From a virus: a DNA stretch of 38,356 bases. Under the pieces are notes generated by a model. The model searched no databases, was not told where the DNA came from, and worked only from the letters and a program-made list of their open reading frames with translations. Positions 1-38,356 of the stretch are shown piece by piece. Positions within the stretch are counted from its first letter, which is position 1; every line of letters begins with the position of its first letter. The stretch spans positions 1 through 38,356 of IMG/VR virus record IMGVR_UViG_3300044619_000333. One strand, 5' to 3'. The position numbers were made by a program, and so were the translations under genes.

Positions 1-617
1 CTGACACGGAGTACACTGCTGGCTCTGGACTGTCTTTGGCTGGAACTACTTTCAGTTTGGCTCAGCAAGGTGCTACTTCAGGTCAGGTCTTAAAGTGGAA
101 TGGCACTTCTTGGGCACCTGCTGCGGACACAGACACAAACACTACCTATACGGCTGGTACGGGTCTAAAACTTACTAGCACAACTTTTTCTACTGAGGTA
201 GATGGCGCTAGGTTTATGAGGTCAGCAGCACAGTCTATTGCGACTGCGACATTTACCGCAATCACAGCCGCTACTGAAGATTACGACACAGCGAACTATC
301 ACAGCACTAGCACAAACACGAGTCGTATGACAACACCTAGGGCTGGCAAGTATTTGATTACTGCCTGTATTGAGTATGCTGCCAACGCTACTGGTGTTCG
401 TGCTGTGGCTATTCGTCTTGATGGAGCGACTTATATTGCAGCACAGTCCACAGCCTCTCTGGGGTCTGTGTTGGCTACCACAGTTAGCACTTCTGTGGTT
501 TACGACCTTGCGAGTGGGGCGTATGTGGAGATGATGGCGTATCAGACTTCTGGCGGAAACTTGAACGCATTAGGCAATAACTTGACCCACTTCAGCATCA
601 CATATTTGGGTTCGTAA
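1..617 (+). CDS. Tail fibre, C-terminal part with C1q/TNF-like tip (5' end outside window)
   Basis: The reading frame is already open at the left edge (first full codon at base 3) and stops at 617. The first 60 or so residues hold two fibre-type repeats of the kind TYTAGTGL and SGQVLKWNG, which are common in phage fibre shafts. The remaining 130 or so residues look like a C1q/TNF-like jelly-roll head, with a PRAGKYLITA strand followed by alternating small and hydrophobic beta segments. Such domains usually form a trimeric receptor-binding tip. The inferred role is host recognition at the distal end of the fibre. It is probably the 3' half of the gene that leaves the window at the right edge. 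The Met at 36 is only an internal codon and should not be taken as the start. Confidence 0.75.
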   Translation, partial: DTEYTAGSGLSLAGTTFSLAQQGATSGQVLKWNGTSWAPAADTDTNTTYTAGTGLKLTSTTFSTEVDGARFMRSAAQSIATATFTAITAATEDYDTANYHSTSTNTSRMTTPRAGKYLITACIEYAANATGVRAVAIRLDGATYIAAQSTASLGSVLATTVSTSVVYDLASGAYVEMMAYQTSGGNLNALGNNLTHFSITYLGS

Positions 618-647
618 TGGGTTACGAAGTGACCTTCTAGGAGGACT

Positions 648-1085
648 ATGGCTACAAATTTCTTTCCATATCAGAGTGCAAAACGTGACCTGACGAGCCA
701 ATATGGTGCGTCAGCCTCTAGGAACGCCTATGCCCAGTTCTTGGCTCGCACAAGGGGAAACCGCAAAATTACTGATGTGAAGGAACAGTATGGCAGGCAG
801 TTCCCTGGATTTGTATCCAACTACCAGCAGCGTGGCTTGGCTGGTCCTGGGGTTCAGTCTGGCATTTATCAACAGGCTTTAAGCGATTTTGCAAAACGGC
901 AGTTCACGGATGTGAACACCGTTCAGCAGGGCATTAATGACGAAATCAATAATCTCAGAATGCAACAGCAAAATGCTGAGGCGCTGTACAAGCAGCAACT
1001 TGCTGAATTGGAATTGCAAAAAGCACGTGATATTGCAAACCAGGCAGCATTACTTAATTCATTCAAACCTTTTATAGGGGGCTAA
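648..1085 (+). CDS. Hypothetical virion-associated protein, 145 aa
   Basis: The gene starts with ATG eight bases after a good AGGAGG site. I do not recognise a family. The protein is rich in Gln, Ala and charged residues. Its second half, roughly residues 85-135, is a predicted long helix rich in Gln, Glu and Leu that could form a coiled coil. It ends in a KPFIGG tail. It sits directly behind the fibre tip and before three other structural-looking genes, one base ahead of the next. A minor virion or ejected internal protein is the likely role, by position only. No signal peptide or membrane segment is visible. Confidence 0.6.
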   Translation: MATNFFPYQSAKRDLTSQYGASASRNAYAQFLARTRGNRKITDVKEQYGRQFPGFVSNYQQRGLAGPGVQSGIYQQALSDFAKRQFTDVNTVQQGINDEINNLRMQQQNAEALYKQQLAELELQKARDIANQAALLNSFKPFIGG

Positions 1086-1086
1086 C

Positions 1087-2574
1087 GTGGCTATTCGTCG
1101 TAGAACAACACAACCGTATCCAATAGAAACAACCCCATCAACGACCCCCTACACTTGGGGTGCGCAAAACCCAACAGTTAACAATAGTGTTCCCTACTAT
1201 TTCCCCTTTCAATCACGTGTGCCCAGCCAACGTGGTCCTGACGCAAACATTCTGACCAAGTATCTTAATCAAAATCCGTCCAATTCTTATTACAATCCTT
1301 TAGAGCGTTATCTCGCCTCATTTGGCTATAGGTACCCAATGAGTACGTCCACCAATTGGAACGTGCGACCAACCCCCACTGAAGCAGTTGATGCTTCAAT
1401 TGGAAACATGGACTCACGTTTTGCTAATCCTCCTGCGCCTACTGAACTGTCTTCAACAGGCACGTATTTCCCAATGTCCTATAACGCTCCTGGGGCTGCG
1501 CAAACATCTGGTGGGCTGTCCCCAACGGGTACTTATTTTCCAATGCCTTACAATACTGGCAGAACGGTGTCTCCTTCCAGTGGACCAACCGCCGCAGGCA
1601 CATTCATTCCTATCCCACCAGTTGCTTCTGCGCCTACGCAGTTATCTCCTACGGGTACGTATTTTCCAATTCCGCCTTCCATTCCCAAGACTGCACCAAG
1701 TGCTGCAGGTGGTGTTCAACCCAGGTCTGTTACCCCGAAACCAAGCACTCCTCCTACGTCATCAACTCTTGCTGGGCAAGATTTGATTGACGCAATTGCT
1801 GGTATCTCACAGATGGTAACTAATGCAAGCATAAGTGAGGCTGATAAGAAAGTTTTTACTGACATTGAAAAGCGTGGCGAAGCAGACGCTTTGGCAGCAA
1901 ACGCACAGTCTGGTTCAAGTGGCGGAATGGGCAACATACCACCAGAGTTATTGGCTGCGTTGTCTGGAAGTTCTGGTTATGGTTCTGGTGGTGGCGGAGG
2001 CGGTGGAGGCTCAAGCGCTTATGACACAGCGATGGCTAACCTTCAGGCTTTGGCAGACACATACGCTGAACAGTTGCGAAGTGGTGCCTATAAGGAACCA
2101 ACTCGCAATCTTCAGGGACGTTTGGGTCGTATCTATGGTCGTGCCAAGAAGCAAATTGGCAAACAGTATGACAGAGCATCTGCTGGTATTGAAGAATTGC
2201 TCAGCAATCCTCTTCAAGGTTATCAGGCTGAAACTGGTATTGCGGAACCTGGATTGATGGATTACCTATCACAGATGGGTGGGGACACGTCAGGTCTTAG
2301 CGCTTTGCTTGCATCTGAACAGGGTGCTGCTAATCAGTATGGAAACGCAATGAATGATTTGGCACGAATGATGGCTGGACAGGTGCAGAGTGGCAACAGG
2401 TCATTGTTGGCAGATGTTGCCCAGTCTCGTGCTGGCTCTCTTGCTGATTTGATTGGGCAACGCTCTGGCTATCAAGCAGGCATCGCCATGCAGCAAGAGG
2501 CTGCACGTCAAAACTTGTATAACATGCTGCAACAACTTGGATTGCAGGGCGCAAACATTGGAGGTTTGTTGTGA
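1087..2574 (+). CDS. Hypothetical structural protein, 495 aa, Pro/Ser-rich with GTYFP repeats
   Basis: A GTG start at 1087 lies behind a purine-rich AGGGGG stretch just after the previous stop. The N-terminal 225 residues are Pro, Ser, Thr and Asn rich and probably extended. They contain four copies of a ten-residue motif, LS(P/S)TGTYFP(M/I), near residues 121, 144, 167 (degenerate) and 186. A Gly-rich hinge of about 14 residues sits near residue 300. The C-terminal 185 residues are helical, rich in Gln, Ala and Leu, and resemble internal virion or ejection proteins. The stop overlaps the GTG of the next gene. The function is unknown; the placement between fibre and giant virion protein suggests a virion component. 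Confidence 0.6.
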   Translation: MAIRRRTTQPYPIETTPSTTPYTWGAQNPTVNNSVPYYFPFQSRVPSQRGPDANILTKYLNQNPSNSYYNPLERYLASFGYRYPMSTSTNWNVRPTPTEAVDASIGNMDSRFANPPAPTELSSTGTYFPMSYNAPGAAQTSGGLSPTGTYFPMPYNTGRTVSPSSGPTAAGTFIPIPPVASAPTQLSPTGTYFPIPPSIPKTAPSAAGGVQPRSVTPKPSTPPTSSTLAGQDLIDAIAGISQMVTNASISEADKKVFTDIEKRGEADALAANAQSGSSGGMGNIPPELLAALSGSSGYGSGGGGGGGGSSAYDTAMANLQALADTYAEQLRSGAYKEPTRNLQGRLGRIYGRAKKQIGKQYDRASAGIEELLSNPLQGYQAETGIAEPGLMDYLSQMGGDTSGLSALLASEQGAANQYGNAMNDLARMMAGQVQSGNRSLLADVAQSRAGSLADLIGQRSGYQAGIAMQQEAARQNLYNMLQQLGLQGANIGGLL

Positions 2575-3464
2575 CAGAACAAGAACGTAAACTGTTGGCT
2601 TTGCTTCAGTTTTTAACTCCAGAGTCGTATAACGCAATCGTGTCATCGTTTGGTGGTGGAACTGCTGGCGACGATGACATTGTTAACAAAATGTCAGCAA
2701 TGGGTACTGACGCATACGATGCGTATCAGTCGTTAATAAATGGCATTAACACAATGGGTTGGGACGACGCTGCGGCAACATTTGATGCTGCTGTGGCTGA
2801 TGGAACTATCGCAATCACTCCAGATACTGCAGAAATTATCAAGAACTCTACATTGAGTTCTCTGGGCAAACAGGGTACTTCCGCCAAGACTCCTGGTGAA
2901 GTGTTTTCTGCTTTGGGCGCACCAGAGTTGGCGCTACTTGCTCCGTATGCGCAAGATAAACCAATGATGACCCCAACAAACCCTTATAACTTTAGTTCAA
3001 CACTGGGAGACGAGACTCAGGCTAAACAGGCTAAAAGAGATTACGAAAAAACCGTAAAGGAAACAACAGCAACACCTGGAATCAATCAAGACATTCTGAA
3101 ATGGTACGCATCTTGGAAGTCACGGAATCGCAATGCGGAGCCATACGCTTTCATTCCTGCGTTGCGTGGTTTTGTCACTGGCACACCCAGCAAAACTGAT
3201 AACTTTGATTACAGTGTCAGCGATGCCAATTTTTGGAAGCGCAAATTTGATGACGCAATCACATCACAAAGTGGTGACTTTAGGAAGTATCAAAACGCTC
3301 TCAGTGACGTAAACCAACAGCAATATCAGAACGATGCTGCTGACGCTTATCAGCGTGGCGTTGATAGGGCTATGCAAAAAATACAGCCCACGATGCCAGG
3401 TCAGGCTTTTGATGAGCAAAAGATGCGTTTACTTCTATCATTCTTGGGACAGCAAGGACAATAA
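2571..3464 (+). CDS. Hypothetical structural protein, 297 aa
   Basis: The GTG start at 2571 overlaps the previous stop as GTGA, a sign of translational coupling. No family is recognised. The sequence is mixed helical, with acidic and amide-rich stretches and a C-terminal third (about 215-297) rich in Gln and charged residues (DVNQQQYQNDAADAYQ) that may be a coiled coil. There is no Cys-rich site or membrane segment. It is followed after three bases by the giant virion protein. The cluster of three unknown genes before the giant protein parallels the internal-core gene sets of podoviruses, which is the basis for calling it structural. Confidence 0.55.
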   Translation: MTEQERKLLALLQFLTPESYNAIVSSFGGGTAGDDDIVNKMSAMGTDAYDAYQSLINGINTMGWDDAAATFDAAVADGTIAITPDTAEIIKNSTLSSLGKQGTSAKTPGEVFSALGAPELALLAPYAQDKPMMTPTNPYNFSSTLGDETQAKQAKRDYEKTVKETTATPGINQDILKWYASWKSRNRNAEPYAFIPALRGFVTGTPSKTDNFDYSVSDANFWKRKFDDAITSQSGDFRKYQNALSDVNQQQYQNDAADAYQRGVDRAMQKIQPTMPGQAFDEQKMRLLLSFLGQQGQ

Positions 3465-3467
3465 TTA

Positions 3468-6400
3468 ATGCCAATTGATTTAGTTAAGTATGCTCAAGAT
3501 AATAACATTCTTGGCAGGACTGGTGTAGCAGCGCCCGTATCCAATGCGCAAAACGTATTGAATACGACGCTGCGTTCTGCTGAGTCTGCAGCACGCTACT
3601 CTCCCAATCGTGTTGACTTGCTTGAGTATTCTCGTGCGCTTGCTGCTGGGGAACAAAAGAAACCCAGTGGATTTGCTGGCATTGTTGGCAGCGTCCTTAA
3701 TCTTCCTGGCATCAAACAGGTGCTTGCACCTTTGCAGATTCTTGATGTTCCTCGTCGTGCAGTTATTTCTGCAGGTAAAGAACTGTGGGATGTGTTTGGC
3801 GAAGGTGATGCGTCTTGGGGTGACTTTGCCAAACAGGTCAAAGACCCCACTTTTGGTTTTGGCAGATTTGTCAACACGGGCAACAAGTGGCTTGACCGTA
3901 CTTTAGGTTTTATTGGTGACGTAGCATTTGACCCACTGACTTACGTGACGTTGGGTTCTAAGCATCTTGGTAGTTTTGGTCAACGTCTTGCAGCGAGTGG
4001 CAAGTTGCTTGACACGGGTGCTGACGCAACCCGTGCATCCAAACTTGTACGTGAGGGTTCATGGTTCCTGAGTGAAGCAGAACGTGCCAACCTTGGCGTT
4101 AGACGTGCTGGTGTTTATTTCATGGGCAAGCGTATCGCTGGCACATCAACTGCTGGTACAGCGTTGGAGCGTGCATTGACCGCTACCCGTTTGGGTATTG
4201 GTGACTCTTTTGTTGGTGAAGCATTCCGTAAAGCGTTTACTCCTTTAGAGTTCAAGGAAGCACAACTTGCGTTGAAGCGTGGTGTGATTCCAACTGAAGA
4301 GGGTGCACGTAATGCTATTCGTACTATTCTTTCTCGTGATGCTGCTGTCGCTGCACAGAACGCAGCATTGGAAGCAAACACAAGGGCTTTAGAAAAGGTT
4401 GCTGCTCAGGCTGGACGCAGTGTTGATGGTGCTTATTTAACCAGCCTTGCCGAAGACCCTGCACTGCTTGCGCAGGCAGATGCTGCTACACAGAAACTTG
4501 TTGGCGATGCCCGTGGATGGTATGACGCTTTGTATGACCAGGTTGATACTGCTACCAGAAATCTAACTGACCAACAGCAAGGCGTTGGTTACACTAAGGA
4601 TTATGTTTCTCGCATCATGACTGGTGAGGGACGTTCGTATGCATCCAAGACTGAATCTCTTGCTAACGAACTTGGTATTTCTCGTGCTGAACTAAGTAAG
4701 CCTGGTGTGTTTGAGGCACGTGTGCTTGAGCCTGGAAAGAAGTTCTTTGGTCGTGTGCTGACACAAGACGACATGAAGATTTCTCGTTTGAATGCTATTG
4801 CTAATGATGGCGGTTTTAAGGGTAAGTTCTTTGAGGATGACTATTTCAGGATTCTAGGTGGTTACGCTTCGCAACATGCTCGTGAAATGGGTCGCCTTAC
4901 ACGTTTTGATTATTTGAAAGCAAACGGTGTGTTGAAGTTTGTTGACCAAAAGGTTGGCGCAGATGCCACGTTTATAGCAGAAAAAGTTAAGGATGCTGTC
5001 AAACCCTTAAAGGATGTTAAGGACAGCATGACTGTTTTAACTAAGTTATTGAATAACCTTTCTGACGCAACGGTGCAAGGTCTTCAAGCAAGCGTGCAGC
5101 GTGCTCGCAGGGGTCTGGCGCAGGGCAATACTGAAGTGATTATCGCACGCCAGGCACAGACCGCTGCCGTGCGTGAAGTGATTGATGCTGCTGGAGCGTT
5201 GCGTAGGGCTGGCGAAAGTGTTGCAGCCATGTTTGACCCCACTGATGGTATTGACCTTGGGATTGTGGATGCGTTGACCAGGCAGATTGATGAGGCAACC
5301 GCTTCTATTCAGAAGCGTGTTGATGACTTTTTTGCTGGCAGTGCTGCATACAATGAGGCTGCTAGAGGTGTTCAATCAAACGAACAAAAGATTGCTTCAC
5401 TTAAAGGTGCGCTTGATGAAATCAATGGCGAAATGGAAGTGTTGTCAAACAACCTTTACACTTCGCTTCATATTCACGAGATTCTAAACACAAACATCAA
5501 TGCAATCATTGATGGCAAGACGTTGCCTATTTCTACGAAGTCTTTGGCTGACGAGATTGACGATGCTGGTTATTTGAAGCCAGGTCAGATTGCTGAGGCT
5601 CAAAGAAAGATTGAGCAGGCTGGCAAGGGTGGCGGTGCTGCACGTGGTCGCCCAACCAAGGCTGCAAAGACAGCCAAAGAGCAGGGCTTGAAGCGTGTTC
5701 AGACTGGCATCCAGTCTCGTGTGTCTGAGGCTGATTGGGCTAAGGGTGTTGCTGAGATTCATCCATTCCAAAAGTCCAAGGTCTATGCGATGACTGATGC
5801 TAGACGTGGAGATATTCTTTCTAGGGTTGCTGCTGGTAGTGTGACAGCAAATGACCTGAATAACGTGGCGATGAATATTATCGCACGTAATGAAGAGTTC
5901 TTGTTGCGTGCTGGTGGTACGTTGCCTGCAGAGTTGCAGAAAATACAGGATGAACTTGTTGGTCAGTTGAAGGAATTGGCTGGAGTTCGTAAAATAATTA
6001 GAACTGAAACTGCTCGTGTAATGCAAGGGTCAAGAAAGGTTCAGTCTCTTGAAGAAAAGGCTGGCACAGTTTTGCGTAGCCTTTATGACGAGCAAACAAC
6101 CTATGATGATTTGCTTAAGGCTAAAGAAAAGTTGGAAACAGAGTTGGATAATCTGCGTGCAGCAGATGATGTTGATGGCGCAACCATTCTTAGGCGTGAA
6201 AAGAAACTTGCAAAGATTGATGACGCTATTGAAAAGTCTGAAAATAAAGTTTTCTATGTTGGTCAAGGTGCCACACAGAAGGCTTATGGTGTTCGTAAGC
6301 GTCCTGGTTTTGATTATCGTGCAAAAGAAAATCTTCCTGCGGAGATTGGTACACCAAGTGACTTAGAGTTGCAGATTCAAAATCTTGGACGCACGGAACT

Positions 6401-9400
6401 TCCCGATACGGACGTGGCTGCGGTACAGCGAGGTCAGAGAAAGGCTGTAGCCCAGGCTGCTATCGCAGGTAAAGCCAATGAAGAGTTAACTCGTCGTATG
6501 GCTCGCACAATGGAGCGCTACTATGTTTCAACTGAAGTGTGGAGGCGTGCCACCGCCATTAGTGATGCTCTTGCTGAGATTGGTCTTGTTGCGGATGAGA
6601 ACATGTTGCGCAAGATTGCTCGCTCTGTTGGAAATGAGCGTAAGTCTGTTTGGTTTGATAGGGCAGACAGAGCGTTTGAGGCTGACGTACAACTAAGCAA
6701 GTTGGAATCAATGGCTGTGACTGCTGCTGAAACAAATAACTGGAAACCGCTTGGTGATGCCATTGCATTGATTTCTGCTGATAAAAAGAATTCTATTTTG
6801 GGTGAGTTGTTTGGTGATGGCGATTCTGTTTTGGGCAAAGACGCACAGTTTGTGACTGGTGCTTGGGCTGATTACCAATCAGCCAAGCGTTTCGCTGGGA
6901 CAACAAAGAAGCAAACTAAAGTTACTGAAGCATATGACATAGCGCAGGCTGGGCGTGAAATGCCAATTAATGAACTTCAGCGTGGCGCACAGGGCGCTGC
7001 GATGGAGGCACAGATTGCTGCTGAGGGTCGTTTAACCAGTTTTACTCAAGCACGTCAGGCTATGTTGGAAGCCAGCGATTCTCTTGTCAGGTGGTATCAG
7101 GAAACAGTTGGTCAACTACCTGCTGGCACTACAAAAATGTACAAGGGTCGCAGATACTTAACCGCAGATGGCGAAGAGTTGTTTGAAGATTTTATTGGTC
7201 AAAAATTCTCTGGAACATCTGAAGACGCAACACGTTTTCTTGCTGCTGCTCGCAACGTAATTGAAAACGAAAAGAAACTGACACGTCAAATGCGTTTGAT
7301 GTTTACAGGCATTGATGACCCTGACGCAAATGTGTATGCGATTCTTACGGGTGGTGCACGTGGTGACACACCTTTGGGCATGTCATTGTATTACAGACGT
7401 GAGGCTGAGCGCATACGTAAGCAACTTGAGGAATACTATCCTCTGGCTACCCAACGCAATGTGTTGCGTGGGCAGACTGGTGCGACACAAAGAAGCCTGA
7501 CTGCACGTAGGGCAGAAGAGTTGGCTAGCACAACAGGTGAGGGCATAGATGCGTTTAATACTGTGCGTGCACAGGTTCCTGCTTCCATAACAAGCCCTGA
7601 GTCTTATGCTGAGCGTGCTACAGCAGCGAGGCGTGCAGCGTTGGAACCTTATGCTGGGGGCAAGAGCACTGTTGCTTTGGACAAGGCTGTGCGTGACCGC
7701 TACGCAGTAAACCAACAGTTGGCTTCCATCAAGGGTAGTGGAGAGTACGACTTGGCGCAGGAAGCACAGAGACGTTTCAACTTCCTAAATGATATGGCTG
7801 GTCGCTCAATGGCTGGTATTGATTTTGCTGCGTTGCTAAACGACCCAGTGCTTAGCCGAACCACTTTGTCACCGCTTGAATGGGAATCATTGTTCATTGC
7901 TGACTTGTCTCCACGAGCAGTTCAGGATGCTCGTACTGTGACGTTTGAAATTCAGAATGCAATAATTGACAAGCAAACAGCCTTGGATAATTTGGTTCCA
8001 AATGGTCGTGCTGCCCAGCGTGTGCGTGGCGAGATAGATGCTTTGCAGAAAGATTTAGAACGTGCTCAACTGATTTTAGATGCGCACAGCAAACGAGTTC
8101 GTAATAGCGCAATTGACAAACTAGATGCTGTGCTTAGCCGTGCTAGGAGAACTGGTAAAGAGGAAGAGTTCTTGAGCAAGTTGCGTGCAGCAACTTCTAC
8201 AACTGAAACAAACACTTTGTCTAAGTCTCGTCGTACAGCGCTTAAGGCTGGCTGGGATGCAGCAAACGAGCGTCGTTTGTTGCAGAAGGTTGATGACCTG
8301 TCTGCGAGTGCTGGCGCAATCACAACCAGGTCCATCCAGGATGAGGTTAGGTTCCTTGAGCGTCGTTTGTATGGTGTTGGCACTGAAGGGAATCCATCTA
8401 CGTTCTCCTTGCTGTGGCGTTTGGAAGATGTAACTAAGCAAACTGGTGAAGCGTTGGCTTCTGCTCGTGCTGGTGTTGGTAATCTTGCGCAGCCAACTAC
8501 TGCGCAGTTGTCTGCTGGTACGGAACAGTTGATGAAAGATGTGTTTGGTTTGACACCTGAACAGATTGCCAGATTGACACCTGCACAGATGGAAGAGTTT
8601 GCAAGCAAGGCTTCTGCTGCGGGTCGTCGTGGTCAGCAGTCTGCTGAGATGCGTCTGGCTAACCAGAAGACCACACTATCTAGGGTTCCTGGTTGGGAAG
8701 AAGCACAAAGGCAAACAATTAAGCAGTTGGAAGAAGAAGCGTACGCTCCTGGCATGGCTGTGCCAGCGTTGCAGGCGGAGAACGCTCGCCTTGCTCGTGT
8801 CATGAAGTTGACTGAAAAGTATACAGACAACGGCGAGTTTGGTATGAGCAAGTTGACCAAGGTGTTGAATCCTAAGGGCACTCAGGCTCGCCAACGTCAA
8901 GCACTGATTAATCGTCTTGATAAGACGATTACAAGGATTGGTGATGAGGCTGACTCCAGGCTTACACAACAGCAGGCTGCTGCGAAGCGTTTTGCTGAGG
9001 CAGAGGCTGCGCTTGGTGTGGCACGCAACACTCTTGCAAGTAAGCAAGAGTTGCATGCCTTGAATGTTGCTAACTTGAACGAGCGTGTCGCTGCTGTTAG
9101 CGAAGAACTTGCCAAGATACCTAAGAAGATTACAAATCCTCGTGATGATGAAGCAATTGACGAGTTGTTGGATTTTGTTGAGCGCTCAGAACGATTCTTG
9201 AGTTTGGATGCAAACAAGAAGATTGATACGTTGTGGGCTGAGGCTGAGATTGCAAACAATGTGCTGATGCAGAACATGGACCGTGCTGCTGATGCCAAGG
9301 ACATAATTGCTGCTGCACGCAGGGGCGACATTGGTGGCAACATTCTTCCAGATATTGAAGAAGGATGGTTGCGTCTTGGTGGTTATTCACAGCAAGAACT

Positions 9401-10733
9401 TGACGCTTTGAAGAGTGCAAGAAAATCTGTTAAGGGTAAGCAAGCCAAGGCTGCATTCAAACCCGCTCCCGTGTTTGAGGCTGGGTTCCCTGGCTTGCAG
9501 ATACCCAAGGAGGTGGGCGATTGGATGACTTCGCTGACACGTGAGTTGGGCACACCTGGTAAGCAGGCAGCGTTCTTGGACTTCCTTGGTCAGTACACTA
9601 ACTTCTTTAAGGCGTATGCAACATTGTCTCCTGGTTTCCATGTGCGCAATGGTTTGTCTAACATCTTTGCTGTGTTGTCTGCTGATGCGAGTTTGGTGAA
9701 CATGCGTAAGGCTCAAAAGATTTGGTCTAAGTATGTTGCGGACCCAGAGAATTGGTTGACTGGCTTAAGCAAGGAACAGGCTGCTAAAGCCCAGAAGGCT
9801 TTGCAGGCAATGTACGCTTCGGGTGGTGGACGCATTGATGATGCTGTCACAGAGTTCATGAACCAGGGTTCTAACCGCATTTACAACAACTGGGCTACTC
9901 GCAAGTCACGCAAGGTGGGTTCCAAGATTGAATCAGCGCATCGCTTCTGGCTCGCTTATGACTCTGTTGAAAAGGGTATGGACACATCTCAGGCTTCTGC
10001 TCGTGTGCGTAGATACTTGTTTGACTATCACAACCCAAGCAGTACTGACGAGGCTATGCGTAGGATTGTTCCGTTCTGGACGTGGATGAGTCGCAACTTG
10101 CCGTTGCAGTTGGTTAACCGTTGGGCAAACCCACGAGCATACGCTGTGTACAATAGTTTTGTTCGCAACTATGGTCAGTCAACTGAGGGCATGGCTGTGC
10201 CTGGTTACTGGACTGAGCAGGGTGCGTTCCGCATTGGTGGCAACACATTCCTACAGCCTGACCTTGGTTTCAATCGTATCAATCAACAGTTGGCTGAGTT
10301 GGGTCAGCCCAACCGTTTGCTGTCGTATGTGAACCCGTTGTTGCGTGTGCCGTTGGAGTTGACTGGTAACACCAAGTTGTATAGCAACCAGCAATTTAGT
10401 GACAAGCCTGTCCCCCTTGAGGGTCCACTCAGCATTCTTGAACCTTTGTTGGCTCTTGCTGGGCAGACACAGAAAGATGCACGGGGTAATACTGTTGTGT
10501 CTGAGAAGGCGTTGTATGGTTTGATGAACGTGCTTCCACCAGTGTCTGTTGGGGAACGCTTGTTCCCATCTACTGAACAGTATGGCTCTAGGCAGGCTGC
10601 GTCTTGGTTGTCATTCTTGGGTGCCCCCATACGACAGTACAATCAGGATATTGGTGAGCGTGAGTTGTGGTCACGAAACTATGCGTTGCGTGACTTCTTG
10701 GAACAGCAAAGAAACTTGGGGAACATTCAGTAA
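3468..10733 (+). CDS. Giant virion/ejection protein, 2421 aa
   Basis: One uninterrupted frame takes about 19 percent of the window. It starts at ATG 3468, although the only upstream purine site is weak. Long Ala, Glu, Arg and Lys rich regions, for example near residues 640-940 and 1500-1900, look like extended helices or coiled coils. The last 400 residues are different. A Trp and Arg rich segment near residue 2200, with RRIVPFWTWMSRN, resembles the C-terminal region of very large phage proteins often annotated as internal virion or large polyvalent proteins. In podoviruses, proteins of this size are ejected with the DNA or act during entry. No peptidase, transglycosylase or nucleotidyltransferase motif was recognised. 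Specific domains are not assigned. Confidence 0.75.
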   Translation: MPIDLVKYAQDNNILGRTGVAAPVSNAQNVLNTTLRSAESAARYSPNRVDLLEYSRALAAGEQKKPSGFAGIVGSVLNLPGIKQVLAPLQILDVPRRAVISAGKELWDVFGEGDASWGDFAKQVKDPTFGFGRFVNTGNKWLDRTLGFIGDVAFDPLTYVTLGSKHLGSFGQRLAASGKLLDTGADATRASKLVREGSWFLSEAERANLGVRRAGVYFMGKRIAGTSTAGTALERALTATRLGIGDSFVGEAFRKAFTPLEFKEAQLALKRGVIPTEEGARNAIRTILSRDAAVAAQNAALEANTRALEKVAAQAGRSVDGAYLTSLAEDPALLAQADAATQKLVGDARGWYDALYDQVDTATRNLTDQQQGVGYTKDYVSRIMTGEGRSYASKTESLANELGISRAELSKPGVFEARVLEPGKKFFGRVLTQDDMKISRLNAIANDGGFKGKFFEDDYFRILGGYASQHAREMGRLTRFDYLKANGVLKFVDQKVGADATFIAEKVKDAVKPLKDVKDSMTVLTKLLNNLSDATVQGLQASVQRARRGLAQGNTEVIIARQAQTAAVREVIDAAGALRRAGESVAAMFDPTDGIDLGIVDALTRQIDEATASIQKRVDDFFAGSAAYNEAARGVQSNEQKIASLKGALDEINGEMEVLSNNLYTSLHIHEILNTNINAIIDGKTLPISTKSLADEIDDAGYLKPGQIAEAQRKIEQAGKGGGAARGRPTKAAKTAKEQGLKRVQTGIQSRVSEADWAKGVAEIHPFQKSKVYAMTDARRGDILSRVAAGSVTANDLNNVAMNIIARNEEFLLRAGGTLPAELQKIQDELVGQLKELAGVRKIIRTETARVMQGSRKVQSLEEKAGTVLRSLYDEQTTYDDLLKAKEKLETELDNLRAADDVDGATILRREKKLAKIDDAIEKSENKVFYVGQGATQKAYGVRKRPGFDYRAKENLPAEIGTPSDLELQIQNLGRTELPDTDVAAVQRGQRKAVAQAAIAGKANEELTRRMARTMERYYVSTEVWRRATAISDALAEIGLVADENMLRKIARSVGNERKSVWFDRADRAFEADVQLSKLESMAVTAAETNNWKPLGDAIALISADKKNSILGELFGDGDSVLGKDAQFVTGAWADYQSAKRFAGTTKKQTKVTEAYDIAQAGREMPINELQRGAQGAAMEAQIAAEGRLTSFTQARQAMLEASDSLVRWYQETVGQLPAGTTKMYKGRRYLTADGEELFEDFIGQKFSGTSEDATRFLAAARNVIENEKKLTRQMRLMFTGIDDPDANVYAILTGGARGDTPLGMSLYYRREAERIRKQLEEYYPLATQRNVLRGQTGATQRSLTARRAEELASTTGEGIDAFNTVRAQVPASITSPESYAERATAARRAALEPYAGGKSTVALDKAVRDRYAVNQQLASIKGSGEYDLAQEAQRRFNFLNDMAGRSMAGIDFAALLNDPVLSRTTLSPLEWESLFIADLSPRAVQDARTVTFEIQNAIIDKQTALDNLVPNGRAAQRVRGEIDALQKDLERAQLILDAHSKRVRNSAIDKLDAVLSRARRTGKEEEFLSKLRAATSTTETNTLSKSRRTALKAGWDAANERRLLQKVDDLSASAGAITTRSIQDEVRFLERRLYGVGTEGNPSTFSLLWRLEDVTKQTGEALASARAGVGNLAQPTTAQLSAGTEQLMKDVFGLTPEQIARLTPAQMEEFASKASAAGRRGQQSAEMRLANQKTTLSRVPGWEEAQRQTIKQLEEEAYAPGMAVPALQAENARLARVMKLTEKYTDNGEFGMSKLTKVLNPKGTQARQRQALINRLDKTITRIGDEADSRLTQQQAAAKRFAEAEAALGVARNTLASKQELHALNVANLNERVAAVSEELAKIPKKITNPRDDEAIDELLDFVERSERFLSLDANKKIDTLWAEAEIANNVLMQNMDRAADAKDIIAAARRGDIGGNILPDIEEGWLRLGGYSQQELDALKSARKSVKGKQAKAAFKPAPVFEAGFPGLQIPKEVGDWMTSLTRELGTPGKQAAFLDFLGQYTNFFKAYATLSPGFHVRNGLSNIFAVLSADASLVNMRKAQKIWSKYVADPENWLTGLSKEQAAKAQKALQAMYASGGGRIDDAVTEFMNQGSNRIYNNWATRKSRKVGSKIESAHRFWLAYDSVEKGMDTSQASARVRRYLFDYHNPSSTDEAMRRIVPFWTWMSRNLPLQLVNRWANPRAYAVYNSFVRNYGQSTEGMAVPGYWTEQGAFRIGGNTFLQPDLGFNRINQQLAELGQPNRLLSYVNPLLRVPLELTGNTKLYSNQQFSDKPVPLEGPLSILEPLLALAGQTQKDARGNTVVSEKALYGLMNVLPPVSVGERLFPSTEQYGSRQAASWLSFLGAPIRQYNQDIGERELWSRNYALRDFLEQQRNLGNIQ

Positions 10734-11329
10734 TGTGCAAAACGTATTACAAACAATTAATTGTGCCTGCGGAATTGAGGGCGTTTACGAACGGGAAGAT
10801 TCCAAGTGACCAGTTGGGTGATTTGTCGTGTGGTGGTGATGCTTGGAAGGGTGGACTGTGCGGTGGTGCGGTGTTCTCTTTTAATTTAATGTTTGACCAC
10901 GCTAAGCGTGATGGCATTGTGTTGGATGCGGTATCTGAAGGATACCGTTCATATGACCGTCAGTTGGCTTTGTTTATGGACAGGTATCAATTAAGTCCCA
11001 CTGGTCGTGTGCCTGAGATTACAAGAACATGGAATGGTGCCACCTGGTTCTTGAAGCAAGGTAAGTCGCCAAGTGCAAGCCCTGGCACATCGCCTCATGG
11101 CTGGGCGTTAGCCCAAGATTTAGACGTGCGTGACAGGCGTGTGTATGACTGGCTTGTTAAGTGGGCACCTAAGTATGGGTGGTATCTCCAGGGTCCACCT
11201 ACCTACAACGGCAAGCCAAACCCAGAGTATGAGGCTTGGCATTGGCAACTTAGTGATGCATCTAAGCCAACACGGCGTGTTCGCCGTGCATGGCGCAGGT
11301 TTGAAAAAATGTTGGAGAAGGCGAAATGA
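10733..11329 (+). CDS. Endolysin, VanY-like M15 peptidase
   Basis: This 198-residue protein carries the zinc-peptidase signature of the M15 (D-Ala-D-Ala carboxypeptidase/VanY) family. SPHGWALAQDLD gives His122 and Asp129. YEAWHWQ gives catalytic Glu167 and zinc ligand His170. YRSYDRQ at 71-77 is the usual upstream element. The enzyme cuts the peptide part of peptidoglycan, so the inferred role is release of progeny at the end of infection, although a virion-borne entry role is not excluded. There is no signal peptide, so a holin-type partner would be needed for export. The ATG overlaps the stop of the giant protein by one base. The Arg/Lys-rich tail (178-198) may bind cell wall or membrane. 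Confidence 0.88.
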   Translation: MCKTYYKQLIVPAELRAFTNGKIPSDQLGDLSCGGDAWKGGLCGGAVFSFNLMFDHAKRDGIVLDAVSEGYRSYDRQLALFMDRYQLSPTGRVPEITRTWNGATWFLKQGKSPSASPGTSPHGWALAQDLDVRDRRVYDWLVKWAPKYGWYLQGPPTYNGKPNPEYEAWHWQLSDASKPTRRVRRAWRRFEKMLEKAK

Positions 11330-11412
11330 TTTTGATTATTGGTGGAACGCTGTTTATTGTGTCAGCGTTTACATGCTTGTATCTTGCGCTGAGCGAAGAA
11401 GAAGAGTTTTAG
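11326..11412 (+). CDS. 28-aa single-span membrane peptide
   Basis: A short frame overlaps the lysin stop as ATGA at 11326, as expected for a coupled gene. It encodes MILIIGGTLFIVSAFTCLYL followed by an acidic tail. That is one hydrophobic helix of about 20 residues with a charged C-terminus. Position directly after the lysin suggests a lysis accessory such as a mini-holin or antiholin, but at this length function cannot be assigned. Its TAG shares bases with the stop of the convergent minus-strand gene (TTAG). Confidence 0.5.
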   Translation: MILIIGGTLFIVSAFTCLYLALSEEEEF

Positions 11413-12008
11413 CGTTCTTGTGTCAGCACCGCAAATGGCGGTCCTGTCATAACATCCCATTTGGAAGCAATGGTGATTGCTTTAAGCATGATGGTTCGTG
11501 CTTGTTGCAGTGAGGGACGTTGCTTTGGCATGAGCGCATCCAACGCTCCTAGAGCGTATGGTGCGCCTGTTCCTATCGCATACACACCTCTGCTGTCGCT
11601 CATCCAGCCGTAGTCTGATTCAATGCTGTAGATGGTGGCGTTGATTACTGCGATGATGTTTGATGAGTGGCTTACTGTCCCATTGTCTTTGTCTGTACCG
11701 CTATAGCCATGCGTTTCAAGGCACGCACGCAGACTTGGAATAAACTTCGCAGTAATAAAAGCATCTAACTTTCTGCCTTTCATGTTGTCCGTTGGGGTTG
11801 GTGGTGTGAATGCGTGGTGAAGGATGTTGATGGCTCGCATGTCGCCTGCTGCACCAAGAATGTATTTGCCGTTGGTTGCAACTTTGGTTGAGCCAGACCC
11901 AAGCGTGTTCGCTTGGTAAATCATGTCGTTGTCGTCAAATGAGGTGATGCGAGAGTCTGATACGACAATCGCATAGTTGTCACCTTGTAGACCCAGTATT
12001 GTTGTCAT
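11409..12008 (-). CDS. Proteasome-beta/HslV-like Ntn hydrolase
   Basis: This 199-residue protein begins MTTILGLQGD, so removal of Met would expose a Thr with the TTI start typical of proteasome-type hydrolases, and no propeptide is present. SDSR at 17-20 supplies the conserved Asp. The Lys in STKVATNGK (42) fits the catalytic Lys33 position. GAAGD at 52-56 and AIGTGAPYALGALDAL near 144-159 match the family's Gly-rich and Ser129 regions. Family members form ring-shaped proteases fed by an ATPase; no unfoldase is seen here, so it may use a host one, act alone, or have another amidase role. It is the last gene of the minus arm and its start overlaps the upstream mini-gene as ATGA. Confidence 0.82.
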   Translation of the reverse strand: MTTILGLQGDNYAIVVSDSRITSFDDNDMIYQANTLGSGSTKVATNGKYILGAAGDMRAINILHHAFTPPTPTDNMKGRKLDAFITAKFIPSLRACLETHGYSGTDKDNGTVSHSSNIIAVINATIYSIESDYGWMSDSRGVYAIGTGAPYALGALDALMPKQRPSLQQARTIMLKAITIASKWDVMTGPPFAVLTQER

Positions 12009-12094
12009 TGGGTTTTCTTACGCTTCCACTCCAGATACAGCGTGACTACCAGGTTCAACAGCCCTATTGACCAACCAATGATGTACTTAATCAT
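12005..12094 (-). CDS. 29-aa single-span membrane peptide
   Basis: This short frame starts at ATG 12094 inside the end of the upstream gene (8-base overlap) and stops at 12005, overlapping the next ATG as ATGA. It encodes a hydrophobic helix (IIGWSIGLLNLVVTLYL) with a basic tail (EWKRKKTQ), which fits one inner-membrane span with the tail in the cytoplasm. The coupling at both ends supports real translation. The role is unknown. It could be a lysis or membrane accessory, or could place the following hydrolase at the membrane. Confidence 0.5.
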   Translation of the reverse strand: MIKYIIGWSIGLLNLVVTLYLEWKRKKTQ

Positions 12095-12371
12095 CGCTAT
12101 CCATTTCGTATGGGTTGATTCCGTCCACTGCAAGAACCATCTCCAATGTTTCTACAAGTGATTCAATAATTTCAAAACAGTAAATGAGGGCATCAATGTC
12201 GCCCTCACTCACTTTGTCGTAGTTGGTACATACAGCAATTGCCTCTTCCCTGGGTAGGGTTAAGGAGATTACGTATGTTGTTGTCATGTCGCCAATCACA
12301 CGCTCCGCACGTGCATTGATGTTGCTGACTTCCTCATCAGAGAAAATGTCTTTAGCCCATTCATCACTCAT
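12087..12371 (-). CDS. Hypothetical acidic protein, 94 aa
   Basis: This is an acidic, mostly helical protein with two helical regions rich in Glu, Asp and Ile (about 10-28 and 55-82) and no Cys pairs or membrane segment. I recognise no family. The ATG at 12371 lies within the end of the upstream 53-aa gene, overlapping by 8 bases, and its own end overlaps the membrane peptide. It belongs to a string of five small coupled genes before the Ntn hydrolase. Small acidic phage proteins often bind and inhibit host proteins, but nothing here shows that. Confidence 0.6.
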   Translation of the reverse strand: MSDEWAKDIFSDEEVSNINARAERVIGDMTTTYVISLTLPREEAIAVCTNYDKVSEGDIDALIYCFEIIESLVETLEMVLAVDGINPYEMDSDD

Positions 12372-12525
12372 TAGTTACGAGTATCCAATTCTGAGGAATG
12401 CCATTCACTAAACTGCCGTGACCCACGATGACCTTCTTGTTCTTGTAAGCCACACGCAACAGTTTGGCAAGGTGTTCAATGTCTTCGGGTGTGTCAAAGG
12501 CAATGGTCAGTTGCCTTGATTTCAT
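12364..12525 (-). CDS. Hypothetical protein, 53 aa
   Basis: ATG at 12525 overlaps the stop of the upstream gene as ATGA, and the TGA at 12364 overlaps the next gene. The product starts MKSRQLTIAFDTPEDIEHLA and continues with a basic centre (LLRVAYKNKKVIVGH). The pattern reads beta strand, helix, beta strand, a small alpha/beta fold. Function is not recognised. Overlap at both ends and absence of any gap make it a convincing gene despite its size. Confidence 0.6.
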   Translation of the reverse strand: MKSRQLTIAFDTPEDIEHLAKLLRVAYKNKKVIVGHGSLVNGIPQNWILVTNE

Positions 12526-12749
12526 TCAGATTCTTCTTCGTTCCCAACCATGAACTTTGCATAGACGGTCATTGCTAGTTGTGCAATGGACTCGCCGTTC
12601 TCTGCGCCAAACTTCTCTTCAAGGAAGATAAGTGTGGCAAGCAGGTGTGCAGATAGCCATTCGTTTTGTGTAATCAGTGAACGATACTCAGGGTCATCTA
12701 AGAAATCCGCTGTGGTTGGTTCAGTGGGGGTTTCAGTTGTTTCACTCAT
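12522..12749 (-). CDS. Hypothetical protein, 75 aa
   Basis: A short acidic protein. The first 15 residues are Thr, Glu and Pro rich and probably disordered. The rest looks like two helices (about 22-45 and 52-68) with a repeated pattern of Leu, Ala and Phe, ending in an acidic EEESE tail. No known family. It starts two bases after the stop of the sigma-like/Nmad1 fusion gene and is coupled to the 53-aa gene downstream. Confidence 0.6.
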   Translation of the reverse strand: MSETTETPTEPTTADFLDDPEYRSLITQNEWLSAHLLATLIFLEEKFGAENGESIAQLAMTVYAKFMVGNEEESE

Positions 12750-12751
12750 TG

Positions 12752-13579
12752 TTACTTCCTATTCCAATCTGCACTCAGTGCCAAATCAAATGTGCCATCA
12801 TTGAGCATTAATGCGACTACACAGTATCCTACAATGTCTATTACTGTGTCTACGATTGTTTCGTTAGGCACAGCGTTCTCACGATGCACCAGGTTGGCGT
12901 ATCGTTCTATTTTGTCTGACAGACGAACTATAACTCCAAGCAATCCAAAGCGGTTGATGTTGTTGTGTCCGTAGTCGTGTTGCTTAGAACAGAGCGTGTT
13001 CAACATGCAGCCCGTATCCCATGCGTCTGTAAGACGCAGGTGATTGATTGCTTGCACAGCGATGCCTGTCCAATAGTTGTGTGATGGCGGTGATTGTGCC
13101 AAGAGAACCTCTGCACCGTAGTTGCGTTGTGCTTGCAGGTCTGCGATGTTTAGTTCTTTGGGTTCGTTTGCCAAGGTTGATAGATGTGTCAGCCATTGTG
13201 ATGCTGACTCGTTCCAACTTTCTGCCACTTTAATCTTTCTCCTTATGATTGGGTTGACTGACATTATGCTTTCTAGTTTTTCAAATGCTTTGTTGCGTAG
13301 TCGCCACACATGGGTTTTGGTTATGCCCATCCGTGATGCAAGTTGTTGCAACGAGATTTGTTCTGACAGCAATGCTTCAATAATGAATCTGTCTTGTTCA
13401 TCTAGTAGTTCAATTGATTCCGCTACTGCTTCTCTCAGTGGTTGTAGTTCATAGATGGAAACCTCTGGGCTTTCACCTGGCGGTGTTTGCATCAACGCTT
13501 CCAGTTCTGTCATGGGCTTAGAGTTGTGCAGGGGCGTGAACACCCCGACCATCTCTTTGGCTATCTCACGTTTCGCCAT
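12752..13579 (-). CDS. Sigma-region-4-like HTH fused to DUF1599/Nmad1-like domain
   Basis: The protein has 275 residues from ATG 13579, with GGGAG about 9 bases upstream; an in-frame TTG at 13597 is less likely. Residues 52-105 form a sigma-70 region-4 type helix-turn-helix: LDEQDRFIIEALL, then QLASRMGITKTHVWRLRNKA. Residues 195-258 match the DUF1599 (nucleotide modification associated domain 1) pattern, with CSKQHDYGHNNINRFG, then GVIVRLSDKIERYANL and a helical IVDTVIDIVGYCV. Nmad1 domains are common in phages and proposed to act in nucleotide or base modification, without a settled reaction. The protein could regulate transcription, act on nucleotides, or link both. It overlaps the upstream nuclease-like gene by 14 bases. 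Confidence 0.72.
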   Translation of the reverse strand: MAKREIAKEMVGVFTPLHNSKPMTELEALMQTPPGESPEVSIYELQPLREAVAESIELLDEQDRFIIEALLSEQISLQQLASRMGITKTHVWRLRNKAFEKLESIMSVNPIIRRKIKVAESWNESASQWLTHLSTLANEPKELNIADLQAQRNYGAEVLLAQSPPSHNYWTGIAVQAINHLRLTDAWDTGCMLNTLCSKQHDYGHNNINRFGLLGVIVRLSDKIERYANLVHRENAVPNETIVDTVIDIVGYCVVALMLNDGTFDLALSADWNRK

Positions 13580-14030
13580 CGTACTTGACTCCCTCAACAG
13601 GGAAGTTGTCTGAGTTTAATCTGACGTACTCCTTGTTGTTGTCTGGGAAACGTGCCATCTCGCCATACGAGACGCACGCAGAGAACCAGTCGTCAATCTC
13701 TGCCAGCCACCACTTCTTACGATACGAGTCGTACACAAACAGGTGAACTTCACCAGTCATGTGCCACTTCAGTAGTGCATTGATTTTCTCAATTTTAATT
13801 TTGAGAGTTTTATCTTTGCCAATACCCATGACTTCAACAAGACCGTTGGGGGTCAGATAGTCTGGCGTGTATCGCAGCATTGGTGGCAAGTTTGCTACGT
13901 ACATGTTGGGGCGGTTCAACCCGTAGCGGTGATGGTTGGGTGTCAGTGTTTCAAACACGCCTTCAGATACGTCACCCATTTGTGAGTAGCGTACAGCGAA
14001 TGGTGCTTGGTGGAATGCTCTACCTGTCAT
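13566..14030 (-). CDS. Possible PD-(D/E)XK-type nuclease, 154 aa
   Basis: The central part reads YTPDYLTPNGLVEVMGIGKDKT, split here as PD at 56-57, Glu66 and Lys72, followed by a helix (KIKIEKINALL) and a beta strand (VHLFVYD). This order, PD then E with a nearby Lys and a following helix, fits small PD-(D/E)XK endonucleases that recognise or resolve DNA. The usual E-X-K spacing is not exact (Met at +2), so the assignment is tentative. The start ATG overlaps the RusA stop as ATGA and has a GAGGAAG site. Two resolvase-like genes side by side could mean distinct roles in recombination and packaging of branched DNA. Confidence 0.5.
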   Translation of the reverse strand: MTGRAFHQAPFAVRYSQMGDVSEGVFETLTPNHHRYGLNRPNMYVANLPPMLRYTPDYLTPNGLVEVMGIGKDKTLKIKIEKINALLKWHMTGEVHLFVYDSYRKKWWLAEIDDWFSACVSYGEMARFPDNNKEYVRLNSDNFPVEGVKYDGET

Positions 14031-14356
14031 GACTTCCTCGCTTCAATCTTGACAACAAGTTTGTCGTCCGTGAATGCAATACCGTTCAATCCGTCCATCA
14101 CTGACTTCACGTAGTTATCTATGTCGCCACGCAATTTGGAATCACCCCTGGCACTACCAACAGTTACAACCACTTCATCTTTAGTGAAGTGAACTGTTAG
14201 CGATACAGGCTCATCAAAGCAAGGACCGTCCCACGCTTCACCAATTGCTCGTTCATAGTTGTGGGTGCGCTTAGGTGTGTAGGCGTATCCACGCTTACCA
14301 AGACGTGGGCGTTCCTTCGCTATGGGTCTAATTGGAATGGTGACTGAATGTTTCAT
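14027..14356 (-). CDS. rusA: RusA-family Holliday junction resolvase
   Basis: The 109-residue protein starts at ATG 14356, which overlaps the upstream stop as ATGA; the longer frame to 14377 begins inside that gene and is not needed. RusA family marks are the N-terminal IRPIAKERPRLGKRGYAYTP with TP near 27 and a following basic helix, then the core GDIDNYVKSVMDGLNGIAFTDD (split: GDIDNYVK and AFTDD), whose Asp residues bind the metal. RusA enzymes are dimers that cut four-way junctions symmetrically. In this operon it would resolve recombination or replication intermediates before packaging. Length is near the family norm of about 120. Confidence 0.9.
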   Translation of the reverse strand: MKHSVTIPIRPIAKERPRLGKRGYAYTPKRTHNYERAIGEAWDGPCFDEPVSLTVHFTKDEVVVTVGSARGDSKLRGDIDNYVKSVMDGLNGIAFTDDKLVVKIEARKS

Positions 14357-14598
14357 TGGTATGGAACCCCTCTCCACTGTGTTGCGGAGTGGTTCTCCTG
14401 AATGATGCGTGCCTCAATGTTGGTTTCGTAAACACGAATAATACTGATGCATGGGTCTTCACCTTCAGCCCACTGTTGTTCTTCTTCGGGTGTGCAGGGC
14501 AGACCATCGTGTGTGTAGCACACGGGTGGTCCGCCATAGTTGTTGCGAACACCAACAGCAACCCATTCTTCAAAAGTTAGTTTAGGCAGATTTATCAT
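14353..14598 (-). CDS. Hypothetical protein, 81 aa
   Basis: A small acidic protein, MINLPKLTFEEWVAVG at its start, with an aromatic N-terminal helix, a Gly/Pro turn with two Cys (YGGPPVCYTHDGLPC) and a C-terminal strand-rich part. I know no named family. The ATG overlaps the primase stop by 4 bases and its TGA overlaps the RusA start, so it is translated as part of the replication operon. Two Cys and two His residues could hold a metal, but the spacing does not match a standard ribbon. Confidence 0.6.
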   Translation of the reverse strand: MINLPKLTFEEWVAVGVRNNYGGPPVCYTHDGLPCTPEEEQQWAEGEDPCISIIRVYETNIEARIIQENHSATQWRGVPYQ

Positions 14599-15491
14599 TT
14601 CACTCCGTATGCGTGGTTAATCATTTTCAATAGTTCGTTGTCACCGTCGCTACGCATATGGAACTTGCCCCACCGTTTGTCAGCATTGCGTAGAACACTG
14701 AATGCTTCTGTGGGTGTAAGGCTCGTGTTCACGAGGCGATGTGCTAGGCGGTACAGAGTGTTGGAACGGTCAGAACCTGGGTAAGGTCCGTCTCGCCAAA
14801 TGATGTATGAGACTGCATCAACACGTGTCAGCAGATACTTCACATCTTCAGATGGTGTATCTACGTCTATTGTGTGGATGTGTGGCGGTGTATACAGCGA
14901 TGCGATTGCATCTAACTTGGTGCGTGATGTGCGATGCTTCATCGCATACTCGTGCCATGTGCGTAACCCCATAGGTTGCCCATCTTGTTCCAACATGTAG
15001 CGAACGTCTGACGGGCTACGTAACTCGCCTGGGTATGGCAAGCGTACGTAGTTGCCGAAACCTTTACCAGGGTTTTCCTGTTTGGGGTTGACTTCTTTCG
15101 CTGGGTAGTTGATTGCTTGGTGGGCTGCAAGGAATGCTCTGCGCATTGTTGACGCTGGCACAAGCCCGTCTGCGAACACCCAAATGTGATAGCCCTTTAC
15201 GGTCTTCTCAATGTGGGCGACGATGTTCTTTATGAAGAACGCTAGTTGTAGGTTGCGTGCTGCATCCAGGTCGTCTACGTCAATGTCGCTACAACCCCAC
15301 ACGCACCCGAATGCGCCTTCAAATGGAACCAATGGGTAGACACCAATTAGTTCTTCGCCCATCAAATGGTTTTCAAATGATGTGCGGTCAAGGGGTTTGC
15401 GTACACATCCACCGTCCCATGAACCGTAGGCATCGCCACGTCCACGAAACAGTGACACGAATGCGTCAATGACTGGTGCGTCGTCAAACAT
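14595..15491 (-). CDS. Archaeo-eukaryotic-type primase (AEP; possible primase-polymerase)
   Basis: The protein has 298 residues from ATG 15491, which overlaps the helicase stop as TAATG; a TTG seven codons earlier is less likely. DIDVDD at 69-74 gives the metal-binding DxD of AEP enzymes. KGYHIWVF at 99-106 is the conserved GxH motif. GNYVRLPYP at 146-154 is the third AEP motif. A PriCT-like helical tail follows (SDRSNTLYRLAHRL near 240-252). AEP enzymes make primers and some extend DNA as primase-polymerases. Pairing with a DnaB-type helicase suggests a compact replisome. No separate polymerase gene is visible, so extension by this enzyme or by the host polymerase are both open. Confidence 0.82.
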   Translation of the reverse strand: MFDDAPVIDAFVSLFRGRGDAYGSWDGGCVRKPLDRTSFENHLMGEELIGVYPLVPFEGAFGCVWGCSDIDVDDLDAARNLQLAFFIKNIVAHIEKTVKGYHIWVFADGLVPASTMRRAFLAAHQAINYPAKEVNPKQENPGKGFGNYVRLPYPGELRSPSDVRYMLEQDGQPMGLRTWHEYAMKHRTSRTKLDAIASLYTPPHIHTIDVDTPSEDVKYLLTRVDAVSYIIWRDGPYPGSDRSNTLYRLAHRLVNTSLTPTEAFSVLRNADKRWGKFHMRSDGDNELLKMINHAYGVK

Positions 15492-16537
15492 TAGAACAAC
15501 TGTTCTTTCCAAGCAACCTGACGCAGATATTGGTCAGGCATCTCACCGTCTCGCAACGGGTAGATACGTCCTGTGTGAATGTCTAACTCAAAGTCCACGT
15601 CATCTACGAGCATGCCACCAGGGCGCTTGTTCTTCAACAGCGACACAGTGACTGTGTATTCATGAATCTTCAAATCGTATCGCAACATATCCAAGCGGTC
15701 TTGTGCACGCTCAGTTGGGCTACGGTCAATCTTCTCCATCAGTTCGTTTATCTCAGAAATGATTTCGTACTTCTTGCGTCGTACACCAATGATTGAGGTG
15801 GCTTGTTGTTCGCCACCGTACGCACCAGATGACATGGACAGTTTGCGTCCGTCCGCACCAGAGGAGCGTGAAGTTTGGTGAAGCACCAGCATTGGTACAT
15901 CGTGTCTGCGTCCAAAACCTTTTACGAAGCCAGCCTTGTCAGGTACCGTTTCTCCTGCCTCAACGAGTTCAAGATAGTCAACGATTACTAAGTCAGGCTT
16001 CTGACCCCATACGTCTGAAACTTCGCCAAAGGCTCGTTCCATGTCGCTAGGAATCAGTGGCTGGTCAAACACAGCAAGGTTGGGGAAGAACTCTTCAGCG
16101 GTAGAACGCAACAGGTTGATTGCCTGTTCATCGTTGCTAGCGATTCGCTTCTCTAGTTCTCGTGCATCAATGCCGTGTGCGATACATGTCAACTTGGATA
16201 ACACCAAGGTGCGTGGTTCGTCAGGAATGAACATGGCAATCTTCTTGTCACGATTGCCAAGCAGAGCGTTCAGTAGTACAAGTGTTTTACCACCGTGACT
16301 GTAACCCAAAAGCATACTAAGTTCACCTGGCGCAATGCCACGCATCTCTTGGTCAATGCTTTCAATCCCTAAATAGATTCTCTGTTCAGGTGATTGCGCC
16401 CAACGCACATACGAGTGGGCTGCGTTACTAAGTGGTTCGTACAAACGGAACTCCCTAACAGGAGAGAGAGGGGCTACTTCGCCCCTCTCCACCTGCGTCC
16501 AACCCTGCAGAACATCTTCTGCGGTCAGTCTGGTCAT
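15491..16537 (-). CDS. Replicative DNA helicase, DnaB-like RecA-fold ATPase
   Basis: The protein has 348 residues from ATG 16537 (overlap TGATG with the upstream stop). It has a DnaB-C/RecA-like core. Walker A is GYSHGGKT at 78-85, Walker B is VIVDYLEL at 184-191, and HQTSR at 220-224 is the sensor/H-motif. It lacks the full N-terminal DnaG-interacting domain of cellular DnaB (about 450 residues), as in many phage helicases. It would unwind the phage DNA ring-like around the lagging strand, working with the AEP primase next to it. The C-terminus (SLLKNKRPGG) matches the usual DnaB arginine-finger region. Confidence 0.88.
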   Translation of the reverse strand: MTRLTAEDVLQGWTQVERGEVAPLSPVREFRLYEPLSNAAHSYVRWAQSPEQRIYLGIESIDQEMRGIAPGELSMLLGYSHGGKTLVLLNALLGNRDKKIAMFIPDEPRTLVLSKLTCIAHGIDARELEKRIASNDEQAINLLRSTAEEFFPNLAVFDQPLIPSDMERAFGEVSDVWGQKPDLVIVDYLELVEAGETVPDKAGFVKGFGRRHDVPMLVLHQTSRSSGADGRKLSMSSGAYGGEQQATSIIGVRRKKYEIISEINELMEKIDRSPTERAQDRLDMLRYDLKIHEYTVTVSLLKNKRPGGMLVDDVDFELDIHTGRIYPLRDGEMPDQYLRQVAWKEQLF

Positions 16538-16941
16538 CACTTACCTCGTGGTGCCCAGTATGCCTTTTCCTTGTCGTCAACGGCTTTGAACCAAGGACGC
16601 TTTGGATTTTCCTTAAGGGTGTCACGGTTGTCGTAGATACGAGTTACACCGTCACGCTTACAGGCTTCAAGGAGCCACTGTGGAAGTTCGCCGTGCTGAC
16701 GACCAACGACAGTGATTTCTCCACCAGTCTGCATTTGCTCAGCACCTGGGAATACAGATGTGATTACTTCACTTGGGGTTCCCAAAGGGATACCACATGC
16801 CTCAAGCACAATGTCTTTGATTGACTCAAAGAGGTATGTGAAGTCACTGAGCAACTTGTCTGTGTCAGTTCCTTTGGGTGTGAGGTCGCCTGCAATTTTT
16901 GCAGCGACTTGGGTGATAATGGATTTGTCCTTATCAATCAT
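16537..16941 (-). CDS. Hypothetical replication-associated protein, 134 aa
   Basis: Found between a RecB-like nuclease and the helicase, with ATG 16941 after an AGGAG-type site. The N-terminal 45 residues look like a helical dimerisation region. The C-terminal 45 residues have a YDNRDTLKENPKRPWFK motif that recurs in small phage proteins of replication modules, sometimes in versions with Cys ligands; here the expected Cys residues are absent. A single-stranded DNA-binding or accessory role is plausible from position, but I cannot show it. The stop overlaps the helicase start. Confidence 0.55.
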   Translation of the reverse strand: MIDKDKSIITQVAAKIAGDLTPKGTDTDKLLSDFTYLFESIKDIVLEACGIPLGTPSEVITSVFPGAEQMQTGGEITVVGRQHGELPQWLLEACKRDGVTRIYDNRDTLKENPKRPWFKAVDDKEKAYWAPRGK

Positions 16942-16943
16942 TG

Positions 16944-17786
16944 TTATTCTCCTTGCTGGGGATTCCAGCGATTGTCTTGCTCACTTAGGTGAGCGCCTTT
17001 ACAGATTGACCACCACGAACACCACTGCTCAGAGCAGAGGAAGTGTTGGTCTACTTGCATCCAGGGGTTGTCAATCCCCATCCGTAATGCAGATGCAACG
17101 ATGTTGCGTGTCTGCGTTTCGGTCCAAGAAGCGTGCGACATTGTTCGCATCACTTCTACGATTTGTCCCTCGCTCTTATTGGAACGAGTCATAACTCCAA
17201 ACTTGAAACTGACAGGAAACATTTCCTTGAGTCCCAAGCGCACCACAGCGTTTGCATACACAGACGCTTGTATTGATTGGCGTTGCTTTTCTCCTTGCTG
17301 GTATTTGCGTGCTGCTGTTTTCCAGTCCCACACATCACCGCTTGGTGTCACGTAGTCAATCGTTCCATTGTAGTGCAAGATGTATTCAGTGTCACCAACA
17401 ACTACTTTGCCGAACGGCACAGTGAAGTTGTGTTCAACCATTCCACCACCTTCAACATGTGGGCGAATGTCTCGCACCCAAGCGTTCAGCATTGCTTTGC
17501 CGTAGCCGTGCATCACACTCATGTCACTCATTGAAGTCCACTTGAACGAATCAGGTTCAGCACCGTCCAACGATGCAGACATAACTTCACTCATTTGTTT
17601 AAGGTCAGCAGTGTCGTTAGACAATGCGTGTTCAATGCCTGCGTGCACAGCAGTGCCAAGCACTGTGGCATCAGAACCCGTAGACCACTCTGGCATTGTC
17701 ATTGCGAATCGTCCACGCTCAGCGCACATCAGCGCATCGCCCAGCCATGACTGACGAATGTAAATGTTGTTGTCAATGACTTTCAC
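16944..17786 (-). CDS. Cas4/RecB-like PD-(D/E)XK exonuclease with Fe-S cysteines
   Basis: The 280-residue protein starts with GTG at 17786 behind AGGTGAG, overlapping the previous stop as GTGA. GTAVHAGIE at 44-52 supplies the first His motif. GTIDY at 141-145 has the metal-binding Asp. VWDWKTA at 152-158 is the D-X-K motif. QRQSIQASVYANAV near 168-181 is the QxxxY motif. Cys21 plus Cys251, Cys256 and Cys262 match the four cysteines that hold a [4Fe-4S] cluster in Cas4 and AddB. Such enzymes resect DNA ends. The phage copy likely serves recombination or end processing. There are no cas1 or cas2 genes nearby, so it is not a CRISPR gene. Confidence 0.85.
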   Translation of the reverse strand: MKVIDNNIYIRQSWLGDALMCAERGRFAMTMPEWSTGSDATVLGTAVHAGIEHALSNDTADLKQMSEVMSASLDGAEPDSFKWTSMSDMSVMHGYGKAMLNAWVRDIRPHVEGGGMVEHNFTVPFGKVVVGDTEYILHYNGTIDYVTPSGDVWDWKTAARKYQQGEKQRQSIQASVYANAVVRLGLKEMFPVSFKFGVMTRSNKSEGQIVEVMRTMSHASWTETQTRNIVASALRMGIDNPWMQVDQHFLCSEQWCSWWSICKGAHLSEQDNRWNPQQGE

Positions 17787-18193
17787 ATCTCACCTCGTTT
17801 AATCATGCGACCACGCACCTGGGCTGGATATGAACGATGCAGTGTCACCCCATAGTTCTCAAGCACGTGCCTGCGAATGTGTGAGGGCTTGACATTGTTG
17901 CGAAGCATTTCTTTCACTTCCAACATTTGCGAGAGAGTTAGTTTCTTGAGTTTGTGCATTGACTCCTCAACATCGTTCTCTTCTCTCTTGATGAACACAT
18001 CCCAACCCTTCATGTATGCGCCCATAAATGTGGCGAAACTAAATGAAGTCCAAGGTGTCCCGATGTTCAAGCGTTGCGCTAGATAGCGTCCGCCTAAAAG
18101 GTAATCGGGTAGCCCGTGATTGATTGGTGTTATCTCTTTCACTTGCACATCGCAGAGACATTCCTCAGCGTGTGTACTTACTCCACAGTTCAT
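17783..18193 (-). CDS. Hypothetical protein with C-terminal HTH-like region, 136 aa
   Basis: This is the first gene of the replication operon, with ATG 18193 after AAAGGACAG. The N-terminal half has three Cys and an aromatic-rich segment. Residues 80-130 look like a helix-turn-helix (LTLSQMLEVKEMLRNN, then IRRHVLENYGVTLHRS) with a basic end. No named family. As first gene in a replication block, it could bind an origin or control the operon. Its stop overlaps the nuclease start. Confidence 0.55.
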   Translation of the reverse strand: MNCGVSTHAEECLCDVQVKEITPINHGLPDYLLGGRYLAQRLNIGTPWTSFSFATFMGAYMKGWDVFIKREENDVEESMHKLKKLTLSQMLEVKEMLRNNVKPSHIRRHVLENYGVTLHRSYPAQVRGRMIKRGEM

Positions 18194-18225
18194 AACTGTC
18201 CTTTCATGTGTTTGCGATTCTTGTG

Positions 18226-18257
18226 TTCGTTGTGCGCCCCTTGGGGCGACACACGAA
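18226..18257 (-). promoter_or_regulatory. Hairpin in the leader of the replication operon
   Basis: CGCCCC-TT-GGGGCG forms a six-pair stem with a two-base loop, extended by TTCGT/ACGAA arms with a small internal loop. It lies 33 bases upstream of the first replication gene, between that gene and the terminator at 18.35 kb. There is no T-run on the minus side, so a leader or operator role is likelier than termination. Confidence 0.5.
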
Positions 18258-18267
18258 CGATGGTCTT

Positions 18268-18297
18268 CCCCCCACCCCCTGTTGTCCCCCTCCCCCC
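18268..18297 (-). promoter_or_regulatory. Predicted G-quadruplex motif upstream of replication operon
   Basis: On the minus strand there are four G-runs of 6, 5, 5 and 6, separated by 1, 6 and 1 bases. This is a textbook pattern for an intramolecular quadruplex. It sits about 75 bases upstream of the first replication gene, in the only sizeable gap of that region, so it would be in the promoter, the leader RNA or an origin. Confidence 0.6.
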
Positions 18298-18346
18298 AAG
18301 GATTCTAGTCACATGGGTTTTGGGTGTGTCAACATTTTGGGGCGGG

Positions 18347-18385
18347 AAAAACAAAAAAGCCCCAGGACAAAACGTCCCAGGGCTT
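18347..18385 (-). terminator. Intrinsic terminator after block A
   Basis: On the minus strand a stem of AAGCCC/GGGCTT plus GGAC/GTCC, with a 2x2 internal loop and a five-base loop, is followed by TTTTTTGTTTTT. It lies just after the 47-aa zinc-ribbon gene (stop 18392) and before the replication operon leader, so it should end transcripts coming from the amidoligase block. The gap 18194-18391 holds this, the hairpin and the quadruplex motif, and no gene. Confidence 0.8.
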
Positions 18386-18391
18386 TCTTGT

Positions 18392-18535
18392 CTATTTGTT
18401 TTTGTTTTGTTTTACTTGCATTTGTATAACGTGCTTACCTTTGTGGTTAGAACACGTTGGTGGTTCAAGCGCTGTCACGTACAACGTGACTGTCGCATTA
18501 CAGCGTGGGCAAGTCCACACTGTCTTCTCAGCCAT
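18392..18535 (-). CDS. Zinc-ribbon mini-protein, 47 aa
   Basis: ATG 18535 overlaps the end of the upstream gene by 8 bases. The product, beginning MAEKTVWTCPRCNA, has CPRC at 9-12 and CSNH at 28-31, a two-knuckle zinc ribbon with a C-x2-C and C-x2-H pair, then a Lys/Gln/Asn-rich basic tail. Such small ribbons bind nucleic acid or protein partners. The gene sits directly before the terminator and is likely the last of its transcript. No specific family is recognised. Confidence 0.65.
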   Translation of the reverse strand: MAEKTVWTCPRCNATVTLYVTALEPPTCSNHKGKHVIQMQVKQNKNK

Positions 18536-18746
18536 TCACTGCCCCCACCAGCACCTCATCTAGGGCGACACGAGCAGACATAAGCAGTAGGTACTCTTCG
18601 CTTACATCTGTGGCTCGCTTGGAGCCGTTCAGCCTGACAATCTTCTTCATCAGTTGGTCACAACCAATGCTTAACGATTTGCTGACAGCACTGATTTCAT
18701 CAAGTGTCAGTTCAATCGTGTACGTAGTTTCATTTGAATTACTCAT
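18528..18746 (-). CDS. Hypothetical protein, 72 aa
   Basis: The start at ATG 18746 (MSNSNETTYTIELTLDE) lies behind an AAAGAAAG purine stretch; the longer frame overlaps the DUF932 gene and is not needed. The pattern is one beta strand then two helices (about 15-35 and 50-68). There are no recognised domains. It lies between the DUF932 gene and the zinc-ribbon gene with the same orientation. Confidence 0.55.
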   Translation of the reverse strand: MSNSNETTYTIELTLDEISAVSKSLSIGCDQLMKKIVRLNGSKRATDVSEEYLLLMSARVALDEVLVGAVNG

Positions 18747-18762
18747 TGTTTTATTTCTTTCT

Positions 18763-19695
18763 TTACGAGACGAGCGCAAATGCACGCTCAGTTAGTGGGT
18801 AGTTGTCTGCAAGTATACGGCTGATTCGTTGCACACCACGCTTGCCAGGAGCGCAACGGGAATAGTGTTCATCAACTGCTTCCGCAGCCATAACTATACC
18901 CCAACCTGTGTTTTTGATGTTGGCATTGTGGTCAGAGTTGTACTCGCTAAGTAGCAAATCTAATCTCCTCTCCCACTCAGTCAGCGCACGCCCATCAGTA
19001 TCTGGACGCTTACCAGCAATCTTACCCATCATAGGGACAGACATTTCATCAGTCACTTGATACTTAAGTAACTGTTCAATCTCTGCATCCATCGCATCAT
19101 AGATGCGTACAGCGTCCTGCACAGCCTTGAGTGCGAACGGTATCAGTCTGCCTTGATTAATGTTGTGTGACAGCGAAAAGATTTTGCTACCACTACGCAA
19201 CAGCGCACGAAACATATTCATGCACCTCAGTTCTTGCACAACAGCGTGACCGCCAAACAAACGATTGCCGTTCGTACCGTTGTACAACAAGATGTGACGA
19301 TACCTAAGGTCGCCACCAGGAGAGCCGACAGGCTCACCGTCCAGACACACGCCAAGGAATTGAGTGCGTTCATCAGTGGACTGACCGCCAAGCACAATGT
19401 GTGCATCAGGTCGCACTTTGATGATGGCTTCAGCAAAGTGACCAAGCATCTCAGGTTGGAAATGCAAGAACCGTGACGAGTTCACACCAAGCACAGCAAG
19501 GTCAGTGTCACGCATCGCAACATGGAAACGCTCAGAGTGTTTAGCGTTGCCAGTCAACTGACTAAGTGGCACACTATCAATCCGATAATTAAGTCCTGCT
19601 AGACGCAACGCTTCCGTTGGGTCAGTCAGTTTGGTATTGCTAAGTGAGCACGGCGTGCCACGAAACGATGTTGATGTTTTCATTATTTCATTCAT
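18763..19695 (-). CDS. DUF932 family phage/plasmid protein, 310 aa
   Basis: The gene starts at ATG 19695 after AAGGAA. Features of DUF932 (also modelled as a phage/plasmid-like TIGR03299 family) are visible. HVAMRDTDLAVLGVNSSRF matches the typical strand and turn, split as RDTDLAVLGV then SSRF. A central VVLGGQ-like strand with a Gly turn follows, and then ELRCMNMFRALLRSGS with HNI, which resembles the R-x-x-C-x-N and S-x-x-H motifs of the family. The function is unknown; members occur on plasmids and phages of many bacteria. Here it belongs to the amidoligase block, which is a context worth noting. Codon use is like its neighbours. Confidence 0.8.
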   Translation of the reverse strand: MNEIMKTSTSFRGTPCSLSNTKLTDPTEALRLAGLNYRIDSVPLSQLTGNAKHSERFHVAMRDTDLAVLGVNSSRFLHFQPEMLGHFAEAIIKVRPDAHIVLGGQSTDERTQFLGVCLDGEPVGSPGGDLRYRHILLYNGTNGNRLFGGHAVVQELRCMNMFRALLRSGSKIFSLSHNINQGRLIPFALKAVQDAVRIYDAMDAEIEQLLKYQVTDEMSVPMMGKIAGKRPDTDGRALTEWERRLDLLLSEYNSDHNANIKNTGWGIVMAAEAVDEHYSRCAPGKRGVQRISRILADNYPLTERAFALVS

Positions 19696-19705
19696 TATGG
19701 TTTCC

Positions 19706-19996
19706 TTATTTCTCTAGGGTTGGTTCGTCTAGGTAAATGTGTTCACTACCTAGATAGCCGTACTCCGATAGACGATGTACGACAGGGTTGCCTGCAAAGT
19801 CTGTTTCCACTTTGGGAAAGTATTCTTCACAGTGCATGCTTGCACGGTCTACTGCGTCATCAGCAGAAAACGCTTCAACAGTGCAATACCACTCGCCCTC
19901 AACAAAGGACGAATGGGTTGTGTGCATTAGCACTTTGTACACCACTTCAAATACTGCAAGTGGTAGTTCTTCTTTTATGTATGAAACATTATTCAT
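19706..19996 (-). CDS. Hypothetical protein, 96 aa
   Basis: ATG 19996 follows GAGGAGAACAA, a strong site. The product is a small alpha/beta protein: a strand-rich N-terminus (AVFEVVYKVLMHTTH), a helix that looks like SADDAVDRASMHCEEYF, and an acidic Tyr-rich tail. The pattern beta-beta-alpha-beta resembles small phage proteins that carry a signal-like ADDA helix, but no family can be named. It sits between the membrane/zinc protein and DUF932. Confidence 0.55.
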   Translation of the reverse strand: MNNVSYIKEELPLAVFEVVYKVLMHTTHSSFVEGEWYCTVEAFSADDAVDRASMHCEEYFPKVETDFAGNPVVHRLSEYGYLGSEHIYLDEPTLEK

Positions 19997-20005
19997 TTGT
20001 TCTCC

Positions 20006-20245
20006 TCAGAACACACAGTGAACACAGATGTATCCACGCTTAAGTTTATAGGTTTCTTCAATAGGGAACGAGTAACCACAATCCTCACAGACATACAGTT
20101 GCTCGTCTACTTCTTCTAGGTCATCCCACTTGGGCGTAAAACCTTTTGGCACAAGGTCAAAGCCATTACGCACCCACTCTCTCAATGCGAGCGCACCCAC
20201 ACCGATACCAAGTGAGCAGATGATTAGTGATGTTAATTGAAACAT
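20006..20245 (-). CDS. Membrane-anchored zinc-ribbon protein, 79 aa
   Basis: Residues 4-21 form one hydrophobic helix (LTSLIICSLGIGVGALAL). Residues 53-78 contain CEDCG and CVHC, a zinc ribbon separated by a basic strand. The N-terminal helix would place the ribbon at the inner face of the membrane. ATG 20245 follows AAAGGAAAT. The next gene upstream ends two bases before the start. No family is recognised; its placement two genes below the glutamine amidotransferase suggests the same pathway. Confidence 0.6.
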   Translation of the reverse strand: MFQLTSLIICSLGIGVGALALREWVRNGFDLVPKGFTPKWDDLEEVDEQLYVCEDCGYSFPIEETYKLKRGYICVHCVF

Positions 20246-20246
20246 T

Positions 20247-20483
20247 TTATTTCCTTTCCATAGGTATGTCTACCCATTCATTTGTAACCATGCTGTGGTC
20301 TACTACTGCATACACATTGCATTGCAGACCTGTACCTTGCCAGTTGTGAAGATTCACATCAAGGTTGTTGCCAAAAGAAAACCAATAGTCAAAACCTTCA
20401 GGTTCGTCCCACATGTTTTCTATGTCAGCGACAGCGTGCGCCAGATAGCGCACGCCCCACAGTTGTGTTTCTGATAGTTGCAT
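20247..20483 (-). CDS. Hypothetical protein, 78 aa
   Basis: A small acidic, aromatic-rich protein (many Trp and Tyr: WDEPEGFDYWFSFGNN). The start is ATG 20483 after GGAGG, which lies within the last codons of the amidotransferase. The pattern reads helix then several strands. No Cys pair, no membrane segment, no known family. It is translated right after the amidotransferase. Confidence 0.55.
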   Translation of the reverse strand: MQLSETQLWGVRYLAHAVADIENMWDEPEGFDYWFSFGNNLDVNLHNWQGTGLQCNVYAVVDHSMVTNEWVDIPMERK

Positions 20484-20486
20484 TAC

Positions 20487-21359
20487 TCACCTCCAATCAT
20501 TTGTTTTGCTGTCGTAGTAAAGGTCAAGCAGTCTGTCGTCTGCGCTGTTGCTGTACCAAGAGTCAGAGCATGTGCAATGCTCGTCAAACTCTTCGCACAC
20601 TAAACAAACATCACAGTCAGGGCATGCTGTCTCACCTTTGCTTTCATCTACTTTCCATTGCACATCGCACAGTGGGCAAGTAGCAACCCAGATGTTGTCG
20701 TCCCACTCATCGTATAAGTCACGACTGTTGTGTGAGCGAATAGATGGTGACGATTCCCACGACCACGAATAGTTAGTCGTTGGCTTATATGTGTACGTCC
20801 TAGGCTTGTAGGAATCGTTAGACCACCACACACCACCACTATCCCAGTGACCCATTTGCTCGTTAGCAATGTAGAACGATTGCTTAGCACGAGGGTCATT
20901 AGTGAGAATGACCAACTTGGATGCACCAATTTGTTTCTCAACAAACTGAAACGCCTCAGGGTCATCAAGCACACCAGCACCACCAAGTTTAGGCAGAACA
21001 ACTTCTGCATAGAACCTAGTGTCACTACGCTTGTCACCTTTGGGTTGCTCAATAGGAATGATGCCGTTGTGACCTAACACAGTGCGGTCATCGTGACCTA
21101 CATAGAACGGGTGGCAGTTCTTCTTATTGACTGTGCCGTGCGTAGCCCAACGAAGATGAAACATTGACTCACCAGGAGTCAGTTCCAACTGTTGATGATA
21201 CGCAGTGACAACCTTGTCAAAGTTCATACCACGACCACGAACGATGCGGTCACCAATGTTGATAGCCCAACCGAAACCGTCAGGGTTTGCGATTGATGCA
21301 GTCTCTAGAGAATCCAGAGACGGGGTTGCGCCCTTGTGGGCGAATACTAATAGACACAT
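20487..21359 (-). CDS. Class II glutamine amidotransferase with C-terminal zinc ribbons
   Basis: The 290-residue protein begins MCLLVFAHKG, giving the N-terminal Cys nucleophile of Ntn-type class II glutamine amidotransferases. HLRWATHG at 68-75 is the conserved Arg-x-x-Thr/His site and GHNGII at 96-101 the Asn-Gly oxyanion element, as in YafJ-like enzymes. These domains release ammonia from glutamine. Residues 228-264 contain CPLC, CPDC and a further four Cys, likely two zinc sites not found in simple YafJ proteins. The role is probably supplying ammonia to, or deamidating products of, the amidoligase next door. The leader has dyad copy 1, CAA repeats and AAAGGAG before ATG 21359. Confidence 0.85.
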   Translation of the reverse strand: MCLLVFAHKGATPSLDSLETASIANPDGFGWAINIGDRIVRGRGMNFDKVVTAYHQQLELTPGESMFHLRWATHGTVNKKNCHPFYVGHDDRTVLGHNGIIPIEQPKGDKRSDTRFYAEVVLPKLGGAGVLDDPEAFQFVEKQIGASKLVILTNDPRAKQSFYIANEQMGHWDSGGVWWSNDSYKPRTYTYKPTTNYSWSWESSPSIRSHNSRDLYDEWDDNIWVATCPLCDVQWKVDESKGETACPDCDVCLVCEEFDEHCTCSDSWYSNSADDRLLDLYYDSKTNDWR

Positions 21360-21390
21360 GTGTGTCTCCTTTCTTTTGTTGTTGTTGAAG

Positions 21391-21410
21391 ATTGTAAATG
21401 TAATTACAAT
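21391..21410 (-). promoter_or_regulatory. Dyad element, copy 1
   Basis: ATTGTAATTACATTTACAAT read on the minus strand. The arms ATTGTAA/TTACAAT are perfect inverted repeats around a six-base centre. It is flanked by G and C that extend the dyad to eight pairs. It overlaps the stop codon of the amidoligase and lies 31 bases before the amidotransferase start. One of five copies. Confidence 0.8.
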
Positions 21411-23275
21411 CAGACTTCAGTGATGACACGAGTGACACGGCGGTCAATGCGGTCAGCGCACTGCGAGTATTGGGGCTTGTCGTTCAGCCATTCACGGAAC
21501 TGAGCGAACTCAAACTTGCCATCGTAATGGTCACGGCATGAGAGAACACGAGTCCACTCTGCGAGAGCATCAGCAAGTTCAAGATACGCTGTCACAGTTT
21601 CTGGAACCATTGAGGAACGGAAGATGCGCAATTCAATCGTGTGCTCGTTCTGAACATTCACAGCGACATAACGCTCAGGATTGCTTTCACCTTTGGCACG
21701 GTCAATGAACTGCATACGCTCGTACTCTGCATAGTCTGCCCAACGCTTAGAGCGACGACCAGAGAACTTGACGAGTTCATCTTGGAACTTGTACACAGCG
21801 AGAATGAATCGTGCGGTGTGCGCACGATTGGTGAAACCACTGCGTGACAAGTGAATGTGAATACCGCATTTCAGTTTGTCATCACTATCTTTCGCATCCC
21901 AAGCAATGAAACCATTGCGCTTGCACTCTGCAAGCCAGTCCCAGAACTTGTTGAAATTGCGATGAGACTCAAGCGTCATGGGTTGTGACACATACTCAAA
22001 GCCTTGATAGCCGATAGAGCCATCTTCTTTGAGAATTGCATACTCGTTCTCAATGCTGTCGTAGAACGAATCAACCATCTCATCACGATTACGAGTCTCA
22101 TTAAGCATCTCGTGCTCAAGACCTAGATACATGACACCTGGCTTTGCACGATGAATGTGAGTGCCGTTGTCGTGGAAACGCAAACCACACAAGTCGTCAA
22201 ACTTGGTGGTGTACGACATGATGCCACGACCATTGCAACGCTGGCAATCTTCCTCGTCACCTTCAATGGTTCTATCTTGCGACTCGCAATAGTGATAGCG
22301 AGGTGCACAGTACTCGTGATAACTGTTGTAGCCACGGCGTGGAGTGTAAATCTCAACAACATCATCATGGTCACGCATTATCTCATCACACTCTTGACAT
22401 ACGCTGTAGTTGCTCGCACAACCATCGCAAATCTGCTCACCACTAGGTGTGTGGTCACTGAGGTCGTAGGTGCTGTAACACTCTTCACACTCTTCACACA
22501 TGAACCAATAGTTTTCCGAATACCAACTACCGTTAATATCCATCCATCCATCATCTAGTAACTCGTCACGAGTTCCTCTAGCAGTGATGTTGCAGTTGCG
22601 TGTGCACTCAACATCAAGTATTTCTTCTTCTTCGTTTGACATTTCTGTCTCCTGTTCTGTTGTTGTTGTTGTTTCAATGCCCCACACGGGGCAGAGATTT
22701 TGTATCTGCTGGCTAATGCTTGAAATGGTGTTTGCCATTCCTGCATGAACAATCATCAGATGATTATCATCGCCAATCGTACCACCACGAGCAGTTTCTA
22801 AATGCCTAGAAACATGAACGGGTATTGCCATCTCTGCAGTATCAAAGCGCCACCATGAAACACGAGTGCGGTCTTGCCACAATTTCTCAAGTTTCACAAT
22901 TTGACCACCTGGCAAAAAGTATTCAGCACTGGTGTTGTTGGGTAGTGAAAGTATGCCATACGATGCATCAGACCAATCACCAACAACTAGACCGCCGTGC
23001 GAATAAGGATTGCGCACGAACTGTTCAAAAGTTGATTGTGCAATTCGTTCTTCGTAACAAACGAATAGATACGCACGACCAAAAGAGTTTGTGATGATGT
23101 TGCTACCACCATTCACACTGGAACTCATTGAGAACCAGATTGTGTAAATGTTTCTTGTATTCGCACAATGCACAACAACCGATGATGTGGGCATTGTTGA
23201 TGGTGAGGAAATGTATCGCACGGCACCTTTTGTCGCACGCACAAGCCCATACCAATTTAATGTTGGGAATAACAT
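21410..23275 (-). CDS. Amidoligase (GS-fold COOH-NH2 ligase) with Cys-rich central region
   Basis: The gene encodes 621 residues. The C-terminal third has all marks of the Amidoligase_2 family, a glutamine-synthetase-fold ligase. GLEHE at 385-389, EDGSI at 417-421 with GFEYVS, CGIHIHLS at 470-477, and NVQNEHTIELRIFR at 540-553 are the metal and ATP-binding motifs. Residues 224-347 hold about thirteen Cys in C-x2-C pairs (zinc sites). Residues 1-205 are a separate unknown domain. The family joins an amino group to a carboxylate, making amides or peptide conjugates, often beside a class II amidotransferase as here. An internal start with its own leader at 22642 may produce a 410-residue form. 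Dyad copy 2 precedes the main start. Confidence 0.85.
   Translation of the reverse strand: MLFPTLNWYGLVRATKGAVRYISSPSTMPTSSVVVHCANTRNIYTIWFSMSSSVNGGSNIITNSFGRAYLFVCYEERIAQSTFEQFVRNPYSHGGLVVGDWSDASYGILSLPNNTSAEYFLPGGQIVKLEKLWQDRTRVSWWRFDTAEMAIPVHVSRHLETARGGTIGDDNHLMIVHAGMANTISSISQQIQNLCPVWGIETTTTTEQETEMSNEEEEILDVECTRNCNITARGTRDELLDDGWMDINGSWYSENYWFMCEECEECYSTYDLSDHTPSGEQICDGCASNYSVCQECDEIMRDHDDVVEIYTPRRGYNSYHEYCAPRYHYCESQDRTIEGDEEDCQRCNGRGIMSYTTKFDDLCGLRFHDNGTHIHRAKPGVMYLGLEHEMLNETRNRDEMVDSFYDSIENEYAILKEDGSIGYQGFEYVSQPMTLESHRNFNKFWDWLAECKRNGFIAWDAKDSDDKLKCGIHIHLSRSGFTNRAHTARFILAVYKFQDELVKFSGRRSKRWADYAEYERMQFIDRAKGESNPERYVAVNVQNEHTIELRIFRSSMVPETVTAYLELADALAEWTRVLSCRDHYDGKFEFAQFREWLNDKPQYSQCADRIDRRVTRVITEV
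22642..22692 (-). promoter_or_regulatory. Internal leader and ribosome-binding site inside the amidoligase gene
   Basis: On the minus strand a GCCCC-GTGT-GGGGC hairpin (22679-22692) is followed by five CAA repeats, then AGGAGAC and ATG 22642, in frame (Met212). The CAA run, GAACAGGAGAC and spacing closely match the leader of the amidotransferase gene (CAACAACAACAA, AAAGGAGAC). A second start at Met212 would give the Cys-rich plus ligase part alone. This could instead be a fossil of a gene fusion. Confidence 0.6.
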
Positions 23276-23297
23276 TTGTATTTCTCCTTTGTTAGAA

Positions 23298-23317
23298 ATT
23301 GTAAATGAAATTACAAT
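23298..23317 (-). promoter_or_regulatory. Dyad element, copy 2
   Basis: ATTGTAATTTCATTTACAAT on the minus strand, followed by CTAACAAAGGAGAAATACAA and the amidoligase ATG, 22 bases between dyad and start. The dyad and the spacing before the ribosome site match copy 3 almost base for base. Confidence 0.8.
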
Positions 23318-23320
23318 TTT

Positions 23321-23401
23321 GCTGTGTTGTTACAGCACACAACACACACAACTAAATGCGTATGTGTTCTGTGCCGTGCACACAAGCGTAAGCAAGTGTG
23401 C
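23321..23401 (-). other. Inverted repeats in the gap between amidoligase and the 130-aa gene
   Basis: The 100-base gap 23318-23417 holds TGTGTTGT/ACAACACA (23323-23330 with 23339-23346), with GCTGT/ACAGC as an alternative fold, and GCACAC/GTGTGC (23378-23401) with two internal mismatched pairs. No gene is seen. The folds may protect or end the upstream transcript or serve as leader RNA. Confidence 0.45.
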
Positions 23402-23417
23402 AACAGCGATTACTGAA

Positions 23418-23810
23418 TCAGAATGTGCTCATGATTTCGCATGCATTTCTGTATGCGTGATAACGACCTAAAGTGCGTCCACGCTCAGCGTTGTATTCCT
23501 CATCACTCAATAAGGATATGTGCTTTACCATTCTGTCTGCATAATGTGACAGTGCTTCCAGTAACTGTAGTCGCACAAACGAGAATGCTTCACTTGAGGG
23601 AAACTGTTCTCCAATTTCTGGAAGAAATACCCATTCACCACCAAGTTTGTTTAATGCTTCTAATTCCTCCATTGAATCAAACTCGTATTTCTCAAGACAC
23701 CGAATGGCGTGCTCAATGACCTCAAGGTCATCTAAGGAATACTGCCAGCGTCCATTGTGATTTTCACCAAGACGCTGTGACCAAAACTGAATTTTTTCTT
23801 GCTTGTTCAT
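23418..23810 (-). CDS. Hypothetical protein, 130 aa
   Basis: A mainly helical, acidic protein starting MNKQEKIQFWSQRLGENHNG. Helices are suggested near 25-45 (DLEVIEHAIRCLEKYEF) and 75-100 (LQLLEALSHYADRMVKHI). The single Cys residues do not pair. No family is recognised. It has its own dyad copy (23832) and AAAGGAG site, and the identical leader plan to the amidoligase suggests joint control with it. Confidence 0.6.
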   Translation of the reverse strand: MNKQEKIQFWSQRLGENHNGRWQYSLDDLEVIEHAIRCLEKYEFDSMEELEALNKLGGEWVFLPEIGEQFPSSEAFSFVRLQLLEALSHYADRMVKHISLLSDEEYNAERGRTLGRYHAYRNACEIMSTF

Positions 23811-23831
23811 TTTGTTTCTCCTTTGTTAAAA

Positions 23832-23851
23832 ATTGTAAATGAAATTACAAT
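23832..23851 (-). promoter_or_regulatory. Dyad element, copy 3
   Basis: ATTGTAATTTCATTTACAAT on the minus strand, followed by TTTAACAAAGGAGAAACAAA and ATG 23810. It is identical to copy 2 in the dyad and nearly so in the following leader. It begins directly after the stop of the upstream 72-aa gene. Confidence 0.8.
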
Positions 23852-24070
23852 TTACTTTTGTGAAATGTGGTCACTCGCATCAAATACGCACATCGTGTGT
23901 GACATGACAACACCATTAGCAATAGTGCTCGTTGGCATTATCTGATTTGTGCCCGACAAGTAATGAGGTTGGCTCTTGTCACAATAAAAACAAGTAACAA
24001 GAGTGCCGAACTTTATTTTGTATTCCCATTCGCTGTGATGAAAAGGACGACTAAGAAAACTGTCGCTCAT
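23852..24070 (-). CDS. Hypothetical protein, 72 aa
   Basis: The ATG at 24070 overlaps the upstream stop as TAATG. The product contains FYCDKSQPHYL and a further Cys near 61, with several His residues. A CFYC pair followed by a distant His/Cys could form a small metal site, but it is not a standard ribbon. There is no hydrophobic segment. Unknown function; coupled to the upstream 56-aa gene. Confidence 0.5.
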   Translation of the reverse strand: MSDSFLSRPFHHSEWEYKIKFGTLVTCFYCDKSQPHYLSGTNQIMPTSTIANGVVMSHTMCVFDASDHISQK

Positions 24071-24240
24071 TACTTTGCTTCCTCTTTAATCAAGTTTGAC
24101 TTAAGCCAATGCAAAGTGTCATTCAATCGTGTGTAATGCACGATGTGTAAGCGACAATAGTCATCATCAACAAGTCGTGGCTCCATCTCAGATATGCGTC
24201 GCTCAAGCAACGCAATCGTTTCCAATATTACGGGTGACAT
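24070..24240 (-). CDS. Hypothetical protein, 56 aa
   Basis: The start is ATG 24240 (MSPVILETIALLERRISEME) with AAAGGA eight bases upstream; the longer frame to 24285 runs through the leader and is unlikely. The first 20 residues and residues 33-52 look like amphipathic helices, which suggests a small helical hairpin. No family. Its leader is about 100 bases long, carries a long hairpin, and begins with dyad copy 4. Confidence 0.5.
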   Translation of the reverse strand: MSPVILETIALLERRISEMEPRLVDDDYCRLHIVHYTRLNDTLHWLKSNLIKEEAK

Positions 24241-24287
24241 ACAATGTCCTTTCTGTTTTGTTGTAGTGCTCACGCATGAACACACGA

Positions 24288-24323
24288 CAACACACCACGC
24301 ACAATAAAGTGCGTGATGTGTTG
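24288..24323 (-). promoter_or_regulatory. Long leader hairpin, 15-pair stem
   Basis: CAACACATCACGCAC pairs with GTGCGTGGTGTGTTG across a six-base loop, with one G-U pair and no mismatch in the minus-strand RNA. It lies 48 bases upstream of the 56-aa gene start and 17 bases after dyad copy 4. There is no T-run behind it, so it is unlikely to be a standard terminator. A leader switch or RNA-stability element is possible. Confidence 0.65.
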
Positions 24324-24340
24324 GGTTTGCTCACGAGAGA

Positions 24341-24360
24341 ATTGTAAATGTAATTACAAT
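24341..24360 (-). promoter_or_regulatory. Dyad element, copy 4
   Basis: ATTGTAATTACATTTACAAT on the minus strand. Its last base on the plus strand falls in the stop codon of the upstream 154-aa gene, as copy 1 does with the amidoligase. Unlike the others, it is about 100 bases from the next start, with the long hairpin between. Confidence 0.8.
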
Positions 24361-24824
24361 CACTTGACTTTCTTAAGTGAACGCAACTGAGCGATAACTG
24401 CGTCAATCTCGTTATTGGTGAGATTCTCACGCTTGGCGTTGTTCACAACCTTGACAACCTTTGCAGACTTGCGAGGTGCTTTCTTCTTTGGTTGAATCTT
24501 GTTCTTCTTGCCGTGTGAACTAGACACTGACTTAATTTCTGCCCAAGTCACAGTCTGATAACCCAAGCCGATAATCATGTCCTCAAGCATTTCGTAACGC
24601 TTGTAGTTGCGTGCAAGTGGCATCATCGTTGCCATGTACACACGCACAGTGTTGCGCTTAAGTGTTGCCTTGTCTGCAATGTCATCAGAGTATTTAGAAA
24701 CATTGCCGTTGTAGTAAGTGATGCACTCACGACACGCATTGAAATACGCTTTAGCGATTGCAAACTCACCGCCTCGCACTTCCCACTCATGAATATCTGC
24801 CCACTGATTAATATGCTTCTTCAA
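24360..24824 (-). CDS. Basic helical protein, 154 aa, possible DNA-binding regulator
   Basis: The best start is TTG 24824, eight bases after AAGGAG; a TTG at 24857 lies inside the dyad and is rejected. Residues 10-95 are helical, with a segment DKATLKRNTVRVYMATMM that could be a helix-turn-helix recognition region. Residues 105-125 form a Lys-rich, histone-like stretch (KKNKIQPKKKAPRKSAK). Such a mix suggests DNA binding. It is the first gene of the dyad-controlled block and could be the protein that binds the dyads, but this is inference. No family is recognised. Confidence 0.55.
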   Translation of the reverse strand: MKKHINQWADIHEWEVRGGEFAIAKAYFNACRECITYYNGNVSKYSDDIADKATLKRNTVRVYMATMMPLARNYKRYEMLEDMIIGLGYQTVTWAEIKSVSSSHGKKNKIQPKKKAPRKSAKVVKVVNNAKRENLTNNEIDAVIAQLRSLKKVK

Positions 24825-24844
24825 TTTATTTTCTCCTTGTTGAG

Positions 24845-24864
24845 ATTGTAAATGCAATTACAAT
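24845..24864 (-). promoter_or_regulatory. Dyad element, copy 5
   Basis: ATTGTAATTGCATTTACAAT on the minus strand, flanked by G and C as in copy 1. It lies 20 bases before the TTG start of the 154-aa gene, with TCAACAAGGAGAAAATAAA between. Position 10 is the only base that varies among the five copies. Confidence 0.8.
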
Positions 24865-24878
24865 CGTTTTTGTTTTGG

Positions 24879-25002
24879 ATAGGTGTGAACAAGTAGCACG
24901 ATTGACCGTTACGGCTAGGCGTGTCCCTTGCTCATAAATGGTGGGGATTTGCGTGCTTTTCGCATTTCATTTATTTCGTTACAGCACAAGGGTTTCACCT
25001 AT
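24879..25002 (-). promoter_or_regulatory. Nested inverted-repeat region, possible structured leader RNA
   Basis: Four nested pairs in the right order: ATAGGTG (24879) with CACCTAT (24996), CCCTTG (24925) with CAAGGG (24987), ATAAATG (24934) with CATTTAT (24968), and TGCG (24950) with CGCA (24961). All arms pair without mismatch. It lies immediately upstream of dyad copy 5. It is the main part of the 350-base gap 24865-25214, which has no convincing gene. Confidence 0.55.
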
Positions 25003-25023
25003 TGGCACACACGAGGACTATGT

Positions 25024-25040
25024 GGGTGGGGACACCACCC
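25024..25040. other. GC-rich hairpin GGGTGG/CCACCC
   Basis: A six-pair stem with a five-base loop, followed by a run of C. No T-run on either strand. It may help separate transcripts of the two flanking genes. Confidence 0.4.
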
Positions 25041-25168
25041 CCCCGTACCCCTAGTTGATAGTTATGATTCTTTTGTCAGAGGGCGAGAGAGACTGTGGCT
25101 ATAGGTTGGGGCACTTGGTGTGTTTGCGTCCATCCTGGGGCATTCTAGGGGCTTCTCAGGCGACCCTG

Positions 25169-25194
25169 GGGGGTATCTTCGCAAAGGTACCCCC
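25169..25194 (-). terminator. Possible transcript-end hairpin after the 41-aa gene
   Basis: GGGGGTA/TACCCCC, seven pairs, with an inner CTT/AAG pair and a short loop. It starts 21 bases after the stop of the minus-strand 41-aa gene. It lacks a T-run on that strand, so it is only a possible terminator or a 3' protecting stem. Confidence 0.4.
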
Positions 25195-25214
25195 TCATAG
25201 GGAAGCCGTTATTT

Positions 25215-25340
25215 TTATTTGGTTTTGCGTTTGGCTGGCATTGACTTCATGCCAGTTTTCTTCATAGACTTTTTGTAAGCCTCAGCAGCCTTGTAGCCTG
25301 CTTTTGTGTATGGGAATTCTTTCTTACCTACTTTTGGCAT
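25215..25340 (-). CDS. Small basic phage protein, 41 aa (MPKVG-KKFPYT type)
   Basis: ATG 25340 follows AGGAGCAACA. The product, MPKVGKKEFPYTKAGYKAAE then AYKKSMKKTGMKSMPAKRKT plus a final Lys, is Lys-rich and ends in a basic tail. Small proteins with an MPKVG-KFPYT start and an Ala/Tyr/Lys helix recur in aquatic podovirus genomes from memory. The function is not known; nucleic-acid binding or virion packing are guesses. It follows the 94-aa gene after 19 bases. Confidence 0.7.
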   Translation of the reverse strand: MPKVGKKEFPYTKAGYKAAEAYKKSMKKTGMKSMPAKRKTK

Positions 25341-25359
25341 TGTTGCTCCTAACTGTGGG

Positions 25360-25644
25360 TTACCACTTTACACGGTCTGCCCAATAGGCAGCGCTCATTT
25401 TGCCTTTTGCTATGTTTTTAGCATGGCGTGCTTTGAACGACTTGCGTCGTGCAGCGTACGAGGCTGATTCTCCAGCCTTCTTAGGCGAACCTGATACACC
25501 CTGTTGTCCAAAGCGGATGGTTTTAACTTGTGAACCTTCTTTGGCTACCACAACATGGGACTTTTTAGGGTGTGAAGGTGTACGTTTCGGCTTGTTATAT
25601 CCGCTTACTCCAGCCCTGGATAGACGTGGGTCTTTTGATGACAT
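25360..25644 (-). CDS. Conserved small basic phage protein, 94 aa
   Basis: First gene of the minus arm. ATG 25644 follows AAGGAGAACT. The protein is strongly basic. A middle strand region (KTIRFGQQGVSG) is followed by an Arg/Lys helix (RRKSFKARHAKNIAKG) and an aromatic C-terminus (AAYWADRVKW). The RRKSFKARH...YWA..VKW pattern is, from memory, shared by small proteins of many marine and freshwater phages, none with known function. As the first gene expressed from the divergent region it may act early, for example on host or phage DNA. Confidence 0.7.
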   Translation of the reverse strand: MSSKDPRLSRAGVSGYNKPKRTPSHPKKSHVVVAKEGSQVKTIRFGQQGVSGSPKKAGESASYAARRKSFKARHAKNIAKGKMSAAYWADRVKW

Positions 25645-25816
25645 AGTTCTCCTTAAACCGTGTTGTTTATCGTCTCGCTTCGCTGTGCTAGCGATACGAT
25701 TTCAACACTCGCTCCTACCAGGAGCAGAGTGTTCCTTACCCCCCTCCTATAGGTTCCCCCCTTTCGTTACCTGAGAATCATTCTCACTTTCTAAGTGACG
25801 AAATGGCTTCATCTAC
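25645..25816. promoter_or_regulatory. Divergent control region with four inverted repeats
   Basis: This is the only place where the two arms diverge, so both early and late promoters may lie here. Inverted repeats: 25669-25700 (ATCGT-C-TCGCT with AGCGA-T-ACGAT), 25704-25733 (AACACTCGCTCCT with AGGAGC-A-GAGTGTT, loop ACC), 25773-25785 (GAGAAT/ATTCTC) and 25785-25797 (CACTT/AAGTG). The second is very stable. No clear -35/-10 pair was found by eye. Confidence 0.6.
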
Positions 25817-26242
25817 ATGGAAGAAGACCTGGTATTAACAACAGAACAACAAGAGTACCTAGAGTGGCTCTGTACTGCCCCCAGCGAACGTGACCCCCTA
25901 ACCAAAACCAAGTTTGCTGCCAAGCATAACATCCACGCCAAGACGCTCACACGATGGGAAAAGAAACCCTATTTCCGTGAACAATGGGAGAAGCGTGTGC
26001 AAGCGATACAAGGCTCCCCAGAGCGTACACAGCGGGTCCTAGACACGCTGTACGCTCGTGCCCTGGATGGAGACACCAAATCAGCCCAACTGTATCTCCA
26101 AGCAACCAACCGTATGGCACCCCCCACCATAGAAATTAAGAACGACAAAAAAGCAGCAGAATTGTCGGATGCTGAGTTGGATGACCTTATTGCTGCTGTG
26201 GCAGCCCGTGAGAAGGAAACTCGTAAACTTAGGGTTGTGTGA
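25817..26242 (+). CDS. terS: Terminase small subunit (HTH type)
   Basis: The 141-residue protein has an N-terminal helix-turn-helix (TKTKFAAKHNIHAKTLTRWE near 30-49) followed by a helical oligomerisation region (QRVLDTLYARALDGDTKSAQ near 77-96) and an acidic C-terminus. This matches the phBC6A51-like small terminase group. The small subunit recognises phage DNA and guides the large subunit. It stands first in the plus arm, with the large terminase two genes later. ATG 25817 has no clear Shine-Dalgarno site, unusual here; no other in-frame start exists after the stop at 25796. Confidence 0.8.
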   Translation: MEEDLVLTTEQQEYLEWLCTAPSERDPLTKTKFAAKHNIHAKTLTRWEKKPYFREQWEKRVQAIQGSPERTQRVLDTLYARALDGDTKSAQLYLQATNRMAPPTIEIKNDKKAAELSDAELDDLIAAVAAREKETRKLRVV

Positions 26243-26364
26243 TGGAACTTGCAGAGTGTGACCGCTGTGGGGAGGAGTATCCTGAGAGTTGGGGGTATTG
26301 CCCGTACTGTGATAGCGGAGAGCGCACTGTGTTTAAGATGCGTAACGATTCGTCTGATTACTGA
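26242..26364 (+). CDS. Zinc-ribbon mini-protein, 40 aa
   Basis: ATG 26242 overlaps the small-terminase stop and its TGA overlaps the next ATG, both as TGATG. The product is MELAECDRCGEEYPESWGYC with CPYC following, so CDRCG and CPYC (the second starting near 20) form a compact zinc ribbon. Tight coupling on both sides makes it a real gene. Function unknown; perhaps a packaging or DNA-binding accessory. Confidence 0.65.
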   Translation: MELAECDRCGEEYPESWGYCPYCDSGERTVFKMRNDSSDY

Positions 26365-26993
26365 TGGCTGATTCAAAAATTACTGCCCTGACGCAGGCAA
26401 CTTCAATTACGTCTGATGACCTGTTTGTCATCGTGGATTCTCCTGGCTCGTCTCCTTCTACGCAGAAGGTGACTGCTGCGACTGTACAGTCTTTTATTCT
26501 TCCTGCTGGTATTGTCACCCCATACAGTGGTTCTACTGCTCCTACTGGTTGGCTGCTTTGCGATGGTACTGCCGTTTCTCGTACCACTTATGCAGCGTTG
26601 TATGCAGTTGTGGGTACCACATATGGTTCTGGTGATGGTTCCACCACGTTTAACACACCCAACCTGAAGGGTCGTGTTCCTGTTGGGCGTGACTCTACTC
26701 AAACAGAGTTTGATACGTTGGGCGAAACGGGTGGCGCTAAGACGCACACCCTTACACAGGCACAGATGCCTAGCCACACCCATAGCATTCCTGCTCACAA
26801 GCATGATATTAACCGTGCTACTACTCAGGCTGCTAGCGGTACGGGTGGTGGCTATGAGGTTGATGGTTCTGGCGCTACAGCGTATACGGAGACTGAGAAT
26901 GCTGCTGCTGACACAACTGGGTCTAAGGGTGATGGTGAAGCCCACAATAACCTTCAGCCTTACATTGTGGTGAACTACATCGTCAAGACTTGA
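26364..26993 (+). CDS. Tail-collar domain protein, 209 aa
   Basis: The N-terminal 45 residues resemble fibre attachment repeats. Residues 48-110 are a phage tail-collar domain: AGIVTPYSGSTAPTGWLLCD, then GTAVSRTTYAALYAVVGTTYG and FNTPNLKGRVPVG. A His-rich part follows (MPSHTHSIPAHKHD) and it ends in LQPYIVVNYIVK, the classic last strand. The family forms trimeric fibre tips or baseplate-like knobs. Placement between the two terminase genes is unusual, since fibre genes normally lie at the end of the structural block. The start overlaps the zinc-ribbon gene. Confidence 0.85.
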   Translation: MADSKITALTQATSITSDDLFVIVDSPGSSPSTQKVTAATVQSFILPAGIVTPYSGSTAPTGWLLCDGTAVSRTTYAALYAVVGTTYGSGDGSTTFNTPNLKGRVPVGRDSTQTEFDTLGETGGAKTHTLTQAQMPSHTHSIPAHKHDINRATTQAASGTGGGYEVDGSGATAYTETENAAADTTGSKGDGEAHNNLQPYIVVNYIVKT

Positions 26994-27000
26994 GGTAGTT

Positions 27001-28584
27001 ATGGAGTTGAATGAACTCCTAAATGAAAAAGAGTGGCGTTTGTGTCGTGGTCCTGATGATGCTTCTGTTGACCAGTTGACTGAGGCTTTCACATATTTTT
27101 GTGATACCTATTGGCATATCCGCCATCCTGAGCGTGGGCGTATCACATTTGAGATGCGTGAGGCGCAGATTGAGACTGCTAGAGCCTGGATTGGGAATCG
27201 GCGTACTATTGTTTTGAAGGCACGCCAGATTGGGTTTTCTACTTTGGCTGCAGCGTTTTCTTTTTGGGAAACTTTCTTTTGGTCTGACCGTCCTGAGGTT
27301 ATGCTTTCACGCACGGAGCGTGAAGCAGCCAAGTTGTTGTTGAAGTCTAAGTATGGGTATAAGCAGTTGCCTCAGTGGATGAGGGAACGAGGTCCAGCAC
27401 TTATTAGTGACAATCAACTAAAGATGGTGTTTTCTAATGATTCTTACATTGAGTCTCTTCCTAGTGGTAATGACCCTGCTCGTGGTGAGTCTGTGTATCG
27501 TGTATTTGTTGACGAGATGGCATTCTTGCCTAACAGTGAAGAGGCATGGGCTTCTATTGAGCCTGTGGCTGATGTGGGCGGTCGTGTTGTGTGTTTGTCT
27601 ACTGCAAATGGTGAGGGCAATATCTTCCATCAACTTTGGGTAGGTTCACAGAATGGCACAAATTCGTTCAAAGGTATTTTCTATCCTTGGTCTGCAGGCG
27701 ACCGTGACGAGGATTGGTATGAGGTTAAAAAGCGTGAGTTGCCTGATTGGCAGTTGGCGCAGGAATACCCTAGTGACCCTGATGAAGCGTTTATCCGTTC
27801 GGGTCGTCCAGTTTTTAATCTTGACCTTTTGCGGTCGCTCGTGCTCACTCCGCCAAGGAAAGGTTACTTGCGCCCTATGCCAGGTAGGAACGTCTACGAC
27901 TTCGTTGAAGACGGTGGAGCGCTCTCAATCTGGGAGTTCCCAGACATAACACACGTTTACTGTGTTGGGGCTGACGTTGCTGAAGGTCTTGGACATGGCG
28001 ACTATAGTTCTGCTCATGTTATTGATGCCACCACAGATGAGGTGGTTGCCCATTGGCATGGTCATATTGACCCTGACCTGTTTGGCACTGATGTGCTAGC
28101 ACAATTGGGATACTTTTATCATTACGCTTTGTTGGGTGTTGAGAATAACAACCACGGCTTGACAACGCTGAAGGCGTTGCAACGTAGTGGGTATCGCAAT
28201 TTGTATCGTCAACGTCGCCTTGGTCAACGCAACCCTCAGGCTACTGAGATGCTTGGTTGGCGTACTACTGTTTCATCTAAACCTTTGGCTATTGACGAGT
28301 TGGCTGCCGCTATACGTAATGGCGATTTGAATTTGTATTGTGATAAGACTATTGCTGAACTACGAACTTTTGTTCGTGAATCCAATGGCAAGATGCATGG
28401 TTCACCTCATGATGACCGTGTTATGAGTTTGGCTATTGGTCATCAAATGTTGAAGCATGTTTGGCAACCTGAATACCAGATGACTATTGCTCCACCCAAA
28501 CACAGTATTGCTTGGTTTGAGATGATGGGCACACCACAGGCTGAACCCAAAAGGTCTATTGGTGCATTTAATACCCGTAGGTGA
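27001..28584 (+). CDS. terL: Terminase large subunit
   Basis: The 527-residue protein has an ATPase part with Walker A KARQIGFST (73-81), Walker B VFVDEM (168-173) and coupling motif LSTAN (199-203). A nuclease part follows with Asp325 in GADVAEG, Glu381 in VENNNHG and Asp471/472 in HDDRVM. Together they form the packaging motor and cut the genome during headful or cos packaging. The length is normal. ATG 27001 lies behind a weak GAGG site. The gene for the collar protein lies between the two subunits. Confidence 0.93.
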   Translation: MELNELLNEKEWRLCRGPDDASVDQLTEAFTYFCDTYWHIRHPERGRITFEMREAQIETARAWIGNRRTIVLKARQIGFSTLAAAFSFWETFFWSDRPEVMLSRTEREAAKLLLKSKYGYKQLPQWMRERGPALISDNQLKMVFSNDSYIESLPSGNDPARGESVYRVFVDEMAFLPNSEEAWASIEPVADVGGRVVCLSTANGEGNIFHQLWVGSQNGTNSFKGIFYPWSAGDRDEDWYEVKKRELPDWQLAQEYPSDPDEAFIRSGRPVFNLDLLRSLVLTPPRKGYLRPMPGRNVYDFVEDGGALSIWEFPDITHVYCVGADVAEGLGHGDYSSAHVIDATTDEVVAHWHGHIDPDLFGTDVLAQLGYFYHYALLGVENNNHGLTTLKALQRSGYRNLYRQRRLGQRNPQATEMLGWRTTVSSKPLAIDELAAAIRNGDLNLYCDKTIAELRTFVRESNGKMHGSPHDDRVMSLAIGHQMLKHVWQPEYQMTIAPPKHSIAWFEMMGTPQAEPKRSIGAFNTRR

Positions 28585-28602
28585 CGATTTTACGCTCTTT
28601 AT

Positions 28603-28830
28603 GTGAGCGTTTTCTCCTGTTCTGAATGCAATTCGTCCTTTGAGGCTGAAGAACTGCCCCGTAGAGGTGCAGTTTGTTTCAAATGCCACATTAAAGGTAT
28701 TCGTCTAGGGTTTACGTATGGACAGGAATCGTTTCATGGTCCAACTATTAAGGAACGTCAAGAACAGCAGGTTCGTGAGGCTGCTGCTGCTGGGGTGAAT
28801 GCCGAACCAGTAGGCACTCGTTGGGTATAA
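28603..28830 (+). CDS. Zinc-ribbon protein, 75 aa
   Basis: The frame is open from GTG 28603 (the ATG at 28601 is followed at once by TGA). No strong ribosome site is visible, so the start is uncertain. CSECN near 6-10 and CFKC near 25-28 form a zinc ribbon. A Gln/Glu/Ala-rich helix follows (KERQEQQVREAAAAG near 51-65). It is placed between large terminase and the membrane proteins. Role unknown. It resembles the ribbon gene at 26242 in its Cys spacing but is not clearly a copy. Confidence 0.55.
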   Translation: MSVFSCSECNSSFEAEELPRRGAVCFKCHIKGIRLGFTYGQESFHGPTIKERQEQQVREAAAAGVNAEPVGTRWV

Positions 28831-28836
28831 CACGTC

Positions 28837-29031
28837 ATGCTTTGGTGGGTTCCCATTGTTGTCGCCCTCATAGGTGGTCCATTGATGTGGTTACTGTCAA
28901 AGTTTGATAAACGCAATACTGAACAGCATGCAGCAAACATGACTGTGTTGCAGGAGATTCGTGAAGATGTTAAGGAAGTCAAGGGTGAGTTGAAAGACCA
29001 CATCCATTGGCATTTAGGAAAGGAAAAGTAA
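28837..29031 (+). CDS. Small membrane protein with coiled-coil tail, 64 aa (holin-like?)
   Basis: Residues 2-21 form one hydrophobic helix (LWWVPIVVALIGGPLMWLL). A polar amphipathic helix (VLQEIREDVKEVKGELKDHI, about 37-56) follows, likely a coiled coil. This layout resembles small actinophage and other phage membrane proteins placed near holins. It precedes, and overlaps as TAATG, another hydrophobic protein. Its function as a holin or antiholin partner is inference. The lysin lies far away on the other side of the joined map. Confidence 0.6.
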   Translation: MLWWVPIVVALIGGPLMWLLSKFDKRNTEQHAANMTVLQEIREDVKEVKGELKDHIHWHLGKEK

Positions 29032-29219
29032 TGACTTACAAGGATGCGTTGAAGCGTGCAGTTGCCACCTTTGTTTTTGGTGCTCTCAGTTCTCCTGTGG
29101 GTGCAGCAGTTCTTGATGTAAGCACCTGGAAGGTTGCTGTCAGTGCTGGTATCGCAGCGGTGGTTAACTGGGCTTATCGTGCTGCCCAGGCTTACCTTGA
29201 TTCTGTTGGCGAGGTCTGA
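29031..29219 (+). CDS. Small membrane protein, holin-like, 62 aa
   Basis: The start is ATG 29031, overlapping the upstream stop; the longer frame to 29007 is not needed. Two hydrophobic stretches, about 11-28 (VATFVFGALSSPVGAAVL) and 33-52 (WKVAVSAGIAAVVNWAYR), separated by a short turn, fit a two-span small holin. The stop overlaps the portal start as TGATG. A holin makes holes in the inner membrane so the lysin can reach the wall. The pair with the previous gene is suggestive but not proven. Confidence 0.6.
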   Translation: MTYKDALKRAVATFVFGALSSPVGAAVLDVSTWKVAVSAGIAAVVNWAYRAAQAYLDSVGEV

Positions 29220-31108
29220 TGGCACGTCCTTCACACAGGGATTTTCTTGCTAAGTATCGCAAGAAACTAGAACAGTCTCGTCGTTGGCGTAAAGAAGATA
29301 ACTACGACGATGTTTGGCGGCGCATGATTGACCTGTACAAGGGCAAGCATTACGAAGACATGTCAGACGAGGACCGCCTTCTTGTGAACGTGTCCTTTTC
29401 TACAGTTAATGTTATAGGTCCATCTATTTCTGTTAATCATCCAAAGATTACTGTTGGTGCTCGCAGACCAGAAGATGCTGACAGAGCCACTATCACAGAG
29501 GCTGTTGTCAACTATTGGTGGAGGCACTATGGATGCCAGGATGAGATTCGTCGTGCTGTTGACGACTTTCTTATCATTGGTCATGGCTGGTTGAAGGTTG
29601 GCTATCGTTTCGTTGAAGAGGAACGCAAGGTTGAGGTTGCTGAAGGTGAAGCACCTGAAGCAGAACTACCTGAAAATGCTGTTGAGCCAGATGAACTGGT
29701 TACAGAAGTTGAGGAAGACGCTGCTTCTATTCCAGAAACAGAAATGGTTATCTTGGAAGATAGACCATTCCTTGAGCGTGTTTCTCCTTTTGATATTTTT
29801 GTTGACCCTGAAGCAACATGCATGACTGACCTTAAGTGGATTGCGCAGCGCATTCGTCGTCCTCTTGCGGATGTAAAGAACGACAAGCGTTATAACAGGA
29901 ATGTTCGCAACGAGGTTGGGGCTAGCACATACACGAAGTGGGGACAAGAGGGCGATAAGCCTCGCCAGTCACGTCACGTTGACGATGCCTATGTTGATGT
30001 GTACGAGTTTTACGACATTGCCAAGAATACTGTTGCTGTGTTTGCCACCAGCGGTGAAGGGTTTTTGATTAACCCAACCAAGGTTCCTTACTCTGCTCCA
30101 CATCCTTTTGAGATGTTGCGCAACTATGATGTGCCTGAAAACTTTTACCCAATTGGTGAACTTGAAGCCATTGAGCCTTTGCAGTACGAATTGAATGCAA
30201 CACGCACACAGATGATGAATCATCGTAAGCGTTTTGCTCGTAAGTGGCTGTACAAAGAATCAGCATTTGATGGTGATGGTCGTGATGCGTTGGCTTCTGA
30301 CGAAGACAACGTGATGGTTCCTGTTGTCAGCGATGAACCGCTTGGTGCGGTCATCACACCAATGCCTGCTGTTATCAACCCACCTGACATGTACAACGTC
30401 TCTAGCCTTGTGCTGAACGACATTGACCGTGTTTCTGGTGTGGGTGAGTTTATGCGTGGTGGCACTAGCGAGATTTCTCGTACCGCTACTGAAGCAGCGA
30501 TGATGCAGGACGCAGCGAACGCACGAACCAGCGACAAGTTGGCTACTGTTGAGCGCTGTATCGCCAAGTGTGCCAGCCGTTTGATTGCGCTTGCACAGCA
30601 GTACATGACGGGTGAGCAGGCTGCACGAGTTGTTGGCTCGTCAGCCATGCCATTGTGGGTCAAGTTTGACCGTGACTACATTGCTGGCGAGTTTGACTTT
30701 GAAGTTGAGGGTGGCTCTACTCAGCCAGTGAACGAGTCTTTCCGTCGCCAGATGGCTTTGCAGATGGTTGATGCTATGGCTCCGTTTGTTTCACTTGGAG
30801 TTATTGACTCTGCTGCGCTTGCACGTCACGTCCTACAGTTTGGCTTTGGCGTGAAAGCACCCGAAGCGTTCTTGGCTGCACCCCAACAGCAAATGGGCAT
30901 GGGTCAGCAACCCCCACAAGGGTTGCCACCTGGTATGCCACCACAAGGCGCAGAGATGCCACCTGTTGACCCGAACGCATTACAGAACCCACTGGCTAAT
31001 GTTCCTACGGGTGGCATGCCAATGCCTAGTTCGATTCCGCCAGAACTTTTGGCAATGTTGCAAGGTTCTTCTGGTGCTGCAATGAACAACATTGCACCCC
31101 AGATGTAA
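29219..31108 (+). CDS. Portal protein, 629 aa
   Basis: A large protein following the terminase and preceding scaffold and capsid, as portal genes do. Residues 1-120 have the basic N-terminal region and helix bundle. An acidic loop follows near 140-175. The core has FVDPEATCMTDLKWIAQRIR near 196-215 and LQYELNATRTQMMNHRKRF near 325-343. Residues near 425-450 (MRGGTSEISRTATEAAMMQD) match the clip-helix region of podovirus portals. The last 80 residues are rich in Pro, Met, Gln and Gly and probably disordered. The dodecamer would form the DNA channel. ATG 29219 overlaps the membrane protein stop. Confidence 0.85.
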   Translation: MARPSHRDFLAKYRKKLEQSRRWRKEDNYDDVWRRMIDLYKGKHYEDMSDEDRLLVNVSFSTVNVIGPSISVNHPKITVGARRPEDADRATITEAVVNYWWRHYGCQDEIRRAVDDFLIIGHGWLKVGYRFVEEERKVEVAEGEAPEAELPENAVEPDELVTEVEEDAASIPETEMVILEDRPFLERVSPFDIFVDPEATCMTDLKWIAQRIRRPLADVKNDKRYNRNVRNEVGASTYTKWGQEGDKPRQSRHVDDAYVDVYEFYDIAKNTVAVFATSGEGFLINPTKVPYSAPHPFEMLRNYDVPENFYPIGELEAIEPLQYELNATRTQMMNHRKRFARKWLYKESAFDGDGRDALASDEDNVMVPVVSDEPLGAVITPMPAVINPPDMYNVSSLVLNDIDRVSGVGEFMRGGTSEISRTATEAAMMQDAANARTSDKLATVERCIAKCASRLIALAQQYMTGEQAARVVGSSAMPLWVKFDRDYIAGEFDFEVEGGSTQPVNESFRRQMALQMVDAMAPFVSLGVIDSAALARHVLQFGFGVKAPEAFLAAPQQQMGMGQQPPQGLPPGMPPQGAEMPPVDPNALQNPLANVPTGGMPMPSSIPPELLAMLQGSSGAAMNNIAPQM

Positions 31109-31156
31109 CGAATCATCTATTGCTAATAGAGCAACCAACCAAAGGACTCTTACGCA

Positions 31157-31945
31157 ATGAGCGACATAACTAATGAAGTAACCCCCGATGTAGACCCCGT
31201 TGTTGACGGACAAGTTGAAGTGGAGAGTGGGGAGGCAACCTGGGGCGAGGAAGACTTTTTCCCTGTTGACGAGTATGGCGACAAAGTTGTCAAACTTAAT
31301 GTCAGTGGTGAAGAGGTTGTAGTTCCTCTCAAGGAAGCCGTTGCTGGCTACCAGCGTCAAGCGGATTATACCCGTAAGACTCAGGAGTTGGCAGACCAAA
31401 GGAAATCACTGCAGTTTGCGCAGGCTATCCAGCAAGCGTTGGATAACAACCCTACGGAAACGATTTCTTTACTGCAACAGCATTATGGTTTGAATGCACA
31501 ACAAGACCCTTATGCGATGGAAGAAGATGATTTGTTCGCTGACCCAATGGAGCAGCAGTACAAACAACTTGACCAGCGTATTCGTGCTTTTGAAGAGCAG
31601 CAGGCTATGGCTGAGTTGGAAAGAACAGTGTCTACTTTGCAAAGCAAGTACGGTGAAGATTTTGATGCAAACGAAGTTGTATCTCAGGCTTTGGTGATGG
31701 GTTCTACTGACCTAGAGGCTGTGTACAAGCAGATTCATTTTGACCGCCTTCTCGCTAAGACGCAGGCACAGAACGCTATTTCTAGCCAACAGGCTCAGGA
31801 AGATGCGAAGGTGCTTGAGGCTAAGCGTCAGGCTGCGATTGTTTCTGGTGGTTCGTCTGCACAGGGTACTTCAACGGGTGCTGCACCTATTACATCACTC
31901 AGGGATGCTTTTGCTGCTGCTAAACAGCAGTTGGGTATTTCATAA
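31157..31945 (+). CDS. Capsid scaffold protein, 262 aa
   Basis: An acidic, Gln/Glu/Ala-rich helical protein between portal and major capsid. An acidic N-terminus (about 1-45) precedes long helices with Gln and Leu repeats (about 75-100 and 130-165), and the C-terminus ends in a Ser/Thr/Gly linker followed by a helix (SLRDAFAAAKQQLG). The C-terminal helix is typical for capsid binding. No protease domain is seen. It has AAAGGA upstream of ATG 31157. The protein would guide procapsid assembly and leave afterwards. Confidence 0.8.
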   Translation: MSDITNEVTPDVDPVVDGQVEVESGEATWGEEDFFPVDEYGDKVVKLNVSGEEVVVPLKEAVAGYQRQADYTRKTQELADQRKSLQFAQAIQQALDNNPTETISLLQQHYGLNAQQDPYAMEEDDLFADPMEQQYKQLDQRIRAFEEQQAMAELERTVSTLQSKYGEDFDANEVVSQALVMGSTDLEAVYKQIHFDRLLAKTQAQNAISSQQAQEDAKVLEAKRQAAIVSGGSSAQGTSTGAAPITSLRDAFAAAKQQLGIS

Positions 31946-31968
31946 CTTTTCCATAGGAGGAAATCAAA

Positions 31969-32910
31969 ATGTCAAACGCTAACTTTGATGCACTTCTGTC
32001 AACAACCCTTGCTAACTACCGTTCGCAACTGACAGACAACGTGTTCACCGCACGTCCCCTTACTTACTGGCTTTTCAGTAAGGACCGTATCCGCATGCTC
32101 AATGGTGGTACGAAAATTATTGAACCACTGATTTATGGTTCAAACTCAACTGTTGGTTCGTACTCTGGTTACGACACAATTTCGTTGACACCACAAGATG
32201 GCATCACGGCTGCTGAATTTGATTGGAAGCAGTACGCTGCTTCTATCGCAATCAGCGGTATTGAAGAAGCCAAGAACAACGGTGAGCAAGAAGTTATCAA
32301 CTTGCTTGAAGCCAAGATTATGCAGGCTGAAGAGTCAATGCGTGAAGGCTTCAACCAAATGTTCTACGCAGATGGCACTGGCAACAGTAGCAAGAACTGG
32401 AACGGTCTTGGAAACCTCGTTGAGGCTTCTGGAACTGTTGGTGGTATCAACCGTGCAACGGCAGGCAACGAATACTGGCGTTCATACGAAGAGAACACCG
32501 CTGCTGTTCTTTCGCTTGCACAAATGGCAACCGCTTACAACAGCGTTTCGGTTGGTAACGACCACCCTGACGTGGTTCTCACCACCCAGGCTCTGTACGA
32601 GAAGTACGAAGCACTGTTGCAGCCACAACTGCGTTACACAGACACCAAGACTGCAGATGCTGGTTTCCAGAACCTGTTGTTCAAGGCTGCTCCTGTAATG
32701 TATGACGTGCATTGCACCGCTGGTGTTGTGTACTTCCTCAACAGCAAGTACCTCACGATTGTTGGTCACTCTGGCAAGTGGTTCCAGCAGACGGACTTTG
32801 TTCGTCCTGAGAACATGGATGCTCGCTATGCGCTCGTCCAGTGCTACGGCAACTTCACCGTGCGTAACGCTAAGAAGCAGGGCAAACTTACTGCCAAGAC
32901 TGCTGCTTAA
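31969..32910 (+). CDS. Major capsid protein, 313 aa
   Basis: The gene has the strongest ribosome site in the window (AGGAGG eight bases before ATG 31969), in line with high expression. The sequence is of the HK97-fold type used by podovirus capsids: an N-arm with TTLANYRSQLTDNVF, an E-loop-like strand with GGTKIIEPLIYG, a long spine helix with EAKIMQAEESMREGFNQMFY (about 112-131), and late strands such as YFLNSKYLTIVGHSGKWF (near 260-277). It follows the scaffold gene and is followed by two hairpins, the second a terminator. Confidence 0.88.
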   Translation: MSNANFDALLSTTLANYRSQLTDNVFTARPLTYWLFSKDRIRMLNGGTKIIEPLIYGSNSTVGSYSGYDTISLTPQDGITAAEFDWKQYAASIAISGIEEAKNNGEQEVINLLEAKIMQAEESMREGFNQMFYADGTGNSSKNWNGLGNLVEASGTVGGINRATAGNEYWRSYEENTAAVLSLAQMATAYNSVSVGNDHPDVVLTTQALYEKYEALLQPQLRYTDTKTADAGFQNLLFKAAPVMYDVHCTAGVVYFLNSKYLTIVGHSGKWFQQTDFVRPENMDARYALVQCYGNFTVRNAKKQGKLTAKTAA

Positions 32911-32929
32911 TTAAGCACATCTGCCTTGT

Positions 32930-32958
32930 GGGGGGACGGGATAAAAGCCCGTTCCCCC
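32930..32958 (+). terminator. GC-rich hairpin after the capsid gene
   Basis: GGGGGGACGGG pairs with CCCGTTCCCCC, eleven pairs with one G-U, over a seven-base loop. It starts 20 bases after the capsid stop. There is no T-run, so by itself it is more likely a 3' protecting stem for the capsid message than a terminator. A true terminator follows. Confidence 0.6.
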
Positions 32959-32974
32959 TATGGGTTACTAAATG

Positions 32975-32998
32975 CCCACTCTATGAGTGGGTTTTTTT
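32975..32998 (+). terminator. Intrinsic terminator after the capsid gene
   Basis: CCCACTC-TAT-GAGTGGG followed by seven T. Seven pairs, three-base loop, clean T-run. It should stop much of the capsid transcript and lower expression of the adaptor and fibre genes behind it, which would give high capsid dosage. Confidence 0.88.
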
Positions 32999-33011
32999 AT
33001 TTAAGGACGTT

Positions 33012-33242
33012 ATGAATCAAGTTGCTGCACACGCATATTACGGTCAGCCTGTCGCTGGGATTCGTCCTGCTGCACAGCAAGATGGCTCTAAACTGGCTAC
33101 TGCTTCCGCCCCTTATGTGGGGCGTAATCGCTGTATTGCGAACGAAGACACCTGCGAAGGTCCACGTGCCAAGGGCACTGACTACTGTGTTGGTCATTTG
33201 CGTGGCATGAAGAAGGAGGTCGTGGTTGAGCACTCTGAATGA
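33012..33242 (+). CDS. Small zinc-binding protein, 76 aa
   Basis: ATG 33012 follows AAGGAC, directly after the terminator T-run. The N-terminal 35 residues are Ala, Gln and Tyr rich. Residues 42-64 contain C-x6-C-x9-C-x2-H (NRCIANEDTCEGPRAKGT, then DYCVGHL), a likely zinc knuckle. Similar small proteins follow the capsid gene in several actinobacterial and aquatic phages, by memory, with no assigned function. It overlaps the adaptor gene by 17 bases. Confidence 0.6.
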   Translation: MNQVAAHAYYGQPVAGIRPAAQQDGSKLATASAPYVGRNRCIANEDTCEGPRAKGTDYCVGHLRGMKKEVVVEHSE

Positions 33243-33921
33243 ACTTGCTGACACAGTACGAGAGATTGTTGACCTGGACGAGGAGGATTTGCCTCTAAGT
33301 CTTTTGCGCATTTATTTCAAGGATGGCTTTCAGCGCATCATCGAACAGGAACGTCGCTGGTCTTTCTATGAGGTTTCCTACGACTTGTCTACTATTGCTG
33401 ACCAGCGTGAGTATGTGATTGCGAACATTGACAATGGTGACTTAAAAGAGATTATTTCTGTGATTGATACCAGCATTGCTGGTAATCGTTTGAACATGAT
33501 TTCGTATGATGATGCTGAGGCAATCTGGGTTGGTTCTTTGGATACGCCTGGTCGCCCGTATCATTATTCGTTGTGGAGTGAAAATCTGCATCTATTCCCT
33601 AAGCCAGATACTGTGTATCCACTTCGTGTTCGTGGCTATCGTGAACCAAGTTACACGTGGCTGACACAAGATGTAGAGGTTGACTGTCACGATTCTTTGC
33701 ATATCGCTTTGGTTTACTATGCGGTTTCTCGTGAGTACCAACGTCAGGAAGACCCTGAGTTGGCTTCAATGTATAAGCAGTCTTATGACGAGGCTGTGTT
33801 CCTTGCTCGTGAAGATTTGATGCGTACTCCTAGCGCTAGACCTCTTGTGTATGCAGGCGGTTCTGTTTACCCATCCAAGAAGCGTTGGATGGAAGATTTG
33901 GGTAGGACACTAGGACAGTGA
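33226..33921 (+). CDS. Head-tail adaptor protein, 231 aa (SU10-adaptor-like)
   Basis: The start is TTG 33226 with a perfect AAGGAGG site six bases upstream, inside the end of the previous gene. The protein opens with helices (LNELADTVREIVDLDEEDLP), then RIYFKDGFQRIIEQERRW, a pattern of adaptor proteins that bind under the portal. A beta-rich part follows, with QREYVIA and RPYHYSLWSENLHLFPKP, and a helical region near 160-195 (ALVYYAVSREYQRQEDPEL). This agrees with the SU10-type or gp4-like adaptor. It precedes a nozzle-like protein, the usual order. Confidence 0.72.
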   Translation: MSTLNELADTVREIVDLDEEDLPLSLLRIYFKDGFQRIIEQERRWSFYEVSYDLSTIADQREYVIANIDNGDLKEIISVIDTSIAGNRLNMISYDDAEAIWVGSLDTPGRPYHYSLWSENLHLFPKPDTVYPLRVRGYREPSYTWLTQDVEVDCHDSLHIALVYYAVSREYQRQEDPELASMYKQSYDEAVFLAREDLMRTPSARPLVYAGGSVYPSKKRWMEDLGRTLGQ

Positions 33922-35594
33922 GTCGTATTCAAGTTCTTCGCCAAGATGACTTCACGGGTGGGTTGAATCTTCGTGCTGACCAGTTTCAGTTAGCACCCAA
34001 TGAATCACCCAAGATGTTGAATGTTGAGATTGACCCACGTGGTGGGGTCTTCTCTCGTGGTGGCATGCGTCAGATTAATGCTGGTCCCATTGTTGGGGCT
34101 TTGAATCTGCTTGCAGAGAACGGGAACTTTCTCGTTCAGGAAAATGATGACAATATCTTACTTGAAAGCATAGATGTTATTACGACACCTTGGCAGCCCC
34201 ACAAAATGTTTCCTTTCTATGGTTCCACACCACAGTTGATGCTTAGCGCATCAGACGCTGTGTACTTCTCAACGGGCAGTGATTTCACTAACGCTGGTAT
34301 TGCTACGTCGCAAACTTATGGTGCTTCTTTTGCGCAGTGGGCAAACCTTCTTTATGTTGCTTGTGGTGTTGATACCGCATCCAAGCGTTGGAATGGTTCT
34401 GCTGTAACAAGTTTGACCAGCCCTGCTGGGGCTTGGGTCAACAACTATACAAGCCCTAATACGTCTTTGAATCAGATGCCTCAAGCAAACCATGTTGTTA
34501 CGCATGCTGGAAAACTTTGGGTTGCTAACACAAAAGAGGGCAGCACCTACTATCCAAACCGTATTCGTTGGTCGCATCCCAACTTGGCTACCAACTGGGC
34601 TGAGTCTGACTACATTGACATTAACGATGGTGGTAACGGCATTACCGCAATTGCAACAATTGCTGGACACCTGGTTGTATTCAAAGAACGTGCTGTGTTT
34701 GCAATTTTTGGTTATGACTCGTCATCGTTTCAAGTTGTTGAAGTTACACGCAAAGTTGGTGCAGTGCATTCCCAGGCTGTTGCTTCAACTGAACGTGGCA
34801 TCTATTTCTTCTCCTGGAATGATGGACTGATGGTTTATGATGGTCGTGGAGTTTATGACCTCTTTGAACCTATTCGTCCCATCGTTGCAAAGAACAAGAT
34901 TGACCAAAACTCCATTGACGTTATCTACGTCAATGTAATCAATCGTCGCATTTGGCTGTCGTTGCCATACACTGACAGCACTTCTGCTGACCCCACCACC
35001 GTATTTGTGTACGACCCTTCTATTAGCCAGGGTGGCGCTTACACAATGTTCTCCACGTCTGATGGTTTTGGTGTTGCTGGCGGTTGCGACTTTACCAACT
35101 CAAGCAATCAATCTTATGGTATGGCTGCACATCCTTCGGAACCCCACGTGTTGCGTGTGGATGATTACAGTATTGCTTCTGACAACATCAAAGGTGTTGA
35201 GGAGTCTTTTGAATCGTACTATCGCACACGCTGGGTTGATGGTGGTGCTTATGTTCAGAAGAAGATGTTCCGTCGCCCTGAAGTTGTTGTGAAGCAACCT
35301 TCAATTGCGCAAAGCCTGGAGATGAAAGTTTATCACGACTATGAGGAGGCTGAAGGCAACGAGGCACGTGACTTTGTGTTGAACCTTGAGGCTGCTTCTG
35401 GTGGCGGTGTGTGGAACGCATTCTTATGGGGTGCAGGCAATTGGGGTTTTCCAAGCGAAGGCGCAACCATTGCACGAGGCAAGAACATGGGTCTTGCTCG
35501 TGCTATTCAGTTAGAAATCACTGGTCCAGAATCCCAGTCGTGGGGTGTTGACAGTGTGACATTTAAGTACAACCCAAGGAGGATTAGAGGATAA
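33918..35594 (+). CDS. Tail nozzle-like beta-propeller protein, 558 aa
   Basis: GTG 33918 overlaps the adaptor stop as GTGA. The protein begins with DFTGGLNLRADQFQLAPNES, a start typical of podovirus stabilisation or nozzle proteins: a GGLN motif followed by NE. Repeated beta-propeller blades are suggested by GYDSSSFQVVEV, GIYFFSWNDGLMVYDGRG and RIWLSLPY, spaced 40-60 residues apart. It probably forms the short tail tube through which DNA leaves, like P22 gp10 or T7 gp12. There are no enzyme motifs. It is followed by overlapping fibre genes. Confidence 0.75.
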   Translation: MSRIQVLRQDDFTGGLNLRADQFQLAPNESPKMLNVEIDPRGGVFSRGGMRQINAGPIVGALNLLAENGNFLVQENDDNILLESIDVITTPWQPHKMFPFYGSTPQLMLSASDAVYFSTGSDFTNAGIATSQTYGASFAQWANLLYVACGVDTASKRWNGSAVTSLTSPAGAWVNNYTSPNTSLNQMPQANHVVTHAGKLWVANTKEGSTYYPNRIRWSHPNLATNWAESDYIDINDGGNGITAIATIAGHLVVFKERAVFAIFGYDSSSFQVVEVTRKVGAVHSQAVASTERGIYFFSWNDGLMVYDGRGVYDLFEPIRPIVAKNKIDQNSIDVIYVNVINRRIWLSLPYTDSTSADPTTVFVYDPSISQGGAYTMFSTSDGFGVAGGCDFTNSSNQSYGMAAHPSEPHVLRVDDYSIASDNIKGVEESFESYYRTRWVDGGAYVQKKMFRRPEVVVKQPSIAQSLEMKVYHDYEEAEGNEARDFVLNLEAASGGGVWNAFLWGAGNWGFPSEGATIARGKNMGLARAIQLEITGPESQSWGVDSVTFKYNPRRIRG

Positions 35595-36193
35595 TGGCTT
35601 CTTTAAGTTACCCCTATACCATTGTTAACGGCACACCTGCTGACGCTACACAGGTTCAAAGCAACTTTAACTCTATTAAAAGTTATGTTGAATCTAATGT
35701 TGTGCAAGTGGATGGAACTGTTCAGGCTGGCAACGCTGCTATTGCCAACGATTCAATTAGTGCAGCAAAGATTCAGGCTGTGGCTGTTGAGCATGAAAAG
35801 ATTGCCACAAACGCAGTTTGGGAAAACAACATTATTGACGCAGCAGTAAGCAACGCCAAGTTGCGTTCCTCTGCTGCTCTCAGTGTGATGGGTCGTTCCG
35901 CTAGCACATCTGGGGCTGTTGCTGATATTGCTGGTACGGCATACCAAGTGTTGCGTGTTAATAATGCTGGCACGACTTTGGCTTTTGGCGCTATCAACCT
36001 TGAACAGTCTGCTGCTGTTAGTGGACAGTTGGGAATTGCTAATGGTGGTACTGGTGCCGCAACCGCTGCTGCTGGTCTTGTGGCATTGAATGGTTATGGC
36101 AAGGGAGCGTCTGCTACCGCTGGTCATCGCATCACTATCAGTTCTGCTTCACCCACTGGTGGTGCTAACGGAGATATTTGGTTCAAAGTCTGA
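35594..36193 (+). CDS. Fibre or tail-spike base protein, 199 aa
   Basis: ATG 35594 overlaps the nozzle gene stop by one base (TAATG). The N-terminus (SLSYPYTIVNGTPADATQVQ, then SNFNSI) is the typical attachment strand of podovirus fibre-like proteins with an ADATQV(Q/N)xNF motif. The middle contains alternating beta repeats with AISNDS-like turns. The C-terminus has a GQLGIANGGTGAATAAAG motif followed by GDIWFKV, common in phage fibres. It likely joins the fibre to the tail. Confidence 0.75.
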   Translation: MASLSYPYTIVNGTPADATQVQSNFNSIKSYVESNVVQVDGTVQAGNAAIANDSISAAKIQAVAVEHEKIATNAVWENNIIDAAVSNAKLRSSAALSVMGRSASTSGAVADIAGTAYQVLRVNNAGTTLAFGAINLEQSAAVSGQLGIANGGTGAATAAAGLVALNGYGKGASATAGHRITISSASPTGGANGDIWFKV

Positions 36194-36912
36194 TGGGTGA
36201 AGTTTATGTAAGAGATGGTGGCTCCTGGCAGCAAATACCTAATGGCACAGCGCTATCCGTAAGGGATGGCGGTTCTTGGGTTAACCCAACTGAAGTGTTC
36301 GTGCGCAGTGGTGGGGCGTGGGAAACTGTTTGGCTGGAGTCTGACCCGTTAACAGTTACCTCCAATGTTGCTGGTGCGGAAACTTTCAGACGTTCTGCTG
36401 GTGGAACAATGTCTTGGAACCCCGCTGGTGATGCGGGTTATGCATACATTGGTCGCTTTAGTGGTTCATACGACAATGTGGGTTGCTTTAACGTGACCAA
36501 TGGTTTGTATGCGCTTGCAATGGGTGCACGTCAAACAGTTACTTCTGCTTCCTTCACTTTAAAACGTGGACCATCTGCTGGTTCATCTAGCATTTCTGGA
36601 ACGGTTTATCTTGGTTTGTACACGGGCACATTTAACAGTGGCACACCCTTGTATACTAATTTGGATTTTACCCCCAGCGGTTCTAAGGTTTTATCGTCTG
36701 TTGGTTTTGATGATGTAATCACATTTGACCTTGGTACAACTTTTGGTCAAGTTGTGAATGATGCTATTCGTGCGGATGGCGCCGTTGTGTTGGCGTACTC
36801 TGTGCGAACCAGTGGCTGGGATGCCACGGGTTCTACGGATAGTTTGTACTCTAAGTGGCGTGGACCTAGTACCGCCTACACAGGAACTCTTAGCATTACG
36901 TGTGATTACTGA
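36193..36912 (+). CDS. Minor tail or fibre protein, 239 aa
   Basis: ATG 36193 overlaps the previous stop as TGATG; the longer frame from 36178 is not needed. Residues 1-50 hold three repeats of VR(D/S)GG(S/A)W (near 5, 25 and 40), a pattern also seen in tail proteins of actinobacterial phages. The remaining 190 residues are beta-rich with many Gly, Ser, Thr and no Cys pair, probably a jelly-roll-like sandwich. The stop overlaps the fibre start. No enzymatic motif; receptor or fibre accessory is likely. Confidence 0.65.
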   Translation: MGEVYVRDGGSWQQIPNGTALSVRDGGSWVNPTEVFVRSGGAWETVWLESDPLTVTSNVAGAETFRRSAGGTMSWNPAGDAGYAYIGRFSGSYDNVGCFNVTNGLYALAMGARQTVTSASFTLKRGPSAGSSSISGTVYLGLYTGTFNSGTPLYTNLDFTPSGSKVLSSVGFDDVITFDLGTTFGQVVNDAIRADGAVVLAYSVRTSGWDATGSTDSLYSKWRGPSTAYTGTLSITCDY

Positions 36913-38356
36913 TGGCGGACGAACCTAGGGCATTGAATGATGCGCCTCGTAGCGCAACTGGTGAGCAGGAGTGGACTGCTCCACTCATGCATGCCTTAAA
37001 GGGTCGTGACTCCAAAACCCTGCAGACAATTTTCAACTCACTAAAGGGTGAACTAAAGCGCATCAAGGCTTTGGCTGAGGCTGGTGGAGGTGGTGGTGGT
37101 GTCACGGACCACGGCGCTTTGACGGGTCTTGCGGATGATGACCATACACAGTATTTGAATACTGCACGTCATGATGCTCTTGACCATTCCACAGCGTTGG
37201 GCACTGCAGCGTTGACTGACCTTGGTGATGTGACAATCACGTCGCCAGAAGAATACCAAACTTTAGAGTATGATGGAACGCAGTGGATTAATAAACACGC
37301 TTCTCTTGTTTCGTATGTGCGAAATGTTGATACTGTTACTTTGCCTACTGGTACTTGTGTTTATTTGTTTGGTGCCACTGGCGACCACGCTACCGTTAAG
37401 CGTGCAGACAACTCCTCTGATACTACTTCTTCTAAAACTGTTGGTTTGATGGGTGCTAGCACGACAGTTAATAACAATGGTCCTGTTGTTACTCGTGGCT
37501 ATGTTGATGGTATTAATTTGACTGCTTATGCGCCTGGTGATATTTTATGGCTTGACAAAAATGGTGCCTTCACAAAAACAAAACCCACATCCCCAGACCA
37601 TCTGGTTTTTATTGGCGTTGTTGTCCGTGCAAACAATAATGGTATTGTGTATGTTGCTACACAGAATGGTTATGAGTTAGATGAGTTACATGACGTAAAC
37701 ATTTCCTCACCTGCAACAGACCACTATTTGTATTATGATGGCACTGTCAGCCCACCATTGTGGAAGAACAAAGCATTCCCAACCAGCCTGCCACCTAACG
37801 GTGCGGCTGGAGGAGACTTAACAGGAACATACCCTAATCCCACTTTGGGGGCTGTTGGTACGGCAGGGACATACACGAAAGTAACGACAGATTCCAAAGG
37901 GCGTGTCACTGCTGGCACAACGCTGGATGAGTCTGACATTCCTAGTTTGTCACCCACAAAGATTACGGGCACTGCTGTTATTACAACAGATGCCCGTCTC
38001 AGTGATTCACGTACACCTACTGGTGCTGCTAGTGGCGATTTAACTGGTACGTATCCTGGTCCAACCTTGGCTGCGACTGGCACTGCTGGTACGTACACTA
38101 AAGTTACAACTGATTCTAAAGGTCGTGTCACCAGCGGTACGAATGCTGCACTAGATGACCTAAGTGATGTTGTAATCAGTGGTCCAGCCAACGGACAAGC
38201 GTTGCAATACAATGGCACTAACTGGGTTAACGCAACGCCATCTACTGGCGTTACTGACCACGGCTTGTTGACAGGATTGGGTGACGACGACCACACGCAA
38301 TACTTGAACGACTCAAGGCATGATGCTCGTGACCACTCTGCTGCTTTAAGCACGGC
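36912..38356 (+). CDS. Tail fibre, N-terminal part (runs off the right edge)
   Basis: ATG 36912 overlaps the previous stop (TGATG) and the frame is open for 481 codons to the edge. Residues 55-64 are a Gly hinge. Repeats follow: VTDHGALTGLADDDHTQYLN with RHDALDHS near residue 64, repeated near residue 447 (VTDHGLLTGLGDDDHTQYLN), and two GDLTGTYP blocks near 301 and 374, each followed by GTAGTYTKVTTDSKGRVT. Such repeats form beta-helical shaft segments of trimeric fibres. The tip is missing and is likely encoded by bases 1-617. The plain end-to-start join is out of frame. Confidence 0.8.
   Translation, partial: MADEPRALNDAPRSATGEQEWTAPLMHALKGRDSKTLQTIFNSLKGELKRIKALAEAGGGGGGVTDHGALTGLADDDHTQYLNTARHDALDHSTALGTAALTDLGDVTITSPEEYQTLEYDGTQWINKHASLVSYVRNVDTVTLPTGTCVYLFGATGDHATVKRADNSSDTTSSKTVGLMGASTTVNNNGPVVTRGYVDGINLTAYAPGDILWLDKNGAFTKTKPTSPDHLVFIGVVVRANNNGIVYVATQNGYELDELHDVNISSPATDHYLYYDGTVSPPLWKNKAFPTSLPPNGAAGGDLTGTYPNPTLGAVGTAGTYTKVTTDSKGRVTAGTTLDESDIPSLSPTKITGTAVITTDARLSDSRTPTGAASGDLTGTYPGPTLAATGTAGTYTKVTTDSKGRVTSGTNAALDDLSDVVISGPANGQALQYNGTNWVNATPSTGVTDHGLLTGLGDDDHTQYLNDSRHDARDHSAALST

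Follow-up and report, generated by a model that had tools for sequence, protein, structure and literature searches.

The window (the whole stretch of DNA analysed here, 38,356 bases) is a virus record that encodes functions for packaging, replication and lysis as well as portal, scaffold and capsid proteins, the usual set of head genes. At the end of the early block, which runs on the minus strand, lies a gene for a proteasome-like peptidase; across 79 bases it converges with the VanY-type endolysin gene of the late block on the plus strand. The features on which the following discussion draws are:

10733-11329, plus strand: endolysin-like D-Ala-D-Ala carboxypeptidase of VanY type, the gene with which the convergent late block ends and one flank of the variable site
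11330-11408, no strand: 79-base junction between the converging ends of the peptidase and endolysin genes, folding better than shuffled sequences (z -2.9)
11409-12008, minus strand: proteasome-like (group I, BPH/HslV-like) N-terminal-threonine peptidase of 199 aa, assigned from Pfam, PHROG, predicted fold and conserved residues
12003-12008, minus strand: codons 1 and 2 of the peptidase gene (ATG-ACA), with Met1 directly before Thr2, from start-codon inspection
12087-12371, minus strand: small early gene, the last shared early-block gene in sister phages and the other flank of the variable site
20487-21359, minus strand: class II glutamine amidotransferase (GATase_4)
21410-23275, minus strand: amidoligase-domain protein with several Cys pairs (Amidoligase_2)

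The peptidase reading frame of 199 codons lies on the minus strand, while the plus-strand frame at 11409-12008 is closed by many stops; a preliminary description of this DNA had given no strand. The motifs which that description had listed are all present in the translation and in the order claimed, namely MTT (residues 1-3), SDSR (17-20), STK (40-42), GAAGD (52-56) and AIGTGAPYALGAL (144-156). Given that an in-frame stop lies four codons upstream and that the ATG before Thr2 is the only possible start, with no alternative start codon in between, the peptidase has no propeptide, as had also been proposed. The GC content of the gene (48.7%, and 49.5% at third positions) is similar to that of the remaining phage sequence. 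The term small lytic phage, used earlier for this record, is in keeping with its size and gene content, and no integrase or repressor appeared among the scanned window proteins, a subset of the open reading frames of a record that is perhaps incomplete. No WhiB gene was seen in the window.

Family assignment and predicted fold

The peptidase matches the Proteasome family of Pfam (PF00227) with E=1.2e-8 and 35.3 bits against a gathering score of 22.4, which places it in the family, and PHROG 1040 ("peptidase HslV family") over its full length with E=2e-20. Judged by these sequence matches, and by the viral relatives and dN/dS values given below, the reading frame is a real gene, far above chance. 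The curated models of particular members are a different matter. The peptidase scores 28.4 bits against 137 required by the NCBI HslV model NF003964, 25.3 against 157.75 for TIGR03692 and 27.1, far under the cut-off of 224, for the curated archaeal beta-subunit model, so that membership of HslV itself is not borne out. Among solved structures the best sequence match is BPH (2.1e-6). Designed alpha-Rep proteins that also appeared as sequence relatives in the PDB were dismissed as chance repeats, with no stretch passing by itself.

An AlphaFold2 model, built on an alignment of 26 related sequences, has a pLDDT of 92.9 and a pTM of 0.88 and contains the core strands and helices H1 to H4, with H1 predicted at residues 57-66, H2 at 78-99, a loop at 100-116 and strand S7 at 117-122. 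Foldseek searches of the PDB with this model returned BPH and HslV as top matches. In a second look with VIA-align, the best 1000 PDB chains listed all had Z of at least 8, and these structure-library listings consisted of proteasome-family chains. The predicted model superposes on BPH, HslV and proteasome beta with Z of 18-20 over 163-176 residues, BPH being the best among the matches listed (Z 20.0, rmsd 2.4 A over 174 residues). The structure prediction and fold search suggested in the preliminary description therefore return the proteasome-beta/HslV/BPH fold that it had expected; its designation of the protein as a proteasome-beta/HslV-like hydrolase stands as far as the fold is concerned, with the correction that among solved structures BPH and not HslV (Z 18.4) is nearest. 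Among viral structural models, the best matches were to other phage proteins, and the first of these bears the name HslV.

In most BPH, HslV and proteasome beta chains, the catalytic Thr at residue 1 aligns with residue 2 of the model. Thr2, Lys42 and Gly55 are invariant in the 26 aligned sequences, Asp18 and Asp185 are each kept in 25 of them, and positions 147 and 188 hold Thr or Ser throughout (26/26 each; Thr147 and Thr188 in the window), so the catalytic residues named in the preliminary description belong to a full and conserved set. We take Thr2, Lys42, Gly55, Asp18, Asp185 and positions 147 and 188 to be the equivalents of the proteasome residues Thr1, Lys33, Gly47, Asp17, Asp166, Ser129 and Ser169. 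Conservation in the alignment thus points to an N-terminal Thr nucleophile together with the equivalents of Asp17, Lys33 and Gly47. The clustering of Thr2, Asp18 and Lys42 in one active site, on which the earlier proposal had been staked, is indicated indirectly, by the global superposition of the model and by conservation. For BPH, equivalents of several of these positions have been given (PMC5777263).

A prediction as an active N-terminal-threonine peptidase, functional once the host has removed the initiator Met, is well supported. Between pairs of close relatives dN/dS is 0.02-0.10, as expected of a gene kept for its protein product. BPH, which likewise has no propeptide, is freed of its initiator Met and reacts with epoxomicin through Thr1, but it was inert on standard peptides and on casein (PMC5777263). 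By this analogy, complete catalytic residues alone are no proof of peptidase activity, and it could be speculated that the protein keeps the fold and the nucleophile while working as a specific protein ligase or transpeptidase, similar to connectase, or as a small-molecule amidase. The proteasome-like family does include a ligase, connectase (PMC8665760), the inertness of BPH would fit, and the invariant AGDMRAINIL segment of the family is longer than catalytic residues alone explain. However, connectase has no H1-H2 and carries a two-helix insertion between S3 and S4, whereas the peptidase has both helices and no helical insertion there, and we regard this reading as improbable.

A largely phage-borne branch

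A scan of IMG/VR recovered 56 viral loci with relatives of the peptidase at 38-59% identity, all of which begin with Met/Val-Thr-Thr from an ATG or GTG start codon. Among 84,980 cellular species, each represented by one genome, a search for the family signature found only one contig, which belongs to a gammaproteobacterial MAG; being a pattern search, it passes over cellular relatives that do not carry the signature. The AGDMRAINIL helix H1 is invariant in the branch made up of these 56 viral loci and the one cellular contig, and as far as such sequence searches reach, the branch is nearly phage-only. Weaker matches occur in named phages of Actinomycetia, Microbacterium, Arthrobacter, Gordonia, Vibrio, Xanthomonas and others, some of them annotated as "protease" or "HslV", and homologs also lie on plasmids of rhizobia, Paraburkholderia and Streptomyces. 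Arthrobacter phage Hum25 and Microbacterium phage LeeroyJenkins, both culturable, are examples of phages with a related "protease" gene. In a maximum-likelihood tree, the branch of the window (94% support) is separate from that of the plasmid homologs (99%), in which TSSFRMGQLL-like segments replace AGDMRAINIL; the deep nodes of this tree are unresolved. Three of these other-branch proteasome-like homologs (L181, L182 and L183) are found on large rhizobial and Paraburkholderia plasmids, one of them between nifQ and nifS-linked genes and the others near transposase and recombinase genes.

WhiB genes are typical of actinobacteria and their phages, and they are present in 20 of 36 carrier records. 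By this marker, many of the carriers are actinophages. A metallophosphoesterase gene directly upstream of the peptidase gene was seen at 19 loci (within L001-L010 and L012-L031) in two types of neighbourhood that differ in their downstream genes, WhiB in one and portal/capsid genes in the other, and the two genes may travel together. In a viral contig of 268 kb (G006, IMGVR_UViG_3300042868_009074) the peptidase gene occurs twice, in differing copies (L007 and L022), and two PAN-like ATPases are encoded as well; the contig may have arisen when two phages were assembled into one.

Accessory cargo at a variable site

Sister phages of the window were collected by their related terminases, which are mostly 66-78% identical. 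The peptidase gene is absent from all 23 other tested records with such a terminase, some of which are fragments, and in nine that span the early/late junction the flanking genes are recognisable and the site is either empty or filled by other reading frames. Given these nine sisters, the peptidase gene is accessory cargo at a variable site and lies outside the phage core. Other occupants of the site include a 126-aa reading frame, a reading frame of 100-102 aa and a gene that starts like a DNA cytosine methyltransferase. The convergent junction as a place of variable cargo can be seen in the sister records L161, L163, L166 and L168, for example.

Elsewhere in the window, a plus-strand gene (3468-10733) encodes a protein of 2421 aa with no PHROG match, of which most sisters conserve mainly the two ends; it is possibly an ejected internal protein. 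The minus-strand gene at 12752-13597 fuses a sigma-70 region-4-like helix-turn-helix to a DUF1599 nucleotide-modification-associated domain, and its counterpart in some sister contigs matches the helix-turn-helix part only.

The distribution among sisters bears directly on two possible functions. A protease of capsid or virion maturation could be considered, as in another group of carriers (L018-L020 and L031) the peptidase gene immediately precedes the genes for portal, scaffold-like and capsid proteins. In the window, however, it ends the early block on the strand opposite to the head genes, and sisters with capsid proteins 78-89% identical to that of the window do without it; in nine of these sisters the record covers the site. 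Capsid maturation can therefore proceed without the peptidase, and the prohead protease role, which we judge extremely improbable, was rejected on its absence from phages with closely similar head proteins.

The second possibility is that the peptidase, the amidoligase and the class II glutamine amidotransferase make up a system that tags proteins and degrades them, a phage analogue of Pup and the proteasome. The three genes share one early block, and the tagging pair is recognisable by Pfam, with Amidoligase_2 scoring 29.3 bits and GATase_4 reaching its cut-off. Yet eight sister records that have no peptidase carry the two genes next to each other, while the more distant MW202803 has no pair; Pfam finds the amidoligase in 8 of 23 sister records, and of 49 records with the peptidase, the window alone gives a match to Amidoligase_2. 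Neither a Pup-like gene nor an unfoldase was seen. This scheme is very improbable, and a link of the pair to the peptidase was rejected on the distribution of the genes. The amidotransferase/amidoligase pair, common to many sisters, looks like a core early function of the lineage. Amidoligases are annotated in other phages too.

Proposed function and comparison with known systems

Given that HslV and the 20S proteasome work with an ATPase, the peptidase ring might pair with an AAA+ unfoldase of host or phage origin, for instance ARC/Mpa, HslU or ClpX, to which it would dock in order to degrade host proteins at the expense of ATP. Some carriers are suggestive in this respect: PF00004 is above its cut-off in 28 of 36 carrier records, one phage clade has a PAN/CDC48-like ATPase of 533-540 aa about 9-14 kb from the peptidase gene, and five carrier records have a ClpA/B-D2-like ATPase. 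Against this, neither PF07724 nor PF00004 has a match in the window, in agreement with the earlier statement that the phage encodes no unfoldase, which leaves a host HslU as a candidate partner. Of 17 searched records with the PAN-like ATPase, 10 have no peptidase gene, several of these being 77-194 kb long, and the peptidase also occurs without the ATPase. Furthermore, position 44 is never basic in the family alignment; by count from the catalytic Lys, it would be the equivalent of HslV Arg35, which has a docking role. Fuchs et al. likewise reported no co-occurring AAA+ protein (PMC8665760). A partner encoded by the phage was rejected, as the AAA+ genes of relatives are not consistently coupled to the peptidase, and ATP-driven degradation through any AAA+ partner appears unlikely on the whole. 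The PAN/CDC48-like proteins of the large phages have an N-terminal half of an unrecognised kind; records with AAA+ genes of this type or of the ClpA/B-D2-like type are G018, G025, G004, G006, G010, G013, G014, G024 and G026.

We consider it probable that the protein is a peptidase of the BPH/HslV group that is activated by Met removal, forms a ring, works without an unfoldase and is carried as accessory cargo for host takeover. Host methionine aminopeptidase would take off Met1 and expose Thr2 as the nucleophile, to be activated by Lys42 and Asp18, while Gly55 would form the oxyanion hole. The most likely assembly, to judge from BPH and HslV, would be a homo-oligomeric, closed double ring with the active sites hidden inside, and such a ring may act without a dedicated unfoldase on proteins that are unfolded or specifically recognised. 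Other aquatic phages, several of them actinophages, are the probable source of the gene. Its accessory distribution and its position in the early block suggest a role in host takeover or counter-defence, for example the removal of a host or defence protein, rather than in virion building. PADLOC returned no match to defence genes, and nothing in the neighbourhood of the peptidase gene names a target. A broader reading, which we offer tentatively as a possibility of lower probability, is that of a phage-exclusive, unnamed subfamily of proteasome homologs, marked by AGDMRAINIL in H1 and moving as cargo among freshwater phages, many of them actinobacterial, in which an ATP-independent compartmentalised peptidase would be directed against a host or defence protein.

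To our knowledge, phage proteasome homologs have no known function. The new detail here is that the gene is accessory and dispensable in a 38-kb phage with otherwise similar sisters that do not carry it. To have almost the same phage backbone in versions that carry or lack a single gene amounts to a natural experiment that makes function testable, and the sister distribution dissociates the peptidase from capsid maturation as well as from the amidoligase pair. Should the takeover role prove true, this would be a virus that uses a minimal compartmental protease against its host.

Phage-borne proteasome homologs (PPH, AAH and CPH) were described by Fuchs, Alva and Lupas in 2021, who called PPH the first true viral member; in their survey the gene context was uninformative, and AAH was not reported from any actinophage (PMC8665760). 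PPH and AAH are, like the peptidase, phage-borne group I homologs without a known partner. PPH, however, has about 140 residues and no H2 (PMC8665760), whereas the peptidase has 199 residues and its H2 and is therefore not a PPH. Judged by host distribution, AAH may correspond to the rhizobial and Streptomyces homologs of the separate branch with TSSFRMGQLL-like segments. With HslV the peptidase shares the fold and a nucleophile Thr directly after the start residue, but it falls under the equivalog cut-offs, has no HslU in the window and has a longer H2-S7 loop. BPH (PDB 5OVS/5OVT) resembles it in the missing propeptide, the long H2-S7 loop (residues 100-116 of the peptidase) and the lack of a known partner unfoldase, although identity is about 21% and BPH is cellular whereas the branch of the window is phage-borne. 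The H2-S7 (pore) loop is highly acidic in BPH and nearly neutral in the peptidase (two acidic residues and one basic; 2-5 and 0-2, respectively, in relatives).

The closest named phage protein is the "ATP-dependent protease subunit HslV" of the Actinomycetia phage DSL-LC01 (WJZ48484), 43.8% identical over 99% of the length. It shares the AGD.RAINIL signature and comes from lake water, but it belongs to a 129-kb phage, its gene adjoins a WhiB gene and the protein has a basic C-terminal tail. PHROG 1040 gathers genes annotated as "protease" in phages of Microbacterium, Arthrobacter and Gordonia together with the rhizobial and Streptomyces plasmid homologs; it is a broad family, within which the AGDMRAINIL helix sets the branch of the window apart. 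The peptidase is of a kind already known from phages, and its branch is partly described, in the 2021 catalogue (PMC8665760) and in the PHROGs family.

Follow-up and report, generated by a model that had tools for sequence, protein, structure and literature searches.

Near-obligate pairing of an amidoligase with a class II glutamine amidotransferase, both with conserved cysteine modules, in phages and actinobacterial mobile elements

The window, a virus record of 38,356 bases taken over its whole length, encodes an Amidoligase_2 ligase and a class II glutamine amidotransferase (GAT) that we read, with a probability of about 55%, as a two-gene glutamine-dependent amidation enzyme. Both proteins show the fold of their family and intact catalytic residues, both possess conserved Cys modules, and the two genes are adjacent and co-inherited in a manner close to obligate. 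Amidoligase/GAT pairs are already known from the mycobacteriophage Marvin, the OM43 phages and the phiEco32/LUZ24 cassettes. The present analysis puts numbers on the near-obligate pairing, delimits a zinc-bearing clade, follows the pair onto plasmids and into mobile regions of chromosomes, and argues for an accessory role of the zinc modules.

The gene pair and its block

The plus strand of the window contains the head, packaging and tail genes, and the minus strand contains an early gene block. The ligase and GAT genes are both intact and lie inside this early block, the ligase being transcribed first and the GAT second. Their main features are the following.

21410 to 23275, minus strand: Amidoligase_2 ligase ORF, 621 aa (Pfam and PHROGs)
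21422 to 22129, minus strand: ligase catalytic core (aa 383-618) of GS/GCS fold, with GLEHE, DGS, E427, HIH, R507 and TIELR (invariant residues, pLDDT, Foldseek)
22643 to 23275, minus strand: aa 1-211 of the ligase, an orphan N-terminal extension (positive codon bias, pLDDT below 50)
22640 to 22660, minus strand: possible internal ligase start, AGGAGA and then ATG at 22642 (MSNEEEE...), from the sequence
20487 to 21359, minus strand: GAT, class II glutamine amidotransferase, 290 aa (Pfam GATase_4, PHROG 25883, AlphaFold model)
20790 to 21359, minus strand: GAT catalytic domain (aa 1-190) with Cys2, RWATHG, NCHPF, HNG and SDT (motif positions, invariant residues)
21391 to 21410, no strand: operator-like 20-bp palindrome (ATTGTAAATGTAATTACAAT) between ligase and GAT (exact repeat)
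23298 to 23317, no strand: the same 20-bp palindrome (ATTGTAAATGTAATTACAAT) upstream of the ligase start (exact repeat)

The ligase matches Pfam Amidoligase_2 (PF12224; E 9.9e-7, 29.3 bits against a cut-off of 22) and PHROGs 16683, 22302 and 2443 'amidoligase enzyme'. Its motifs are located at residues 385 (GLEHE), 418 (DGS), 471 (GIHIH) and 546 (TIELR), and G385, E387, E389, D418, E427, H473, H475, R507, T546, E548 and R550 are invariant in 41 relatives. In the structural model, the core is mostly above pLDDT 85-90, the zinc region is at about 75-80, and residues 1-252 have no confident prediction. Foldseek matches of the core include YbdK (1r8g), glutamine synthetases, gamma-glutamylmethylamide synthetase (GMAS), plant glutamate-cysteine ligase (GCL) and Dop, with modest TM-scores, in part because the query contains the unmodelled N-terminus, so that the fold family is shown and not the function. 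As judged from profiles and model, the protein is an Amidoligase_2 enzyme with a GS/GCS-like fold and predicted ATP-dependent amide ligase activity. The invariant residues and fold matches bear out the complete GS-fold ligase motifs described in the earlier note, and the GS-like active site is kept in the predicted fold.

The ligase also carries an N-terminal extension of 211 residues that had been overlooked. Its in-frame codon usage indicates that it is coding; a search for relatives of the extension found none, and no confident fold was predicted for it. The in-frame ATG at 22642, which has its own AGGAGA, could give rise to a second, shorter ligase product. This AGGAGA is not kept as a Shine-Dalgarno sequence in the syntenic relative L064.

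All class II features are present in the GAT, namely the catalytic Cys after Met at the N-terminus, RWATHG, HNG and Asp. Beyond Cys2, the motifs are found at residues 70 (RWATHG), 81 (NCHPF), 97 (HNG) and 112 (SDT), and C2, H68, R70, T73, H97, N98, G99 and D113 are invariant in 40 relatives. The match to PHROG 25883 is strong (E 2.8e-38); that to Pfam GATase_4 (E 4.2e-5) falls exactly at the 23-bit cut-off, and the PF13230 match is reached only at its cut-off. The AlphaFold model (pLDDT 84.7) has the Ntn GATase fold and matches the glutaminase domain of GlmS (1xff, E 4e-9). GlmS glutaminase structures rank above EgtC (E 3e-5) and YafJ-like proteins in the fold list, and GlmS glutaminase is also first in the profile search (E 1.8e-9) and in NCBIfam. 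By profile and fold, the GAT is nearer to the ammonia-producing GlmS glutaminase than to the hydrolase EgtC. The earlier description as a class II amidotransferase with Cys2 is confirmed by motifs, profiles and Ntn fold, whereas the label 'YafJ-type' is not supported, GlmS being nearer than YafJ/EgtC by profile, fold and NCBIfam.

The palindrome ATTGTAAATGNAATTACAAT, 20 bp in length, has five exact copies in the window (21391-21410, 23298-23317, 23832-23851, 24341-24360 and 24845-24864) against 0 expected from shuffles. The copies are confined to the ligase-GAT gene block, most of them about 20-35 bp ahead of a start codon, and may be considered operator- or stoperator-like. In L064 a different palindrome, GGTTAGGCACCTAAC, is located at 3628, 4263, 4724, 5948 and 7930. 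Several of its copies fall in gaps that correspond to those of the window, which suggests that the regulatory layout is shared and that the repressor has changed its specificity.

Other minus-strand genes of the window include an HslV/proteasome-like Ntn protein (11409-12008; Pfam Proteasome E 1.2e-8, with a counterpart of 44% identity in the Actinomycetia phage DSL-LC01), a sigma-70 region 4-like HTH fused with DUF1599, a nucleotide-modification-associated domain (12752-13597), an AEP primase that adjoins a DnaB-like helicase and matches the primase model of the TOTE conflict system with E 7.6e-16 (14595-15512), and, downstream of the ligase-GAT pair, a phage/plasmid-like protein of the DUF932/TIGR03299 type (18763-19695), with a similar gene in L064. 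A repetitive tail-fibre-like frame exits the right end of the window (36912-38354) and similar repeats begin at the left end (1-617), as if a circular or permuted genome had been cut within a tail-fibre-like gene. The phage nearest by terminase, MW202803 (53.6%), is absent from the matches of the pair, and the pair is therefore accessory to the phage. No DNA-level relatives of the pair were found in phage records.

Cysteine modules of the two enzymes

20568 to 20678, minus strand: GAT C-terminal 8-Cys module (aa 228-264), C-x2-C-x14-C-x2-C-x2-C-x2-C-x6-C-x-C (Cys conservation)
22181 to 22606, minus strand: ligase Cys-rich region (aa 224-365) with 14 Cys, a predicted multi-zinc module (conservation, weak LIM match)

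Cys-rich segments are present in both proteins, as had been noticed before, with corrected counts of 14 rather than about 13 in the ligase and eight rather than six in the GAT tail. The eight GAT cysteines (C228, 231, 246, 249, 252, 255, 262 and 264) show no variation when the GAT is aligned with Marvin gp106 and two environmental phages, and their pattern was reached in 0 of 20,000 shuffles of the GAT; the module is predicted to bind two zinc ions. The 14 ligase cysteines are located between residues 224 and 363, ahead of the catalytic core; C293, C296 and C323 are invariant and C260, C320, C330 and C347 are conserved in at least 90% of 41 relatives. By profile, this region weakly resembles LIM domains (7lt9, E 4e-4), and paired CxxC knuckles are conserved in both modules, as in LIM/double-ribbon-like zinc modules. 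Both would thus be zinc-binding.

The two modules differ in distribution. Ligase Cys clusters are found in nearly all relatives, including the marine ones and also L052 and L095, which have CxxC clusters, and are absent from the phiEco32, LUZ24 and Clostridioides phage ligases. The 8-Cys GAT tail occurs in 43 of 66 non-redundant GATs, all within one clade of 48 leaves (support 0.90), and in 65 of the 67 pairs from the ligase-side set. This clade is mainly actinobacterial; among its members are Marvin-type mycobacteriophages as well as mobile regions on the chromosomes of Nocardia and genomes related to it. The Cys region of the ligase is thus almost family-wide, and the GAT tail marks one clade.

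Marine relatives have the zinc region in the ligase only, their GAT being without it. In one group of actinophages it is the ligase zinc region that is largely lost, about two CxxC remaining, and the 8-Cys tail of the GAT is retained. The modules therefore vary independently, and the idea put forward in the earlier note, that the zinc regions simply hold the two enzymes together, is weakened; zinc-to-zinc pairing cannot be a general rule. This distribution suggests that the modules are dispensable for catalysis. They are probably accessory, used for docking on a macromolecular acceptor or partner protein or for target recognition.

Pairing, co-inheritance and carriers

Relatives came from GAT queries, with a few annotated phages added, and every open frame was scanned with profile HMMs; a few of the GAT-side loci (e.g. 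L056, L058) had entered via ligase matches. The GAT-side count comprises 102 GAT frames having upstream sequence, which form 53 clusters at 90% identity, and a ligase adjoins the GAT in 51 of them. Gaps between the two genes are mostly -13 to +5 bp, so that translational coupling is likely. In a separate ligase-side search, which returned 80 loci, a GAT was found in 77 of 77 with downstream sequence, the other three contigs stopping at the ligase. These counts sustain the earlier proposal of a functional pair. Lone genes in relatives are very rare: the GAT-side exceptions are a divergent GAT in which NCHPF is changed to NCQPL (L063/L101) and a short GAT of 166 aa from a Bifidobacterium phage (L054), and profile HMMs on open frames detected no GAT beside the Clostridioides phage ligase without zinc motifs (L055). 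With lone genes this scarce and a GS-like active site in the predicted fold, the two refuting conditions set in the earlier note largely do not apply. The gene order is reversed in L062 and is GAT-ligase-GAT-like in L013, where the second GAT-like Ntn protein (L013:10258-11022) follows the ligase directly, starts with MATGII and is without the catalytic Cys. In L159 the match lies within a high-GC open frame of 4,298 aa.

The distance matrices of ligase and GAT are correlated (r = 0.93, n = 53), a value reached by 0 of 2,000 permutations, which shows co-inheritance of the two proteins, not contact. Inter-protein coevolution gave no interface; the alignment is shallow (Neff 65) and the top couplings resemble the clade split. 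A comparison of neighbourhoods gave no third gene or enzyme that recurs next to the pair; the phage genes seen there are specific to particular lineages.

The pair is carried by Marvin-type mycobacteriophages, OM43 phages and many marine and freshwater viral contigs, and also by mycobacterial plasmids of about 144-155 kb. In the two families to which the Nocardia and the Labedaea loci belong, 8 of 301 and 13 of 297 genomes have chromosomal regions of this kind, and 18 of the 19 chromosomal loci fetched contain the pair. Most of the Nocardia-family loci have the pair twice in tandem (L104, L143-L149), and one has three pairs (L158). Neighbouring genes include those for Prim-Pol, SSB, DprA and a secretion ATPase, suggesting that these chromosomal regions are integrative or plasmid-like elements.

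Reaction, acceptor and related systems

The best reading of the GAT is that it supplies the ligase with ammonia, because it has no synthetase domain of its own, almost always has the ligase as neighbour and resembles ammonia-feeding glutaminases. In the proposed mechanism, the GAT would hydrolyse glutamine via its N-terminal Cys2 and free ammonia; the GS-fold ligase would activate an acceptor carboxylate with ATP as acyl phosphate and attach the ammonia to it, giving a carboxamide. The two proteins would probably form a complex, with the accessory zinc modules most likely docking them on the acceptor, thought to be a macromolecule, or on a partner. Glutaminase-type and gamma-glutamyl-hydrolase class II enzymes have the same glutamate-binding residues, so the motifs do not settle the reaction, and it speaks against amidation that YbdK, the nearest solved ligase fold, joins glutamate to cysteine, not ammonia. 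Of the 'amide or peptide conjugates' proposed in the earlier note, the amide is retained, amidation by glutamine-derived ammonia being better supported and more specific; nothing indicates a peptide product.

Among known systems, gp105/gp106 of Marvin (cluster S) resemble the window pair in gene order, in both families, in the 8-Cys GAT tail and in the Cys-rich ligase, and differ in an identity of 31-34%, an annotated ligase without the long N-terminal extension and a gap of 78-79 bp. According to PMC10580990, which cites Mageeney 2012 for it, the Marvin pair has already been noted in print. The same paper reports adjacent amidoligase and GATase genes of OM43 phages as auxiliary metabolic genes (PMC10580990), and a pair has been reported in LUZ24-like phages (PMC3890496). 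The OM43 phages MEP401 and MEP402 have an adjoining pair with CxxC in the ligase, as in the window, with a GAT that is without the 8-Cys tail. YbdK/GCS2 and glutamine synthetase share the ligase fold at about 12% identity and have no zinc region.

Iyer 2009 is said to be the source for the 'peptidoglycan modification' cassette of phiEco32, LUZ24 and RIO-1. As in the window, an amidoligase is there followed by a GlmS-like class II GAT; the cassette is however larger, adding a PF14395 ligase, an ATP-grasp protein and a cyclotransferase, its ligases are without CxxC, its GATs are longer (510 and 676 aa), and its sequences are distant from those of the window pair. For phiEco32/RIO-1, PMC5498523 proposes that this larger cassette acts on peptidoglycan. 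A precedent for the window pair is MurT-GatD of Staphylococcus aureus, a two-gene enzyme that amidates lipid II in a glutamine-dependent manner and whose ligase contains a zinc ribbon (PMC6113224). Its ligase has the Mur ligase fold and its GATase uses C94 with H189 rather than an N-terminal Cys; these folds are unrelated to those of the window pair, so the likeness is one of analogy only.

Peptidoglycan stem peptides, the acceptor type of MurT-GatD, are the leading guess for the acceptor, albeit a tentative one. The corresponding explanation, that the pair is a reduced peptidoglycan modification cassette which alters stem peptides and blocks superinfection, names an acceptor and is compatible with the amidation model. 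It draws on the ligase-then-GAT order shared by LUZ24 and phiEco32 and on the role proposed for such cassettes (PMC5498523, PMC10580990), which these papers put forward as a proposal for the phiEco32 and RIO-1 phages. The LUZ24 and phiEco32 ligases are only distant relatives, however, and a scan covering most window proteins longer than about 95 aa found no match to the PF14395 COOH-NH2 ligase, ATP-grasp or gamma-glutamyl cyclotransferase, so this explanation is possible rather than probable.

Somewhat less likely is that the pair serves counter-defence or host takeover by modifying a protein or nucleic acid, to which the zinc modules would direct the enzymes. The pair is common to phages, mycobacterial plasmids and integrative-type regions, all elements exposed to host defences, and its occurrence in the two genome families is sporadic; against this, defence-system models (PADLOC) gave no match and no linked defence or anti-defence gene was identified. 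A narrower version is speculative and rather unlikely: an amidation cassette dedicated to actinobacterial mobile elements (phages, plasmids, integrative elements), whose target would be a single macromolecule, either protein or nucleic acid, modified so as to blunt host defence or redirect the host, with zinc modules on both enzymes guiding them to it.

The main rival to the amidation reaction itself is a gamma-glutamyl protect-and-release scheme, in which the ligase would form a conjugate, gamma-glutamyl or another amide, for later hydrolysis by the GAT. EgtA/EgtC in ergothioneine synthesis and PuuA/PuuD in putrescine use are models of such ligation followed by hydrolysis. The scheme accords with the gamma-glutamylcysteine ligase YbdK as nearest ligase fold, with EgtC and YafJ-like structures in the GAT fold list and with the cyclotransferase of related phage cassettes. 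It is made doubtful by the closer likeness of the GAT to GlmS/PurF glutaminases than to EgtC; moreover, the window proteins scanned include no cyclotransferase and no enzyme of an intermediate step, nor does one recur as a neighbour of the pair. Pup-like protein tagging, with the GS-fold ligase acting like PafA/Dop, was set aside as highly improbable: Dop ranks 20th among the fold matches of the ligase (E 2.7e-3), Actinobacteria are the likely hosts and the window encodes the proteasome-like protein, but YbdK and glutamine synthetase outscore Dop, the proteasome-like gene lies about 9 kb off, is also found in unrelated phages and did not appear as a recurrent neighbour, and no Pup-like gene was identified.

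A literature search on zinc ribbons and amidoligases, its scope lying outside Iyer 2009 and Mageeney 2012, found these modules not evidently described; the conserved zinc attachments and the spread to bacterial plasmids appear to be so far undescribed. Phage amidoligase and GAT genes have long been annotated, with cell-wall modification or host metabolism as the guesses and no product identified in the papers found. A near-inseparable pair, its zinc-bearing form and its presence in Marvin, a culturable phage of M. smegmatis, make the question directly testable.
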